64,000 nucleotides of DNA from NCBI RefSeq assembly GCF_000711965.1, contig NZ_JONS01000002.1, forward strand, positions 1 to 64,000, written 5' to 3'. The stretch's first letter is position 1; the number at the start of each line of letters is the position of its first letter. Both the position numbers and the translations under genes were made by a program. The DNA is from Actinomyces israelii DSM 43320 (GTDB lineage: Bacteria > Actinomycetota > Actinomycetes > Actinomycetales > Actinomycetaceae). Shown piece by piece: positions 1 to 64,000 of this stretch. A model generated the notes under the pieces. It saw nothing but the letters and a program-made list of their open reading frames with translations. It had not been told where the DNA came from and searched no databases.

Positions 1-8
1 GCGGTCAT
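1..8 (-). CDS. Start of a gene running off the left edge, probable response regulator
   Basis: An ATG on the minus strand at position 8 overlaps the stop of the upstream sensor kinase as ATGA, so the two are translationally coupled. Only the first codons (M-T-) are in the window. NarL-type histidine kinases are usually followed by a LuxR-type response regulator, and that is the inferred identity; nothing in the visible bases proves it. Confidence 0.35.
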
Positions 9-1183
9 GGTGTGTCTCCGGGGTTGAGGGGCAGGGTCAGGGCGAGGACCCACTGGTGGCCCGTATCAGTATGCGTCAGACGCCCGCCCAGCAAAGAGGC
101 CCGCTCCTGCATGCCCAGCAGACCGTAACCGGAGGACACGACGGCATCGTCGGGCCGACGCCCATCAGCAACCGGATTGACCACAAGCAGACCGACCTCG
201 CCGTCAGCGACCTCAATACGAATAGTGCACCGCGCATCGGCGGCGGCGTACTTGACCATATTGGCCACCGACTCCTCCAGACAACGAACAAGAGTCGTGG
301 CGACCACCGACGGCAGATCCTCAAGATCACCATCGCACGTCACCGAGGCCCTCAGCCCGGCCCCCTCCAGCGCACGACGAGCACCAGCAAAAGCCTCAGC
401 CGCACTCAAGGAGGACAACGGCACAAGATCCGCCACCTCACGACCCTCCTGACGCAGCACACGCAGCATCGCACGCAGATCCCGCACGGACGAGCACCCC
501 GCCGCAATGATCTCATCAAGAGCCTGCGCGACCCGCTCGTCGGGCGGCCCGAGGGCCCGAGCCTGCCGAGCCCACAGAACGATCTGGGTATTGGTACGGG
601 CAAGGGTGTCGTGAAGCTCACGAGCGATAAGAGCGCGCTGAGCGCGCAGAGCCTCAGCACCAGCCGCCTCAGCGCGCCTCACCCGCTCACGGGACCGCCG
701 CAGCGCCAGACCCGAGCTCAAGCCCGCTCCGAGCAGAATAAAACTGAAGGCCTGGGCGTCCTCGACGACGTGACCGCGCATGACCGCAATGAGCTCTCCG
801 GCGGGGAAGCACATTGCGAGCAGCACCGACTGCTGGCTGCGCCCCTCGACGACGAGGAGCGGAAAAACGAGGAGAGCGGTAAGCAAAGTCGCAGTAATAT
901 AGCCGGCGGCCAAGAACTGCAGAACCCCCAGCGAGAGCAACCCGGTGACCGTCCAGGGGAAGCGGTCGACGAGCAGCACAGACACACACGACACCGCGGA
1001 GGCCGCGGTGGGAAGGTCTGCGCCGTTAACGGCCAGGTCAGCGCAGGCAGCGGCCAAGATCAGACCCGCCATCGCCCAGCGGAGCACCCGCTGGACCGCC
1101 GAGGCGTCTGGCGCGCAGAGGAGGACGCGCCACCAGTCGCGTCGGGTCCGCGCAGCACAAGACACAGGGATCACCACTGGCAT
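5..1183 (-). CDS. NarL-family sensor histidine kinase (HisKA_3)
   Basis: A 392-residue membrane sensor kinase. The N-terminal 160 residues hold about five or six hydrophobic segments. These are followed by a basic, coiled-coil-like stretch and the HisKA_3 dimerisation box ARELHD, with the phospho-acceptor His near residue 191. The C-terminal ATPase domain has an N-box (EESVANMVKYA) and a glycine box (GYGLLGMQERASLLGG). No recognisable extracellular sensor domain is visible, so the signal is probably sensed within the membrane. Its stop overlaps the ATG of the next gene, which is likely its response regulator. No strong Shine-Dalgarno precedes the chosen ATG; an internal ATG near residue 38 is an alternative. 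Confidence 0.85.
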   Translation of the reverse strand: MPVVIPVSCAARTRRDWWRVLLCAPDASAVQRVLRWAMAGLILAAACADLAVNGADLPTAASAVSCVSVLLVDRFPWTVTGLLSLGVLQFLAAGYITATLLTALLVFPLLVVEGRSQQSVLLAMCFPAGELIAVMRGHVVEDAQAFSFILLGAGLSSGLALRRSRERVRRAEAAGAEALRAQRALIARELHDTLARTNTQIVLWARQARALGPPDERVAQALDEIIAAGCSSVRDLRAMLRVLRQEGREVADLVPLSSLSAAEAFAGARRALEGAGLRASVTCDGDLEDLPSVVATTLVRCLEESVANMVKYAAADARCTIRIEVADGEVGLLVVNPVADGRRPDDAVVSSGYGLLGMQERASLLGGRLTHTDTGHQWVLALTLPLNPGDTP

Positions 1184-1500
1184 GAGGCAAGCCTATGCCC
1201 AAGATCACTACAGGTCCATGGGCTCACCGGGGCTGGGGGACGGGCGAAGCGCACAATCACCGTCCTCTCCTACCAAAACAGGAGCAGTGACCAGCAAAAG
1301 GCAGGATCCGCCAACGCGGTGCTCGAACAGATGCTTGCCGTATCAGCAGCGAGCCGCGGCTCGCCGAGCCGCCCCGGGCAGCGGTCCGCGGGATCGATCG
1401 AACCACGCCGCACCCCGGCGCTCGGGTGCCGAGCCTCGATCAGGCCCCCGCGTCCACGGCCCCGTCCTCGACCACATCGAACTCGCTGGAAAGGAACACG

Positions 1501-2244
1501 ATGAGCTCCTTCAAGGCGCTGACCGCGTCTCTGGCGCGCGCCTCCTTGCGCGATCCCGCCACACTGCTCTTCTTCTTCATCTTCCTTCCGACCCTTCTCG
1601 TCGTGCTGGCGAACGCGGCGAGATGCTGTCCGGGAGCCGATGGACACGGGATCGTTAACTCCATCGGCCCCAACGTGATGGGCTTCGGTGTCGCCCTCAT
1701 CGGCATGTTCGCCGGGATGACGAACATGGCGGGGTGGCGGGAGAAGGATGCGATCCGGATCCTGCGGTGCGCCCCGATGAGCGTGCCGGCCATCCGCGCC
1801 TCCGCGCTGACGGTTGCGCTCCTCTTCTCCGTCATTCTGTCGGTCATCATCATGATGGTGGGGGTCGTTCCCGTTGTGGGGATGAGCCTGACCCCGTGGG
1901 CGCCGCTCGTCATGGTACCCGTCTTCCTGGGAACCCTTGTCTTCTACTCCTTAGGAGTTCTAGTCGGAGCAGTCGCGCCGACTGCTCCGGCCGGTTTCCC
2001 GGTCATGGTGGGAGTCACCACGACCATGAGTATCGCCTCAGGGGCAGTGGTCCCCGTCGAGGTGCTCCCGCAGTGGGTGCAGGCGCTGAGCGGCTTTACT
2101 CCGATGACCTACCTGTTGGAGGGCCTGCGGTGGCCGCTAACCGGCGTCAACAGCCCCGATGAGGCGCTGACCGGCTGGGCCGTGACGGCGGCGGTCGGTC
2201 TCGTCTTCTTCTGGGCCACTTCCGGGCTCATGCGCTGGAGGTGA
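1501..2244 (+). CDS. ABC-2 type transporter permease, no ATPase gene beside it
   Basis: A 247-residue integral membrane protein of the ABC-2 (DrrB/NodJ-like) permease family with about six hydrophobic segments. The first is FFFIFLPTLLVVL, and the C-terminal half ends in a helix finishing LMRWR. The ATG at 1501 is preceded by AAAGGA at good spacing. Such permeases work as dimers with a separate ATP-binding subunit. That gene normally lies directly upstream, but here the upstream 317 bases (1184-1500) hold no coding sequence I can support. The protein itself looks full length. The partner ATPase must be elsewhere or lost. Confidence 0.75.
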   Translation: MSSFKALTASLARASLRDPATLLFFFIFLPTLLVVLANAARCCPGADGHGIVNSIGPNVMGFGVALIGMFAGMTNMAGWREKDAIRILRCAPMSVPAIRASALTVALLFSVILSVIIMMVGVVPVVGMSLTPWAPLVMVPVFLGTLVFYSLGVLVGAVAPTAPAGFPVMVGVTTTMSIASGAVVPVEVLPQWVQALSGFTPMTYLLEGLRWPLTGVNSPDEALTGWAVTAAVGLVFFWATSGLMRWR

Positions 2245-2313
2245 GGAACAGCTCTCTCGCACAAACCCGCTCGCGCAGACCGGCCCCTGCATGCACGCGC
2301 TCCCCAGGCCGTC

Positions 2314-5300
2314 TCACACGAGGACCCAGCCGCGGGCGCGGGTCCGCTGCTCCCAGAAGTCCCGGTAGGGGCCCGGCGCGCCCACGAGCTCCTCGTGCCG
2401 GCCGCGCTGGACGACATGACCGCCGCCGTCGAGGACGACCACCTGGTCCGCCGCGGCGATCGTCTCCAGCTTGTGGGCGATGACGATGAGCGTCGAGGTG
2501 CGCCGCAGCTCCTCCATGGCGGCCACGATATTGGCCTCGTTCTCCGCGTCCAGGGCGCTGGTGGCCTCGTCGAGCAGGACGATCGGCGCGCGCTTGAGCA
2601 GGGCCCGGGCGATGGAGACGCGCTGGCGCTCCCCGCCGGACAGGGCGCGCCCGCCCTCCCCCACGCGGGTGTCCCACCCGTGCGGCAGGCGGTCGATGAT
2701 CTCGGTGACGCCGGCGAGGTCAGCGGCCCAGCGCACCTGCTCGTCGGTGGCCCTCGGGTCCCCGACGCGGATATTGGCGGCCAGGGTGTCGTCGAAGAGG
2801 TAGACGTCCTGGAAGACCATGGACAGCTGCTCCATGAGCTGGGCGGTCGGCATGTCGCGCACGTCGGTGCCGCCCACGCGCACGGCCCCGGAGCCGGCGT
2901 CCCAGAAGCGGGCGACCAGCCGGGCGATCGTCGTCTTGCCGCTGCCGGAGGGGCCCACGATCGCGCACATGCTGTGCGCGGGCACGCTCAGCGACACGCC
3001 GTCGAGCACTCTCTCGCCCGTCCGGTAGCCGAAGACGACGTCATCGAGCTCGACGGCCCCGGGCTCGGCCGGCTCGGAGCGGGCCTCCGGCTCGGCCATG
3101 AGCTCGGCGTCCATGACGGCGTCGAGATGGTTCATCATCTGCCGGCGCTCCTCCATGGCCATGACGGAGGCGCCGACGTTGTCGAGCATGGTGGTGAAGC
3201 GCAGGCACATGCCGATGGTGGCGACCGCGGGGAGCGGCCCCATGGAGCCGCCGACGGCGAGCGCGGCCGTCAGGACGATCATGGCGATGACAACGGCCTG
3301 GGTGAGCGCGCCGTTGACGATATTGCCCCCGGTCTCCCACCACAGGGCGCGCCTGGAGGCGCGGGCCCCGTCGTCGAAGGCGGCTCTCAGGCGCGAGTAG
3401 CTCGCGGTGGCTCGGCAGGCGCGCAGGGCGCCCTGGCAGCGGGCGACCTCGACCACGCGGACGGCGAGCTCGCGCTCGGCGGGCTCGGAGATCGACTTGC
3501 CGTGGTTCAGTAGGCGGCGCGAGCCGCGGATGAGCCCGGCGAACAGCGGGGCGGCGAGCGTGAGCAGGAGGCCCAGGCGCCAGTCCCACGCCCATGAGCC
3601 GACGCCGATGACCACGCAGGCCGCGATCGTGGAGGCGAGCGTGTACATGAAGTGGGCGGCGGACTCGCCCAGGGCCACCATCTCCTGGCTGACGGCCCGC
3701 GACAGGGTGCCGGCGGTCTCGGAGGTGAACCAGCGCAGGGGCAGGCGCGCGATCCGGTCGCCGATCGCGTGGTGGACGTCGTGCATGAAGCCGAGCGCCC
3801 CGGACATGCCCCGGCGCTGCCCCTGGAACTCCGTGACGCCGGCACCGATGACGCAGACGGCCAGGGCCACGAGCCAGCCGCGGAAGGACAGACCCCAGCA
3901 GGGCCCGCCGGTGGCCAGGGCGACGCAGGCGGGCAGCAGCGCCAGCAGGGCGAGGCCCGACACTGCGCCGTTGACGACCGCCAGGATGATGCAGGCCCTC
4001 GTCTGCCGCCACGAGGCCTCGGCCATGAGCCGGTGGAAGCGGGCCAGCAGGGAGCGCGGGGCCTCGCGGGGGGCCTGGGGCCCGGGTGCCGGGGGCTCGC
4101 CGGTGTCGTTCTGCGCGGAGCCCGGGCCGCCGGCAGCCTCAGCTGTCTCAGCGGTCTCGGCGGCCCCAGCGGAGTCCGCGGCGCCGCGCGCCTCGGCGGC
4201 ACCGGGCGCGCCACCGCTCGCGGCGGAGCCCGGGGCCTCCTCGGCCAGCTCGCCGGACTGGCGCAGCAGGGCGCGGTAGTGGGGCTCCTCCAGCAGGTCG
4301 GAGTGGGCGCCGACGGCGACCACGCGCCCGGCCTCCATGACGACGATGCGGTGGGCGCCGCGCACCGCGGCCGGGCGGTGGGCGATGACCAGGACCGTGC
4401 GGTCCCGCACCAGGGCGCTCAGCGCCTCCTGGATCTCGGCCTCGGACTCGGGGTCGGCCATGGCGGTGGCCTCGTCGAGGAGAAGGACGGGGGTGTCCAG
4501 CAGGATGGCGCGGGCGATGGCGATGCGCTGCTCCTGGCCGCCGGACAGGGCCGTGTCCCGGCCCAGGACGGTGTCGTAGCCAGCGGGCAGGGCCATGATC
4601 TCCTCGTCAATGCGGGCGACCCGGGCGGCGGCGCGCACCTGGTCCAGGTCGGCGTCGGGCCGTCCGAGCGCGATGTTCTCCCGGACCGTGGCGCCGAGGA
4701 GCTGGGCGTCCTGGAGGACGAAGGAGACGGTGGAGTAGAGGGTCTCCTCGTCCATGTCGCGCAGGTCCACCCCGCCGATGCGCACGGTGCCGGAGTCGGG
4801 GTCGGCGAAGCGGGCGATGAGGGTGGCCAGCGTCGACTTGCCCGAGCCGGAGGGGCCCAGGAGCGCCGTGACGGTGCCGGGCTCCAGGGCTAGGGAGACG
4901 TCGTCGACGGCGAGGGTGTCCCCGTAGGAGAAGGAGACGCAGTCGATCGCCACGCGCGCCCCCTCGGGGCGCCGGGGCTGGTCGGTGGCGGACAGGACGG
5001 GGGTGTCGAGGACCTCACACAGGCGCAGCGCGGCCGCGCCGGCCAGCTGGTAGGACCAGGAGATCGACGCGATGGTGATGAGCGCCCCGGGCAGGACCAG
5101 GGCGATGAGGGTCGTGGCCAGGACCTGGGGCAGGGTGACGACCCCCACGCCCATCAGCAGCGCCCCGCCGCCGAGGTTGACCAGGAGCAGGACGGGGATC
5201 GAGACCCATGAGAAGGACAGGCAGGTGATGGTCACCAGGGGCATGGCCCAGGCTCGGTAGAAGGCGGAGAACTCGTCGGAGGCGTTCAGGTAGGCGGCGT

Positions 5301-6027
5301 GGGCGCGCCCGACGCGCCCGAAGGCCTTGACCACGCCGATCCCGGAGACGAACTCGACCATGGTGGAGGACACGGCGGCCAGCTTGCGGTCCATCTCGAC
5401 GGTCTTCTCCTTCATGCCGCGCATGGACACGGAGTAGGTCAGCACGTACAGCACCACGGGCACCAGCGTCAGCAGGGCCAGGCGCCAGTCGATCCAGAAG
5501 GCGCAGGCGAGCAGTGCCAGCGGGGTGACGACGGCGTTGAGCTGCTCGACGGGCCCGTGGGCGATGACAGTGTGGACGGTGGTGGTGTCGTCCTGGACGG
5601 CCTTGCGGATGCGACCGGAGGTGGACTCGGTGAACCAGGACAGCGGGGCGCGGGAGATGCGCGCAACGATGTCGCGGCGCAGCCGGTCCCGCAGGGCGAG
5701 GTCGGCCACATGGGTGATGAGCAGCGCCACGAAGTACAGGAACAGGCGCGTGGAGTAGGCGCTCACGAGCATGATGACGACACCGCGCACCCGCTGCCCG
5801 TCCGGGGCGGCGCCGGCGTTGTAGGCGTCCAGGAGGACACCGCCGAGCCGGACCAGCGCGACATAGGGCGCCACGGCCAGGACCGCCGAGACCAGGACGA
5901 GAACCTGCCCCGCCCGCAGCCGGGCGCGCACGGGGGCGCCGAGGCGCCTGATGGCGGCCTGCCCCTCGCGGGAGCGCCTCTCGCGGGCGTCCCTGGTGTC
6001 GGCCTCCGGCGCCGCTTGCTTGCTCAT
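2314..6027 (-). CDS. Fused ABC exporter with two TMD-NBD halves (YbtPQ/IrtAB-like)
   Basis: A 1237-residue single-chain ABC exporter containing two complete half-transporters. Half one has a six-helix membrane domain, Walker A GPSGSGKST near residue 392, signature LSGGQEQRIAIARA near 494 and Walker B VLLLDEAT. A low-complexity Ala/Gly/Glu/Pro linker follows at about residues 600-660. Half two repeats the plan, with GPSGSGKTT near 1025 and LSGGERQRV near 1129. Walker B residues are present in both halves, so both sites may hydrolyse ATP. Related paired proteins handle siderophores, lipids or drugs; the substrate here is unknown. The ATG at 6027 has a GAGG ribosome site; an in-frame TTG at 6051 is less likely. 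It is divergent from a TetR gene. Confidence 0.88.
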   Translation of the reverse strand: MSKQAAPEADTRDARERRSREGQAAIRRLGAPVRARLRAGQVLVLVSAVLAVAPYVALVRLGGVLLDAYNAGAAPDGQRVRGVVIMLVSAYSTRLFLYFVALLITHVADLALRDRLRRDIVARISRAPLSWFTESTSGRIRKAVQDDTTTVHTVIAHGPVEQLNAVVTPLALLACAFWIDWRLALLTLVPVVLYVLTYSVSMRGMKEKTVEMDRKLAAVSSTMVEFVSGIGVVKAFGRVGRAHAAYLNASDEFSAFYRAWAMPLVTITCLSFSWVSIPVLLLVNLGGGALLMGVGVVTLPQVLATTLIALVLPGALITIASISWSYQLAGAAALRLCEVLDTPVLSATDQPRRPEGARVAIDCVSFSYGDTLAVDDVSLALEPGTVTALLGPSGSGKSTLATLIARFADPDSGTVRIGGVDLRDMDEETLYSTVSFVLQDAQLLGATVRENIALGRPDADLDQVRAAARVARIDEEIMALPAGYDTVLGRDTALSGGQEQRIAIARAILLDTPVLLLDEATAMADPESEAEIQEALSALVRDRTVLVIAHRPAAVRGAHRIVVMEAGRVVAVGAHSDLLEEPHYRALLRQSGELAEEAPGSAASGGAPGAAEARGAADSAGAAETAETAEAAGGPGSAQNDTGEPPAPGPQAPREAPRSLLARFHRLMAEASWRQTRACIILAVVNGAVSGLALLALLPACVALATGGPCWGLSFRGWLVALAVCVIGAGVTEFQGQRRGMSGALGFMHDVHHAIGDRIARLPLRWFTSETAGTLSRAVSQEMVALGESAAHFMYTLASTIAACVVIGVGSWAWDWRLGLLLTLAAPLFAGLIRGSRRLLNHGKSISEPAERELAVRVVEVARCQGALRACRATASYSRLRAAFDDGARASRRALWWETGGNIVNGALTQAVVIAMIVLTAALAVGGSMGPLPAVATIGMCLRFTTMLDNVGASVMAMEERRQMMNHLDAVMDAELMAEPEARSEPAEPGAVELDDVVFGYRTGERVLDGVSLSVPAHSMCAIVGPSGSGKTTIARLVARFWDAGSGAVRVGGTDVRDMPTAQLMEQLSMVFQDVYLFDDTLAANIRVGDPRATDEQVRWAADLAGVTEIIDRLPHGWDTRVGEGGRALSGGERQRVSIARALLKRAPIVLLDEATSALDAENEANIVAAMEELRRTSTLIVIAHKLETIAAADQVVVLDGGGHVVQRGRHEELVGAPGPYRDFWEQRTRARGWVLV

Positions 6028-6058
6028 CGAGTGCCTCGATCCAATGGTCAACCTAATA

Positions 6059-6073
6059 CTGAAGTACTTTCAG
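6059..6073. promoter_or_regulatory. Palindrome in the ABC exporter/TetR divergent promoter region
   Basis: CTGAA-GTACT-TTCAG is a 15-bp inverted repeat with a 5-nt centre. It sits 32 bp upstream of the exporter ATG and about 75 bp upstream of the divergent TetR ATG. Size, symmetry and position fit a TetR-family operator; this is inference from context. Confidence 0.45.
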
Positions 6074-6147
6074 ACCTGACGAAGGGCGACCTTACTCCCA
6101 GCGCCGTCCTGCGGGCAACCGCCGTCACCACCCACTACGGTGACCCC

Positions 6148-6924
6148 ATGACACGACTGGGGAAGCCCACCGGACCGAAGCCCGGATTCTCACGCGCGGA
6201 CGTGGTCGAGGCTGCCCTCGCCCTCGGGGTGGCCGACTTCACCCTGACCGCGGTGGCCGGCCGCCTGGGGGTGGCGGTCTCCGGGCTGTACCGCACGATC
6301 GCCTCGCGCGAGGACCTTCTGGCGGCCTGCCTGGAGCAGATCGCGGCTCGGGCCGACTTCGCCCACCAGGGCACCACCTGGCAGGACGAGGTACGCGCCA
6401 GCGCCGAAAGCATGTGGGAGCTGCTCGAACAGCACCCGGGACTGGCCGGCGTCCTCATAGGCGTGCCCTGGGCCCACCAGCTCTTCGCCGGCCCCTTCGC
6501 CGAGGCCCACCAGACCCTGGTCGACCGCGGCCTGGACCCCGAGGACGCCGGCATCGTCCTCGACTTCGTGGGCGACACCGTCATCACCATGCACGCGCAG
6601 ATCGAGGTCATGCGCTCCCCCGCCGACCAGACCGTATTCCCGTCTCCACCCGGGGCGGCGGACGGGGCGGACGGCAAGGCCCCCAAGACCCTGGAGGATC
6701 GGAAGACCCGCCCGACGGGACTGGAGGAGGCGAGCCGTTTCGCCGCCGCCTCCGGCCGCTCCCGCACCATACCCGCAGTGCTGCCCCCCAATGAGAGCTG
6801 GATCGAACGGGGCGGGCTGGACCGGAAGATCGAGATCATTATCCGCGGCGTTGAGGCCTCCATCCCGGGCCTGGAGGAGCCGAGCAGCGCCCGCGGCAGC
6901 CGGCGAGTGCTCAGTAGTGGGTGA
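6148..6924 (+). CDS. TetR-family transcriptional regulator
   Basis: A 258-residue regulator with an N-terminal TetR helix-turn-helix at about residues 12-60 (SRADVVEAAL ... VAVSGLYRTIASREDLL). The remainder is a helical ligand-binding and dimerisation domain that I cannot assign to a specific subfamily. It is transcribed away from the fused ABC exporter, which it probably controls through the palindrome at 6059-6073. The ATG at 6148 was chosen because the domain begins directly after it. Its 3' end overlaps the convergent L,D-transpeptidase gene by 14 bases. Confidence 0.85.
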   Translation: MTRLGKPTGPKPGFSRADVVEAALALGVADFTLTAVAGRLGVAVSGLYRTIASREDLLAACLEQIAARADFAHQGTTWQDEVRASAESMWELLEQHPGLAGVLIGVPWAHQLFAGPFAEAHQTLVDRGLDPEDAGIVLDFVGDTVITMHAQIEVMRSPADQTVFPSPPGAADGADGKAPKTLEDRKTRPTGLEEASRFAAASGRSRTIPAVLPPNESWIERGGLDRKIEIIIRGVEASIPGLEEPSSARGSRRVLSSG

Positions 6925-8422
6925 CCACCGTGGTCCCGACGTCGATCCAGTCGTAGATCCAGTGCGCGTCCTCCACGGGGATGTTGACGCAGCCGTGCGA
7001 GGACTCGTCGGTGCCGATGCCGAACTCGCCGGCCCACGGCGCGCCGTGCAGGGCGTAGTCCTTGTGCCAGTATGCGATCCAGGGGACGTCCTTCTCGCAG
7101 TAGGGCCACTCAGGGGTGCAGCCCATGTCCTGCTTCTCGCGCTTGAGGTAGACGCGGTACGTGCCGGTGATGGTCTCGTGCCCGACGCCGCCGTGGTTGA
7201 TGAGGATCGGCCCGTGGACCTGCGTGGTCCCCTCATAGGCCGTCAGGGTGGAGTCGGTCAGGTTCACATCGACCCACTTCTCGCCTGGGGCCGCCTGGTA
7301 GGCGAAGCGCTCGGGGCCGGCCGGCACCACCCGCTGCTCCGTGCTCGCGGGGTCCTCCTCGACCGTCAGCGAGCCGGAGTAGGCCGTCCCCGCCTCCAGC
7401 GCCTCCACAATGGCGCTGGTCGCGGCATCACGGTCGGTGACGATCCTTCCGGGCTTGGGAGGGCGGGCCGGCTCCAGAACGGTGCCGGCGTCGTCGACAT
7501 TGTCAATGCCGTTGATCGGCGCCCGCTCGGCCGAGGCGGCGACCCCGTCGACCCACTCCGCGACCCTCTCCCGCGACAGGCCCGGCTCCAGCCGCCCGGC
7601 CGCCGCGGAGGACTTCACCCAGGAGGCGCGCACGGAGACCTCGGCGCTCGCCGTCGTCTTGTCGGCGCTCAGGGCGACCTGCGGAGCGATGAGCCTGTTC
7701 GCGGCCTCGGCGGCGGCCTCGGCGTCCGCCAGGGACACCGCGGGGTCCATGTCCTCGGCGGGCAGGTCGATCGCCTGGTCGCTCAGGCTGGTGGCGGCCG
7801 CCTCCAGGGCGCCGGTGAGCGCGCCGCGATCCACTCCGCGCCCCGGAGCACCGGCGACCGCCTCGAAGGCGGAGCCGTCCTCCGTCAGGCGCATGGAGGC
7901 GTCGACCGGGGCGCCGCCGGTCTGGGAGTCGATGCGGCGCCCCAGCTCCTCGACGGCGTCCCGGTCGACGGCGGTTCGCACCGGGACCGAGCGGCCTCTC
8001 ACCAGCGACAGGGCACTGCCCCTCCAGGTCCCCGAGCCCGCCATGGCGGCGTCGGCGGTCGCGGCCGCGTCGATGACCCCTCCGGCCTCAGCCAGGGAGA
8101 CGCTGGTCGTATGGCCCTCGCTGACAACGGTGAGCGTCACGGCGAGTGCCTTGTCGCTCAGAAGGTCGACGACCTGGTCTCGGCTCATCCCCCCGACCTC
8201 GTGCCCGGCCACGGTGACGCCGCCCAGCACCGTGTCGCGCTGGGCGTGGACCTGCGCGACCCACGCCCCCACGGCCGCCAGCGCAATGATCACCAGCCCG
8301 GACGCCAGAAGCACCGGCCGGCGCCATCTGCTCCGCGCCGCTCGCCTCTTGTGTCGGGCTCTGTGCCGGGGCCCGCGCCGGAACGGGCGGGCGGACCCGC
8401 CATCAGCGCCACGCGTACTCAT
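6911..8422 (-). CDS. L,D-transpeptidase (YkuD) with peptidoglycan-binding domains
   Basis: A 503-residue membrane-anchored cell-wall enzyme. A basic cytoplasmic tail of about 35 residues precedes one membrane segment (LLASGLVIIALAAVGAWVA). A long extracytoplasmic region follows with two VanW/PG_binding_4-like repeats, the first containing TVAGHEVGGMSRDQV. The C-terminal YkuD domain carries the HG...SSHGCVN motif with the catalytic Cys near residue 476. Such enzymes make 3-3 cross-links in peptidoglycan or attach proteins to it. An extra Cys pair (MGCTPEWPYCEK) inside the catalytic domain could form a disulfide. The gene stands alone and converges on the TetR gene. Confidence 0.88.
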   Translation of the reverse strand: MSTRGADGGSARPFRRGPRHRARHKRRAARSRWRRPVLLASGLVIIALAAVGAWVAQVHAQRDTVLGGVTVAGHEVGGMSRDQVVDLLSDKALAVTLTVVSEGHTTSVSLAEAGGVIDAAATADAAMAGSGTWRGSALSLVRGRSVPVRTAVDRDAVEELGRRIDSQTGGAPVDASMRLTEDGSAFEAVAGAPGRGVDRGALTGALEAAATSLSDQAIDLPAEDMDPAVSLADAEAAAEAANRLIAPQVALSADKTTASAEVSVRASWVKSSAAAGRLEPGLSRERVAEWVDGVAASAERAPINGIDNVDDAGTVLEPARPPKPGRIVTDRDAATSAIVEALEAGTAYSGSLTVEEDPASTEQRVVPAGPERFAYQAAPGEKWVDVNLTDSTLTAYEGTTQVHGPILINHGGVGHETITGTYRVYLKREKQDMGCTPEWPYCEKDVPWIAYWHKDYALHGAPWAGEFGIGTDESSHGCVNIPVEDAHWIYDWIDVGTTVVTHY

Positions 8423-8520
8423 CAGACCTCCGGCGCGTGATTGTATCGCAGCCCGCGTCCCCGGTCACGGCCGCCCGGAGCTCGCTGGCGCGGGGCCGCC
8501 CCTCCCGGCGGCAGACCCCC

Positions 8521-8535
8521 CGCGCCGGTGGCGCG
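8521..8535 (-). terminator. Short hairpin after sdhB
   Basis: CGCGCC-GGT-GGCGCG forms a 6-bp stem with a 3-nt loop, 17 bases past the sdhB stop on the minus strand. There is no U-tract, so its role as a terminator is tentative. Confidence 0.3.
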
Positions 8536-8551
8536 AGCCGGGGAGAATCGC

Positions 8552-9321
8552 TCAGGCGTGCGTCTTCTGCCCCTTCCACAGGGCGTGGCCCAGGTCGCGG
8601 TTGAGCCGGGTGATGACCTCCAGCGGCACCGACTTGGGGCACACCGCGGCGCACTCGCCGATGTTCGTGCAGCCGCCGAAGCCCTCGGCGTCGTGCTGTC
8701 CCAGCATGCTGACCACGCGGGCGAGGCGCTCTGGCTGGCCCTGCGGCAGCAGGCCCAGGTGCGAGATCTTCGCGCCGGTGAACAGCATGGCCGAGGCGTT
8801 CGGGCAGGCCGCCACGCAGGCGCCGCAGCCGATGCAGGCGGCGGCCTCGAAGGCGGCGTCGGCCTTCTCCTTGCGCACGGGCACCGAGTGGGCCTCGGGG
8901 GCCGCCCCGGTGTTGACCGAGATGTAGCCGCCGGCCTGGACGATGCGGTCCAGGGCGGAGCGGTCGACGATGAGGTCCTTGAGGATCGGGAAGCCCGCCG
9001 AGCGCCAGGGCTCGATGGTGATGGTGTCGCCGTCCTTGAAGGAGGGGTCCTCGGCCAGGTGGCGCATGTGCAGCTGGCAGGTCGTCGAGCGGATCGGGCC
9101 GTGGGCCTGGCCGTTGATAACCACGCCGCACTGGCCGCAGATGCCCTCGCGGCAGTCCGAGTCGAAGGCGACCGGCTCCCTGCCCTCGGCGAAGAGCTGC
9201 TCGTTGAGCAGGTCCAGGACCTCCAGGAAGCTCATGTGCTCCTCGATGCCGGACATCGGGTACTCCTCGAAGTGCCCCTCGGAGCTCTGGTTCTGCTGCC
9301 GCCAGATCTTAAGCTTGATGT

Positions 9322-9325
<4 letters not shown>
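8552..9325 (-). CDS. sdhB: Succinate dehydrogenase/fumarate reductase iron-sulfur subunit
   Basis: A 257-residue electron-transfer subunit linking the flavoprotein to the membrane cytochrome b. The plant-type [2Fe-2S] site is [10 protein letters not shown] plus a downstream Cys (STTC). The [4Fe-4S] site is [12 protein letters not shown], and the [3Fe-4S]-type site is [13 protein letters not shown]. The GTG start overlaps the sdhA stop as GTGA, so translation is coupled; the family N-terminus (NIKLKIWRQ) begins directly there. It ends the sdhC-sdhA-sdhB operon. Confidence 0.95.
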
Positions 9326-11322
<1,997 letters not shown>

Positions 11323-11334
11323 GGTCGTTCGCTC

Positions 11335-12111
11335 TCAGTGGGAAAGGACGATGCCGGCCTCGGCGGCCTTGATCGTGTACTCGGCGGCGCTCATGGGCTC
11401 CGGCACCCAGCCGAAGAGGATCGCCGTGGGCACGCACATGAAGGCGACGAACAGGCCGAAGGCGACGACGAAGGCAATGAGGCGGACGAAGGGGACGGTG
11501 TTGCCGCGGGTGGCGCCCAGGGTCTGGAGGGCCGACCACACGCCGTGCCACACGTGCAGGCACAGGGCCGCGAGCGCGACGAGGTAGATGAGGTAGACCC
11601 ACCACAGCTGGAAGCCGTACCACATGTTCATATAGGCGCGGCCGTGCTCGTAGCGGCCGCCGGGGGTGATCGTCAGGGTGGTGAACTGCAGGATGTGCCA
11701 GATGATGAACAGCAGCAGGATGACGCCGCCCCATCGCATGGTGCGCATGGCGTAGCGCGAGGCGAAGTACTCGGCGCCGGGCTTCTTGACCGCGTACCTG
11801 TCGGTGCCGCGCGCCCTCTTGTTGCGGGCCCACAGGTGGAAGGCGCTGCCGGCGTGGACCAGGAGGCAGGCCACGAGGGCGGCGCGCAGGATCCACAGGA
11901 CGCCGGAGGGGGGCAGGATCGGCACGAGCAGCCGGCGCAGGAAGTAGGCGTAGTGGTCGTAGGCGATCTCGCCCTCGAAGTAGTGGGTGTTGCCGTAGGC
12001 GTGGAAGAGGACGAAGACGAGGAAGAACAGGCCCGACCAGGCCATCAGGCGTTTCATGAAGACCGTCGTCGTGTAGGCGGTCCTCTTGGAGGGAACAGAC
12101 GTTTTGACCAC
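11335..12111 (-). CDS. sdhC: Succinate dehydrogenase cytochrome b subunit
   Basis: A 258-residue membrane anchor of the type-B succinate:menaquinone oxidoreductase. It has five predicted hydrophobic segments and several conserved His residues that could ligate two haems (FHAYGNTHYF, HAGSAFHLW, IWHILQF, LHVWHGVW). There is no sdhD gene, consistent with the single-subunit diheme type. The GTG at 12111 lacks a clear Shine-Dalgarno; an in-frame ATG at 12057 is an alternative. It is the first gene of the operon, 12 bases upstream of sdhA. Confidence 0.92.
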   Translation of the reverse strand: MVKTSVPSKRTAYTTTVFMKRLMAWSGLFFLVFVLFHAYGNTHYFEGEIAYDHYAYFLRRLLVPILPPSGVLWILRAALVACLLVHAGSAFHLWARNKRARGTDRYAVKKPGAEYFASRYAMRTMRWGGVILLLFIIWHILQFTTLTITPGGRYEHGRAYMNMWYGFQLWWVYLIYLVALAALCLHVWHGVWSALQTLGATRGNTVPFVRLIAFVVAFGLFVAFMCVPTAILFGWVPEPMSAAEYTIKAAEAGIVLSH

Positions 12112-12291
12112 GAGGACAGGTTAACGAAAGTCCGCGGGCGACGGACCCGCATCCTGCGGGCCTCCCGGACCCCTTGATGACGAAGCGCGCGATCGCGCCG
12201 AAAGAACCGGTTCTCCCGTGCTCGCCGAGAGGAAGCCGGGTCACGGTTCCGCAGCGCTGGAGGGCCGTGGACTGACCTATTTCGTGACGCG
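12112..12291. other. Non-coding spacer between sdhC and rimI
   Basis: A 180-bp gap. tsaD often follows rimI in Actinomycetota, but no tsaD or other gene is present here. No strong hairpin was seen. Confidence 0.5.
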
Positions 12292-13035
12292 CTAGTCAGA
12301 CAAATGAGGAGGGCGCCCGACGACGGCGTGGTCGGCTCGTCCGGCGGCCCCGGAGTCGGCCGCCGCCTCGGCCCCCACGGCGCCGGCGCGGCCCGCAGAG
12401 CTCGCGGAGTCTGCGCCCGCGCCGTGTCGCACACCGGTGTCCGCGCGCATGACGAGCGCGTCCTCGACCGGTGCGAGGTAGTAGCGCCGCCGTCTGCCGA
12501 TGGGGGCGAAGCCCAGGCGGCGGTAGAGCGCCTGGGCGCCTGCGTTCGAGGCGCGCACCTCCAGCAGGACGGCGGTGCAGCCCGCCCGTCGGGCGCGCCG
12601 CAGGAGGTGGGCGATCATGGCGGTGGCGACGCCCCGCCTGCGCGCGGCGGGGAGGGTCGCCACGGTCAGCAGGTCGGCGTCGCCGTCGCCGTCGCCGAAC
12701 CAGAGCCCGGCATAGCCCAGGAGCTCCCCGCCGCCGGCACCGTCTGCACCGCCCGGTGCGGTGCGCGCACCCCCACCGACCCGCTCGACGACGACGTAGC
12801 ACCGGTCGGCGGCCGGCCCGGAGGCGGCCGCCAGCTCGGCGTGCAGCAGTGCCGGGCTCCAGGCCTCCGCGCCGAACAGGAGGGCCTCTGCGCGGGCGAC
12901 GGCCCCCAGGTCGTGCCGCCCCATGGGCCTCAGGCGCGCTCCGTCGGGCGGGGCGCCCTCCCCCGCCCGGCCGGGCTCCCGAGCGGTCCGCTGCGGCGGG
13001 CCCGGCGGGCTCTGCGCAGCCACCGGACCCGTCAC
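12292..13035 (-). CDS. rimI: GNAT N-acetyltransferase, RimI-like
   Basis: A 247-residue protein with one GNAT fold. The domain begins near residue 30 (RLRPMGRHDLGAVARAEALL). The acetyl-CoA loop is LPAARRRGVATAMI, and ASNAGAQALYRRLGF is the typical RimI C-terminal motif. RimI acetylates the N-terminus of ribosomal protein S18 in enterobacteria; targets in Actinomycetota are less certain. The GTG start overlaps the tsaB stop as GTGA. About 50 disordered Ala/Gly-rich residues follow the domain, longer than in typical RimI. Confidence 0.85.
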   Translation of the reverse strand: MTGPVAAQSPPGPPQRTAREPGRAGEGAPPDGARLRPMGRHDLGAVARAEALLFGAEAWSPALLHAELAAASGPAADRCYVVVERVGGGARTAPGGADGAGGGELLGYAGLWFGDGDGDADLLTVATLPAARRRGVATAMIAHLLRRARRAGCTAVLLEVRASNAGAQALYRRLGFAPIGRRRRYYLAPVEDALVMRADTGVRHGAGADSASSAGRAGAVGAEAAADSGAAGRADHAVVGRPPHLSD

Positions 13036-13742
13036 CGGACCCGCTTGGGCGCGGTGGGCGGCTGCACGTCGGCGTGGCGCAGGTACAGCGGCTCGGCGGG
13101 GAGCACCGCTCCCGGTCCGGCGGCCGCGAGCCGGGCCAGGGCGATGCGGCACTGGGCGCGGGCGTCGCCGGAGACGGGCGCAAGAACGGGGCGCCCCGCC
13201 GCGATCTGCGGGTACAGCGCCGCGCCGGAGCCGGCCACGGCGTCGACGCCGTCCAGATCGGCGGCCGCGTCGGGGGCCAGCACTGCCGGCTCGTCCATGC
13301 GTTCGACGTCGTCGGCGCCCCGGGCGCGGTAGCGGGCGGCATAGACCTCGCGGCGGCGGGCGTCGGTGACCACGAGGACGGCGGCGCTCCCGTCCGCAAA
13401 CCGGTCGAAAGCGGCCCGCGCGACCGCGTCCAGGCTGGGCACGCCGTGGACGGGGATGCCGCGGGCGCGCCCGAGCGCGCGGGCGGTCACCAGGCCGGCG
13501 CGCAGCCCGGTGAAGGGCGCCGGCCCGGTGGCGGCCACGACGGCGTCGAGCCCGCGGTCGGCGACCCCCGGATCTCTCAGGGCCTCGGCGAGCATGACCC
13601 CCAGGGACTCCGCGTGGCGCCGGGAGTCGGGCTGCTCGGCGCAGCTGAGCGTCTTCAGGGTCACCCGGCTTCCGAAGTCCGCGTCCGCGACGAGGAGCCG
13701 GCTGCCGAAGGAGGAGTCGATGGAGACAATGCGCACGGCCAC
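13032..13742 (-). CDS. tsaB: tRNA t6A biosynthesis protein TsaB
   Basis: A 236-residue ASKHA-fold protein that scaffolds TsaD and TsaE in making N6-threonylcarbamoyl-adenosine at position 37 of ANN-decoding tRNAs. The N-terminus (IVSIDSSF), the conserved ATGPAPFTGLRAGL stretch and the position beside rimI identify it. The GTG at 13742 is used; a second GTG two codons later is possible. The operon partner tsaD is absent from this window, while tsaE lies about 1 kb upstream. Confidence 0.92.
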   Translation of the reverse strand: MAVRIVSIDSSFGSRLLVADADFGSRVTLKTLSCAEQPDSRRHAESLGVMLAEALRDPGVADRGLDAVVAATGPAPFTGLRAGLVTARALGRARGIPVHGVPSLDAVARAAFDRFADGSAAVLVVTDARRREVYAARYRARGADDVERMDEPAVLAPDAAADLDGVDAVAGSGAALYPQIAAGRPVLAPVSGDARAQCRIALARLAAAGPGAVLPAEPLYLRHADVQPPTAPKRVR

Positions 13743-13813
13743 AGCCTAAATGATTGACTCCGAGGCGGGCGGACCGGGCGACCCGGGCCCCAGTCCGCCG
13801 GCTCACGGGGCTC

Positions 13814-14755
13814 TCACGGGGCCCGGTCGGCGTCCTCGGCGGCCCTCGAGTCGGGGCTCTCGCGCAGGGGGGCCATGACGCGCCGCTCGTGCACGAAGGT
13901 GGTGGTGACGATGACCGCGCCAATGGCGAGGACGCCCACGCCCGTGTAGACGATGGCCAGGTCCAGCGTGTGCGAGCCCTTCCGGGTATCGGTCTTGTCT
14001 GTGTCGACGATGCCGTGCGCCCGGTCGTGGAGGACCTGGGCGTAGGCCGACAGGCCGACCGGCCCTGCCAGGCCGGCCGCGGCCTGCTCGTCCAGCGCGG
14101 TGACGACGTCGTCGGTCAGGGCGTACCAGGCGTCGCTCGCGGCGGGGTCCGCGATGTCCGCGTAGGTGTCGGCACCGTCGTCGGCACCGCCCCCGTCGGC
14201 GTCATCCTGCGCCGTGGCCGCCGGGTCCTCCGCGGAGTCCGTCGTCGTCCCCGGCGAGGGCCGCGGTGAGGGCGTGGGCGACGCCGCCGCGGCGGCGGAG
14301 GGAGGAGCCGGTTCCCGCAGGACGATGGCCCGCTCGGGCAGCGCCGTCAGGGCGGCCGCGAGCTCGGGGTCGCGCTGCACCATCGCGGACGGTTCGGAGC
14401 CGTCGGCCTCGACGACGAGCACGCCGACCGGGCCCTCTGCGGTGGAGATGACGGCGGCCCAGGTGTTCGTCGGATCGGTGGGGTCCTCCAGGTCGGTGGC
14501 GTCGAGCACGCCGTCCGACCAGGTCTCGACGTTGACGGGGCTGCCCGCGGAGGCGTCCCGGGCGACCTCCTGGTGGATCATGTCCTGACCCCGGCGGTTG
14601 ATCCACTCCTGGACCTGGGGGGCCGTCATGCCCGGCGCAGCCGGCTCGGGGGACGGCGGGGAGGTCTGGGCGAGCGCCTGGGGGCCCGCCAGGAGCGCAG
14701 CCAGCAGCAGGAGAGCGCCCAGACCGGGAAGCGCGCGCACGAATGGCCCCCTCAT
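13814..14755 (-). CDS. Secreted, membrane-anchored protein of unknown function
   Basis: A 313-residue protein I do not recognise. It starts with a signal peptide (LPGLGALLLLAALLAGPQALAQ). An N-terminal region of about 140 residues (TAPQVQEWINRRGQDMIHQEV...) follows, with alternating hydrophobic segments such as TWAAVISTAEGPVGVLVV. A Pro/Ser/Asp-rich linker, a second helical segment and one membrane span near the C-terminus (IVYTGVGVLAIGAVIVTTTFV) complete it, leaving a short charged cytoplasmic tail. The topology is therefore an extracytoplasmic domain between a cleaved signal and a C-terminal anchor. The ATG overlaps the tsaE stop as ATGA, so it is cotranscribed with tsaE and alr. The conserved context hints at an envelope role; function is unknown. 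Confidence 0.7.
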   Translation of the reverse strand: MRGPFVRALPGLGALLLLAALLAGPQALAQTSPPSPEPAAPGMTAPQVQEWINRRGQDMIHQEVARDASAGSPVNVETWSDGVLDATDLEDPTDPTNTWAAVISTAEGPVGVLVVEADGSEPSAMVQRDPELAAALTALPERAIVLREPAPPSAAAAASPTPSPRPSPGTTTDSAEDPAATAQDDADGGGADDGADTYADIADPAASDAWYALTDDVVTALDEQAAAGLAGPVGLSAYAQVLHDRAHGIVDTDKTDTRKGSHTLDLAIVYTGVGVLAIGAVIVTTTFVHERRVMAPLRESPDSRAAEDADRAP

Positions 14756-15324
14756 GCCTTCAGACGGCTCAGATCGACGTCGGCCCACCGGGGGCCGGTC
14801 GCGGCGACGGTCACGGTGCGCCGGGAGTCGTCCGCCTCGGCCAGGTCGGCGACGGCGGCGGAGCCGGGGCGGGCCGCGGGGGCGCCGTCCCCGCTCAGGC
14901 CGCCGCGGGGCCGGTCAACGGTGATCTCCAGGCGGTTCTCAGACAGCGCCTCGACCTTGCCGCGCCCCCACTCGACCAGGGTCACGGACTCGCCCATGGA
15001 GGAGTCCAGGTCGAGGGCGTCGACCTCCTCCAGGGAGCCCAGGCGGTAGGCGTCCACGTGGATGAGGTCCGGGCCACCCGCCGGCGCCGGGTGGACGCGG
15101 GCGATCGTGAAGGTCGGGGACGACACGCGCCCGCGCACCCCCATGGCGGCGCCCACGCCCTGGGCGAGGGTGGTCTTGCCCGCCCCCAGCGCCCCGGAGA
15201 GCACGACGAGGTCGCCGGCCCTCAGCAGGGCGGCCAGGCGAGCCCCCAGGTCCCTGGTGGCATCGGCGTCAGCGGTCTCGATGACCACCTCGCGGCCCCG
15301 TTCGTGCGGGGCCCGGCCGCTCAT
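14752..15324 (-). CDS. tsaE: tRNA t6A biosynthesis ATPase TsaE
   Basis: A 190-residue P-loop ATPase that drives turnover of the TsaB-TsaD complex in t6A synthesis. Walker A GALGAGKTTLAQG lies near residue 45, the switch-like region SPTFTIARVH follows, and the family motif HVDAYRLGSLEE and TLVEWG are all present. The ATG overlaps the alr stop as ATGA. The C-terminal 50 residues are a low-conservation extension. It is the third gene of a coupled nnr-alr-tsaE-unknown series. Confidence 0.94.
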   Translation of the reverse strand: MSGRAPHERGREVVIETADADATRDLGARLAALLRAGDLVVLSGALGAGKTTLAQGVGAAMGVRGRVSSPTFTIARVHPAPAGGPDLIHVDAYRLGSLEEVDALDLDSSMGESVTLVEWGRGKVEALSENRLEITVDRPRGGLSGDGAPAARPGSAAVADLAEADDSRRTVTVAATGPRWADVDLSRLKA

Positions 15325-16733
15325 CGCCCCTCCTGGTGCTCGGCCCCGCCCTCGACCGCGGCGACTGGAGCCGACGGCGCGCCCCGGACGGGTCCGGCGT
15401 CCCCGGAGCCGTCCAGCCCGCCGCCGCGGGCCACGCGGGGCACGCGGGCGCCCAGGCGGGTGACGATCTCGTAGCCGATGGTGCCGCACGCCTGCGCCCA
15501 GTCCTGGGCGGTCGGGGTGGCGGGGTCGGCGCCGGCCGCCGTCGGATCGCCCCACAGCACGGCGAGGTCGCCCGCCGCGGCCGGCGCCCCGCCGCCGTCG
15601 TCGGGCCCCAGGTCGATGACGACCTGGTCCATGCACACCCTGCCGACCACGCTCGTGCGCACGCCGTTGACGGCGACGGGGCCGGCCGAGGAGGCGGCGC
15701 GCGGCAGGCCGTCGGCGTAGCCGAGCGGGACGAGGCCCAGCCACCGGTCGGTGGGCGCCGTCCACGTGCCGCCGTAGGAGACGGCCCGGCCCGCGGGCAC
15801 GCGCTTGACCTGCGCCAGGGGCGCCTCCAGCCGCATGACGGGGCGCAGCCCCAGCTCGTCCGCGGTGGCGACACCCGGGTCGGGCGACAGCCCGTACAGG
15901 CCGATGCCCGCGCGCACCAGGTCCAGGCGGGCGGCGGGGTGCCACAGGAGCCCGCCGGTGGCCGCCAGGTGACGCACGCGCGGGCTCAGTCCGGCCTCGC
16001 GCACGACCTGCTCGGCGGCGCGGAAGCGGGACAGGTGCTCCTCGGTGGAGCCGGAGGCGGGCTCGTCGGCGCGCGAGAGGTGGGACCACAGGCCGACCAC
16101 CTCGACGTCGCCCGCCTCCTGGGCCCCGCGCGCGGCGTCGGCCAGCGCTGGCAGCTCGGAGGCGACGGCGCCGGCCCGGGACATGCCGGTGTCGACCTTG
16201 AGATGGACGCGGGCGGGCGGCGCACCGGGGCGGGCGGCGCGGCCTGCGGCTCCGGCCGCGGCCACCGCCGCGAGCTGGCCGGTGGTGGACGCCGACAGGT
16301 CGAGGTCCGCCTCCAGGGCGGCGCGAAGCGGGGAGCCGGGAGCGGCGGCCCGCTCGGGAGAGAGCACCGGGGCGAGCCAGCACAGCAGGCGCGGGTGCCC
16401 GGGATCGGGGCCGCGTCCCGGGACCGGGCGGGCGACGCCCGCGGCATCGAGCAGGCCGCGCAGGCGGAGCGCCTCGGCGAGCTGGGCGACGCCGAGCCAG
16501 GTGGCGCCCGCCCGCAGGCAGGTCAGGGCCACCGGCCCCAGGCCGTGCCCGTAGGCGTCGGCCTTGACCACGGCCATCCAGGGCACGCCGGCGACGCCGG
16601 CCAGGACGCGGGCGTTGTGGGCCAGCGCGTCCAGGTCGATGACGGCCCGCGACGTAGCGGCGGGCCCGGCGGGTCCTGCGAGCTCTGCGGGGGCGGCGGG
16701 CGGGGCGGGTGCTGAGCGGGTCACGACGCCCAT
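15321..16733 (-). CDS. alr: Alanine racemase
   Basis: A 470-residue fold-type III PLP enzyme that makes D-alanine for peptidoglycan. The PLP lysine lies in AVVKADAYGHG. The phosphate-binding and substrate region MSRAG, the second active-site motif RVCMDQVVIDLG and the C-terminal YEIVTRLG are present. The protein is longer than the usual 360-390 residues because of Ala/Gly/Pro-rich insertions and a C-terminal tail of about 40 residues. The ATG at 16733 overlaps the end of nnr by 13 bases; a GTG at 16724 forming GTGA is an alternative start. Confidence 0.95.
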   Translation of the reverse strand: MGVVTRSAPAPPAAPAELAGPAGPAATSRAVIDLDALAHNARVLAGVAGVPWMAVVKADAYGHGLGPVALTCLRAGATWLGVAQLAEALRLRGLLDAAGVARPVPGRGPDPGHPRLLCWLAPVLSPERAAAPGSPLRAALEADLDLSASTTGQLAAVAAAGAAGRAARPGAPPARVHLKVDTGMSRAGAVASELPALADAARGAQEAGDVEVVGLWSHLSRADEPASGSTEEHLSRFRAAEQVVREAGLSPRVRHLAATGGLLWHPAARLDLVRAGIGLYGLSPDPGVATADELGLRPVMRLEAPLAQVKRVPAGRAVSYGGTWTAPTDRWLGLVPLGYADGLPRAASSAGPVAVNGVRTSVVGRVCMDQVVIDLGPDDGGGAPAAAGDLAVLWGDPTAAGADPATPTAQDWAQACGTIGYEIVTRLGARVPRVARGGGLDGSGDAGPVRGAPSAPVAAVEGGAEHQEGR

Positions 16734-18394
16734 CCTCCCACCGCGGCGCAGGCATGGGGCAGGTGGTCGGCCAGGTCGAGGGCGGCCAGCGGGCGGCCGG
16801 GCGGGGCGTCGCGCAGGCCCGAGGCGAGCTCGGCGGCCACGGCGTGGAGGCGCACGGCCAGCGCAGCGCACTGGGGGGCGTCGACGGCGGGGCCGCCGCG
16901 CTCGGCGTCGCACTGCGCGGCCGCCAGCACGGTGCCGAGGACCCCCGCCAGCGCGTCGCCACTGCCGGCGGTGGCCAGCCACCCGGGCCCGGCGTCCACG
17001 GACAGCAGGCGCGGGCGCGCGGAGCCGGCGGGCGCGGAGGGGGCGTCAGGCGCAGCGATGAGCGTCGGCGCACCCTTGAGCAGGACGGTGCCCCCGGTCA
17101 GCCGGGCCAGCTCGAGGGCGCACGCGGCCGGCGCCGCCTCGACCCGGGCGCGGCTGGTCGGCCCGCCCAGCGTCGTCAGGAGGGCGGCGGCCTCCCCCGC
17201 GTGCGGTGTCAGGATGTGCGCGGGGGCGCAGCGCATCCCGCCCCGCAGGCGCTCGGCGAGCAGCAGGAGGGCGCCGGCGTCGAAGACGGCGGGCAGGGGC
17301 CCGCGGGCCGGGTCCGCGGGCGCCGCCGGGTCCGGCCCGTCGTCGTCCAGTGCCCTGACCACCACGGCGTCGAGCTCGGCGCCGCGCACGACGTCGGCCG
17401 GGTCGGTGCCCGGCCCGATGACGAGGGCCTGGCAGCGGCCGGGCGCGGGGACGACCTCGGGGCGGCGGGCCAGGACGAGGTCCTCCACGCGGTGCGGCGC
17501 GCTCAGGCGGACCATCCCGGCCCCGCAGCGCACGGCCGCCGAGGCGGTCAGGACCGCGGCCCCGGGATAGGTCCGGCTGCCGGCCCACAGGCCGACCACG
17601 CCGCGGGTGTACTTGTGGTCGGCGTCGCCGGGGACGCGCAGGAGGCGCCCGAGGTCGGCGTCGGCGGGCCGCGAGGCGACGACGGCGCCGGGGTCCGCGG
17701 GGACGGGCAGGCCGAGGTCGGCCACCTCGACGCGCCCGCAGGCGCCGGCCGCGGGCGGCAGGATGTGGGCACCCTTGAGGCAGGTGAAGGTGACCGACAG
17801 GTCCGCTGCCAGGACGGGGCCTGCCACGGTCCCGTCGTCCACGCCGGCGCCCGAGGGCAGGTCGACCGCCATGACCCGGAAGGGCCGCGCCCCCCGCCGC
17901 CCCGCCGCGGCCAGGGGCGCCACCAGGGCGGCCGCGCGGGCGCGCAGGGGGCCGGTCGCGCCGATGCCGGTCAGGCCGTCGATGACGAGGGCGGTCCCGC
18001 CGGCGGCGGCGCGCTCGCAGGCCGCCGCGGGCTCCGGGGCGGGGCGCACCCCGGCGCGCTCCGCCTCCCGCAGCGCGTCCGCGTGGGGGTGATCGGTGGC
18101 CAGCGCCGCGGTGACGGCGCAGCCGCGCCGGGCCAGCAGGGCACCCGCCAGCAGGGCGTCGCCGCCGTTGTGCCCGCCGCCGACCAGGAGGAGGACGTCG
18201 CGGCCGGTCGCGCGGCCTGCAGCGCCGCGCAGCTCGCGCGCGGCCGCGAGCGCGAGGGCGCGGGCGGCCAGGTGCATGTAGCGGTCCGTCGAGGCGGTCA
18301 GGTCGCGCTCGGCCCGGGCGACGGCCTCGGCGCGGTAGGCGGTGGCCGGCGAGAGGGTCGGGGAGGGGGGAGGCGCGGTGCTCACTGTGCTCAC
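16721..18394 (-). CDS. nnr: Bifunctional NAD(P)H-hydrate epimerase/dehydratase
   Basis: A 557-residue repair enzyme fusing two activities that rescue hydrated NAD(P)H. The N-terminal YjeF_N epimerase domain holds GGGHNGGDALLAG and the acidic DLPSGAGVDDG motif. The C-terminal ribokinase-like dehydratase (residues about 255-557) holds TPHAGEAAALL and the GSGDALAGVLG signature. The GTG at 18394 starts the gene; a second GTG three codons on is possible. It heads the leftward nnr-alr-tsaE operon and diverges from acpS, with about 150 bp between their starts. Confidence 0.93.
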   Translation of the reverse strand: MSTVSTAPPPSPTLSPATAYRAEAVARAERDLTASTDRYMHLAARALALAAARELRGAAGRATGRDVLLLVGGGHNGGDALLAGALLARRGCAVTAALATDHPHADALREAERAGVRPAPEPAAACERAAAGGTALVIDGLTGIGATGPLRARAAALVAPLAAAGRRGARPFRVMAVDLPSGAGVDDGTVAGPVLAADLSVTFTCLKGAHILPPAAGACGRVEVADLGLPVPADPGAVVASRPADADLGRLLRVPGDADHKYTRGVVGLWAGSRTYPGAAVLTASAAVRCGAGMVRLSAPHRVEDLVLARRPEVVPAPGRCQALVIGPGTDPADVVRGAELDAVVVRALDDDGPDPAAPADPARGPLPAVFDAGALLLLAERLRGGMRCAPAHILTPHAGEAAALLTTLGGPTSRARVEAAPAACALELARLTGGTVLLKGAPTLIAAPDAPSAPAGSARPRLLSVDAGPGWLATAGSGDALAGVLGTVLAAAQCDAERGGPAVDAPQCAALAVRLHAVAAELASGLRDAPPGRPLAALDLADHLPHACAAVGGWAS

Positions 18395-18546
18395 GGTCCC
18401 AATAGTGTCACCGGGCGGCGCCTGCGCGCGGCCTCACGCGCCTGGTCCGGCCGCGGGCCGGCGATCTCGTGGCCCGCGGCGCGGAGCCGGACCGGCCTCG
18501 GCGCGGGTTCCGAGCGATCGCGGCGCAGGAGGGCACACTGGCGGGT

Positions 18547-18996
18547 GTGATTCTGGGAATCGGCACGGACCTGGTCGCCGTCGGGAGGCTGGAGGCCCGC
18601 CTCGTATCCGTCCCGGCACTGGCCGGGCGCCTCTTCACCCCCCGGGAGCGCGCCGCCTGCGCCGGGCGCGCCGCCTGCCTGGCGGGCCGGTTCGCGGCCA
18701 AGGAGGCGGTGGTCAAGGCGCTCGGCTCGGCCCTGGCGGAGGCGGGCCGGGGCGCGCCGAGCGGCTGGCGCTACACCGACGTCGAGGTCGTCTCCGCCCC
18801 CGGCGCCCCGCCGCGGCTGGCCCTGCACGGGGTCGCGCGGGCCACCGCGGCCGGGCTGGGGGTCGCCGGCTGGCGCCTGTCCCTGACGCACGACGACGGC
18901 CGGGCCCTCGCCTTCGTCATCGCCGAGGGCGGTGGCGAGGGTCCGGACGCCCCGGGGAGCCGTGCCGCGCCGGGCGCCCCCGTCACTCCACGGTGA
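18547..18996 (+). CDS. acpS: Holo-acyl-carrier-protein synthase
   Basis: A 149-residue phosphopantetheinyl transferase that activates acyl carrier protein (or the ACP domain of FAS I). The N-terminal metal-binding motif GIGTDLVAVGRL and the second signature FAAKEAVVKALG are intact. The GTG at 18547 is chosen because the family starts right at ILGIGTD. An AGGAGG lies 14 bases upstream, rather far, so a non-standard upstream start cannot be excluded. Its 3' end overlaps the convergent glmS gene by 14 bases. Confidence 0.9.
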   Translation: MILGIGTDLVAVGRLEARLVSVPALAGRLFTPRERAACAGRAACLAGRFAAKEAVVKALGSALAEAGRGAPSGWRYTDVEVVSAPGAPPRLALHGVARATAAGLGVAGWRLSLTHDDGRALAFVIAEGGGEGPDAPGSRAAPGAPVTPR

Positions 18997-20878
18997 CGGA
19001 CTTGGCCAGGTTGCGCGGCTGGTCGACGTCCAGGCCCTTGGCCTTGGCCAGGGCGGCCGCGAAGATCTGCAGCGGGACGACCGTGAGCAGCGGCCACATG
19101 AGCGTCGGCGTGGCCGGGACGCGGATGACGTGGTCGGCGAAGGGCGTGACCGCCTCGTCGCCCTCCTCGGCGATGACAATGGTGCGGGCGCCGCGGGCGC
19201 GGACCTCCTGGATGTTGGAGATGACCTTGTCGTGCAGGACGGGGCGGCGCGGCGTGGGCACGATGACGAAGACCGGCAGGCCGTCCTCCACCAGGGCGAT
19301 GGGGCCGTGCTTGAGCTCGCCGGCGGCGAAGCCCTCGGCGTGGACGTAGGCGACCTCCTTGAGCTTGAGCGCCCCCTCCAGGGCGACGGGGAAGCCGACG
19401 TGCCTCCCCAGGAAGAGGAAGGAGGCCCGGTCCGCCAGCATCGCGCCGAGCTCCTGGACGTCCTCCTCCTGCTCGTTCAGGAGCCGCTGGATCCTGGCGG
19501 GCATCCGCTCGAGCTGGGCCAGGTAGTCGGCGACCTCGTCGTGCCACTTGTTGCCGCGCAGCTGGGCCAGGTAGAGGCCCAGCAGGTAGCAGGCGGTGAT
19601 CTGGGCGAGGAAGGCCTTGGTGGAGGCCACGGCGACCTCCGGCCCGGCGTGGGTGTACAGGACGGCGTCGGCCTCGCGGGCGATGGTCGAGCCGTAGGTG
19701 TTGACGATCGCCAGGACGCGCGAGCCCTGCTCGCGGGCGTGGCGCACCGCCTGGATGGTGTCCATGGTCTCCCCGGACTGGGAGATGGCCACGGTGAGGG
19801 TCTTCTCGCTCACAATGGGGTCGCGGTAGCGGAACTCGTGGGCGAGCTCGATCTCGACGGGGATGCGGCACCAGTGCTCGATGGCGTACTTGGCGACGTG
19901 CCCGGCGTAGGCGGCGGTGCCGCAGGCGACGACGATGATCTTGTCCACGCTGCGCAGCACGGAGGCCTCGATGCGCATCTCGTCCAGGATGAGGTCGCCC
20001 GCCTCGTTCACGCGTCCGCGCAGGGTGTCGGCCACGGCGGTGGGCTGGTCGTGGATCTCCTTGTCCATGAAGGTCTCGTAGCCGCCCTTGACGGCGGCCG
20101 AGGCGTCCCAGGAGACCTCCCAGGCGGCGGGCTCGACGGCGGTCCCGTCGGCGTCCCACACGCGGACCTCGTCGGCGGTCAGCAGCAGGACCTGGTCGTC
20201 GTCGACCTCGGCGGCGCGCCTGGTGAAGGCGACGAAGGCGGCCACGTCGCTGCCCAGGAAGTTCTCGCCCTCGCCCAGGCCGATGACCAGGGGGCTGGAG
20301 CGGCGGGCGGCGACGATGGCGCCGGGGGCCAGAGACGTGACGGCCAGGAGCGCGAAGGCGCCCTCCAGGCGGGAGGTGACCGCGCGCATGGACTCCACGA
20401 GCAGGGCGGCGACGCCGGCCTCCTCCAGGGCCTCGCCGGCGGCGTCGAGGCGGGCGGCCAGGTCGAGGTCGAGCAGGTGGGCGACGACCTCGGTGTCGGT
20501 GGCCGACAGCAGCTCGCGGCCGGCTGCCTCCACCTCGGCGCGCAGGGAGCGGAAGTTCTCAATGATGCCGTTGTGGACGACGGCGACGCTGCCGGCCCGG
20601 TGCGGGTGGGCGTTGACCGTCGTCGGGCCGCCGTGGGTCGCCCAGCGCGTGTGGCCGATGCCGCAGACCGCGGGGGGAGGCGGGGCGGCCGCCAGCGCCC
20701 CGCGCAGGTTGTCGAGCTTGCCCGCGGCCTTGACGACGTCGAGCCCGCCGGGGCCCACGAGGGCGACGCCGGCGGAGTCGTAGCCGCGGTACTCCAGGCG
20801 CCCCAGGCCGTCCATGAGGACGGCCAGGGAGCGCTCGGACGGGGTCGGGGGGCCGACATGGCCGACAATTCCACACAT
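18983..20878 (-). CDS. glmS: Glutamine-fructose-6-phosphate aminotransferase (isomerizing)
   Basis: A 631-residue enzyme making glucosamine-6-phosphate for peptidoglycan. Cys2 of MCGIVGHVG is the glutaminase nucleophile, followed by HTRWATHG and the NGIIENF loop. Two SIS sugar-isomerase domains follow, with ISQSGETMDT in the first and the conserved GHTGPE-like region AGPEVAVASTKAFLAQ. The C-terminus ends in PRNLAKSVTVE. The ATG at 20878 is fixed by Cys2. It diverges from coaA. No glmS ribozyme-like leader is evident, as expected outside Firmicutes. Confidence 0.96.
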   Translation of the reverse strand: MCGIVGHVGPPTPSERSLAVLMDGLGRLEYRGYDSAGVALVGPGGLDVVKAAGKLDNLRGALAAAPPPPAVCGIGHTRWATHGGPTTVNAHPHRAGSVAVVHNGIIENFRSLRAEVEAAGRELLSATDTEVVAHLLDLDLAARLDAAGEALEEAGVAALLVESMRAVTSRLEGAFALLAVTSLAPGAIVAARRSSPLVIGLGEGENFLGSDVAAFVAFTRRAAEVDDDQVLLLTADEVRVWDADGTAVEPAAWEVSWDASAAVKGGYETFMDKEIHDQPTAVADTLRGRVNEAGDLILDEMRIEASVLRSVDKIIVVACGTAAYAGHVAKYAIEHWCRIPVEIELAHEFRYRDPIVSEKTLTVAISQSGETMDTIQAVRHAREQGSRVLAIVNTYGSTIAREADAVLYTHAGPEVAVASTKAFLAQITACYLLGLYLAQLRGNKWHDEVADYLAQLERMPARIQRLLNEQEEDVQELGAMLADRASFLFLGRHVGFPVALEGALKLKEVAYVHAEGFAAGELKHGPIALVEDGLPVFVIVPTPRRPVLHDKVISNIQEVRARGARTIVIAEEGDEAVTPFADHVIRVPATPTLMWPLLTVVPLQIFAAALAKAKGLDVDQPRNLAKSVTVE

Positions 20879-21010
20879 GGGGATGATGGAATCACGCCCG
20901 CCCCCACGAGACAACGGGTCATCCTCCGTATCACGTGAGACCTGCGGCATTCCGGGGCGCACGGTGCTCGCGCCTGAGCGGCGCCCGTGCGGATGCGTCA
21001 GACTTGGGCG

Positions 21011-21988
21011 GTGAGCTCCGCGCCGTCCCCCTACATCGAGTTCAGCCGCAACCAGTGGCGCGCACTCGCCTCGACCACTCCCCTGCCCCTGACCCAGGCC
21101 GACGTCGAGAAGCTGCGGGGCCTGGGGGACCCGATCGACCTGGCGGAGGTCGACGTCGTCTACCGGCCGTTGACGGCGCTGCTGGAGGACTACATCGCCA
21201 CCTCCCGCGAGCGGGCCCGGCGCATCTCGGACTTCCTGGGGGTGGGCCCGCACCCGACGCCCTTCGTCATCGCCGTGGCCGGCTCGGTGGCGGTGGGCAA
21301 GTCGACGACGGCCCGCCTCATCGCCCACCTGCTGGCCCGCTTCCCCCAGACCCCGCAGGTCACGCTGGTGACCACCGACGGCTTCCTGCTGCCCAACGCG
21401 GTGCTGGAGGAGCGCGGGCTCAGCGCCCGCAAGGGCTTCCCGGAGTCCTACGACCGGCGGGCCCTGCTCGACTTCGTCGCGGCGGTCAAGTCGGGGGCCG
21501 AGCGGGTCGAGGCGCCGGTGTACTCGCACACCGTCTACGACATCGTGCCCGGGGGCTCCGTCGTGGTCGAGCGGCCCGACGTCCTGGTGCTGGAGGGGCT
21601 CAACGTCCTCCAGCCGGCGCCGCGCCCCCGCCGGGTCGACCGCGGATCCGGCCCGGCGGAGCGCGAGGCGGACGCCCCGGCGCTGGCCGTCAGCGATTTC
21701 ATCGACTTCTCCATCTACGTGGACGCCGACCCCGAGGATATCCGCCGCTGGTACCTCGACCGGTTCCTCACGCTCAAGCGCACGGCCTTCAGAGAACCGG
21801 GCTCCTATTTCCAGCGCTATGCCACTATCCGCGACGACATCGCCGTGGCCGCGGCCAACGAGGTCTGGGAGAGCATCAACCTGGTCAATCTGCGCGAGAA
21901 CATCGCTCCGACCCGGGGGCGGGCCACCCTGGTGCTGCACAAGGACTCCCAGCACCATATGCACCGGGTTCTGCTGCGTAAGATCTGA
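21011..21988 (+). CDS. coaA: Pantothenate kinase, type I
   Basis: A 325-residue kinase catalysing the first step of coenzyme A synthesis. The P-loop GSVAVGKST lies near residue 95, with the TTDGFL substrate loop and the typical Y-x-R-W-Y-like stretch (IRRWYLDRFLTLKRTAF) later. The GTG at 21011 is preferred because homologues start at (S)SPYIEF; an ATG at 20993 and a GTG at 20987 are in frame. A Pro/Arg-rich insertion near residues 205-225 is unusual. A strong hairpin follows the gene. Confidence 0.93.
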   Translation: MSSAPSPYIEFSRNQWRALASTTPLPLTQADVEKLRGLGDPIDLAEVDVVYRPLTALLEDYIATSRERARRISDFLGVGPHPTPFVIAVAGSVAVGKSTTARLIAHLLARFPQTPQVTLVTTDGFLLPNAVLEERGLSARKGFPESYDRRALLDFVAAVKSGAERVEAPVYSHTVYDIVPGGSVVVERPDVLVLEGLNVLQPAPRPRRVDRGSGPAEREADAPALAVSDFIDFSIYVDADPEDIRRWYLDRFLTLKRTAFREPGSYFQRYATIRDDIAVAAANEVWESINLVNLRENIAPTRGRATLVLHKDSQHHMHRVLLRKI

Positions 21989-22023
21989 GTCCTGCCCGAA
22001 TACTGTCTGGGTGCCGCCGGGTC

Positions 22024-22043
22024 GGCGCCGCCCCGGCGGCGCC
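22024..22043 (+). terminator. Hairpin terminator after coaA
   Basis: GGCGCCGCC and GGCGGCGCC pair perfectly over 9 bp around a CC centre, 35 bases past the coaA stop. No T-tract follows. The rest of the coaA-to-flavoprotein gap (21989-22198) shows no gene. Confidence 0.45.
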
Positions 22044-22198
22044 GCGCATTCCCCCGCCCCCTCGGAACCACTGCCCATTTCCGCCCCACGGCCGAGTCCG
22101 CGCTCAAGAGCGCCCCATGTTGAAACCGACCAAGTCCCACGACATAACAACGGCACGGCTCAGCCTGAAAACCGCTTGCGTGTGACAGTATCGGCGCC

Positions 22199-23689
22199 AT
22201 GAGCAGCACCGCCGATATCAGCAGCAATAACCCGGGTGATAACACGTCCTCCGGCCCCCGGCCGGCCGGCGCCCACGACGGCCGCAACGTTTACGACGTC
22301 GTGGTCATCGGCGCGGGCCCGGCCGGGGAGAACGTCGCCCAGTACGCCACCCAGGGAAGCGGACTGAGCGCCGTGCTCATTGAGGGCGGGCTGGTGGGCG
22401 GGGAGTGCTCGTACTACGCCTGCATGCCGAGCAAGGCCCTGCTCCGCCCCCTGGAGGTGGCCGCCGCCAGCGCCCACCTCACGGGCCTGGAGGCCGCCAG
22501 GATCTCGGTGCCCGGGCTGCTCGAGCGCCGTGACACGTGGGTGTCCCGCTACGACGACGCCGGGCAGGTGTTCTGGGCGGCCAGCGCGGGCATCGACGTG
22601 ATACGCGGCTGGGCGCGCCTGGACGGGGAGCGCCGGGTGGTGGTGAGCACGCCCGAGGGCCTGCGCCTGCTGGAGGCCCGCCACGCCGTCGTCCTGGCCA
22701 CCGGCTCGCACCCCGTCATCCCCCCCGAGCTGCAGGGCGTGCACGCGTGGGGGTCCCGCGACGTGACGGCCGTTCAGGAGGTGCCCAGCCGGCTCGTCAT
22801 CGTCGGCGGCGGCGTGGTGGCCTGCGAGGCCGCGACCTGGATGTCCGCTCTGGGCAGCACGGTGACCATGCTGGTGCGGGGGCCGCGCCTGCTGAGCAGG
22901 GCCGAGCTCTTCGCCTCGAAGATCGTCACCGAGGCCCTGACCGAGCGCGGCATCAGGGTGGTCGCCGGGGCCCGGGTGTCCTCCTGCGAGCGGATCCAGG
23001 CCACCGACCGCGGCCTGGGCCGCCTCCACGGCGGCGCGGTGCGCGTGGCCTGCGGCCAGGAGGTCTTCGACGCCGACGAGGTCCTGGTCTCCACCGGGCG
23101 CAGGCCCGCCCTGAGCGGAGTCGGCCTGGACACGGTGGGGCTGAGCCCCGACGACGTCGTCGCCGGCATGCTCCCGGAGTGGCTCTACGCGGTGGGGGAC
23201 GCCAGCGGCCAGGCGACGCTGACCCACATGGGCAAGTACCAGGCCCGGATCGTGGGCGAGCGGATCGGGGCGCGCGCCGCCGGGTGGGCGCCCGAGCCGG
23301 TGCCCACCGACGTCCCGATCCCCCAGGTGGTCTTCACCGACCCGCAGGTGGCCTCCAGCGGGCTGACGCAGGCGCAGGCGCGCGACGCGGGCATGAACAT
23401 CGTCACCGCGCGCGTCGCCTACACCTCCGCCGCCGGCGCCGTCCTGCTGCGCGACGACGCCCAGGGGGAGGCGGGTCTCGTGGTGGACCGCGCCAGCCGC
23501 ACCGTCGTGGGCGCCACCTTCGTGGGGCCGGAGGCCGGAGAGCTCATCCACGCCGCCACCATCGCCATCACGGCCAAGGTCCCGATCCCGCTGCTGCGCC
23601 ACGCCGTGCCGGCCTACCCCACCGCCAGCGAGATCTGGCTACGCCTCATCGAGTCCCTGCCCGCCGACATTCTCCACCCCGGCCAGTAG
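22199..23689 (+). CDS. Flavoprotein disulfide reductase, atypical active site
   Basis: A 496-residue FAD/NAD(P)-binding protein of the pyridine nucleotide-disulfide oxidoreductase class I family. A disordered N-terminus of about 30 residues precedes the FAD motif VVIGAGPAGENVA. The redox centre GGECSYYACMPSK keeps the Cys-x4-Cys pair. The NAD(P) motif is VIVGGGVVACEAA and the second FAD motif is LYAVGDASG. At the C-terminus the His of the usual AHPT motif is Tyr (VPAYPTASE), as in soluble transhydrogenase. This argues against ordinary dihydrolipoamide dehydrogenase and for another reductase, for example of quinones or a low-molecular-weight disulfide. It stands alone between coaA and glmM. 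Confidence 0.85.
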   Translation: MSSTADISSNNPGDNTSSGPRPAGAHDGRNVYDVVVIGAGPAGENVAQYATQGSGLSAVLIEGGLVGGECSYYACMPSKALLRPLEVAAASAHLTGLEAARISVPGLLERRDTWVSRYDDAGQVFWAASAGIDVIRGWARLDGERRVVVSTPEGLRLLEARHAVVLATGSHPVIPPELQGVHAWGSRDVTAVQEVPSRLVIVGGGVVACEAATWMSALGSTVTMLVRGPRLLSRAELFASKIVTEALTERGIRVVAGARVSSCERIQATDRGLGRLHGGAVRVACGQEVFDADEVLVSTGRRPALSGVGLDTVGLSPDDVVAGMLPEWLYAVGDASGQATLTHMGKYQARIVGERIGARAAGWAPEPVPTDVPIPQVVFTDPQVASSGLTQAQARDAGMNIVTARVAYTSAAGAVLLRDDAQGEAGLVVDRASRTVVGATFVGPEAGELIHAATIAITAKVPIPLLRHAVPAYPTASEIWLRLIESLPADILHPGQ

Positions 23690-23932
23690 CGCCGGCCGGA
23701 GCCCCGGGCGCGGGGCGGTCGGCCCGCGGGCGCGTGCGGCGCGCCGGTCGCCCGGCGGGCGCTCACACGCACCACTCGCACCGCTTCGGCCCCAGGGGCA
23801 TCGTGCGTCTCCTGCAGTCGCCGCCTCCGCGTCTCAGTACCCATCTGCACCCATCAGTGTCCGTCGGCACCCGCGCGCACGTGGAAGGATGTGGGGTGTT
23901 CGCGACACCTATCGCACAGGAGGAATCCGCTC

Positions 23933-25294
23933 ATGACACGACTCTTCGGCACTGACGGCGTGCGAGGCCTGGCCAACGACCTGCTCACCCCGGCCCTGGC
24001 CGTCCAGCTCGGAGAGGCCGCGGCCCGCGTCCTGACCCGGGACACCCCGGCCTCCAAGCGCTCCCGCTCCGGGCGTCCGCGCGCCATCGTCGGCCGCGAC
24101 ACGCGCGCCAGCGGCGAGTTCCTCGACCACGCCATCAGCGCGGGCCTGGCCTCCTCGGGGGTCGACGTCACCCGTGTCGGCGTCCTGCCCACCCCGGCCA
24201 TCGCCCACCTGACCGCCACGCAGGACATCGACCTGGGCGTCATGATCTCCGCCTCCCACAACCCCTTCCAGGACAACGGCATCAAGTTCTTCGCCCGCGG
24301 CGGCTACAAGCTCGAGGACGCCGTCGAGGACGAGATCGAGTCCCTGCTGGGCAAGGTCGAGGACCTGCCGACCGGCGCCGGCGTGGGCCGCGTCGTCAAG
24401 GGCGAGACGGTCGCCGACCGGAACTACATCAACCACCTCGTGGACTCCGTGGCCACCGACCTGTCGGGGCTGCGCATCGTCGTGGACGCCTCCAACGGCG
24501 CCGCCAGCAATGTCGGTCCCGCCGCCCTGCGCGCCGCCGGGGCCGAGGTCATCGCCATCAACGCCTCCCCGGACGGCCTCAACATCAACGCCGACTGCGG
24601 CTCCACCCACCCCGAGCAGCTCCAGAGCTACGTGCGCTCCGTGGGCGCCGACATGGGCGTGGCCTACGACGGCGACGCCGACCGCTGCCTGGCCGTCGAC
24701 ACCGAGGGCAACCTCGTCGACGGCGACCAGATCATGGGCATGCTCGCCGTGGGCATGAAGGCCGACGGCACGCTCGGCTCCGACACGCTCGTGGTGACCG
24801 TCATGAGCAACCTCGGCCTCCTCCTGGCCATGCGAGAGCACGGCATCCGCATCATCCAGACTGGCGTGGGCGACCGCTACGTGCTGGAGAAGATGCTTCA
24901 GGGAGGCTTCACCCTGGGCGGCGAGCAGTCCGGCCACGTCATCGACACCATCCACGCCACCACCGGGGACGGGGTGCTCACCTCCCTGCGGGTCGCCGCC
25001 CGCCTCAAGCGCACCGGCAAGACCCTGGCCGAGCTGGCGAGCATTGTCACGCGCCTGCCCCAGACCCTCATCAACGTCAAGGGCGTCGACAAGGCCGCCG
25101 CGGGCACCAACCAGGCCGTCCAGGACGCCGTCGCCGACGCCGAGGCCGGGCTCGGCGAGACCGGGCGCGTCCTGCTGCGCCCCAGCGGCACCGAGCCGCT
25201 CGTGCGCGTCATGGTGGAGGCCGCCACCCAGGACGAGGCGGACTCCGTGGCCCGCTCCCTGGCCGAGGTCGTGAAGGCCAACCTCGCCCTGTGA
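23933..25294 (+). CDS. glmM: Phosphoglucosamine mutase
   Basis: A 453-residue alpha-D-phosphohexomutase converting glucosamine-6-P to glucosamine-1-P, the step after GlmS. The phosphoserine loop [12 protein letters not shown] lies near residue 104 and the metal loop DGDADR near 246. GEQSGH is the sugar-binding loop and [12 protein letters not shown] the phosphate-binding site. A canonical AGGAGG precedes the ATG. The stop overlaps the GTG of the SARP regulator (GTGA), so the two are translated together. Confidence 0.96.
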
Positions 25295-28200
25295 GCCCCG
25301 CGCGCCCCGGGGCCGGCGGCGGCTCCGGGCCCCGGGAGCCCTCCGCCTACCCGCTGTCCCTGCTGGGGGCCGAGCCGGCCTGGCGCGGCAGGGCGCTCAG
25401 CGGCCGTCCCCTCGGTCTCCTCGCCGCCCTGGCGGACTGCGAGGGGGCCCGTATGGGCGACGGCGCGATCATTGAGGCCCTGTGGCCCGAGGACGCCCCG
25501 GCGCGCCCGCTGCGGGCCCTGCACGTCGTCGTCTCCCGCGTGCGCGCCCTGGTGGGGGACGGCGTGGTCGAGCGCGTCGACGGCGGCTACCGGCTGGCCC
25601 TCGCCGCCGCGGACGTCGATGCCCGCGACCTGGCTGCCCGGGCCGAGGCGGCCCGCGCCTGCGCCGCGGCGGGCCGGTGGTCCCGGGTCCTGGAGCTGAC
25701 GGACGGCCTGCCCCGCCCGCCCGAGGGCGGGGCCGTAGCCGCCCCGGCCCAGGGCCCTCCCCGCCGGCCGACGACGCGAGCGGGCTCGCGGCGCGCCGGC
25801 GGCGCCCTCCCGCCGGGCCCCCTGGCCCGGCTCCGCGAGCGCGCCGCCGCCCACGCCGCGGCCGCAGGGCGCGCACGCGCCCTCGCCCTGGAGGCCACCG
25901 GCGAGCACTGGCGGGCGGCGCCCCTGCTGCGCGCCGCCGTCGAGGACGATCCCGGAGACGAGACCGTCCTGGCCGCGCTCATGCGCGCCGAGGCCTGGAC
26001 GCGCTCGCCCGCGGCCGCCCTGGAGATCTACGAGGGCTACCGCCTGCGTCTGCGCGAGCGGGGGGCCGTGCCCGGTCCGGCGGTGCGCGCCGCCCACGAG
26101 GCGGCCCTGGCCGCGGAGAACCCGGTGCGCCGTGGGCTGGAGCCCGCGCCCGACCACTTCCTGGGCCGCGAGGGCGACGTCGCGGCCGTCGGCAAGGCCC
26201 TGAGCACCCGCCGCCTGGTCACCATCACCGGGCCGGGCGGCGTCGGGAAGACCACGCTCGCCCAGGCCGTGGCGGCCCGCAGCCGCCGCCCCGCCGTGTA
26301 CGTCGTCGCCCTGGCCGACGTCGTCCCTGGGGCCGACCTGGTGCGGGTCCTGCTCGACGCGCTGGGGAGCCCGCCGGTCGCCGACGCCGAGGCGCGCAGG
26401 TCGCTGACCGCCGCCCTGGCCGCCCCGGGGACGCTCCTCGTCCTGGACAACTGCGAGCACCTGGCGGAGGAGGTGGCCGACCTCGTCGGCCCGCTCCTGG
26501 CGACCTGCGCGGACCTGCGGGTGCTGGCCACCTCGCGCCGTCGGCTGGACCTGGGCGCGGAGCGCGTCCACCGTCTGGAGCCCCTGGACCCCGCCTCCAG
26601 CGCCGGTCTCTTCCGGGCCCGCGCCCTGGCCGCCCGGCCCGACCAGATGATCGACGAGGCGGACCTCGAGGAGCTCCTGGGCCGCCTGGAGGGCATCCCC
26701 CTGGCCATCGAGCTGGCGGCCGCCCGGACCCGCACCCTGTCCGTGGGCCAGATCGCCGCCCGGCTGCCCGGGCGCCCGGGGCTGCTGGCGGGCGCGCGCG
26801 ACGCCCCGGCACGCCAGCGCACCCTGAGAGCCGTCATCGCCTGGTCCTGGGACCTGCTCGACGATTCCGAGCGCCGCGGCCTGGCGAGCCTGGCGCTGCT
26901 GCCCGACGGCTTCACCCTCGCCGCCGCCGAGGCCCTCGTCGGGCCCGGGGCCGCCGACGTCCTCGACGCCCTGGCGGGCCACTGCCTGCTCAATGTGCGC
27001 GACCGCGGCATCCCCCGCTTCCACATGCTCGTCACCGTCAGGGACTTCGCCCTGGCCCGGCTGGCCGGCTCCGGCGGCGAGGCGGCCGCCCGGCGCCGCC
27101 TGCACGACTGGGTGGTCGCAGTGTGCTCCGAGGTCCGCCTGCCCTTGGGAGCGGGCGGCTTCGGCGACATTAACAGCCCGCAGGCCGAGCGGCAGAACCG
27201 CGTCTTCCAGCAGCTGATCGACGACGAGGCCGTCGTGGTCCAGGAGCTCGAGCACGTGCTGCAGCAGGTGGCGGCCGGCGGCCCCGGCCGGGACGACGAC
27301 TCGGACGCCGCCTGCCTCATCGGCGCCGCCCTCATGCGGCTGTGGAGCGTCACCTGGAGCTATGACCGCCTGGCCGACTACGCGCCGCGCCTGGTCGAGC
27401 TGGCCGCGCTGCCGGCCCGGAGCCCGCGCGGCAACGAGGCCCGGCTCACCGTCATGGCCCTCCACGCCGGCCTCTCCGGCCTGCTGGGCCCGCTGCCCGC
27501 GCGGGTCCGCGAGGACCTGCCCTGCTCCTTTGACGGCGAGGGGCCGATGGCGCGGGTTCGGCGCTTCCTGCGCTCCCCGGCCCGGCAGTGGCCGGATCTC
27601 ATCGACGACGCCGACCCGTGGGTGGCCTGGATCGCCGGCCGCTGCCTGTCCGCCCAGCTGGAGAACGAGGGCAGGCCGCAGGCCGCCCTGGATGTCGTCG
27701 AGACGCTCCGCGGCCGGCTGCGGGGAGCGGACCTGGCCGGGATCTACCTGCTCGAGCTGAGCGCCAGCCGCCTCCAGGTGCTCATGACACTGGGCAGGTA
27801 CGGGCAGGTGGCCGACGAGTGCGCCCGGGCGCTGGCGCTGGTGGACCGCCTGCTGCCGGCCTGGGGCGCCTCCTACCGGGAGGCACTACAGCTGGAGAGG
27901 GCCTACTGCCAGGTCTGTGCCAGCCCTCATGCGGACCTGGCCGCCGGCCTCCTGGCCTCGACCGACCTCACCGGCCTGCCCGGCACCCTGCGCTTCGTGG
28001 CCCGGTCCGTCAGCGGCGAGCTGGAGCTGGTTCAGGGGCGCACCCGCGAGGCCGCCCTCATCCAGCGTGAGAGCATGCGCTACGCCGGGAGGTGGCGCAC
28101 CATTATGGGCGCGGGGTCCCCGTGGGAGCTCTACATCCTGGGCATGTGCCTGGTCACCGACGTCGAGCTCGATCGGGACGACGCGGCGGAGCTCGACGCC

Positions 28201-28596
28201 TCCGGCATCCGCGCCCGGGCCGTGCCCCTCCTGCGCGACATGCTGGCCGATCCCGCCCCCCGGCAGCGCGACGTGCCCGCCGTCATGGCCTTCGCCGCGG
28301 CCGTGGGGCTGTCGGTCATGGCGGGCGCCGGGCAGGAGGAGGGCCCGGCGGGCTGGGACGGGAGCCGGGGTGCGGACCGGAGGGCCGCCGGCGCCGAGCT
28401 GGTGGCCACCGCCCTGGCCGTGGGCACCAACCAGACCTGCCGCCTGCTCTCCCACGGCTACCTGCGCACCCGCGCCCGGGCGCTGGACGACCGGGCAATG
28501 GCCGTGGCCGAGGAGCGGGCGCGGCACCTGGACCGCGCCCGGCTGCTCACCCGCGCGGCCGGCCTCGCCCGCCGTCTGGCGGACGAGGCCGGCTGA
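25291..28596 (+). CDS. SARP-family regulator with NB-ARC-like ATPase (AfsR-like)
   Basis: An 1101-residue regulator. Residues about 20-110 form an OmpR/SARP-type winged helix. A bacterial transcriptional activation domain follows (about 120-270, [18 protein letters not shown]). Next is a P-loop NTPase of the AfsR/NB-ARC type, with Walker [13 protein letters not shown] near residue 316, a Walker B-like [10 protein letters not shown], and [12 protein letters not shown]. The last 550 residues are helical, probably degenerate TPR-like. The family activates secondary-metabolite or stress genes in Streptomyces. Here the GTG start overlaps the glmM stop, tying it to cell-wall precursor synthesis; the reason is unknown. 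Confidence 0.85.
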
Positions 28597-28618
28597 GCGG
28601 GCCCGCGAGGACCCCGGA

Positions 28619-29452
28619 TCAGGCGTTGCGCCGCTGGTAGCGGGCGATCGTCCACGGGGCCATGACGGCCAGGACCAGGAGCGAGCCGATGATGGCCGAG
28701 CGCACGTCGGCCGCCGAGCCCGTCCCGTCCAGCAGGTAGCGGCAGCCGCCCACAATGTGCGAGACCGGGTTGTTGCGGGTGAAGGCCTTGAGCCAGCCCG
28801 GCAGCGTCGAGGTGGGCACCATGGCGTTGGACAGGAAGGTCAGGGGGAACAGGACGATCACCGCGAAGGAGGTGACCGCCTGCGACGAGGAGAAGAGCGT
28901 CCCCAGGAACAGGAACCCCCAGGCGATGGCCCAGGCGCAGCCGCCGGCCAGGACGACGGCGCCGGCGGCTCCCGACCAGCCGTTGACCGGGCGGTAGCCC
29001 ATGACCGCGCCGGTGGCGATCGTCAGCGAGGTGCAGATGAGGTAGCGCAGCACGTCGGCCACCATGGGGCCCAGAACCGGGGCGATGCGCGACATCGGCA
29101 TGGTGCGGAAGCGGTCGAAGACCCCCTTGTCCATGTCCTCGCGCAGGTCCACGCCCACGCTCTGGCTGGTGGTGAGCGCGTTGATGATCACCAGGCCGGA
29201 GACGATCGTGGGCAGGTAGGCCTTGACGTCCCCGGCGATGGCCCCGCCGAAGAGCTGACCGAACATGACGGTGAAGATCACCGGCTGGATGAGGATGTCG
29301 TAGGACTCCCCGGGGTTGCGCACCATGGTGATCAGGGAGCGCCAGGCCATGGCGGCGGTGTCCGGGACCAGTCGCGCCTCGCTGAAGCGGGAGGCGGCGG
29401 GGCGGTAGGCGGTCGTGGGGGCGGTTGCGGTCGTAGAGGCGGTGGAGGTCAT
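28619..29452 (-). CDS. ABC-2 type permease of a drug-type exporter (DrrB-like)
   Basis: A 277-residue membrane subunit with about six hydrophobic segments and the family region NPGESYDILIQPVIFTVMFG. It includes VGVDLREDMDKGVFDRFRTMPMSR, the coupling helix that contacts the ATPase. The ATG overlaps the stop of the ATPase gene as ATGA. Together they would form a homodimeric exporter of the daunorubicin-resistance (DrrAB) class. It converges on the SARP gene with only 22 bp between stops. Confidence 0.9.
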   Translation of the reverse strand: MTSTASTTATAPTTAYRPAASRFSEARLVPDTAAMAWRSLITMVRNPGESYDILIQPVIFTVMFGQLFGGAIAGDVKAYLPTIVSGLVIINALTTSQSVGVDLREDMDKGVFDRFRTMPMSRIAPVLGPMVADVLRYLICTSLTIATGAVMGYRPVNGWSGAAGAVVLAGGCAWAIAWGFLFLGTLFSSSQAVTSFAVIVLFPLTFLSNAMVPTSTLPGWLKAFTRNNPVSHIVGGCRYLLDGTGSAADVRSAIIGSLLVLAVMAPWTIARYQRRNA

Positions 29453-30540
29453 GACTGCTCCCGGTTCTCGGAGGGGCGGGCGGATGAGGGGCGCGCGGCG
29501 GACGATGACGGCGCGGGGACCAAGGGCCCGGCTGGCGCCGGGGGCTCCTCCTCGGAGTGATCCCGGGGCCCGCCGGTCAGGGCCATGAAGACCGAGTCCA
29601 TGCTGGGGCGGTCCACCGAGACGGTCCTGGGCGGCAGGCCGGCGTCGCGCAGGGCCACGAGCACCTCGGTGGCCACGGCCGCCTCGCTCAGGGGCGTCTG
29701 GAGGCGGGCGCCCTGGTCGATGATCGCGGGGGCGCGGCCGGTCACCCGCTCGATGATCGCGGCGGTGGCGGCCCGGCCGCCGGGCGCGGCCGGGGTCAGG
29801 ACGAGGGCGCTGCTGCCCACCCGGTCCTTGAGCTCGTCGGCCGTGCCCTCGGCGATGAGCCGGCCGTCGTCGACAATGCCGATGCGGTGGGCCAGCCGGT
29901 CGGCCTCCTCCAGGTACTGGGTGGTCAGCAGGATGGTGGAGCCGCCGGCCACCAGGGAGCGGATGACGTCCCACATCTGCTCGCGGGTGCGCGGGTCCAA
30001 CCCGGTGGTGGGCTCGTCGAGGAAGACCAGCGGAGGTGCGGCGATGAGCGAGACGGCCAGGTCGAGCCGGCGTCGCATGCCGCCGGAGTAGCCGCTGACC
30101 CGCTTGCCGCCGGCCTCGGTCAGGGCGAAGGAGGCCAGCAGCTCATCGGCCCGCTCGCGCGCCCGGCGCCGGCCCAGCCCCAGCAGGCGGCCGAAGAGCC
30201 GGAGGTTCTCAACCCCGGTGAGTATCTCGTCGACGCTGGCGTACTGGCCGGTCACCCCAATGACGCTGCGCACGGCGTGGCGCTCGGCCACGACGTCGTG
30301 CCCCAGGACCCGGGCGCTGCCGCCGCTGGGCGCCAGCAGCGTGGTGATCATGCGCAGGGCCGTGGACTTGCCGGCGCCGTTGGGGCCGAGCAGGCCGTAG
30401 ACGATGCCGGTGGGGATCGTCAGGTCCAGGGAGTCGACGGCTGTGAAGGAGCCGAAGGTGCGGGTCAGGCCGTCGGTCTCGACGGCCGGCGGCGAGGACG
30501 CCCGGGAAGGCGATGTCTGCGTTGCTGTCTGAGCTGTCAT
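29449..30540 (-). CDS. ABC transporter ATPase (DrrA-like)
   Basis: A 363-residue ATP-binding subunit. Walker A is GPNGAGKST, the signature is [14 protein letters not shown] and Walker B is [14 protein letters not shown], followed by the DrrA-type C-terminal extension ending [12 protein letters not shown]. It pairs with the permease encoded downstream. The ATG at 30540 is used; a GTG two codons earlier is possible. A short GC-rich palindrome covers the position where a ribosome site is expected, and no clear Shine-Dalgarno is seen. Confidence 0.92.
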
Positions 30541-30541
30541 A

Positions 30542-30555
30542 CCCACGAGGGTGGG
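30542..30555 (-). promoter_or_regulatory. Palindrome directly upstream of the DrrA-like ATG
   Basis: CCCAC-GAGG-GTGGG is a 5-bp inverted repeat ending 1 bp before the ATG. It could be a regulatory site or an RNA hairpin masking the start; short, so weak evidence. Confidence 0.25.
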
Positions 30556-30608
30556 CCCCCGCGGTTTCAGACCGCCTTCGCCCCGGCTTCACGGGTGCCC
30601 CCGCCCGC

Positions 30609-32108
30609 TCACTCCAGGGCCCGGATGATCGCCTCCACCGTCTCCTTGGCGTCGCCGAAGAGCATGGAGGTGTTCTCCTTGAGGAACAGCGGATTCTGCA
30701 CGCCCGCGTAGCCGGTGGCCATGGAGCGCTTGAACACCACGACCTGTGCGGCCTCCCACACGCGCAGCACCGGCATGCCGGCGATCGGCGAGCCGGGCTC
30801 CTCGGCCGCGGGGTTGACGGTGTCGTTGGCGCCGATGACCAGGACGATGTCGACCCTGCCGAAGTCGTCATTGATCTCGTCCATCTCCAGGACGATGTCG
30901 TAGGGGACCTTCGCCTCGGCCAGGAGCACGTTCATGTGCCCGGGAAGGCGCCCGGCGACGGGGTGGATGCCGAAGGCGACCTCGATCCCCTCGCCCCGCA
31001 GCATCTCGGCGAGCGTGGCGACGGGGTACTGCGCCTGGGCCACCGCCATCCCGTACCCGGGGGTGACGACGACGCGCCGTGCCGCCTGCAGGTCATGGGC
31101 CACGCGGGAGGGGTCGGTCCGGTGGACCGCGCCCTGCTGCCCGTCACCCCGGGCTGGGGCGCCGGAGTCGGTTCCGAAGCCGCCCAGCAGCACGGAGACG
31201 AAGGAGCGGTTCATGGCCCGGCACATGAGGTAGGACAGGTAGGCGCCCGAGGAGCCCACCAGCGCGCCGGTGATAATGAGCAGGTCATTGTTGACCATGA
31301 AGCCGGTGAAGGCCGAGGCCCATCCCGAGTAGGAGTTCATAATGGACACCACCACCGGCATGTCGCCGCCGCCGATGGCGACCACCAGGTGGATTCCCAG
31401 CAGGAGGGCGAGCGCCGTCATGACCGCCAGGCACGTCCAGGCGGCCCTCGAGCCCTGCGGCAGGACCACGAAGGCGACCATGAGCCCCAGGCACGCCACC
31501 AGCACGAGCAGGTTGAGCAGGTTGCGCCCCGGCAGCGTCAGCGGTCGCCCCGGGATGCGACCGGCGAGCTTGAGGGCGGCGAGCACCGAGCCAGTGAAGG
31601 TCACCGCCCCCACGAAGACGCCCAGGAACACCTCCCCCAGGTGGAAGGCGCCCAGCGACTCGGCCAGAGGGTCGGGCTGGACGTAGGAGCTGTACCCGAC
31701 GAGCACGGCGGCCAGCCCCACCAGGCCGTTGAGGACGGCGATGAGCTGGGGCATGCCGGTCATGGCGACCCGTCCGGCGAGCACCAGCCCGATGACCGCG
31801 CCCAGGCCCAGCGCCAGGGCGATGAGGAGGGCGGTGACGACGACGCCCTGCCCGGGCCCGGTGGCCAGGGTCAGTCCGGCCACGGCGGCGACGGCGACCG
31901 CCATGCCGAACGCGCCGGCGACGTTGCCGGCCACGGCCGTCTCGTGCCGGGACAGTCCGGCGGCCGCGAGGATGAACAGGATGGCGGCGGCCACGTAGGC
32001 CAGGGCGATCGGGGAGGCGAGGCCCGTGGCGGACACGGTCGGCTCAGCCGGCACGGTCAGCGCGGTCGGCACGGTCAGCGCAGTCAGCGCAGTCAGCGCG
32101 GTCGGCAC
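30609..32108 (-). CDS. pntB: NAD(P) transhydrogenase beta subunit
   Basis: A 499-residue membrane protein. It carries about nine hydrophobic segments followed by the cytosolic NADP(H)-binding domain III ([22 protein letters not shown]-like, [23 protein letters not shown]). It works with PntA to couple proton flow to NADPH formation from NADH. The GTG start lies 4 bp after the pntA stop, with AGGAAGG in the pntA end as ribosome site. The first 20 residues ([12 protein letters not shown]...) are encoded by a 9-bp tandem repeat and are not part of the family core. Confidence 0.94.
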
Positions 32109-32113
32109 GGTCT
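32051..32113. repeat. Seven 9-bp tandem repeats over the pntA/pntB junction
   Basis: Seven consecutive units of GCRCRGTCR (for example GCACGGTCA, GCGCAGTCA) span the pntB start. They encode the Ala-Leu-Thr / Val-Pro-Thr run at its N-terminus. The unit length keeps the reading frame, so copy-number change would alter protein length and spacing, not frame. Confidence 0.85.
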
Positions 32114-33669
32114 CAGCCCTTCCTGAACATGGCGAGCATGCGGTGCGTGACCGCGAAGCCGCCGAAGACGTTGATGGTGGCCAGCACGGTCGCCGCGAAG
32201 GCGACGGCGGCGATGCGCGGGTCCGCGTTGCCGATCTGCGAGATCGCGCCGAGCAGGATGATGCCCGAGATGGCGTTGGTCACCGACATCAGCGGCGTGT
32301 GCAGGGCGGGGGTGACGTTCGAGATGACGTGGAAGCCCAGGATGATCGACAGCGCGAGCACGATGTAGTGGCTGGTGGCCGCCGCCGGGGTGATGAGGAC
32401 GAGGGCGGCGGCCAGGGCGACGACGAGCCCGAGCACGATCCGGCGTCGGCGGGAGCGGGGCCGGTCCTGCGCGACCGGCGCCTCGGCCGCGTCAGGTCCG
32501 CCGGGCTGCTCGGCCTCGGCGGGCCCGCCGGCGGCGCTCGGAGCGGCCGACACGCTCACGGGCGGCGGCGGCCACAGGATCTCGCCGTCATGGCAGACGG
32601 TGATGGTGCGGACCACCTCGTCGTCCAGGTCCAGCGCGAGCGCCCCGTCCCCGGCCGGGGTCATCAGGTCCAGCAGGTTGACGAGGTTCTGGCTGTAGAG
32701 CAGGGAGGACTGCAGCGGCAGGCGGGAGGCCAGGTCGGTGAGGCCGACGACGGCGACGCCGCCCCCGGTGGTGACCACCCGGCCGGGGACCGTCAGCTCG
32801 GTGTTGCCGCCCGTGCCCGCGGCCATGTCGATGACGACAGAGCCCGGCCGCATGCCCTCGACCGCCTCCCGGTCGAGCAGCAGCGGGGCCCGGCGCCCGG
32901 GGATGGCTGCCGTGGTGATGACCACGTCGGCCTGCGCGGCCTCGTCGGCGTACAGGGCGGCAGCGGCGGCGGCCTGGTCGGCGGCCATCTCGGTGGCGTA
33001 GCCGTCCCGGGACTCCTCCTGCGCGGCGGGCAGGGGGACGAAGCTCGCGCCCATGGACTCCACCTGCTCGGCGACCTCGGGGCGCACGTCGGTGCCGCGC
33101 ACGACGGCGCCCAGCGAACGGGCGGCGCCGATCCCGGCCAGCCCCGCCACGCCGGCGCCGATGACGTAGACGCGCGCGGGCTCGAACTTGCCCGCCGCCG
33201 TCACCTGCCCTCCCAGGGGGCGGCCCAGGTGCGCCGCGGCCTCGATGACGGCGCGGTAGCCGGCCAGGTTCGCCTGGGAGGAGAGCACGTCCATGGCCTG
33301 GGCCCGGGACAGGCGCGGCACGGCGTCCACCGCGAGCGCGGTGAGGTCGCGCGCCCTCAGGTTCTCCAGCAGCCCGGGGCGACGGGCCGGGTCCAACCTG
33401 CTGATGAGCACCGCGCCGCGGCGCATGAGGCCCAGCTCCCGGTTCGACGGCGTGTGGGCGGCCAGGACCACCTCGCACCCCCATGCCGCCTCCGCATCGA
33501 CCAGGTCCGCGCCCGCCTCCCGGTAGTCGTCGTCGGGGATGTGGGCGACGGTCCCGGCGCCGCGCTCGACACGGACCGTGTACCCCAGGGAGACCAGCTT
33601 CTCCACCGACTGCGGCGTGGCGGCAATGGGCGCCTGCTCCGGCTGCTCGTGAGGGACTCCTATGTCCAT
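32113..33669 (-). CDS. pntA: NAD(P) transhydrogenase alpha subunit (fused AA+AB)
   Basis: A 518-residue subunit. The NAD(H)-binding domain I (alanine-dehydrogenase-like; [31 protein letters not shown]) is joined to a membrane part with about four helices ([20 protein letters not shown] ... LLGAISQIG). In many Actinomycetota these are split into pntAA and pntAB; here they are one chain with an acidic Pro/Ala linker near residues 385-420. GAGGAGAGG precedes the ATG. It is the first gene of pntAB. Confidence 0.94.
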
Positions 33670-33823
33670 GACCTCTCCTCGTGGCCGCAGGTGGAAGGGG
33701 CCGCGGCAAGGGCGGCGGCCCCGCCACGGGTGGATGAGGAGAACTTTAAGGGGCGTGTCAATACATGCCGGTAATATCCGTGATAGGGACGTGATGACCC
33801 GGGCGGGGCCATGAGGGGACGAC

Positions 33824-33866
33824 GGCGCCCCGCCCGCCCGTCGCGCTGACGGGAAGGCGGGGCGCC
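33824..33866 (-). terminator. Compound hairpin terminator after rpsI
   Basis: An 11-bp perfect outer stem (33824-33834 with 33856-33866, GGCGCCCCGCC/GGCGGGGCGCC) encloses a second 6-bp stem CCCGTC/GACGGG (33837-33842 with 33848-33853) with loop GCGCT. It lies 33 bases past the rpsI stop. No U-tract follows. The rest of the pntA-rpsI gap holds no gene. Confidence 0.6.
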
Positions 33867-33898
33867 GCTGTCGCGCGGCCGGGCGTCTCCGGCGCGGA

Positions 33899-34393
33899 TC
33901 AGCGCTTGGAGTACTGCGGGGCGCGGCGGGCCTTGTGCAGACCGGCCTTCTTGCGCTCGACGACGCGGGCGTCGCGGGTCAGGAAGCCCGCCTTCTTCAG
34001 GGTGGCGCGGTTGGCGTCGCGGTCGATCTCGTTCAGGGCGCGGGCGATGCCCAGGCGCAGGGCGCCGGCCTGCCCGGAGACGCCGCCGCCGTTGATGCGG
34101 GCGATGACGTCGAAACGGCCCTCGAGGTCGAGCACGGTGAAGGGGGCCCGCACGAGCTGCTGGTGCAGCTTGTTGGGGAAGTAGTCCTCCAGGCTGCGGC
34201 CGTTCAGGGTCCACTGGCCGGTGCCGGGGATGAGGCGGACGCGGGCGACGGCCTCCTTGCGGCGGCCCAGGCCGGCGCCGGGAGCGGTGATGGACTGGCC
34301 ACGGCCCTCGGATGAGCCGGTGGTCTCGGTGGTGTAGCTGGAGGGGGCGTTCTCCTCGTCCAGCGCGTCGATGTCAACAGTGGTCTCAGCCAC
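33899..34393 (-). CDS. rpsI: 30S ribosomal protein S9
   Basis: A 164-residue S9. The conserved core ([12 protein letters not shown] ... [19 protein letters not shown] ... [17 protein letters not shown]) occupies the C-terminal 125 residues, and the KR tail that reaches the P-site tRNA is intact. The first 40 residues are an acidic, Thr/Ser-rich actinobacterial extension. The GTG at 34393 has AAGGA upstream. It follows rplM by 43 bp, as usual. Confidence 0.96.
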
Positions 34394-34436
34394 AATGTGT
34401 CCTTTGCTTGTCGCGGGGTGCCGGGCGCCGGGGCGC

Positions 34437-34880
34437 TTACTGGGCGACCTGGGTGATCTCGAAGGGCTGCGGGTTCTGCGAGGCGTGCGGGTGCTCCGCA
34501 CCCGCGTAGACCCTGAGCTTCTTGAGCTGGGCACGGCCGAGCCTGGTGTGGGGCACCATGCCCTTGACGGCCTTCTCGACGGCGCGCTCCGGGCGGGTCG
34601 CCAGCAGGTCGCGGTAGGAGATCGCCTTGAGGCCGCCAGGATAGCCCGAGTGGCGGTAGGCGAGCTTCCGGTCGGCCTTGCCGTTGGTCAGGACGACCTT
34701 GTCGGCGTTGACAATGATGACGTAGTCGCCGCAGTCCTCATTGGGGGCGAACTGGGGCTTGTGCTTCCCACGGAGCAGGGTCGCGGCCTGAGCCGCGAGG
34801 CGGCCGAGGACGACGTCGGTGGCGTCAATGACGTACCAGTTCTTCTCGACGTCGCCAGGCTTCGGTGTGTACGTGCGCAC
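34437..34880 (-). CDS. rplM: 50S ribosomal protein L13
   Basis: A 147-residue L13 of normal length, with [19 protein letters not shown] at the N-terminus and [27 protein letters not shown] near the C-terminus. An early assembly protein of the large subunit. GTG start. It heads the rplM-rpsI operon, whose promoter candidate lies at 35046-35075. Confidence 0.97.
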
Positions 34881-35045
34881 GGGCGTTGCCTTCGTTTCTC
34901 TTTGGCGAGTGGACGCGCCGGAACCAGCGCTGAAGCATCACTGGACGACGAGACCACCATGGTCAGGTGAGTGGTCGGCGCACCGGCGACCCGGGCGAGT
35001 GGGACGACACCACGGATGCGATCGCGTGCTGCACGACGCCCTCAT

Positions 35046-35075
35046 ACGATACCGGCGGCGCCGGATGGGGGTCAA
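35046..35075 (-). promoter_or_regulatory. Candidate promoter for rplM-rpsI
   Basis: On the minus strand TTGACC (35070-35075) and TATCGT (35046-35051) are separated by 18 bp, a good match to the housekeeping sigma factor consensus of Actinomycetota. It would give a leader of about 160 nt before the rplM GTG. The remaining truA-rplM gap shows no gene. Confidence 0.5.
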
Positions 35076-35152
35076 AGGAACCGCTCGTTACCGCACGTGA
35101 ATCCCGCCACGCGCCCGCAACGGCCCGTCGGCAGCCCCGCGAGACGGCCTCC

Positions 35153-36118
35153 TCAGCAGCAGCGGCCCCTTCCCCCGCGTGCGGGACCGCGCAGGGTCCG
35201 CGCGCGCTCGGCCTGCGCCGCCAGCTCGTCGTCGGCGGGGTAGTCCACGGCCTCCAGGGTGAGCCCGTGGGCCGGGGCGAGCGGCGCGGCGTCCCGGCGC
35301 GAGCGCGCCGCCAGCAGCGCTGCGGGCCATGCCGGGGGCCTGCGGCCCCGCCCGACCGCGATGCCGGCCCCGACCAGGGATCGCACCATGGAGTGGCAGA
35401 AGGCGTCGGCCTCCACCGTCAGGGCGACCAGTCCGGCGTCACCGCCCGGGTCCCCGGTGGCCGCCCGCCGCCACTCCAGGCGGCGCAGGGTGCGGATGGT
35501 CGTGGCGCCGGCGCGCGGCCTGCAGTAGGACAGGAAGTCGTGCTCTCCCAGCAGCGGCGCGGCCGATGCCGCCATGGCGTCGACGTCGAGGCGCCCGGCC
35601 TCCCACAGGACCTGCCCGCGGCGGGCGGGATCGCGCGGCGAACCGGCGTCGGCGATCCGGTAGACGTAGCGGCGGCCGACGGCGGAGAACCGGGCGTCGA
35701 AGGCGGCGGGCACCACGCGGGCGCCGGTGACCGCGATGTCAGAGGCGCCGCGCGGCGTGCCGGGCAGGCCGCGGGCCTCGCGCGCCAGGACCCCGGCCAG
35801 GCGGGCGAGCAGGGCGGTCCCGGGGGGCCGGTCGGAGCGCCCCGGCAGCCCCGCCCAGGCCTCCCGGCTCACGTCCAGGTGCGCCACCTGGGCGGCGGCG
35901 TGCACGCCGGCGTCGGTGCGGCCCGCCACCGTCAGCCTGACGGGCGAGCGCAGGACCGTGCGCAGGGCGTCGGTCAGGACGCCCTCGACGGTGCGCAGGC
36001 CCGGTTGCGCGGCCCAGCCGCTGAAGGCGGCGCCGTCGTAGGCCAGGTCCAGGCGCAGGCGGAGGACTCGCGGGTCCCGCTCCCCCGCAGTGCGAAGGGT
36101 CTCGGTCATAGGGGCCAT
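35153..36118 (-). CDS. truA: tRNA pseudouridine synthase A
   Basis: A 321-residue TruA that modifies U38-U40 in tRNA anticodon arms. The catalytic Asp lies in VAGRTDAGVHA, and YDGAAFSGWAAQPG, RRYVYRI and FCHSMVRSLVGAGIAVGRG are present. The ATG at 36118 is used; an ATG three codons later is equally possible. In most Actinomycetota truA follows rplQ directly; here ppgK and a surface protein gene intervene. Confidence 0.94.
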   Translation of the reverse strand: MAPMTETLRTAGERDPRVLRLRLDLAYDGAAFSGWAAQPGLRTVEGVLTDALRTVLRSPVRLTVAGRTDAGVHAAAQVAHLDVSREAWAGLPGRSDRPPGTALLARLAGVLAREARGLPGTPRGASDIAVTGARVVPAAFDARFSAVGRRYVYRIADAGSPRDPARRGQVLWEAGRLDVDAMAASAAPLLGEHDFLSYCRPRAGATTIRTLRRLEWRRAATGDPGGDAGLVALTVEADAFCHSMVRSLVGAGIAVGRGRRPPAWPAALLAARSRRDAAPLAPAHGLTLEAVDYPADDELAAQAERARTLRGPARGGRGRCC

Positions 36119-36333
36119 TCGATCACGTCCGGACGATTGAGTCCGGGGGTGGCGTGCGAAGAGGCGTCCTTCGCTCGGCTCCACAGCCCCCGCCCTCTTC
36201 TTCTTGTCGAGATCTACCGGTCTTGGCGAAGGGGGCCGCGGGCCCGCCCGACGCGCTCCGCGCTGTCGGAACCGGGCATCTGGCGCGCCCGCGGGCGGCG
36301 CGCGCGGGCGGTCGACGCGGTAGCGTCGTGCCC

Positions 36334-37101
36334 GTGACCACGATCTCCACGCTCTCCGTCGACTGCGGTGGCGGCGGCATCAAGGCCTCGGTGCTCGACG
36401 CCGCCGGCGCCATCGTCTCCCGCGCCGTGCGCACCCCCACCCCCTACCCGCTGCCCCCGGCCAAGCTGGTCGAGACGATCGCGGGCCTGGCCGAGCAGCT
36501 GCCCCAGGCCGACCGGGTGACGGTCGGCATGCCGGGCATGATCCGCCACGGCGTCGTCATCGCCACGCCCCACTACATCACCAGGGACGGCCCCCGGTCC
36601 CGGGTCCTGCCCGAGCTGGTCGAGCAGTGGGCCCGCTTCGACATGGGCGAGGCGATCGCCGCCCGCCTCGGGATCCCCTCCCTCATACTCAACGACGCCG
36701 AGGTGGCGGGGTGCGGGGTCGTCACGGGCCGCGGGCACGAGATGATCGTGACGCTGGGGACGGGGCTGGGCAACGCGGTCTTCGACAACGGGATCCTCGC
36801 CCCGCACGTCGAGGTCTCCCAGGGGCCGGTGCGCTGGGGCCTGACCTATGACGACTACATCGGCGAGCACGAGCGCCTGCGCCTGGGCGACGCGCACTGG
36901 TCGCGCCGGGTGCGGCGGGTGGTCGATGCGCTGCGGCCCATGTACCTGTGGGACCGCCTGTACCTCGGCGGTGGCAACTCCCGCCGCATCACCGCCTTCC
37001 AGCTCAGCAGGATCGGCGACGACGTCGTCGTGGTCCCCAACGAGGCCGGCATGACCGGTGGCGCCCGATGCTGGGAGATGGCTCGCGCGGCCCGCTCCTG
37101 A
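36334..37101 (+). CDS. ppgK: Polyphosphate-type glucokinase, ROK family
   Basis: A 255-residue sugar kinase of the ROK/PPGK type. The N-terminal phosphate loop is VDCGGGGIKASVLD. Next come GMPGMIRHGVVIATPHY, the catalytic Asp region LILNDAEVAG and the second phosphate loop VTLGTGLGNAVFDNG. The C-terminal LYLGGGNSRR matches actinobacterial polyphosphate glucokinases rather than ATP-only NagC-type kinases. It likely phosphorylates glucose with polyphosphate or ATP. The GTG at 36334 is chosen; a GTG two codons earlier is possible. It diverges from truA, with a 215-bp gap. Confidence 0.85.
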   Translation: MTTISTLSVDCGGGGIKASVLDAAGAIVSRAVRTPTPYPLPPAKLVETIAGLAEQLPQADRVTVGMPGMIRHGVVIATPHYITRDGPRSRVLPELVEQWARFDMGEAIAARLGIPSLILNDAEVAGCGVVTGRGHEMIVTLGTGLGNAVFDNGILAPHVEVSQGPVRWGLTYDDYIGEHERLRLGDAHWSRRVRRVVDALRPMYLWDRLYLGGGNSRRITAFQLSRIGDDVVVVPNEAGMTGGARCWEMARAARS

Positions 37102-37115
37102 GGCCCGCACACACG

Positions 37116-37153
37116 CACCGGTCCCCCGGCTCAGCCGAGCCGGGGGACCGGTG
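37116..37153. terminator. Bidirectional terminator between ppgK and the LAXTG protein gene
   Basis: A perfect 17-bp stem (37116-37132 with 37137-37153, starting CACCGGTCCCCC) closes on an AGCC tetraloop. It lies between two convergent stops, and GTTATT follows on the plus strand. It should stop transcription from both sides. Confidence 0.8.
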
Positions 37154-37185
37154 GTTATTCAGATGCGCTGCGGGGCGCCTCGCCC

Positions 37186-38589
37186 TCAGGCGCGGCGGCG
37201 CGACAGCTTCAGGCCGAGACCACCGGCGGCCAGGGCCGCGACGGCGGCCAGGCCGGTCGCGCCGGCGGCGGCACCGGTGTGGGCCAGCGCGGGCTTCTTG
37301 GGCTCGGTAGCCGGAGCGGCGACCGCGTCGGTCGTGGCGGCAACGGGCTCACCGGCGGCCGGCGCAGCGGGCTGCTCCGGGGCGGCGGGCTTCTCCGCGC
37401 CACCCTGGCCCTGGCCGTTGTCACCGGGCTTCTCCGCGCCGTCGTCGGGCTCGATCGGAACCTCGGGCAGGACGGGGTTGGCGGGGATCTCCACGTCTCC
37501 ACCGCCCTTCCTCTCGTTACCGCCGGCGTCGTTGGAGCCGCCGTGGTTGGAGGGGTTGGTGGGCGTCGCAGTCGGCTCGGCGGTCGGAGCGGGCTCCGTG
37601 GGGACGACCGAGGGAGTCGGGGTCGGCTCGTCGTTGGTTCCGTCGCCGTCGCCCTGGCCGACGGTGCGGGCCTTCGCCGTGGCGGTCAGGTTCTCGCCGT
37701 TGACCGTGGCCGTGTTGTCCTTGGTGTCGGAGTCCGTGCTGGAGGTCGAGGTGTAGAAGACTCGGCAGACGGTCTCGCTGTTGTCAACCGACCAGGAGAC
37801 CGTGTGGTTGTCCTTGTCGTTCTTGACGTCGGTCACCCTCCACTTCTGGGACCAGTCGGAGTTCGTGCACTCGACCTTGCTGTAGGTGCCCTCGGGGTCG
37901 ACGACGGTGTAGGAGGTGGAGCCGTAGACGTTGACCGTCCAGGTCCAGGTGTAGGTGCCGTCCTTCAGGTCGCTCATCCAGCCGATCTTGGCGTTCTTCT
38001 TGCGGGCCTGCTCGGGGATCACGCCGTCGCAGTGGTCGGTGTCGCAGGTGCCGTCGCCGTCGCTGTCACCGGGGACGACCTTGAAGGTCTTGCCGTTGGC
38101 AACGACCGTCGACTCCTTCTTGCCGATGAGGTCGGGGGTGATCTGGCCGCGGGCCGACAGGGTGCCGACGACGTGGTCCCACTGCTCGACGGTGTTGTTA
38201 AGAGTGCAGGTCAGGTGCTGGGAGTTGATGACCGCGGTGCAGTCGCCGAGGGTGACCGACGGGTCGTCCTTCTTGACGAGCTTGAAGTCAACGCCGCTGG
38301 CCCACTGCAGCCCCTCGCCGAGGTCGAGGGTCAGGGTCTGCCCGGCCTTCGGGTGGTCGGCGTTCCAGTCAGCGGTGATGCTGAGCTGGGCCCAACTCTC
38401 GGCGTTGTTCGACTTGGTGACGACATTGGTGACGTTCACGGGTCCCGGGTCGTCGGCCTGGGCCACGGGCACGGCCAGTGCGGCCCAGCCCAGGGTCGTG
38501 GCGAGACCGGTGGCGGCGAACACGCCAACCACACGCCGCGTCAGGGATCGCGTGGTCGGCCTGCTGGCAGATGTTCTTGCTAGAGGCAT
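37186..38589 (-). CDS. Cell-wall-anchored surface protein with LAXTG sorting signal
   Basis: A 467-residue surface protein. It opens with a signal peptide (RRVVGVFAATGLATTLGWAALAVPVAQA) and two adhesin-like beta-rich domains of about 280 residues; motifs such as LTLDLGEGLQW and YTWTWTVNVYG resemble Ig-fold collagen-adhesin domains. A Thr/Pro/Glu stalk and an Ala/Pro-rich region lead to the sorting signal LAHTG (435-439), a hydrophobic helix and an SRRRA tail. LAXTG is the preferred motif of class E housekeeping sortases in GC-rich Gram-positives, so it should be linked to the wall as a monomer. The ligand is unknown. It lies between rplQ and truA, on the same strand. Confidence 0.85.
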   Translation of the reverse strand: MPLARTSASRPTTRSLTRRVVGVFAATGLATTLGWAALAVPVAQADDPGPVNVTNVVTKSNNAESWAQLSITADWNADHPKAGQTLTLDLGEGLQWASGVDFKLVKKDDPSVTLGDCTAVINSQHLTCTLNNTVEQWDHVVGTLSARGQITPDLIGKKESTVVANGKTFKVVPGDSDGDGTCDTDHCDGVIPEQARKKNAKIGWMSDLKDGTYTWTWTVNVYGSTSYTVVDPEGTYSKVECTNSDWSQKWRVTDVKNDKDNHTVSWSVDNSETVCRVFYTSTSSTDSDTKDNTATVNGENLTATAKARTVGQGDGDGTNDEPTPTPSVVPTEPAPTAEPTATPTNPSNHGGSNDAGGNERKGGGDVEIPANPVLPEVPIEPDDGAEKPGDNGQGQGGAEKPAAPEQPAAPAAGEPVAATTDAVAAPATEPKKPALAHTGAAAGATGLAAVAALAAGGLGLKLSRRRA

Positions 38590-38737
38590 GGGAACTCCAT
38601 CGGGGTAGATCGCAACTTGAGTTACCGGATCAGCCTAGCGCGATCGTGACCAAAGTGAAACCTCATAAGGGAAGAACATCGAAATCAAGCGTGAGTCTTG
38701 TCACGACAAATATGTGATTATGAGACGTCTACGACAG

Positions 38738-38777
38738 CCGTGGGGTCCGGTCGCCAGTCGGCGACCGGACCCCACGG
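38738..38777 (-). terminator. Terminator after rplQ
   Basis: A perfect 18-bp stem (38738-38755 with 38760-38777) closes on AGTC, 24 bases past the rplQ stop. No U-tract follows. It closes the secY-to-rplQ unit and separates it from the surface-protein gene. The adjacent 38590-38737 is AT-richer than its surroundings and should hold the surface-protein promoter, which I could not pin down. Confidence 0.8.
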
Positions 38778-38800
38778 CGCGGAGAGCGTGCGCACAGGCC

Positions 38801-39352
38801 TCAGGCGCCGGGCGCCTCGTCGCCCTTGTCGGCGGCATCGGCGGCACCGTCGGAGGGCGCCTGCACGGAGGCCTCCTCCGTCTGGTCGGCACCCTCCCCG
38901 GCCTGCTCGGTCCCCTCGGCGCGGTCGGTCGCGGCCTTGGCAGCGGCCCGCTTGGCGGTCTCGACGGCGTCGGCCACAGCCTCCTTCTTGGCCACGGGCT
39001 CCAGGACCAGCGAGATCACGGCCATGGGAGCGTTGTCGCCCCTGCGCGGCCTGGTCTTGATAATGCGGGTGTAGCCGCCGTTGCGCCCCTCGAACTGGGG
39101 GGCGAGCTCCTCGAAGAGGCGGTAGACGGCGTACTTGTCCGTGATCTTCTTCATCACAGTGCGGCGGGCGTGCAGGTCGCCGCGCTTGCCCTTGGTGATG
39201 AGCTTCTCGGCGTAGGGGCGCAGGCGCCGGGCGCGGGCCTCCGTCGTCGTGATCGACTCATGGATGATGAGCTGGGTGGCGAGGTTGGCCAGCATGTGGC
39301 GCTCGTGCTGGGCGCTTCCACCCAGGCGGGGACCCTTGGTTGGGCGAGGCAT
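38801..39352 (-). CDS. rplQ: 50S ribosomal protein L17
   Basis: A 183-residue L17. The conserved part ([22 protein letters not shown] ... [13 protein letters not shown]) takes the first 125 residues. The last 55 are an acidic Ala/Glu/Asp tail, longer than the usual 115-130-residue protein but seen in Actinomycetota. It lies 30 bp after rpoA and is the last gene of the alpha operon. Confidence 0.96.
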
Positions 39353-39382
39353 GGTTGTCTCCTAATGAAATGACGGGCGGGC

Positions 39383-40384
39383 TCAGGCGTGCTGCTCGTC
39401 GCTGAACGTGGGGCTGGTGTAGTCGTCCTCGGAGGCGTAGTCGGCCGGGGAGCCCTTGAGGGACAGGCCCAGCTCGGCCAGCTTCTCCTTGATCTCGGAG
39501 ATCGACTTGGCACCGAAGTTGCGGATGTCGAGCAGGTCCGCCTCGCTGCGTGCGACGAGCTCGCCGACGGTGTGGATGCCCTCGCGCTTGAGGGCGTTGG
39601 AGGAGCGCGCCTGCAGGTCCAGCTCGTCGATCATGAGGGCGAGGTCCTGCTGGAGCGCCTGGTCCATGGGCGAGGGGCCGACCTCGATGCCCTCGGCCTC
39701 GACGTTGAGCTCGCGGGCCAGCCCGAAGAGCTCGACCAGCGTCTTGCCGGCCGAGGCCAGCGCGTCGCGGGGCGTCATGGAGGCCTTGGTCTCGACATCG
39801 ACGATGAGGCGGTCGAAGTCGGTGCGCTGCTCGACTCTGGTGGCCTCGACGGCGTAGGAGACCTTCTTGACCGGCGAGTAGATCGAGTCCACGGGGATGC
39901 GGGAGATCTCCGCGTTGGGGTCCTTGTTCTGGTTGGCCGACACGTAGCCGCGGCCGCGCTCGACGGTCAGCTCGATCTCGAGCTTGCCCTTCTCGTTGAG
40001 GGTGGCGATGACCAGCTCGGGGTTGTGGATCTCGACGCCGGCGGGCGGGGTGATGTCACCGGCGGTGACGGCTCCCGGCCCGGACTTGCGCAGGTACATC
40101 ACGACCGGCTCGTCGTTCTCGCTGGAGAGCACGATCTCCTTGATGTTGAGGATGATCTGCGTGACATCCTCCTTGACTCCGGCGATCGTGCGGAACTCGT
40201 GCGGGACTCCGTCGATGCGCACGGAGGTGACGGCCGCGCCCGGGATGGACGACAGCAGCGTGCGGCGCAGTGAGTTGCCGAGCGTGTATCCGAAACCGGG
40301 CTCGAGGGGCTCGATGACGAACCGCGAGCGGCGGCTGTCCTCGACGACCTCCTCGGAGAGCGCGGGTCGCTGTGCAATGAGCAC
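39383..40384 (-). CDS. rpoA: DNA-directed RNA polymerase alpha subunit
   Basis: A 333-residue alpha subunit that nucleates polymerase assembly. The N-terminal domain ([28 protein letters not shown]) dimerises. The C-terminal domain ([22 protein letters not shown] ... [19 protein letters not shown]) binds UP elements and activators. The GTG start with a G-rich ribosome site lies 168 bp after rpsK. Confidence 0.97.
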
Positions 40385-40552
40385 TGGGTTTCCTTTCGTC
40401 GCGGCGCCCGCTATATGACGCCGTTCCTCATGGTGCGGCTGCCGTCGGGGGACGCTCCCGACGGCGGCCGGCCCACCCCGGCGGGATGGACCCGTTCAGC
40501 CGTCGGCGCCCCCGGCCCTCCACCGGGCGGGGACGCCGAGGGCCGTGGAGCC

Positions 40553-40954
40553 TCAGACGCGGCGGCGCTTCGGGGGGCGGCAGCCGTTGTGGGCCTGGGG
40601 TGTCACGTCCGTGATGGAGCCGACCTCGAGGCCGGCGGCCTGGAGAGAGCGGATCGCGGTCTCGCGGCCAGAGCCGGGCCCCTTGACGAAGACGTCGACC
40701 TTCTTCATGCCGTGCTCCTGCGCCCGGCGGGCGGCGGCCTCGGCGGCGAGCTGGGCGGCGTAGGGGGTCGACTTGCGGGAGCCCTTGAAGCCGACCTGGC
40801 CGGAGGAGGCCCAGGCGATGACGGCGCCGTGGGGGTCGGTCAGGGACACGATCGTGTTGTTGAAGGTCGACTTGATGTAGGCGTGGCCGTGCGTGACGTT
40901 CTTGCGGTCCTTGCGGCGCGGCTTGCGCACGGTGGAGCGGGTCTTGGGGGGCAT
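40553..40954 (-). CDS. rpsK: 30S ribosomal protein S11
   Basis: A 133-residue S11 of normal length, with [33 protein letters not shown] and the C-terminal [18 protein letters not shown]. It shapes the platform of the small subunit near the Shine-Dalgarno helix. It lies between rpsM and rpoA. rpsD, often located here, is absent, as is common in Actinomycetaceae. Confidence 0.97.
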
Positions 40955-41023
40955 TCTTCCTTCTTCTTCGATGAGGTCGTTCCACGGCGGGCCGGGCCCG
41001 CGCCGTGGGCTGCTGCTTACCTG

Positions 41024-41398
41024 TTACTTGGCCTTCTTCTTGCCGGCCACGGTCCGCTTGGGGCCCTTGCGGGTGCGCGCGTTGGTCTTGGTGCGCTGGC
41101 CGCGCACCGGCAGGTGGCGGCGGTGGCGCAGACCCTGGTAGCAGCCGATCTCGATCTTGCGGCGGATGTCGGCCTGGACCGCGCGGCGCAGGTCGCCCTC
41201 CACCCGGTAGCTGGCCTCGATGTGGTTGCGCAGGGCGACCAGCTCGTCCTCGGCGAGGTCCTTGACGCGGGTGTCCGGGTTGACCCCGGTGGCCGCGAGG
41301 GTCTCGGCCGCACGTGTGCGCCCGACCCCGAAGATGTAGGTGAGAGCGACCTCGACTCGCTTGTCGCGAGGCAGGTCGACACCGGAAATACGTGCCAC
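41024..41398 (-). CDS. rpsM: 30S ribosomal protein S13
   Basis: A 124-residue S13, with [29 protein letters not shown] and the basic tail [24 protein letters not shown] that reaches the P-site tRNA. First of rpsM-rpsK-rpoA-rplQ. The gap to rpmJ is 179 bp with no gene. Confidence 0.97.
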
Positions 41399-41577
41399 TG
41401 CGGTGGTTCTCCTGTGTGCTCCCGGAGGTCGTCACCCGCCCCTCCGTCATCTCATCGACGGCCCCGGCCTCCGGGAACCGGGGGTTGCGGACCGGCGCGA
41501 GCCGGCGGCCGCTGGAGCGGGCGCTGATTGTGGGCCACCGATCGGCGCTGATCGCCGCAGTGGCCGCGCGCGCGGGC

Positions 41578-41691
41578 TCAGCCCTGGCGCTGCTTGTGCC
41601 GCGGGTTGGAGCAGATGACCATGACGCGGCCGTGGCGACGGATCACCTTGCAGCTGTCACAGATCTTCTTCACGCTCGGCTTGACCTTCAT
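41578..41691 (-). CDS. rpmJ: 50S ribosomal protein L36
   Basis: A 37-residue L36 starting [15 protein letters not shown] and ending NPRHKQRQG. The zinc ligands C11, C14, C27 and H32 are all present, so this is the zinc-binding (C+) form. It is located directly after infA, the usual position. ATG at 41691. Confidence 0.96.
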
Positions 41692-41726
41692 AATGTTCCT
41701 CCGTCGTCCCCGTGCGGGGAGGACTG

Positions 41727-41948
41727 TCACTTGTACCGATAGACGATGCGGCCGCGGGAGAGGTCATAGGGGCTCAGCTCCACGACCACGCGGTCCTCGG
41801 GGAGGATGCGGATGTAGTGCTGCCGCATCTTGCCGGAGATGTGCGCGAGCACGACGTGCCCGTTGCTCAGCTCCACCCGGAACATCGCGTTCGGAAGGGC
41901 CTCGACGACCGAACCCTCGACCTCGATGACGCCGTCCTTCTTAGCCAT
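41727..41948 (-). CDS. infA: Translation initiation factor IF-1
   Basis: A 73-residue OB-fold protein ([21 protein letters not shown] ... [15 protein letters not shown]) of standard length. It binds the A site during initiation. It sits between map and rpmJ. The 248-bp upstream gap (41949-42196) has no gene and may carry an internal promoter. Confidence 0.97.
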
Positions 41949-42196
41949 GTTCCTCCGCCGGTGCTTTCTCGCTCGAGTTCCTCCGACGACGACGCCGTCG
42001 GACGACGCGCCCTCGGGCCCACCGCCTCGCCTGCACCCTTGCGGGCTCCCCACGCGGCCTGCAAACGCGAGCGCGCCGGGCCACCTGGCGCACCGACTGC
42101 CAAGAATACGACAGGCCGCCCGCCAACCACCATGCGAGATCAGGCGCAACCGCGGTGTTTCCGGACACACCGGGACGGGGGGCCGGGGCTGCGGCC

Positions 42197-43078
42197 TCAG
42201 CGCAGCGGGCGCGGCTCGATGCCGTAGGGGTCCAGCCCCTCCACCCCGCCGTCGGAGGCGGTCAGGACCCACACGCCCCCGGGCACCAGCGCCACCGTGT
42301 GCTCCCACTGGGCGGCACGCGACCCGTCGGCGGTCACCACCGTCCACCCGTCGTCGAGCTCCTCGACCTCGGGCTCGCCGGCGGTGAGCATGGGCTCGAC
42401 TGCGAGCACCATGCCCGGCCGCAGGCGGGCCCCGCGGCGCCTGACCGAGTAGTTCAGGACGTCGGGCGCCATGTGCATGGCGGTGCCGATCCCGTGGCCG
42501 ACGTAGTCCTCGAGGATGCCCAGGCAGATGCCGTGGTCGCGGCACGCCTCGGCGACGACGTCCTCGACGGCGTCGCCGACGGCGTTGATGCGCCCCGCGC
42601 GCCCGGAGGCGTCCCCGGCCAGCGCGCGGGCGAGCGCCGCGATGGCCGCCCACAGGGCCCGGCGGGTCGTGGTGTCCAGGACCCGGTCGGCGTCGCCGGC
42701 GTAGCGCCCGCCGACGACGGTGGTGAAGGCGGCGTCGCCGTGCCACTGGGTGCCGGACTCGTCGAGCACGTAGGCGCCGCAGTCGAAGGTCACCAGGTCG
42801 CCCTCGCGCAGCACCCGCTCCCCCGGGATGCCGTGCACGACCTCCTCGTTGACCGAGATGCACACGGTGGCCGGGTAGTCGTAGTAGCCCAGGAAGTTGG
42901 AGTGGGCGCCGGAGCGCTCGATCGTGGCCGCGCACACGGCATCGAGCTCGCCGGTGGTCACCCCCGGGCGCACCGCCTCGCGCAGAGCGGCATGGACATC
43001 GGCGACGACGAGGCCCGCGCGTCGCATGTGACGCACCTGGTCGGGCGTCTTGATCTCAATGCGGTTGCGCAGTCTCAC
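42197..43078 (-). CDS. map: Methionine aminopeptidase, type I
   Basis: A 293-residue metalloprotease removing initiator Met from new proteins. The metal ligands are visible in FDCGAY (Asp), WHGDAAFT (Asp), GHGIGTAMH (His), EPMLT (Glu) and WEHTVAL (Glu). The GTG start has an AGGAGG upstream. It lies 29 bp after adk, the classical secY-adk-map order. No N-terminal zinc finger or SH3-binding extension is present. Confidence 0.95.
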
Positions 43079-43107
43079 GCTTCCTCCTGCGTGTGGTGGC
43101 CGACCGG

Positions 43108-43686
43108 TCAGGCGGCCGTGCGGGAGGCGAGCGCGGCCATAATGCGCTCGGTGACCTCGTCGACGTCGCCGGTGCCGTCGACCCGCACGAGCAGGCCGCG
43201 GCCCTCGTACAGCGCGGCCAGCGGCTCGGTGGCCTCGGCATAGACCTCGAGACGACGGCGGATGACCGACTCAGTGTCGTCGGCGCGGTTCTGCTCGGTG
43301 GCCCGCTTGAGGAGGCGGTCGACGACGACCTCGGCGTCCGCGGTGATCTCCAGGACGACGTCCAGGGCGAGACCGCTGTCGGCAAGCATGGCGTCGAGCT
43401 CGTGGACCTGCGCCTGCGTGCGGGGGTAGCCGTCCAGCAGGAAGCCCTGCGCGGCGTCGGCCTCGGCCAGGCGGTCGGCGACCATCGCGTTGGTCACGGA
43501 GTCGGGCACGTACTCGCCCCTGTCCATGTACTGCCTGGCGCGACCGCCGAGCTCGGTCCCCCTGGAGACGTTGGCGCGGAAGATGTCGCCGGTGGAGATG
43601 GCCGGGATGGACAGGCGCTCGCAGATGCGGGCGGCCTGGGTGCCCTTGCCCGCCCCGGGGGGGCCGAGGAGGACCATGCGTGTCAT
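43108..43686 (-). CDS. adk: Adenylate kinase
   Basis: A 192-residue kinase interconverting AMP + ATP and 2 ADP. The P-loop GPPGAGKGTQA, AMP-binding STGDIFRAN and GFLLDGYPRT are present. It has the short lid (no Cys4 zinc loop) typical of Actinomycetota. The ATG overlaps the secY stop as ATGA. Confidence 0.96.
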   Translation of the reverse strand: MTRMVLLGPPGAGKGTQAARICERLSIPAISTGDIFRANVSRGTELGGRARQYMDRGEYVPDSVTNAMVADRLAEADAAQGFLLDGYPRTQAQVHELDAMLADSGLALDVVLEITADAEVVVDRLLKRATEQNRADDTESVIRRRLEVYAEATEPLAALYEGRGLLVRVDGTGDVDEVTERIMAALASRTAA

Positions 43687-45002
43687 GAGAGGAACCCTTC
43701 GTAGTGGCGCTGCTGAAGCTGGGAGTTGATCTCCTTGACCGTCTGGAGACCGACCCCGACCATAATAAGGATGGTCGTGCCGCCGAAGGGCAGGTTCTGG
43801 GACAGCCCGAGCCAGATGACCGCGAGGGTGGGCAGCAGGGCCAGGACGACGAGGTAGACGGATCCCGCCACCGTCACGCGGTTGATGACGTACCGCAGAT
43901 AGCGCGCCGTCGGCTCGCCGGCGCGGATGCCGGGGATGAACCCGCCGTACTTCTTCATATTGTCCGCGATCTCCTCGGGGTTGAAGGTGATCGCCGTGTA
44001 GAAGAAGGTGAAGAAGAGGATGAGGACGCCGTAGCCGACGAGGTAGAAGGTGTCCGTCTGCCTGAGGTTATTCCCGATCCACTGGACCCATGAGCTCCTC
44101 GGGTCGCCGAACTGGGAGACGAGCTGGGGCATGGACAGGATCGAGGAGGCGAAGATGACCGGGATGACGCCCGCGGTATTGATCTTGACGGGGATGTAGG
44201 TGGTCGAGCCGCCGTACTGGCGCCGGCCGACCATGCGCTTGGCGTACTGGACCGGTATGCGGCGCGTAGCCTGCTCGATGAAGACCACCGCGACGGTGGC
44301 CGCCAGGATGATGGCGACCACGATGAGGAAGTTGGAGATCCCGCCGCCCTTGGCGCTGCCCCGCGCGATGGCCAGCAGGTTCTGGGGCATGCGCGCCACG
44401 ATCGAGGTGAAGATGAGCAGCGACATGCCGTTGCCGATGCCGCGCTCGGTGATGAGCTCGCCCAGCCACATGATCAGGCCGGTGCCGGCGGTCATGGTGA
44501 CGACCATGAGCGCCAGCCTGAGGGTGTTGCCGTGGGCGGTGTGGGGGATGACCGGCACGCTGCAGTTGCCGAAGAGCCTGCCGGCCGCGGCCGTGGCGAC
44601 AATGGTGGAGGACTGCAGCAGGCCCAGGCCGATGGTGAGGTAGCGCGTGTACTCGGTGAGCTTGGCGGTGCCCGCCTGCCCCTCCTTGTAAAGCTCCTCG
44701 AAGCGGGGGATGACGACGCGCAGCAGCTGGATGATGATCGACGCCGTGATGTAGGGCATGATGCCCAGCGCGAAGACGCTCAGCTGCAGCAGGGCACCGC
44801 CGGAGAAGATGTCGATGAGGCTCAGCAGGCCGGCCGCCCCCTGCTGCTGGCTCTCCCCGATGCACTGCTGAACATTGGTCAGGTCCACGCCCGGCGTCGG
44901 CATGACCGACCCCAGGCGGAACAGGGCCATAATGCCGAGGGTGAAGAGGAGCTTCGCCCTGAGGTCCGGCGTCCTGAACGCCTGCATGAACGCGCTGAGC
45001 AC
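43683..45002 (-). CDS. secY: Preprotein translocase subunit SecY
   Basis: A 439-residue ten-helix channel protein of the Sec translocon. Typical regions are FRTPDLRAKLLFTLGIMALFRLGS at the N-terminus, the plug and helix-2 region with GIMPYITASIIIQLL, IPVQYAKRMVGRRQYGG, and the C-terminal TILIMVGVGLQTVKEINSQLQQRHYEGFL. The GTG start has AGAGGAG 7 bases upstream. Normally it follows rplO closely; here 1.6 kb of repeat-rich DNA separates them, so it must use its own promoter. Confidence 0.97.
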   Translation of the reverse strand: MLSAFMQAFRTPDLRAKLLFTLGIMALFRLGSVMPTPGVDLTNVQQCIGESQQQGAAGLLSLIDIFSGGALLQLSVFALGIMPYITASIIIQLLRVVIPRFEELYKEGQAGTAKLTEYTRYLTIGLGLLQSSTIVATAAAGRLFGNCSVPVIPHTAHGNTLRLALMVVTMTAGTGLIMWLGELITERGIGNGMSLLIFTSIVARMPQNLLAIARGSAKGGGISNFLIVVAIILAATVAVVFIEQATRRIPVQYAKRMVGRRQYGGSTTYIPVKINTAGVIPVIFASSILSMPQLVSQFGDPRSSWVQWIGNNLRQTDTFYLVGYGVLILFFTFFYTAITFNPEEIADNMKKYGGFIPGIRAGEPTARYLRYVINRVTVAGSVYLVVLALLPTLAVIWLGLSQNLPFGGTTILIMVGVGLQTVKEINSQLQQRHYEGFLS

Positions 45003-45212
45003 TCGGTCTCCTCTGGTTGCGGAAAGATGTCAGGGCGCCGACCTGCCCGCCACGGGCGCTGGCGCTCCGGCGCCGGGAGAGCACCGCACGCCACCCTACC
45101 CTGCCTCCGGCCAGTGTCACCGGGTCGCGGCTCGGCCGCAACGGGGTATCGGTCACGCCGCCGGGGCCGCGCCGCGAGAGAGCGGGAACGGGCACGCACC
45201 GGCCCCCTTCGC

Positions 45213-45344
45213 CGAGATCGGTCGTATTCCGGCTCGAGATCGGTCCGTTTCCGCACCGAGATCGGTCCGCTTCCGCACCGAGATCGGTCCGCTTCCGCGC
45301 CGAGATCGGTCGAGTTCCGGCTCGAGATCGGTTCCGAGTACCAG
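45213..45344 (+). repeat. Six tandem 22-bp repeats, CGAGATCGGT core
   Basis: Units start at 45213, 45235, 45257, 45279, 45301 and 45323, exactly 22 bp apart. Each begins with invariant CGAGATCGGT, and the first five continue with a variable trinucleotide and TTCCG. In units 3 and 4 the core extends to the palindrome ACCGA-GA-TCGGT. No spacers of unique sequence occur. The array lies about 210 bp upstream of the secY start. Confidence 0.95.
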
Positions 45345-45440
45345 GAGCCCCAAAAATCTCTTCAGTCACACCCGTCCCGTTATGGATTACGGGCCGCTCA
45401 GCTCACCGCGGCCGATCGCAGCCCGGCCCCAGAACCGGAT

Positions 45441-45559
45441 GTCCGTCAGAATGACATTAGAGCTCCTGGGCGCCGTCCCGCTCGACGACCGCCCCTGCAA
45501 TGACGCGGCTCCCCACCGGTGCTCCGAGAGCCCGGGCGGCCAATGTCATTCTGGCGGAC
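45441..45559. repeat. 20-bp inverted repeat pair enclosing 79 bp
   Basis: The left arm (45441-45460, GTCCGTCAGAATGACATTAG) and the reverse complement of the right arm (45540-45559) agree at 18 of 20 positions. They could be two inverted copies of a binding site or the ends of a small element. Confidence 0.8.
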
Positions 45560-45632
45560 ACCCGCCCGCCCCGGAGCCGGCCATCGAGACGGCTGACTCC
45601 GGGGCAACGAGGATGACCGGCAGGCTCCGCGA

Positions 45633-45676
45633 ACCGATCTCGACGCGGAAGCGAACCGATCTCGGCGGAAGGGGCA
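45633..45676 (-). repeat. Two 22-bp repeat units in reverse orientation
   Basis: ACCGATCTCG cores start at 45633 and 45655, again 22 bp apart, with CGGAA-type sequence between. They are the reverse complement of the six-unit array at 45213-45344 and face it across 288 bp. Confidence 0.92.
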
Positions 45677-45855
45677 GCATGGCGCCTCCCGACCCGGGTC
45701 CCGGAACGCCACCGACGACCCCCGCCCCCTCCGGCGAACAGATCCCGACGCCGCCGCGTCGAGAAGCCGGAGCCAGAACCGGAACCTAGACGATTGATTC
45801 CGGGGCGGGACCGAGCCGAGCGCCCGCCCCAACGTCAACGGAGGTTCATCGCATG

Positions 45856-45916
45856 AACGTACCTTTCTCGCATCCTACTGGGGGTAGAGCTCAGTAGGAT
45901 GCGAGAAAGGTACGTT
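45856..45916. repeat. Perfect 25-bp inverted repeat with 11-nt loop
   Basis: The arms 45856-45880 (starting AACGTACCTTTCTCGC) and 45892-45916 are exact reverse complements around GGGGTAGAGCT. As RNA this would be a very stable hairpin. It is less GC-rich than the terminators nearby and lacks a T-tract, so it looks more like a recombination, replication or regulatory element. Confidence 0.95.
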
Positions 45917-45941
45917 GACGTTGCGAAGGTACGTTCACGTT
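45907..45941 (+). repeat. Two 16-bp direct repeats at 19-bp period
   Basis: AAGGTACGTTGACGTT (45907-45922) and AAGGTACGTTCACGTT (45926-45941) differ at one base. The first overlaps the right arm of the 25-bp inverted repeat. A reverse-oriented AACGTCAACG lies at 45831-45840. Confidence 0.85.
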
Positions 45942-46065
45942 CGCCGGCGCACCCCGGGCGGACGCCCAGACGACGGGCCCCGCACCGCTCTGCGCCGCCT
46001 CGCGCCGTCTGCGGCGGCTCCTCAGGCCGGCAGACCTCCGCGTCGAGATCGACCAGATCCCCCAC

Positions 46066-46165
46066 GAAGTCGTACCCTCACCCACCGGGTCGCACCTCAG
46101 GGGGCGCGGCCGTGCCTTTAACGTACGACCGCTCCCCCTGAGGTACGACCGCGAAGGATGCGACC
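46066..46165. repeat. Cluster of GTACGACC-like sites and an 11-bp inverted repeat
   Basis: GTACGACCGC occurs at 46123 and 46143, with related GTCGTACC, GTCGCACC and GATGCGACC nearby in both orientations. ACCTCAGGGGG (46094-46104) pairs perfectly with 46134-46144. Confidence 0.6.
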
Positions 46166-46540
46166 GGGCGACCCGCCCTGTTGGAACCAATCATCTAAGC
46201 CCTGTTGCGAAAGTGCGGAGGTGGTCGGCGCGGGCTGGTGAGCCGTAAAGAGCGGTCGCGCACGTGGAGGCGGACCCCGCAGGAGCGGTCGCCGCCTCCC
46301 CGCATGAAGCTGCGGCGAACCGGGCATCAGCAAGCAAGGGAACGACCATGGGCGCCGTCGTTGGGGAGGCCATCGAGCAGCGTGCGAAGACCCTCATGGA
46401 CGTCCCCGCCTGGATCGACGAGGGGCCCTCGGCGCCGGCTGGAACCGCTTCTGCCCCCGAGGCGCTGAGCGCATGTTCCGCACAGGGGCCTGCCGACCGC
46501 GATCGGAGCCAGGGCCCCTGCCTCCTCCGCAACAGCGAGG

Positions 46541-46573
46541 GCCCCGTCCTGCGGCTGAGCGGCAGGACGGGGC
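46541..46573 (-). terminator. Terminator after rplO
   Basis: GCCCCGTCCTGC (46541-46552) and GCAGGACGGGGC (46562-46573) form a perfect 12-bp stem with a 9-nt loop, 45 bases past the rplO stop. No U-tract is seen. It implies that spc transcription ends before the repeat island. Confidence 0.7.
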
Positions 46574-46617
46574 TCCTGGGCATGCACGGGGAGGTACCCC
46601 GCGCACGTGACGAGATA

Positions 46618-47100
46618 TCAGCGAGCGGTGAGTGAGCCTCCGGCCGCCTCGATCTTCTCCTTGGCGGAGGCGGACCAGGCGTCGACGACGACGTCGAGCT
46701 TGACCTCCACATCGCCCGAGCCCAGGACCTTGACCAGGCGGCGCCCGCGCACGGCGCCCTTGGCGACGAGGTCCTCAACAGTGACCGCGCCGCCGTCGGG
46801 GAAGAGCTCGACGATGCGGCCGACGTTGACGGGCTGGTACTCGATGCGGTTGGGGTTCTTGAAGCCGCGCAGCTTGGGCAGCCGCATGTGCAGCGGCATC
46901 TGACCGCCCTCGAAGCCGGGACGGACCCGGCGACGGGCCTTGGTCCCCTTGGTTCCGCGGCCGGCGGTCTTGCCCTTGGAGCCCTCACCGCGGCCCACGC
47001 GGGTCTTGGCCTTCTTGGATCCGGGGGCGGGGCGGAGGTGGTGCAGCCTGATGATCTGCCCCTCCTCGGCCTGCCCCCCGGTCTTCTTGGTGTCAGCCAT
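46618..47100 (-). CDS. rplO: 50S ribosomal protein L15
   Basis: A 160-residue L15, with [52 protein letters not shown] and the C-terminal [17 protein letters not shown]. It binds 23S rRNA domain II. The ATG at 47100 sits 1 bp past the rpmD stop. It is the last gene of the spc transcription unit here, since a terminator follows and secY is displaced. Confidence 0.96.
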
Positions 47101-47101
47101 C

Positions 47102-47293
47102 TCAGGCCTCCTCAACGGTGACGAGGTGCGCCACCCTGGCGATCATGCCGCGGACGGACGCGTTGTCCTCGCGGACGACGGACTGGCGGATCTTGCGCAG
47201 GCCGAGGGACTTCAGCGTCTCGCGCTGACGACGCGTGCCGCCGATGCCCGAGCGGACCTGGGTCACCTTGACCTGCTTGGTGGTAGTGGCCAT
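47102..47293 (-). CDS. rpmD: 50S ribosomal protein L30
   Basis: A 63-residue L30 ([31 protein letters not shown]). It overlaps the rpsE stop by one base (TAATG), giving tight translational coupling between S5, L30 and L15. Confidence 0.96.
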
Positions 47294-47994
47294 TACGCAC
47301 CCACTCCTTCAGCGGCCTTGGCGGCCTCCTTCTTCTCGGCCTCGGCGCGCTTGTGGGCCTCGCCCTCGGCCCGGGCCCGCAGCATGGACTGCGGGGCGAC
47401 GTCCTCCAGGGGCAGCCCTCGGCGAGCCGCGACGGACTCCGGCTGCTCGAGCTTGGTCAGCGCGTCCACCGTCGCGTGGACGATGTTGATCGCGTTGGAG
47501 GAGCCGAGCGACTTGGACAGGACGTCGTGGACACCGGCGCAGTCCAGCACGGCGCGCACCGGACCGCCGGCGATCACGCCGGTACCGGGCGAGGCCGGGC
47601 GCAGGAGGACGACTCCGGCGGAGTCCTCGCCCTGGACCAGGTGCGGGATGGTGCGGCGGATCATCGGGACGTGGAAGAAGTTCTTCTTCGCGATCTCGAC
47701 GGCCTTGGCGATGGCGGAGGGGACCTCCTTCGCCTTGCCGTATCCCACGCCCACGGTGCCCTCGCCGTCGCCGACGACGACCAGCGCCGTGAAGGTGAAG
47801 CGACGGCCGCCCTTGACGACCTTGGACACGCGGTTGATGGTGACGACGCGCTCAATGTACTTGTCGTCGTTGCCGCGGTCGCGGCGGTCGCGACGCTCGT
47901 TGCGGTCGCGACGGCCGCGGCCCTCGCCGCGCTCGTTGTCGCGCTGGCCCGAGCCGCCGGACGACGCGGACCTGTCTCGCTGCGGTGCAGCCAT
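47293..47994 (-). CDS. rpsE: 30S ribosomal protein S5
   Basis: A 233-residue S5. The double-stranded RNA-binding motif ([23 protein letters not shown]) and the S5 C-terminal domain ([38 protein letters not shown]) are intact. The first 45 residues are an Arg/Asp/Gly-rich extension, and a charged tail adds about 30 residues, longer than the usual 165-200. Confidence 0.96.
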
Positions 47995-48025
47995 CAGATA
48001 CTCCTTTGCTTTCTCGTCGTCTTGC

Positions 48026-48403
48026 TCACAGCGTCAGGCCGGCCTCGCGGGCGCCCTCGGCGACGGCCGCCACGCGACCGTGGTACTTGTTGCCGCCGCG
48101 GTCGAAGACGACCGCCTCGATGCCGAGCGCTCTGGCGCGCTCGGCCACGAGCTCGCCGACCCTGCGGGCGGCGCCGACCTTGTGGCCCGGGACCCCCTTG
48201 ACGGCCTCCTCCAGGGTCGAGGCGGAGCACAGCGTGTGACCGATGGTGTCGTCCACGACCTGGGCCACCATGTGGCGGTTGGAGCGGCTGACGACCAGGC
48301 GCGGGCGCTCCGGGGTGCCGTTGACGCGCTTGCGCACGCGCTGGTGGCGGAGCTTGCGGGCCACAGCCTTGGAGTTCCTGGTCCTCTTGATCGAGTAAGC
48401 CAT
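48026..48403 (-). CDS. rplR: 50S ribosomal protein L18
   Basis: A 125-residue L18, binder of 5S rRNA ([26 protein letters not shown] ... [26 protein letters not shown]). The ATG at 48403 matches the family MAY start. A GTG at 48409, overlapping the rplF stop as GTGA with AAGG 7 bases upstream, is a serious alternative. Confidence 0.95.
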
Positions 48404-48405
48404 GG

Positions 48406-48945
48406 TCACTTACCAGCCTTTCCGACCTTGCGGCGCACGTTCTCGCCGGCGTAGCGCACGCCCTTGCCCTTGTAGGGCTCCGGCGGGCGGATCTTGCGGA
48501 TGTTCGCGGCGACCTCGCCGACCCGCTCCTTGGAGATGCCCGAGACGATGATCTTCAGGTTCCCCTCGACCTTCAGGTCGATGCCCTCGGGGGGCTCGAC
48601 CGTCACGGTGTGGGAGAAGCCCACCGAGAGCTCGACGCCGGTGCCCTTCTGGACGGCGCGGTAACCGGTGCCGACGATCTCGAGCTGCTTGGAGTAGCCC
48701 TCGGTGACGCCGATGACCATGTTGTTGATGAGCGTGCGGGACAGGCCGTGCAACGAGCGGGACTCGCGCTCGTCATTGGGGCGGGTCACCAGGATGGTGC
48801 CGTCCTCCTGGCGGGTGACGCTCAGCGGCTGGGCGATTGTGCGCGACAGGGTGCCCTTGGGGCCCTTGACCGTCACCTCGTTGCCCTCGATAGTGACGTC
48901 CACTCCGGCGGGAACCGGAACGGGAAGTCGTCCAATGCGAGACAT
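48406..48945 (-). CDS. rplF: 50S ribosomal protein L6
   Basis: A 179-residue L6 of normal length, with two repeated domains. Its markers are [27 protein letters not shown] and the C-terminal [28 protein letters not shown]. It contacts the sarcin-ricin loop region. Confidence 0.97.
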
Positions 48946-48966
48946 GGTTCTCCTCCGTTCCTTATC

Positions 48967-49365
48967 TCACCAGACGTAGGCGAGCACTTCGCCGCCCACG
49001 CCTCTGGACTCGGCCTGCTTGTCGGTCAGCAGGCCGGAGGAGGTGGACAGGATCGCCACCCCCAGGCCGCCGAGGACCTTGGGCAGGTTCGTGGACTTGG
49101 CGTAGACGCGCAGGCCGGGCTTGGAGATGCGCTTGAGGCCCTGGATGGCCCGCTGGCGGTTGGCTCCGTACTTCAGGCTCAGCGTGAGCGTCTTGCCCAC
49201 CGTCGCGTCGGTGACCTCGTAGCCGGCGATGTAGCCCTCGGCCTTGAGCATCCGCGCGATGTTCACCTTGAGCTTGCTCGACGGCATCGAGACGGTGTCG
49301 TGGTAGGCGTTGTTTGCATTACGCAGACGAGTCAGCATGTCTGCGATCGGGTCTGTCATAGTCAT
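48967..49365 (-). CDS. rpsH: 30S ribosomal protein S8
   Basis: A 132-residue S8 ([21 protein letters not shown] ... [32 protein letters not shown]). In E. coli S8 represses the spc operon by binding mRNA near rplE; whether that holds here is unknown. The ATG at 49365 is used, with a second ATG two codons in. Confidence 0.97.
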
Positions 49366-49423
49366 GAGTGGGCCTCGGCCCTTCCTCGTCGTGGTTTCCT
49401 CATCGGACCTGCGACGTAAGTTC

Positions 49424-49609
49424 TTACCAGCTGGACTTGCTCACGCCGGGGAGCTGGCCGCTGAGGGCCATCTCGCGCAGGCAGATACGGCACAGGCCGA
49501 ACTTGCGGTACACCGAGTGCGGCCGGCCGCAGCGCTGGCAGCGGGTGTAGGCGCGGACGCGGAACTTGGGCTTGCGGTTGGCCTTCTCGATCAGAGCGGT
49601 CTTCGCCAT
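49424..49609 (-). CDS. rpsZ: 30S ribosomal protein S14, zinc type
   Basis: A 61-residue S14 of the short zinc-binding form. CQRC and CRIC provide the four Cys ligands. Zinc-free paralogues (about 101 residues) are often encoded elsewhere under zinc-regulator control in Actinomycetota. It lies 1 bp from rplE. Confidence 0.97.
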
Positions 49610-49610
49610 G

Positions 49611-50177
49611 TCACTTCTCCTTGAGGGGGAAGCCGAGCTGCTTGAGCAGCGAGCGGGCCTCCTCGTCGGTCTTGGCCGTGGTCACCACGGTGATGTCCAT
49701 GCCGCGGACGCGGTCGATCTTGTCCTGGTCGATCTCATGGAAGACGGCCTGCTCGGTCAGACCGAAGGTGTAGTTGCCGTTGCCGTCGAACTGCTTCGGG
49801 GACAGGCCGCGGAAGTCGCGGATGCGGGGAAGCGCGATCGAGATGAGGCGGTCGAGGAACTCCCACATGCGGTCGCCGCGCAGCGTGGCGTGCGCGCCGA
49901 TCGGCTGGCCCTCGCGCAGCTTGAACTGGGCGATGGACTTGCGGGCCCTGGTCACCTGGGGCTTCTGCCCCGTGATGGCGGCCAGGTCGCGCACGGCGCC
50001 CTCGATCATCTTGGAGTCGTGGGCGGCCTCGCCCACGCCCATGTTGACCACGACCTTGACGATGCGCCCGACCTCCATCACGTTGCCGTGCTTGAACTCC
50101 TTGCGGAGGGCCGGGTGCACCTCCTGGATGTACTTCGTCTTCAGGCGGGGGGTGATCTTGTCAGCCTTGTCAGTCAT
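49611..50177 (-). CDS. rplE: 50S ribosomal protein L5
   Basis: A 188-residue L5, binder of 5S rRNA ([26 protein letters not shown] ... [31 protein letters not shown]). The ATG at 50177 is preferred because GGAGGA lies 9 bases upstream; a GTG at 50183 is in frame. Confidence 0.97.
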
Positions 50178-50179
50178 GA

Positions 50180-50524
50180 TCACAGGTCCTCCCCGGACTT
50201 CTTGGCGTAGCGCACGCGAACCAGGCGCTTGCGGCCGTCGGGGCGCACGCCCTCCTCGACGCGGAAGCCGACGCGGGTGCGCTTCTTGGTCTTGGGGTCG
50301 ATGGGCATGACGTTGGAGATGTGGATCGGGGCCTCCACGGTCTCGATGCCGCCTGTGCGGGCGCCCTGGGCGTTCTGCCCGGCCTTGACGTGCTTGGTCA
50401 CGCGCTGAACGCCCTCGACGACGACGCGGTCGACGGCGGGCATCACCTTGAGCACGCGCCCCGTCTTGCCCTTGTCCTTGCCGGCGATGACGATGACCTG
50501 GTCACCCTTCTTAATGCGCGCCAT
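50180..50524 (-). CDS. rplX: 50S ribosomal protein L24
   Basis: A 114-residue L24 with the KOW motif ([23 protein letters not shown]) that starts large-subunit assembly. It is spaced 2 bp from rplN and 2 bp from rplE. Confidence 0.97.
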
Positions 50525-50526
50525 AT

Positions 50527-50895
50527 TCAGATCACCTCCAGGGCGAGCGAGACAATGCGCATGAACTTCTTCTCGCGAAGCTCACGGCCGACGGGGCCGA
50601 AAATGCGCGTGCCGCGCGGCTCCACGTCGTTCTTGAGGAGGACGGCGGCGTTGTCATCGAAACGGATGTACGAGCCGTCCGGGCGCCGGCGCTCCTTGCG
50701 CGTGCGCACGATGACGGCCTTGACGACATCGCCCTTCTTGACATTGCCGCCGGGGATGGCGTCCTTCACGGTGGCGACGATCGTGTCACCGATACCCGCA
50801 TAGCGCCGACCCGAGCCGCCGAGCACACGGATGCAAAGGATCTCCTTGGCACCGGTGTTGTCGGCGACCTTCAGTCGCGACTCCTGCTGGATCAT
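50527..50895 (-). CDS. rplN: 50S ribosomal protein L14
   Basis: A 122-residue L14 ([19 protein letters not shown] ... [28 protein letters not shown]), exactly the normal length. It is the first gene of the spc unit, 451 bp downstream of rpsQ. Confidence 0.97.
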
Positions 50896-51346
50896 TGAGT
50901 GTTCTCCTGTCGTCGAGCCGGTTCTCGACCCTCCCGAGGGCGAGCGAGCCTGGCCGAACGTTCCTTCTTCTCTTGCGTGCTGCTCTGCCCGCCGGGGGCG
51001 GGTGGAGTCCGCGGCTCGCTCTTCCGCCAGACACAGGCGCACGAGGCACGAGGTCTCCGGCGGACGCGCCGAGGGCGCACGCAACTCCGTCACTCTAGTG
51101 CAGGCCGCAAGTGAGGCGGTACCGCGCAGCCTTCCGCCCGCCTGTGCCTTTGCTCACCGGCGCCGCCCGCTCCCGTTTCGGCTCTACGACGACGGCGCCG
51201 TCGTCGGCCGATCGCCGCCGCCCGCGCGGCCACCGGGACGGTGGGCGGGGACGCGAGCGGCGATTGACGGACGCCGCAGCGCCCGGGCGGGGTGCTGCGG
51301 CGTCGCGCGCGGTCGCCGGCCTCGGTGGGCCGGACTCAGCAAGAGG
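50896..51346 (-). promoter_or_regulatory. Long rpsQ-rplN spacer, probable spc promoter and leader
   Basis: A 451-bp gap with no supported gene, unusually long for the S10-spc junction. After the rpsQ terminator (51270-51304) the minus strand shows TAGAGT (complement of 51092-51097), a plausible -10 element about 200 nt before rplN. No matching -35 was found, so the promoter call is weak. Confidence 0.35.
51270..51304 (-). terminator. Terminator after rpsQ
   Basis: GACGCCGCAGC (51270-51280) and GCTGCGGCGTC (51294-51304) form a perfect 11-bp stem with a GC-rich 13-nt loop, 42 bases past the rpsQ stop. It separates the S10 and spc transcription units. Confidence 0.65.
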
Positions 51347-51637
51347 TCACTTGGCCTTCTCAATGATCTCGACCAGGCGCCAGTGCTTGGTGGCGCTCAG
51401 CGGGCGGGTCTCCATAATCCGGACAAGGTCGCCGGGGTGAGCCTCATTGTGCTCGTCGTGGACCTTGACCTTCTTGGAACGACGAAGGACCTTGCCGTAC
51501 AGGGAGTGCTTGTAGCGCTCCTCGACCTCGACGACGACGGTCTTGTCCATCTTGTCGGACACGACGTAGCCGCGGCGGACCTTGCGCTGGTTGCGCTCCT
51601 TGGGCTCGGTGGCGCTGTTGTTACTCTGCTCGCTCAC
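51347..51637 (-). CDS. rpsQ: 30S ribosomal protein S17
   Basis: A 96-residue S17 ([39 protein letters not shown] ... [23 protein letters not shown]). It overlaps the rpmC stop by 4 bases. It ends the S10 unit. Confidence 0.97.
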
Positions 51638-51879
51638 TTGGACTCCTGGCTGCTGGGAGCGGTACGGATGCCGAGCTCGCGCTCGCGCACGATCGTGTGG
51701 ATACGGGCGATGTCGCGACGCACGGCCTTAAGACGGCCGTGGTCCTCGAGCTGTCCGGTCGCGGCGGCGAACCGGAGGTTGAACAGCTCGGCCTTGGCCT
51801 TGGAGAGCTCCTCGGCGAGGCGCTCGTTGTCCATGGCGTCCAGGTCGGTCGGGGTCAGATCCTTCGAGCCGATGGCCAT
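51634..51879 (-). CDS. rpmC: 50S ribosomal protein L29
   Basis: An 81-residue L29 ([37 protein letters not shown]), located at the exit tunnel next to the SRP and trigger-factor docking site. It overlaps rplP by one base and rpsQ by four. Confidence 0.97.
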
Positions 51880-52298
51880 CAGACGTCACCACCCTCACGA
51901 GTCACGAAACGGGTCTTCATCGGAAGCTTGTGCTGGGCGCGGCGCATGGCCTCGCGGGCGAGCGCCTCATCGACACCGCCGAGCTCGAACATGACGCGTC
52001 CGGGCTTGACGTTGGCGATCCACCACTCGGGGGCGCCCTTGCCGGAGCCCATGCGGGTCTCGGCGGGCTTCTTGGTCAGCGGGCGGTCCGGGAAGATGTT
52101 GATCCACACCTTGCCGCCGCGCTTGATGTGACGGGTCATGGCAATACGGGCCGCCTCGATCTGGCGGTTGGTGACGTAGGCGTGCTCCAGGGCCTGGATG
52201 CCGTACTCACCGAAGGCGATCCGATTGCCGCCCTTGGACATGCCCGTGCGGTGCGGGCGGTGCTGCTTGCGGAACTTGGTCCGGCGAGGGATGAGCAC
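51879..52298 (-). CDS. rplP: 50S ribosomal protein L16
   Basis: A 139-residue L16 ([24 protein letters not shown] ... [41 protein letters not shown]). It organises the peptidyl-transferase and A-site region. Normal length; 3 bp after rpsC. Confidence 0.97.
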
Positions 52299-52301
52299 GG
52301 C

Positions 52302-53114
52302 TCAGGCCTCCGTTCCCTGGTCTGCTGCGGCAGCGTTCTTCTCGGCGGCCGGCGCCTGCTCGGCCTGCTGCTGCTCACTCTGGCGCGGAGCGCGATCGCC
52401 GCGGCGGCCGCGGCGATCGCCTCGGCCGCCACGACCGCGCGGACCGGACTCGGCCTGCTGGCGAGCGAACTCGCGCTCGGTCATGTCGCCCTTGTAGATC
52501 CACACCTTGACGCCGAGACGTCCGAAGGTGGTCTTGGCCTCGTAGAAGCCGTAGTCGATATTGGCCCGCAGGGTGTGCAGCGGCACACGGCCCTCGCGGT
52601 AGAACTCCGAGCGGCTCATCTCGGCCCCGCCCAGGCGGCCGGAGCACTGCACCCGCACGCCCTTGGCGCCGGCGCGCATGGCCGACTGCATGCCCTTGCG
52701 CATGGCGCGGCGGAAGGAGACGCGGCTGGCGAGCTGCTCGGCGATGCCCTGGGCCACCAGCTGGGCGTCCAGGTCGGGGCTCTTGACCTCCAGGATGTTG
52801 AGCTGGACCTGCTTGCCGGTCAGCTTCTCGAGCTGGCCGCGCAGACGCTCGGCCTCGGCGCCGCGGCGGCCGATGACAATGCCGGGGCGGGCGGTGTGCA
52901 GGTCGACGCGGACGCGGTCGCGGGTGCGCTCGATGTCGACCTTGGAGATGCCGGCGCGCTCCATGCCGTCCGCCATGAGACGACGGATCTTGACGTCCTC
53001 GTCCACGAAGTCGCGATAGCGCTGGCCGGACTTCGTGGAGTCGGCGAACCAGCGCGAGCGGTGGTCCGTGGTGATGCCCAGGCGGAACCCGGTCGGGTTG
53101 ACCTTCTGCCCCAT
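52302..53114 (-). CDS. rpsC: 30S ribosomal protein S3
   Basis: A 270-residue S3. The KH domain ([25 protein letters not shown]) and the S3 C-terminal domain ([22 protein letters not shown] ... VKVWIYKG) are intact. The last 50 residues are an Arg/Gly then Gln/Ala-rich tail common in Actinomycetota. It overlaps rplV by one base. Confidence 0.97.
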
Positions 53115-53491
53115 TACCGGGCTCCTTCCTTCGTTGCGGCGTCGGAGGCGTCCCCGACGATGACGGTGATGTGGCTGGTCCGCTTCAGGATCCGTCCGGC
53201 GCGCCCCTGAGCGCGCGGGCGGAACCGCTTGAGGGTCGGGCCCTCGTCGGCGTACACCTCGGTGATGAACAGGTCGTTCTCGTCGAAGCGCTCGCCGTCG
53301 CGCTCGGCCTTGAACCGGGCGTTGGCGATGGCGGACTCGATGACCTTGCGCACCGGCACCGCGGCGGCCTGCGGGGCGAACCGCAGCACGTTCACGGCCT
53401 CGACCGCCCGCTTGCCGCGGACGACGTTGACGATCCGGCGCGCCTTCATCGGCGTGCAGCGCACGTACTTGGCCTGCGCCTTGGCTTCCAT
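53114..53491 (-). CDS. rplV: 50S ribosomal protein L22
   Basis: A 125-residue L22 ([21 protein letters not shown] ... [24 protein letters not shown]). Its hairpin loop lines the exit tunnel and is intact, so no macrolide-resistance change is obvious. The ATG at 53491 is preferred over an upstream in-frame start at 53515. Confidence 0.97.
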
Positions 53492-53520
53492 GTTCTCTGC
53501 CTCTCTATCTTCCACCGGCG

Positions 53521-53799
53521 TCAGCGACGCGACTTGCGGTCGTCCTTGACGTGCCCGCGGAAGGTGCGGGTCGGAGCGAACTCGCCGAGCTTGTGGCCCA
53601 CCATGGACTCGGTGATGAAGACCGGGACGTGCTTGCGGCCGTCATGGACGGCGAAGGTGTGTCCGAGGAAGTCCGGCGTGATGACCGAACGGCGGGACCA
53701 GGTCTTGATGACGTTCTTGGTGCCCTTCTCGTTCTGGGTGTCCACCTTCTTCTGGAGGTGGTCGTCGACGAAGGGACCCTTCTTCAGGCTGCGCGGCAT
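53521..53799 (-). CDS. rpsS: 30S ribosomal protein S19
   Basis: A 92-residue S19 ([20 protein letters not shown] ... [24 protein letters not shown]), of normal length, in the small-subunit head. Confidence 0.97.
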
Positions 53800-53811
53800 A
53801 TCAGGCTCCTA

Positions 53812-54648
<837 letters not shown>

Positions 54649-54669
54649 GTCGATCCTCTACCTTCCGGG

Positions 54670-54975
54670 TCACTTCGTCACGTCGCCGAAGATGTCGATG
54701 GTGCCCTCGCTCAGCGTGACGATGGCGCGCTTGGTGTCCTTCGACTTGCCCATGCCCGTGCGGGTACGACGGGTCTTGCCCCGCCGGTTCTGGGTGTTGA
54801 CGGAGGCGACCTTGACGTCGAAGATGGCCTCGACGGCCAGCTTGATCTCGGTCTTGTTGGAACCCGGCGTCACGAGGAACGTGTACTGGCCACGGTCCAT
54901 GCAGGCGTAGGACTTCTCGGAGACGACCGGGGCGACAATGACGTCGCGGGGGTTCTTGGACTTCTCGAGGCTCAC
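54670..54975 (-). CDS. rplW: 50S ribosomal protein L23
   Basis: A 101-residue L23 at the tunnel exit, the docking point for trigger factor and SRP ([22 protein letters not shown] ... [28 protein letters not shown]). It overlaps rplD by 4 bases. Confidence 0.97.
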
Positions 54976-55628
54976 TTGGACTCCTCCTCGCCCCTGCCCA
55001 GGAAGCGGTCCAAGGCGTCGGCAGTGAAGATGACGTCTTCGCTGTTGAGGACGTCGTAGGTGTTGAGCTGGTCGGCCCAGGTCACGTGGACGTCGGGCAG
55101 GTTGCGCAGGCTGAGAGTGGACAGGGTGTCCTCGCGGCCCACGACGACGAGCGCCTTGCGGTCGGTCAGGTTGCGCAGCCCGGCCAGCGCCTGCTTGGTG
55201 GAGGGCCTGTCGGCCACGAGGAACTCGGTGATGACGTGGATGCGGCCGTGGCGGGCGCGGTCGGACAGCGCCGAGCGCAGGGCGGCGGCCTTCATCTTCT
55301 TGGGGGTCCGCTGGCTGTAGTCGCGCGGCTGGGGGCCGTGGACGACGCCGCCGCCGGCGAACTGGGGGGCGCGGATGGAGCCCTGGCGGGCGCGGCCGGT
55401 GCCCTTCTGCCGGTAGGGCTTGCGGCCGCCGCCGCGGACCATGCCGCGGGTCCGGGTGGCGTGGGTACCCTGGCGGGCCGCGGCGAGCTGGGCCACGACG
55501 ACCTGATGCATGAGCGGGATATTGGGCTCGACGTCGAAGACCTCGGCGGGCAGCTCGACGGTGCCGGTCCTGCGCCCCTCGGAGTCGACGATCTCGACGG
55601 AGAGCGTCTCTGTGCGGTTCTCGGGCAT
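54972..55628 (-). CDS. rplD: 50S ribosomal protein L4
   Basis: A 218-residue L4. The tunnel loop ([30 protein letters not shown]) is conserved. In E. coli free L4 represses the S10 operon; not shown here. It lies 5 bp after rplC. Confidence 0.97.
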
Positions 55629-55633
55629 GAGTC

Positions 55634-56302
55634 TCAGGCTCCCTTCACGGCGGTACGGACGAGGACGACCGCGCCCTTGGGACCGGGGACGGCCCCGCCC
55701 ACGATGAGCACGCCCTTGTCGACATCGACGCCGCGGACCTTGAGGTTCTGGACGGTGGTGGTGGCGTGGCCCATGCGGCCGGCCATGCGCAGGCCCTTGA
55801 AGATGCGGCCGGGGGTGGCGCAGGCGCCGACCGAGCCGGGCTTGCGGTGGTTGCGGTGCGCGCCGTGGGAGGCGCCCACGCCCTTGAAGCCGTGGCGCTT
55901 CATGACGCCCGCGAAGCCCTTGCCCTTGGATGTACCGGTGACATCGACCCGCTGGCCGACCTCGAAGGTGTCCGCGGCCAGCTCCTGGCCGAGGGCGAAC
56001 TCGCCGGTCAGGCAGGTGCGGACCTCGGCGACGTGGCGGCGGGGGGCGACCCCGGCCTTGTCGAAGTGGCCCTTGAGGGGCTTGGTGACCTTGCGCTCGT
56101 CGATCTCGCCGAAGGCGAGCTGAACGGCCTCGTACCCGTCGGTCTCGAGGGTGCGGATCTGGGTCACGACATTGGTGTCGACGCGCACGACCGTGACGGG
56201 GCGAAGGCGTCCGCCCTCGTCCCAGATCTGCGTCATGCCGAGCTTGGTGCCGAGCAGCGCCTTTGCGGGCGCGGCGGCAGCCGGCTGGTTAAGCGTAGTC
56301 AT
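55634..56302 (-). CDS. rplC: 50S ribosomal protein L3
   Basis: A 222-residue L3 ([24 protein letters not shown] ... [52 protein letters not shown]). The loop reaching the peptidyl-transferase centre is intact. It lies 11 bp after rpsJ. Confidence 0.97.
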
Positions 56303-56313
56303 GGCCTCTTACC

Positions 56314-56622
56314 TCAGAGCTTGATCTCGATGTTGACGTCGGCCGGCAGGTCGAGACGCATGAGCGAGTCAACGGCCTTGGGCGTCGGGTCGACGATGTC
56401 GATCAGCCGCTTGTGCGTGCGCATCTCGAAGTGCTCGCGGCTGTCCTTGTACTTGTGCGGCGACCGGATGACGCAGAACACGTTCTTCTCGGTCGGCAGC
56501 GGCACGGGGCCCACGACCGTCGCACCAGCGCGGGTCACGACGTCGACGATCTTGCGCGCCGAGGAGTCGATGACCTCGTGGTCGTAGGACTTGAGCCGGA
56601 TGCGGATCTTCTGTCCCGCCAT
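56314..56622 (-). CDS. rpsJ: 30S ribosomal protein S10
   Basis: A 102-residue S10 ([25 protein letters not shown] ... [32 protein letters not shown]), of normal length. It is the first gene of the S10 unit. Its 205-bp upstream region carries a 27-bp sequence also found inside the 3' end of srtC. Confidence 0.97.
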
Positions 56623-56650
56623 GGCGCCCAACCTCTCTTGCTTTCGGTGA

Positions 56651-56677
56651 CCGGTCCACGCGCTCGGGCGTGTCGCG
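56651..56677. repeat. 27-bp direct repeat, copy 1 (rpsJ leader)
   Basis: Identical over 27 bp to 56891-56917 (both begin CCGGTCCACGCGCTCGGG). Similarity stops abruptly at both edges. This copy lies 29 bp upstream of the rpsJ ATG. Confidence 0.95.
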
Positions 56678-56795
56678 AGGCGACGCGCAGGAGACATCCG
56701 CTGTGAAGAAGAGGTGGCCGGTCTGGACACACGGAAACCCGGTGGCGACCGGGTCCGTCAGACTGGTTCCCGGGGCGGACCCGGGAGGCGACCGG

Positions 56796-56813
56796 GCGGT
56801 GCTCCAGCACCGC
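56796..56813 (-). terminator. Hairpin after srtC
   Basis: GCGGTGC-TCCA-GCACCGC is a 7-bp stem, 14 bases past the srtC stop. It probably ends pilus operon transcription before rpsJ; there is no U-tract. Confidence 0.45.
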
Positions 56814-56827
56814 TCGGCTCGACAACG

Positions 56828-57853
56828 TTAGCAGCGCCGCCCCTGGCCGTGGAAGCGGGCGGGCAGGTCGGCGCCTGTGAGACCGCCCACCCGGTCCACG
56901 CGCTCGGGCGTGTCGCGCCCGGCCCTCCGGCGGCGCGGGGCCCGGTGCGCTCCCGCCGCCGGCCGGGCGGGGCAGCCGGCCCGCCACACGTAGATCCCGT
57001 CCAGGACCACGCCGGCGCCCAGGGCGAGGGCCCACCACGGGAACCTGGGCACGTCCGGGCGCTCGCCGGCGACGTCGTCGTCCGGCGTGGGGATCCTCTC
57101 CCCCGTGACCAGGATGCGGTGGGTGTTGACCCCCAGCGGCGTGCAGGTCACCAGGGTCATGAGATCGCGGTCGGGGTCGGCCCGCAGCTCCTCGGTCTGC
57201 TCGGGCTCGACGACCTTGGTCTCCACCACGCGGTAGGTCAGCACCTCGCCGAAGACCTCGGCGGTGAAGGTGTCGCCCACCCCGACCCTGTCGAGGTTGG
57301 TGAACATGGTGGCGTTGGCCAGGCCGCGGTGCCCGGTGATCACCGAGCGCGTGCCGGTCCCGCCCACGGGCAGCGAGGTCCCCTCCAGGTGCCCCAGGCC
57401 CTCCAGGAGGGTCTGGTCGGAGGTGCCGTGGTAGACGGGCAGGTCCAGGTCGATCGACGGGATGCGCAGGCGGGCCATGAGGCCGACGCCGTTGGCGTTC
57501 AGGATGGCGTTGTAGTCCAGGCCGTCGCCGCCGGCGCTCCCCGCCCCTGTGGGGACGTGCGTGTTGGCCTCCAGGACCGCGCCTACCGACAGGGCGTCGT
57601 TGTAGGCGTGGGCCTGCGCGATCTGGGTGGCGGCGTCGGGGTCCGCGTTGTCCACGCCGCTGGAGTAGTCGGCCACGACCTTGGACTGGTTGTACTGGGA
57701 CGCCCAGCTCGCCGCCGTCGGGTAGGCCAGGGCCAGCATGCCGATCAGGGCGAGCAGGGCGGGGACGAGGGAGTAGCGCGAGAGCCGCCAGCGGCGCCTG
57801 CGCCTGTCGGCGGCGTGGGCGGAGCGGTGACGGCGGGGGCTTGCAGGGTTCAT
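56828..57853 (-). CDS. srtC: Class C (pilus-polymerising) sortase
   Basis: A 341-residue sortase with an N-terminal membrane helix (YSLVPALLALIGMLALAYP), the catalytic His in VITGHRG (near residue 172), Cys in TLVTC (near 236) and Arg in THRILVTG (near 246). A second helix (FPWWALALGAGVVLDGIYVW) follows, the class C layout. It should link pilin monomers through LPLTG and the pilin lysine. A classical DPW/DPF lid motif is not obvious; ADPDA and LDY lie in the expected region. The C-terminal tail after the second helix is about 45 residues and contains the 27-bp repeat shared with the rpsJ leader. Last gene of the pilus operon. Confidence 0.92.
   Translation of the reverse strand: MNPASPRRHRSAHAADRRRRRWRLSRYSLVPALLALIGMLALAYPTAASWASQYNQSKVVADYSSGVDNADPDAATQIAQAHAYNDALSVGAVLEANTHVPTGAGSAGGDGLDYNAILNANGVGLMARLRIPSIDLDLPVYHGTSDQTLLEGLGHLEGTSLPVGGTGTRSVITGHRGLANATMFTNLDRVGVGDTFTAEVFGEVLTYRVVETKVVEPEQTEELRADPDRDLMTLVTCTPLGVNTHRILVTGERIPTPDDDVAGERPDVPRFPWWALALGAGVVLDGIYVWRAGCPARPAAGAHRAPRRRRAGRDTPERVDRVGGLTGADLPARFHGQGRRC
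56891..56917. repeat. 27-bp direct repeat, copy 2 (3' end of srtC)
   Basis: Identical to 56651-56677, 240 bp away, in the same orientation. Here it encodes part of the C-terminal tail of the sortase (around residues 312-321). Confidence 0.95.
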
Positions 57854-58005
57854 GGTCGGCGGGTCTCCTGACGACGGGCGCGAGCGTGGCGGGGAGACGC
57901 AGAGATCTCCCCGCCACGCGATGTCGGTGCAGAATCTGCGCAGAGCGCCTGCTGGCGCCGGCCGGGCCACCAGCGGGTGATCGCAGCCGGCGCCGACGAG
58001 GGGGG

Positions 58006-59586
58006 TCAGTCCCTCTCGCGCATCTTGCGGGAGCGGGCCACGAGGGCCGCGCCGGCGGCGAGGGCGACGAGGCCGGCGCCGAGCGCCATCAGGAGCAGGC
58101 GCCCGTTGGCGCCCGTGAGCGGGAGCCGGGGCACGTCCTGCTTGGTGTTGGGCACTGTCAGGTCGTAGGAGCCAGCAGCGGTCTGCCCGGCCTTGACGGT
58201 GACGGGCCTGTCGGCGCTGGCGGGCAGCACGTAGCCGGCGGGAGCGGCCGTCTCGACCAGCACGTAGCAGCGCTGGGTGCGGTCCGGGACGACGGAGGTC
58301 TCGCCGGGCGCGCCCGTCTTCTTGTCCACGAACAGGCCCGCGATGGACACCACGCCGTCGTCGCCGGAGGTGAACTCGGTGGCGCCGTCGACCGAGATGG
58401 GCGCGCCGTCCTTGACCGCGTTGTCGCACGAGGCCGCGTAGGGGTCGGCCGCGTTGTAGACCTGGAAGGTCGCGCCCTTGAGGGCCTTGGCATTGTCGGC
58501 GTCGGTCTTGGAGACCTTGACGTCGCCCCAGCTGGTGACGACCTTGTTGGTGGGCGTGCCCGGCTCATCCGGAGGAGTGACGGGCGGGTTGTCCGGCGGA
58601 CTGTCCTGAGGGACGACGTCGACGTACAGGGTCGCGGTGTTCTCAATGGTGCCGCCGGCGGGCACGGAGACGACCTTGGCGGTGAAGACGACCTCAATGG
58701 TCGAGCTCGGCTTGGTCTTCAGGAAGGCCAGCCCCGCCTTGGTGAAGCCGACCGAGACGGTCTGCCCGGGGGTGACCGTGTAGTAGGAGGAGTCCACGTC
58801 CTGGCCGTCGATCCTGACCGAGGCGACGTCGCCGCTCGACAGGTTGGAGTCCAGCGGGTCGGAGATCACGAAGTGCTTGAAGGAGTCCGTGGCGGCGATG
58901 CTCGGGATCGTCGCGGTGACCGGGAAGGTGACCTGGCTGTCGGTCTTCAGGCCGTTGGCGGCGACGTTGACGTCCTTGGCCGGGGCGAGCACGACGGTGT
59001 TCTTCGGGTAGACGTTGACGTCGTAGAGCCACTCGCCGTTGCCGTTGGCCGCGTTCGTGGCGTTGTTCGGGAAGGGCACCGTCACGACGAAGGGCGCGGC
59101 CTTGGTCTTGACGGTGCTGGGGGCACTGGTCTCGCACACGAGGTAGGCCGCCACCGGCAGGTTGCCGATGGTCGTGTCGCCCTGGGCGTTGGTCGGGGCG
59201 CCGGCGGCGCCGCCGTCGAAGGTGTGGCCGCCGAACGAGGGGCTCGCGTAGTCGGCGCCGCAGGCGTCGGCCGGGACCGCGAGGTTCTTGAGCCCATCCC
59301 AGGCGGCCTGGGTGGTCAGGTCCAGGTCGGTGATCCTGTACGCGGTGAAGACGACGTCGGCGACGCCCGCACCGCCCGTCCCCGTCTGGCCGTCGGGGGT
59401 GCCGTCGGCGCTCTGGGAGCCGGACTCGTGCTTGTGGATGATGAGCGAGCCGGTTCGGCCCGTATCGATGTTGCCGAGGTCGGCAGCGTGGGCGAGTGTC
59501 GCCCCGCCCAGGCCGACACTGGCCAGAGCGAGTGCTCCGACGGCGGCGGCGACCCTGCGCCCGAGAGCGCGAGTAGTCCTACTCAT
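58006..59586 (-). CDS. Major fimbrial subunit, LPLTG-anchored (FimA/FimP-like)
   Basis: A 526-residue pilin shaft protein. It opens with a signal peptide (RVAAAVGALALASVGLGGATLAHA). The pilin motif WLYDVNVYPKN has its linking Lys near residue 193. A DUF-type middle domain follows, then CNA-B/SpaA domains with an E-box (YVLVETAAPAGY, near 443) that predicts internal isopeptide bonds. It ends in LPLTG (488-492), a membrane helix and the tail RSRKMRERD. This set matches Actinomyces type 1/type 2 fimbrial shafts. The ATG at 59586 is 13 bases after AAAGGA. It lies between the adhesin gene and the sortase gene. Confidence 0.9.
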   Translation of the reverse strand: MSRTTRALGRRVAAAVGALALASVGLGGATLAHAADLGNIDTGRTGSLIIHKHESGSQSADGTPDGQTGTGGAGVADVVFTAYRITDLDLTTQAAWDGLKNLAVPADACGADYASPSFGGHTFDGGAAGAPTNAQGDTTIGNLPVAAYLVCETSAPSTVKTKAAPFVVTVPFPNNATNAANGNGEWLYDVNVYPKNTVVLAPAKDVNVAANGLKTDSQVTFPVTATIPSIAATDSFKHFVISDPLDSNLSSGDVASVRIDGQDVDSSYYTVTPGQTVSVGFTKAGLAFLKTKPSSTIEVVFTAKVVSVPAGGTIENTATLYVDVVPQDSPPDNPPVTPPDEPGTPTNKVVTSWGDVKVSKTDADNAKALKGATFQVYNAADPYAASCDNAVKDGAPISVDGATEFTSGDDGVVSIAGLFVDKKTGAPGETSVVPDRTQRCYVLVETAAPAGYVLPASADRPVTVKAGQTAAGSYDLTVPNTKQDVPRLPLTGANGRLLLMALGAGLVALAAGAALVARSRKMRERD

Positions 59587-59721
59587 GGATGTGGTTGTCC
59601 TTTCATCGTGCGCGACCATGCACGGCACGGTCGTGCGGATGCCGGGATGGGAATTGCGGTTGCGGGACACAGGGCGGGGCCGGCCACGGGCGGAGGCCCC
59701 CGTCCACTCGGCCGAGTGTCC

Positions 59722-62700
59722 TCAGTGAACGGTCTGCGAGCGGCGCCTCCTCACGATTGCGGCGATCATGGCGAGGGCGCAGAGCACCGCACCGCCGATG
59801 AGGAACAGGTGCGCGCCGAGTCCGCCGGTCAGCGGCAGGAGGGGCACGCCGGCTTTGGAGTTCTTGAAGACCTCGTCGAAGGACCGGGCGAGGTCGTCCG
59901 GGGAGATGGTGAACTCGTGCACGGTCCTGTCCAGCGTGTAGCCGGCCGGAGCCTCCTTCTCCGTCAGGGAGTACGCCTGGTCGCTCCAGGCCAGTCCGCG
60001 GACCTCGAAGGCGCCGGGAGAGGGATCCTGGTCCTTGTACTCGCCCGCCTCACAGGGGGCCTGGCCGCAGTCGGTGATCACCGTGTCGGCCGGTACGCCC
60101 GGGCCGGCGAGGGTCCAGGTCGATCCCGACAGCGGCTCGGCGCTGTCCGCGTCGGCCTTCCGCCAGCTGATGGAGCCCACGAGCCGCTTGTCCACGAAGG
60201 CGCCGGCGTCCACCGTCTGGCCGACGTCGTCGGCGCTGACGGTGACCGTGTGCACGGTGGTGTCCAGCTCGTAGCCGGTGGGCGCGCTCCTCTCGGTGAG
60301 CGTGTACGTGCCGGGGGCGACGTCGTTGAGCAGGAACTTGCCCGCGGCGGGGTCCTTGTCCACGCCGGCGCACTCGGCGGCCGAGTCGGCCGTGCAGTCG
60401 GTGACCTCGGCCGCGCTGCCGCCCGGGTCCACCGGCCGCCAGGTCCATACCGAGCCGCCCAGCAACGGGCCGTCGTCGGCGTCGTCGAGCTTGGTCCAGG
60501 ACACGGAGGGGAGGCGCTTGTTGATTACGCCGTTGTCGGTGACGCCGTTGACGGGCACCAGCGTCCCCTCCAGGGCCGAGCCCTTGATCTGCGTGAAGGC
60601 GAACTCGCCGGTGGCGGCGGTGTAGCCCGGCGGCGCGATGGTCTCCGAGATCGTGTAGGTGCCCCACTTCAGACCGGTGAGGCTGAACTCGCCCGGGTCG
60701 GGGTCCTGGTCCTCGTAGGCACCTGTGCCGCATGTGCCCACGCAGTCGGCCACGCGGGTGCCCTGGGGGACCTCCGGCCCCGACAGGGCCCACTCCGACC
60801 CGCCGACGGGGGTCGCGCCGTCGGCGTCGAGCTTTTTCCAGGTCAGGGAGCCCGGCTTGGTCGCGTTGGCGATGTCGCAGGTGACGCGGTCCTGGTTGTT
60901 GACCGTCAGCGTCGCCTTGCCGTCGGTGGTACCGCCGACGGCGGAGGAGTAGCTCTCCCCGCTGGTGCCCGGGGTCTCCCGGCAGGTCCACTGGCCGGGC
61001 TCGTAGCCCGCGGCCTCCGGGTTGTCGGAGGACTCGGACAGGCTCACCTCGCCCTGGGGAATGGACTGGGGGTCGCCCGTGGTGCCCTGGCCGGAGCGGG
61101 TGACGTCGCCGGACCGCCCCTGGACGGTCCACTGGTCGGCGGACAGGCCGGGAACCTCGTCGGAGGCGTAGCCGTTGTCCACGGTCTTGTTGAGCTGGAG
61201 GGTAGGGATGCGGATGGAGACCTTGTAGTCCTCCACCTCGCCGGTGGCGGTGATGCCTGTCGGCTTCTGGTCGTTGCCGTCGTTGTCCTTGGTCATGCGC
61301 ACGCGCATGTAGCTGTCCGGCTTGGAGCCGGCCTCGCCATCCACGCTGCGCACGGTGTTCGTGACGTCCTGGGGGACCTTCCAGGTCAGCGTCGCGGTAT
61401 TGCCGCCGCAGGGCACCTCGTCGCTCTTCTCGGTGTCGTCGAAGACGCCGTTGTTGTTCCAGTCAATCCAGCCGGCGATCTTCCCGCCTCCCTCACAGGT
61501 GACGGCCTCCGTATGGGTGGCGCCGGGCGCGGTGCGTATGCCGCCGTTCCATAAGGTGGTGTCGATGGCGTCCTCGTCGTCGAAGATGCCGTTGTCGTCA
61601 TCACCGCGGGCATCGGCGCTGAACATCTGACGACCCTCGGCGTCGATGCGCTCGCCGAGGCGGGGGGCGCTCTGGTCCAGGTACATGGTGGCCTGGGGCT
61701 GCACCCCGAAGGCATCGGCGGTCGAGGAGACCTCGCCGCCCTGCCACTTGGGCTGGAAGAGCGCGCCGGAGTAGCCGTAGGACTCGGGGGCGTCGCCGAA
61801 GTCGGTGGCGACGATCAGGCCCAGCGCCACCGCCGAGTAGCCGGAGCCCTGCATGGTGATGGTGGCCTTGGTGGCGCCCTCCATGAACATGACGGCGTCG
61901 GGCCCGCCCAGTCCGTTGGGGCGGGAGTAGCTGCCTCCGCTCTGGTAGACGCACTCCTCATCGCTGGGCATGAGGCGCAGGGTCTGACCGCCGTCGGAGA
62001 CCTCGGCGTCGGTGGTCACCTGCTTGCCGGTGTTCTTGGAGATGCACGGATCGGAGCGCATGGTGTCCAGGACGCGCCAGGTCACGGACTGGTCGGTGCT
62101 GGCCTGGATCCACTCATCGGTCCACTCGGTCGTCGCCCAGGACTTGATCCCGTAGCGCCGCGAGGAGGCCTCAGCGTCGGCGAAGACGAGTCCCGCGACG
62201 GGGACGGACGTGACGCTTCCGTCCGGGGCGTGGAGCTCGGCCGCGCAGGAGTAGTCCACGCTCACGCGGGCGGCGTAGCCGGTCGGCTCAGTGCTGGCCC
62301 CCGGCGTCCCCCACTTCTTCCCGTCCCAGGTATTGGCGCCGTTGTAGGCGTAGCCGTTGGCCAGACCGATCGCCATCTGATTCTTGTTGACGTAGTCGGC
62401 GGGGTAGGTCAGGCCGCTGTGCCAGACCTCGCTGCCGTCGCTCCACTGGCCGGGGCCACCGACGTTGTAGAGGTTGTCGAGGGCGTCGCCGGCCCAGGCG
62501 CCGGGGATGGTGGCCACCAGCGGGCCCTTGGACTGCGCGTCGGTCAGGTCGGGCGAGTGGCCGAGATGCTGGAGATTGGACAGGGTGCAGGTCGTCACAA
62601 GACTTCCGGCGTCGCCCAGGTCCCGCTCATTGACGAAGTCCTTGGTCTGGCCGTAGTCGAGAACGGGGACGTTCGGCTTCGCCTGGTCCTTGAACTGGGT

Positions 62701-62916
62701 GTCGTAGTCGCCCCACTGAAGCCACTGAATGGTGTCGACGTAGCGGCCCGAGCCTCCGGTGGCGAAGACCGCGGGAAGGCTGCCGCCGGCCGCGGGGGCG
62801 GCGGAGGCCGCTGTGGGAACAGCAGTCGAGCCGAGTGCGAGGGCCGCGCCGGCGCTGCACACGGCGACAAGACTCACGACACGGCGGCACAGGCGCGCCG
62901 AGCGGGAACGGATCAC
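59722..62916 (-). CDS. Fimbrial tip adhesin/minor subunit, LPLTG-anchored (FimB/FimQ-like)
   Basis: A 1064-residue pilus adhesin. A signal peptide (VVSLVAVCSAGAALALGSTAVPTAASA) leads into an N-terminal adhesive domain of about 350 residues. A GEVEDY-type module follows (GEVEDYK near 560), with two Asp/Asn-rich loops resembling calcium sites (GDDDNGIFDDED, DWNNNGVFDD). Three SpaA/CNA-B repeats end with E-box motifs (YTISETIAPPGY, YTLTERSAPTGY, YSLTEKEAPAGY). LPLTG (1027-1031), a membrane helix and an RRRR tail complete it. The GTG at 62916 is chosen because GGAG lies 7 bases upstream and the signal peptide starts there. First gene of the pilus operon; its receptor is unknown. Confidence 0.9.
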   Translation of the reverse strand: MIRSRSARLCRRVVSLVAVCSAGAALALGSTAVPTAASAAPAAGGSLPAVFATGGSGRYVDTIQWLQWGDYDTQFKDQAKPNVPVLDYGQTKDFVNERDLGDAGSLVTTCTLSNLQHLGHSPDLTDAQSKGPLVATIPGAWAGDALDNLYNVGGPGQWSDGSEVWHSGLTYPADYVNKNQMAIGLANGYAYNGANTWDGKKWGTPGASTEPTGYAARVSVDYSCAAELHAPDGSVTSVPVAGLVFADAEASSRRYGIKSWATTEWTDEWIQASTDQSVTWRVLDTMRSDPCISKNTGKQVTTDAEVSDGGQTLRLMPSDEECVYQSGGSYSRPNGLGGPDAVMFMEGATKATITMQGSGYSAVALGLIVATDFGDAPESYGYSGALFQPKWQGGEVSSTADAFGVQPQATMYLDQSAPRLGERIDAEGRQMFSADARGDDDNGIFDDEDAIDTTLWNGGIRTAPGATHTEAVTCEGGGKIAGWIDWNNNGVFDDTEKSDEVPCGGNTATLTWKVPQDVTNTVRSVDGEAGSKPDSYMRVRMTKDNDGNDQKPTGITATGEVEDYKVSIRIPTLQLNKTVDNGYASDEVPGLSADQWTVQGRSGDVTRSGQGTTGDPQSIPQGEVSLSESSDNPEAAGYEPGQWTCRETPGTSGESYSSAVGGTTDGKATLTVNNQDRVTCDIANATKPGSLTWKKLDADGATPVGGSEWALSGPEVPQGTRVADCVGTCGTGAYEDQDPDPGEFSLTGLKWGTYTISETIAPPGYTAATGEFAFTQIKGSALEGTLVPVNGVTDNGVINKRLPSVSWTKLDDADDGPLLGGSVWTWRPVDPGGSAAEVTDCTADSAAECAGVDKDPAAGKFLLNDVAPGTYTLTERSAPTGYELDTTVHTVTVSADDVGQTVDAGAFVDKRLVGSISWRKADADSAEPLSGSTWTLAGPGVPADTVITDCGQAPCEAGEYKDQDPSPGAFEVRGLAWSDQAYSLTEKEAPAGYTLDRTVHEFTISPDDLARSFDEVFKNSKAGVPLLPLTGGLGAHLFLIGGAVLCALAMIAAIVRRRRSQTVH

Positions 62917-62996
62917 TGAAGAACTCCAATGCAATCTGAAGGCGTGGGGCTGCCTGACAACTGATCTTCTAGGAACACGAAGAACTCTATGTCCCA

Positions 62997-63028
62997 TTTA
63001 TAGGAGTTTTTAAACGATACGATGTCAA
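62997..63028 (-). promoter_or_regulatory. Candidate promoter of the pilus operon
   Basis: On the minus strand a perfect TTGACA (63023-63028) is followed after 20 bp by TATAAA (62997-63002), in a stretch much richer in A+T than the rest of the window. The spacing is longer than ideal, so the -10 is uncertain. Confidence 0.4.
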
Positions 63029-63223
63029 TAAAGCATCGATTCGCTTACGATGCGGGCCGAAACTGGGATGATCGGATCCGGAAGCGCAGCGGAGCGCCTT
63101 CCGCTCTCCGCCGCCATGGCGCAGAGGGCCCGTGAAACTCGGCCAAAGGCTATGATGCGATGATCCTCCGCTATTAGTCTCGGAAAGATCTCGTTAGGAG
63201 CGCGATTCCGCAACGCCGGTCAC

Positions 63224-63289
63224 CGAGATCGGTCGAGTTCCGCGTCGAGATCGGTTCACTTCCGGCTCGAGATCGGTTCCGGCTCGGGG
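63224..63289 (+). repeat. Three tandem 22-bp repeats, CGAGATCGGT core
   Basis: Units start at 63224, 63246 and 63268, exactly 22 bp apart, each with CGAGATCGGT; the first two continue with TTCCG. This is the same family as the array upstream of secY. It lies about 200 bp upstream of the candidate pilus promoter. Confidence 0.93.
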
Positions 63290-63542
63290 GCGCCTCCCGG
63301 CACCAGCTCGCTGCGGTCCCACGCGCCGTCGGGACGGCGCTCGCGCCCTGCTCGGCCGCGCGGTGCGTACACAGACGGCGCGTACGCGGGCAGGACGCTG
63401 GAGCGTGATCAATCGCCTCGATCAGGTTCGTCTCCGCCATCCGGCTCCGAGAACCAGCCACCTTGCGCGCCCCATCTTCTCCGAGCCCTGTTCCAGGAGG
63501 CGCACGCATCCCGACCGCCAGCGGTCACGGCTGCCGGTCTGG

Positions 63543-63552
63543 ACCGATCTCG
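63543..63552 (-). repeat. Single reverse copy of the 22-bp repeat core
   Basis: ACCGATCTCG, the reverse complement of the core, faces the three-unit array across 253 bp and abuts the tuf terminator. This mirrors the forward-array/reverse-array layout near secY. Confidence 0.7.
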
Positions 63553-63562
63553 ACGAAGAACG

Positions 63563-63605
63563 AGCGCTCCCCCTGCGCCGAGATACTCGGCGCAGGGGGA
63601 GCGCT
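63563..63605 (-). terminator. Terminator after tuf
   Basis: A perfect 20-bp stem (63563-63582 with 63586-63605, starting AGCGCTCCCCCTG) closes on an ATA loop, 41 bases past the tuf stop. It ends the str/tuf transcription unit before the pilus region. Confidence 0.8.
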
Positions 63606-63646
63606 GGAGTCAGCCGTTTCGGGAACAGCCGGCGCCGGTCAGAGCG

Positions 63647-64000
63647 TCACTTGACGATCTTGGTGACGCGGCCGGAGCCGACGGTGCGACCGCCCTCGCG
63701 GATGGCGAAGCCGAGGCCCTCCTCCATGGCGATCGGCTGGATGAGCTCGACGCTCATCTCGGTGGTGTCGCCGGGCATGACCATCTCGGTGCCCTCGGGC
63801 AGGGTGATGACGCCGGTGACGTCCGTGGTCCGGAAGTAGAACTGCGGACGGTAGTTCGAGTAGAAGGGGTTGTGACGGCCGCCCTCGTCCTTGGTCAGGA
63901 TGTAGACGTGGCCCTCGAACTGGGTGTGCGGGGTGATGGAGCCGGGCTTGACGACGACCTGGCCGCGCTCGACGTCCTCGCGACGGGTGCCGCGCAGGAG
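63647..64000 (-). CDS. tuf: Elongation factor Tu, C-terminal part (runs off right edge)
   Basis: The last 117 residues of EF-Tu ([20 protein letters not shown] ... [22 protein letters not shown] ... [34 protein letters not shown]). They comprise the end of domain 2 and all of domain 3, which bind aminoacyl-tRNA and EF-Ts. The 5' part lies beyond position 64000. Elfamycin-contact regions in this part look ordinary. Confidence 0.97.

Follow-up and report, generated by a model that had tools for sequence, protein, structure and literature searches.

The array of 22-bp repeats found beside secY in Actinomyces israelii DSM 43320 is, on balance, best read as one copy of a dispersed intergenic repeat family of Actinomyces that works at the DNA level, as a protein-bound boundary site similar to BIMEs, and that spreads as a mobile element. 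The 4.03-Mb assembly of this genome (G000), which includes the 64,000-nucleotide stretch analysed here (the window), contains 276 dimers of the core-N12-core pattern (146 forward and 130 reverse) and none of a reversed-pattern control in either orientation (0 + 0), which excludes chance for the array. Among the papers listed in searches of the open-licence part of PubMed Central, none describes 22-bp arrays in Actinomyces; a description may exist elsewhere.

Located 210 bp upstream of the called start of secY, the array occupies a 1.6-kb gap that separates this gene from rplO, both on the minus strand (Table 1). Its repeat unit, for which Tandem Repeats Finder gave a period of 22 in the forward array, is a CGAGATCGGT core followed by 12 bp. 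The six forward and two reverse units described in the initial annotation of this DNA are all exact at that period, and the palindrome that it saw in two of the units is there as well, units 3 and 4 reading ACCGAGATCGGT. Forward and reverse cores are separated by 300 bp at their closest; the 288 bp given there fits a measurement that begins where the sixth 22-bp unit ends. The window holds a second composite (63224-63552), absent from the initial annotation, which occupies the gap between two minus-strand genes, that of EF-Tu and a large gene whose match to an LPXTG pilin model is weak (E=9.5e-16, 57.7 bits, for a curated cut-off of 95).

Other inverted repeats are found in the rplO-secY gap. 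One of them, TGTCCGYCAGAATGACATT ... AATGTCATTCTGRCGGACA, has half-sites that start 94-95 bp apart and is itself dispersed, with 12 half-sites in the G000 sample and three paired copies within facing 22-bp arrays. Two more are long, the first of them near-perfect.

Table 1. Positions of the array features and neighbouring repeats in the window
Feature	Positions	Strand	Details
Pyrimidine leader CCCCCTTCGC	45203..45212	+	gene-facing (outer) end of forward array; leader consensus C-rich then TTCGY (98 array starts)
Forward array, six CGAGATCGGT cores	45213..45332	+	period 22, five 12-bp linkers; exact cores start at 45213, 45235, 45257, 45279, 45301, 45323; Tandem Repeats Finder and core search
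300-bp interior between inverted arrays	45333..45632	unstranded	encloses the second dispersed inverted repeat
Second dispersed inverted repeat, TGTCCGYCAGAATGACATT ... AATGTCATTCTGRCGGACA	45436-45458 / 45542-45564
Reverse array, two cores	45633..45664	-	period 22; cores at 45633-45642 and 45655-45664
Reverse-array leader GCGGAAGGGGC	45665..45675	-	GCCCCTTCCGC on minus strand
Long near-perfect inverted repeat, AACGTACCTTTCTCGCATCCTACTG ... CAGTAGGATGCGAGAAAGGTACGTT	45854-45917
Another long inverted repeat	46088-46150
Second composite, forward array	63224..63277	+	three cores (63224, 63246, 63268)
Second composite, lone reverse core	63543..63552	-	94 bp from EF-Tu gene stop

Anatomy and genomic placement of the arrays

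The family was characterised in a 2.45-Mb sample of five genomes (857,796 bases of G000, 600 kb of G016, 200 kb of G009, 400 kb of G015 and 390 kb of G008), with genes called by a codon-usage script of our own and no standard gene finder. Same-strand cores at most 130 bp apart are spaced by 22 (336 cases), 44 (27) or 66 bp (5) in 368 of 371 instances, leaving three others. Over 110 units, from arrays seeded on the exact core with two differences allowed in neighbouring cores, identity is 98-100% at each core position, and the 12-bp linkers follow the consensus N4-TTCCG-NNY, with words drawn from a small common vocabulary. The leader, which sits on the outer side, ends in TTCGY after its C-rich part and decays gradually, without a sharp outer end. 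One leader in G015 is a run of C about 17 long, a possible slippage site.

The orientation of the units follows a strict rule. All 50 regions of the five-genome sample with both orientations read forward then reverse and, when G025 and clade D loci are included, arrays at most 200 bp apart form 45 distinct forward-reverse pairs and no reverse-forward pair, a rule that could partly stem from composites spreading as a single block. Facing arrays are separated by preferred distances of 5-7, 16-18, 26-27, 37-38, 47, 57, 81 and 109-111 bp (with others at 10, 71, 79 and 137) and so keep to a helical phase. Uncollapsed, these interdependent gaps give R=0.78 at 10.5 bp (n=33); for gaps above 10 bp with homologous interiors collapsed, a set that still includes two orthologous gaps and two with a common interior, R is 0.68 (n=16, p=4e-4), and a scan of periods from 7 to 16 bp is best at 10.8 (scan-wide p=0.005). 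Gaps above 25 bp behave likewise (n=12, p=0.006 at 10.5 bp; best period 10.9, scan-wide p=0.022). Since an RNA loop would have no reason for helical phase, the phasing points to the DNA level. Furthermore, in all three tight pairs of G000 whose arms have at least two units, the linkers do not match (5-7 of 12), which argues against a general hairpin role, whereas nine of the ten tight pairs in clade C (G015 and G008) are perfect palindromes, so that hairpins might play a role there. RNA folding of the single arrays of the window is unremarkable (z of -1.05 and 0.25).

A distinct motif, TCCACAG / CTGTGGA, which we take to resemble the core of a DnaA box, is enriched inside the facing arrays of G025 and of G015/G008; TCCACA occurs in 9 of 56 inner flanks in G025 and 6 of 32 in G015 (about 0.7 and 0.5 expected) and in none of 162 in clade A.

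The arrays are overwhelmingly intergenic. In G000, the core is found 182 times in 160 kb called intergenic, where 100 anagrams of its letters average 0.27, and four times in 694 kb called coding (1.40 for the anagrams); across the genome samples, counts are 2-8 in coding DNA (anagram means of 0.4-1.8) and 9-294 in intergenic DNA. Of the 207 multi-unit arrays in the five genomes, 197 are intergenic, as are 45 of the 55 single cores. Among gaps of at least 60 bp, arrays are most frequent between convergent genes (57 of 207, versus 93 of 755 where the genes are co-directional and 26 of 292 where they diverge; convergent versus the rest, p=2e-8). The leader is directed toward a stop codon in 127 of 196 arrays (at a median of 33 bp) and toward a start codon in the other 69 (median 169 bp); in 88 of the 126 regions with a lone array it points at whichever gene is closer (p=1e-5). 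Two other ideas about placement were discarded: (i) a replication-strand bias, as the 42 forward and 45 reverse dimers of G025 intermingle, and (ii) a transposon with internal genes, as facing arrays 1.7-3.8 kb apart in G025 enclose genes that by eye are of housekeeping type, with no common cargo.

Distribution, turnover and constraint

The search for 22-bp periodicity across Actinomyces that the initial annotation had proposed singles out 17 of 49 genomes as array-bearing, with a spelling specific to each clade. The exact class pattern matches in 11 of the 49; a degenerate core with one mismatch gives at least 15 dimers in the 17 genomes and at most five in the other 32 (controls 0-2), which makes the array system dispensable for the genus. 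Dimer numbers range from 0 to 691, the maximum being in G016. At a period that is always 22, the spelling is (i) CGAGATCGGT-N4TTCCG in G000, G009 and G016, (ii) CGAGATCGGG-ACATCCTGACC in G025, (iii) CGAGACCGGT-CGAAAATAGGAG in G008 and G015, (iv) CGAGACCGGG-ACATCGATACCA in G047 and (v) CGAGRTCGGT with NGANRTNACC linkers in G010, G023, G024, G027 and others. SecY itself places the genome in Actinomyces, its best named match being A. haliotis (84%) in a search that may leave out records of this or very similar genomes. On a SecY tree that covers 30 of 48 loci and rests on a low-quality alignment (1861 of 2811 columns retained, with G025 only 20% filled), the array label changes five times, compared with 9.7 on shuffles. 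Family-wide, the exact pattern is found in 11 of 213 genomes, every one of them Actinomyces. Other genera have 0-5 matches per genome when two mismatches are allowed (controls 0-1), and 13 of 389 genomes of the order outside the genus have one or two exact degenerate matches (14 in total, control 1), which we take for background, as they stand alone and are for the most part of the CGAGGC/CGAGGT type. Viral contigs searched with two patterns yielded no array copy.

Array positions turn over. Among G000, G016 and G009, the occupied orthologous gaps that share arrays number 1/5, 0/4 and 0/5 in pairwise comparisons, while G015 and G008 (92.5% identity over aligned DNA) have arrays in common at seven of eight; across clades sharing is weak. 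No single site is therefore needed for a conserved function. Fixed gene partners were considered and rejected, array positions being close to independent between clades (the best p among ten tables is 0.05).

What is kept is the core. At loci orthologous between G015 and G008, the two counts of changes are 18/354 and 0/240 in cores (0-5%, a figure biased low by requiring an exact core in one genome), 58/254 and 35/156 in linkers (22%) and 119/1220 and 108/913 in flanks (10-12%), these counts leaving out the arrays that did not align (15 of 29 in G015 and 2 of 13 in G008). Linkers thus change faster than flanks (p=6e-8 and 8e-4), and the modal number of differences in 24 aligned linkers is four (nine cases), which looks more like replacement than point mutation. 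In G016, six loci of contig C1 (71544, 119712, 232099, 260424, 350095 and 362382) carry one repeated composite, made of a two-unit array, a conserved interior of 109-111 bp and an inverted array of 4-9 units; by eye, most of the six loci also have part of the left flank in common. Two of these composites lie 12 kb apart and have identical interiors, yet one of their arrays differs in how many units it contains and in how these are ordered. Together with the linker differences, these copies indicate that composites are copied and that units turn over faster than by point mutation with cores kept. Core-anchored recombination, homologous or site-specific, is the remaining candidate route for this shuffling.

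Proposed bound boundary sites and rival readings

On the reading that we favour, each element is a row of 10-bp cores that follow one another at exactly 22 bp, or two helical turns. A pyrimidine leader marks its outer side, which usually faces a gene, and an inverted partner often lies opposite. A putative sequence-specific DNA-binding protein, presumably inherited in the clades that keep arrays, would sit on each core along one face of the helix, and facing arrays would bring two rows of it into alignment. Arrays bound in this way at the ends of transcription units may organise or insulate the DNA, as BIMEs might, and the sites would spread from one intergenic region to another, at times, as the G016 copies suggest, as whole composites. 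A core-bound protein is the simplest account because it explains the core constraint, the fixed period, the phasing and the irrelevance of the linkers; that a protein reads the arrays is also suggested by the two-turn spacing combined with clade-specific spelling. Binding on one DNA face, as put forward in the initial annotation, fits with the period, the core constraint and the 10.5-bp phase alike.

A more ambitious proposal, which we put forward tentatively as a fair way short of probable, is that the arrays form a chromosome-wide code of phased sites. Where transcription units begin or end, a dedicated DNA-binding protein would recognise 10-bp cores that recur at every second helical turn, and facing arrays would be held on one helical face so that two rows of the protein meet. 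In each clade the spelling would co-evolve with the protein, and core-anchored recombination would shuffle the units between cores far faster than ordinary mutation does. If true, bacteria would have a boundary or architecture system of a new kind. A repeat whose spelling varies by clade while period, orientation rule and phasing are fixed offers a natural experiment on how a DNA-binding protein changes in step with its hundreds of sites. Gene regulation in Actinomyces is little known, and the arrays would allow a direct test of whether, when bound by their protein, they insulate transcription units or organise them.

Much of what makes the family look mobile would be equally expected of a neutral MITE- or REP-like repeat, whose cores and period would serve a transposase and bring the host no gain: positions turn over between related species, a composite has been copied in G016, copy number runs from 0 to 691 within the genus and inverted arrays with outer leaders look like the ends of an element. 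We nevertheless consider this unlikely, since linkers and flanks diverge at old orthologous sites whose cores are preserved, which an end to mobility would not predict, and since the leader fades with no sharp outer end. No matching enzyme came to light either. A Y1 transposase of the RAYT type (PF01797) is found in none of the 49 genus genomes (and in 5 of 14 control genomes), a Mu/TnsB-type domain (PF09299), for which none of the 14 controls match, in one of the 49 (G019, which has one dimer and no arrays), and a reverse transcriptase (PF00078) in none of the array-bearing G000, G016, G009, G015, G008, G006, G042, G025 and G011. Rfam at gathering score has no match in the window or in six 20-kb stretches of G015 and G008. 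The preference for stop codons and convergent gaps raises another prospect, that arrays past stop codons, or facing each other at convergent pairs, halt RNA polymerase as hairpins or protein roadblocks. The perfect 32-bp arms of tight pairs in clade C, with matched changes, fit such terminators, as did an uncontrolled test in which strong hairpins were found at 1 of 42 array-bearing ends and 157 of 466 others. That depletion is mostly due to the space taken up by the array and loses significance under fair controls (array-masked, split controls give 14/68 versus 240/872, p=0.26, and 7/68 versus 174/872, p=0.055, for the strongest stems), so that arrays replacing terminators was dropped as an idea. 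As strong hairpins at orthologous ends number 7/24 versus 12/24, as 69 of the 196 arrays face start codons and as the arms in clade A do not match, we regard a role in termination as rather doubtful.

DNA uptake signals that serve natural transformation and, like those of Neisseriaceae, have dialects by clade would account for a short core in hundreds of copies, for its dialects and for inverted pairs near gene ends. Such signals are common inside genes, whereas genes hold almost no copies of the core (4 versus 1.40 expected in G000), and a fixed 22-bp tandem phasing plays no part in the model, which makes it very improbable. The array might finally be what its position in the window suggests, a regulatory element of secY (and tuf). 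An array does lie upstream of secY at 6 of the 30 Actinomyces loci examined, from 48 with SecY (G000, G047, G042, G008, G006 and G015), which belong to three clades and in which the nearest array or a member of it is ~170-215 bp upstream, oriented away from the gene. It is absent at the other 24, among them those of G016, G009 and G031, which are closest on the SecY tree, and hundreds of copies adjoin unrelated genes, which leaves this explanation with next to no credence. The spot is repeatedly used, yet control of secY does not include the array as a conserved component, and the link to secY drawn in the initial annotation is not supported. Of the two outcomes named there as fatal, absence from close relatives and random location is indeed what is seen at the secY locus, while a core scattered at background frequency with no preferred spacing is clearly not. 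A protein-bound boundary site that spreads remains the explanation that we prefer.

Comparison with known systems

The closest likeness is to the BIME and REP sequences of Gammaproteobacteria, which are also short, high-copy and extragenic, often at the 3' ends of genes and in opposed orientations. BIMEs are reported to bind several proteins (PMC2817692), and we infer binding of this type in Actinomyces from core constraint and phasing. Their REP units alternate regularly, whereas units here are in tandem on the same strand, forward then reverse in every mixed region. In one account of REP/REPIN-RAYT systems, the unit is a palindrome of 20-40 bp that carries a terminal GTAG or CGTC tag (PMC3733652); in contrast, the Actinomyces unit is a non-palindromic tandem direct repeat of 22 bp, the consensus of core, linker and flank has no such tag, and none of the 49 genus genomes has a Y1/RAYT gene. 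MITEs are marked by sharp terminal inverted repeats and a target-site duplication; in the Actinomyces family, inverted arrays are present, the outer leader is gradual and pairwise gaps are too diverged for an insertion point to be read. CRISPR arrays differ by their unique spacers, the 12-bp linkers here sharing a small vocabulary. The G000 sample has a separate 28-bp repeat, GTAAACCCCGCGCGAGCGGGGATGATCC, in ~35 copies, which is CRISPR-like and perhaps of type I-E.

For the pattern of clade dialects, the nearest precedent is provided by the published dialects of DUS (PMC3630211). Neisseria DUS, whose receptor is ComP, resemble the family in having a core of roughly 10 bp, clade-specific spellings and inverted pairs, and differ from it in that the Actinomyces arrays are in tandem at 22 bp and intergenic, with only a few coding copies. 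The dRS3/RS (NIME) arrays of Neisseria and other MITE-like repeats are mosaics that occupy intergenic DNA and have short inverted repeats at their bounds. The Actinomyces arrays share these traits, but dRS3 are dispersed inverted repeats rather than 22-bp tandems, and no phage copy of the Actinomyces arrays was found with the two patterns searched. The period itself has counterparts in the 22-bp iterons of plasmid R6K and in the 22-bp transposase sites at the ends of Mu and Tn7, which, like the putatively bound arrays of Actinomyces, are direct protein-binding repeats at about two helical turns. Unlike these, which are confined to one origin or to transposon ends beside the cognate gene, the Actinomyces arrays occupy many gaps along the chromosome.
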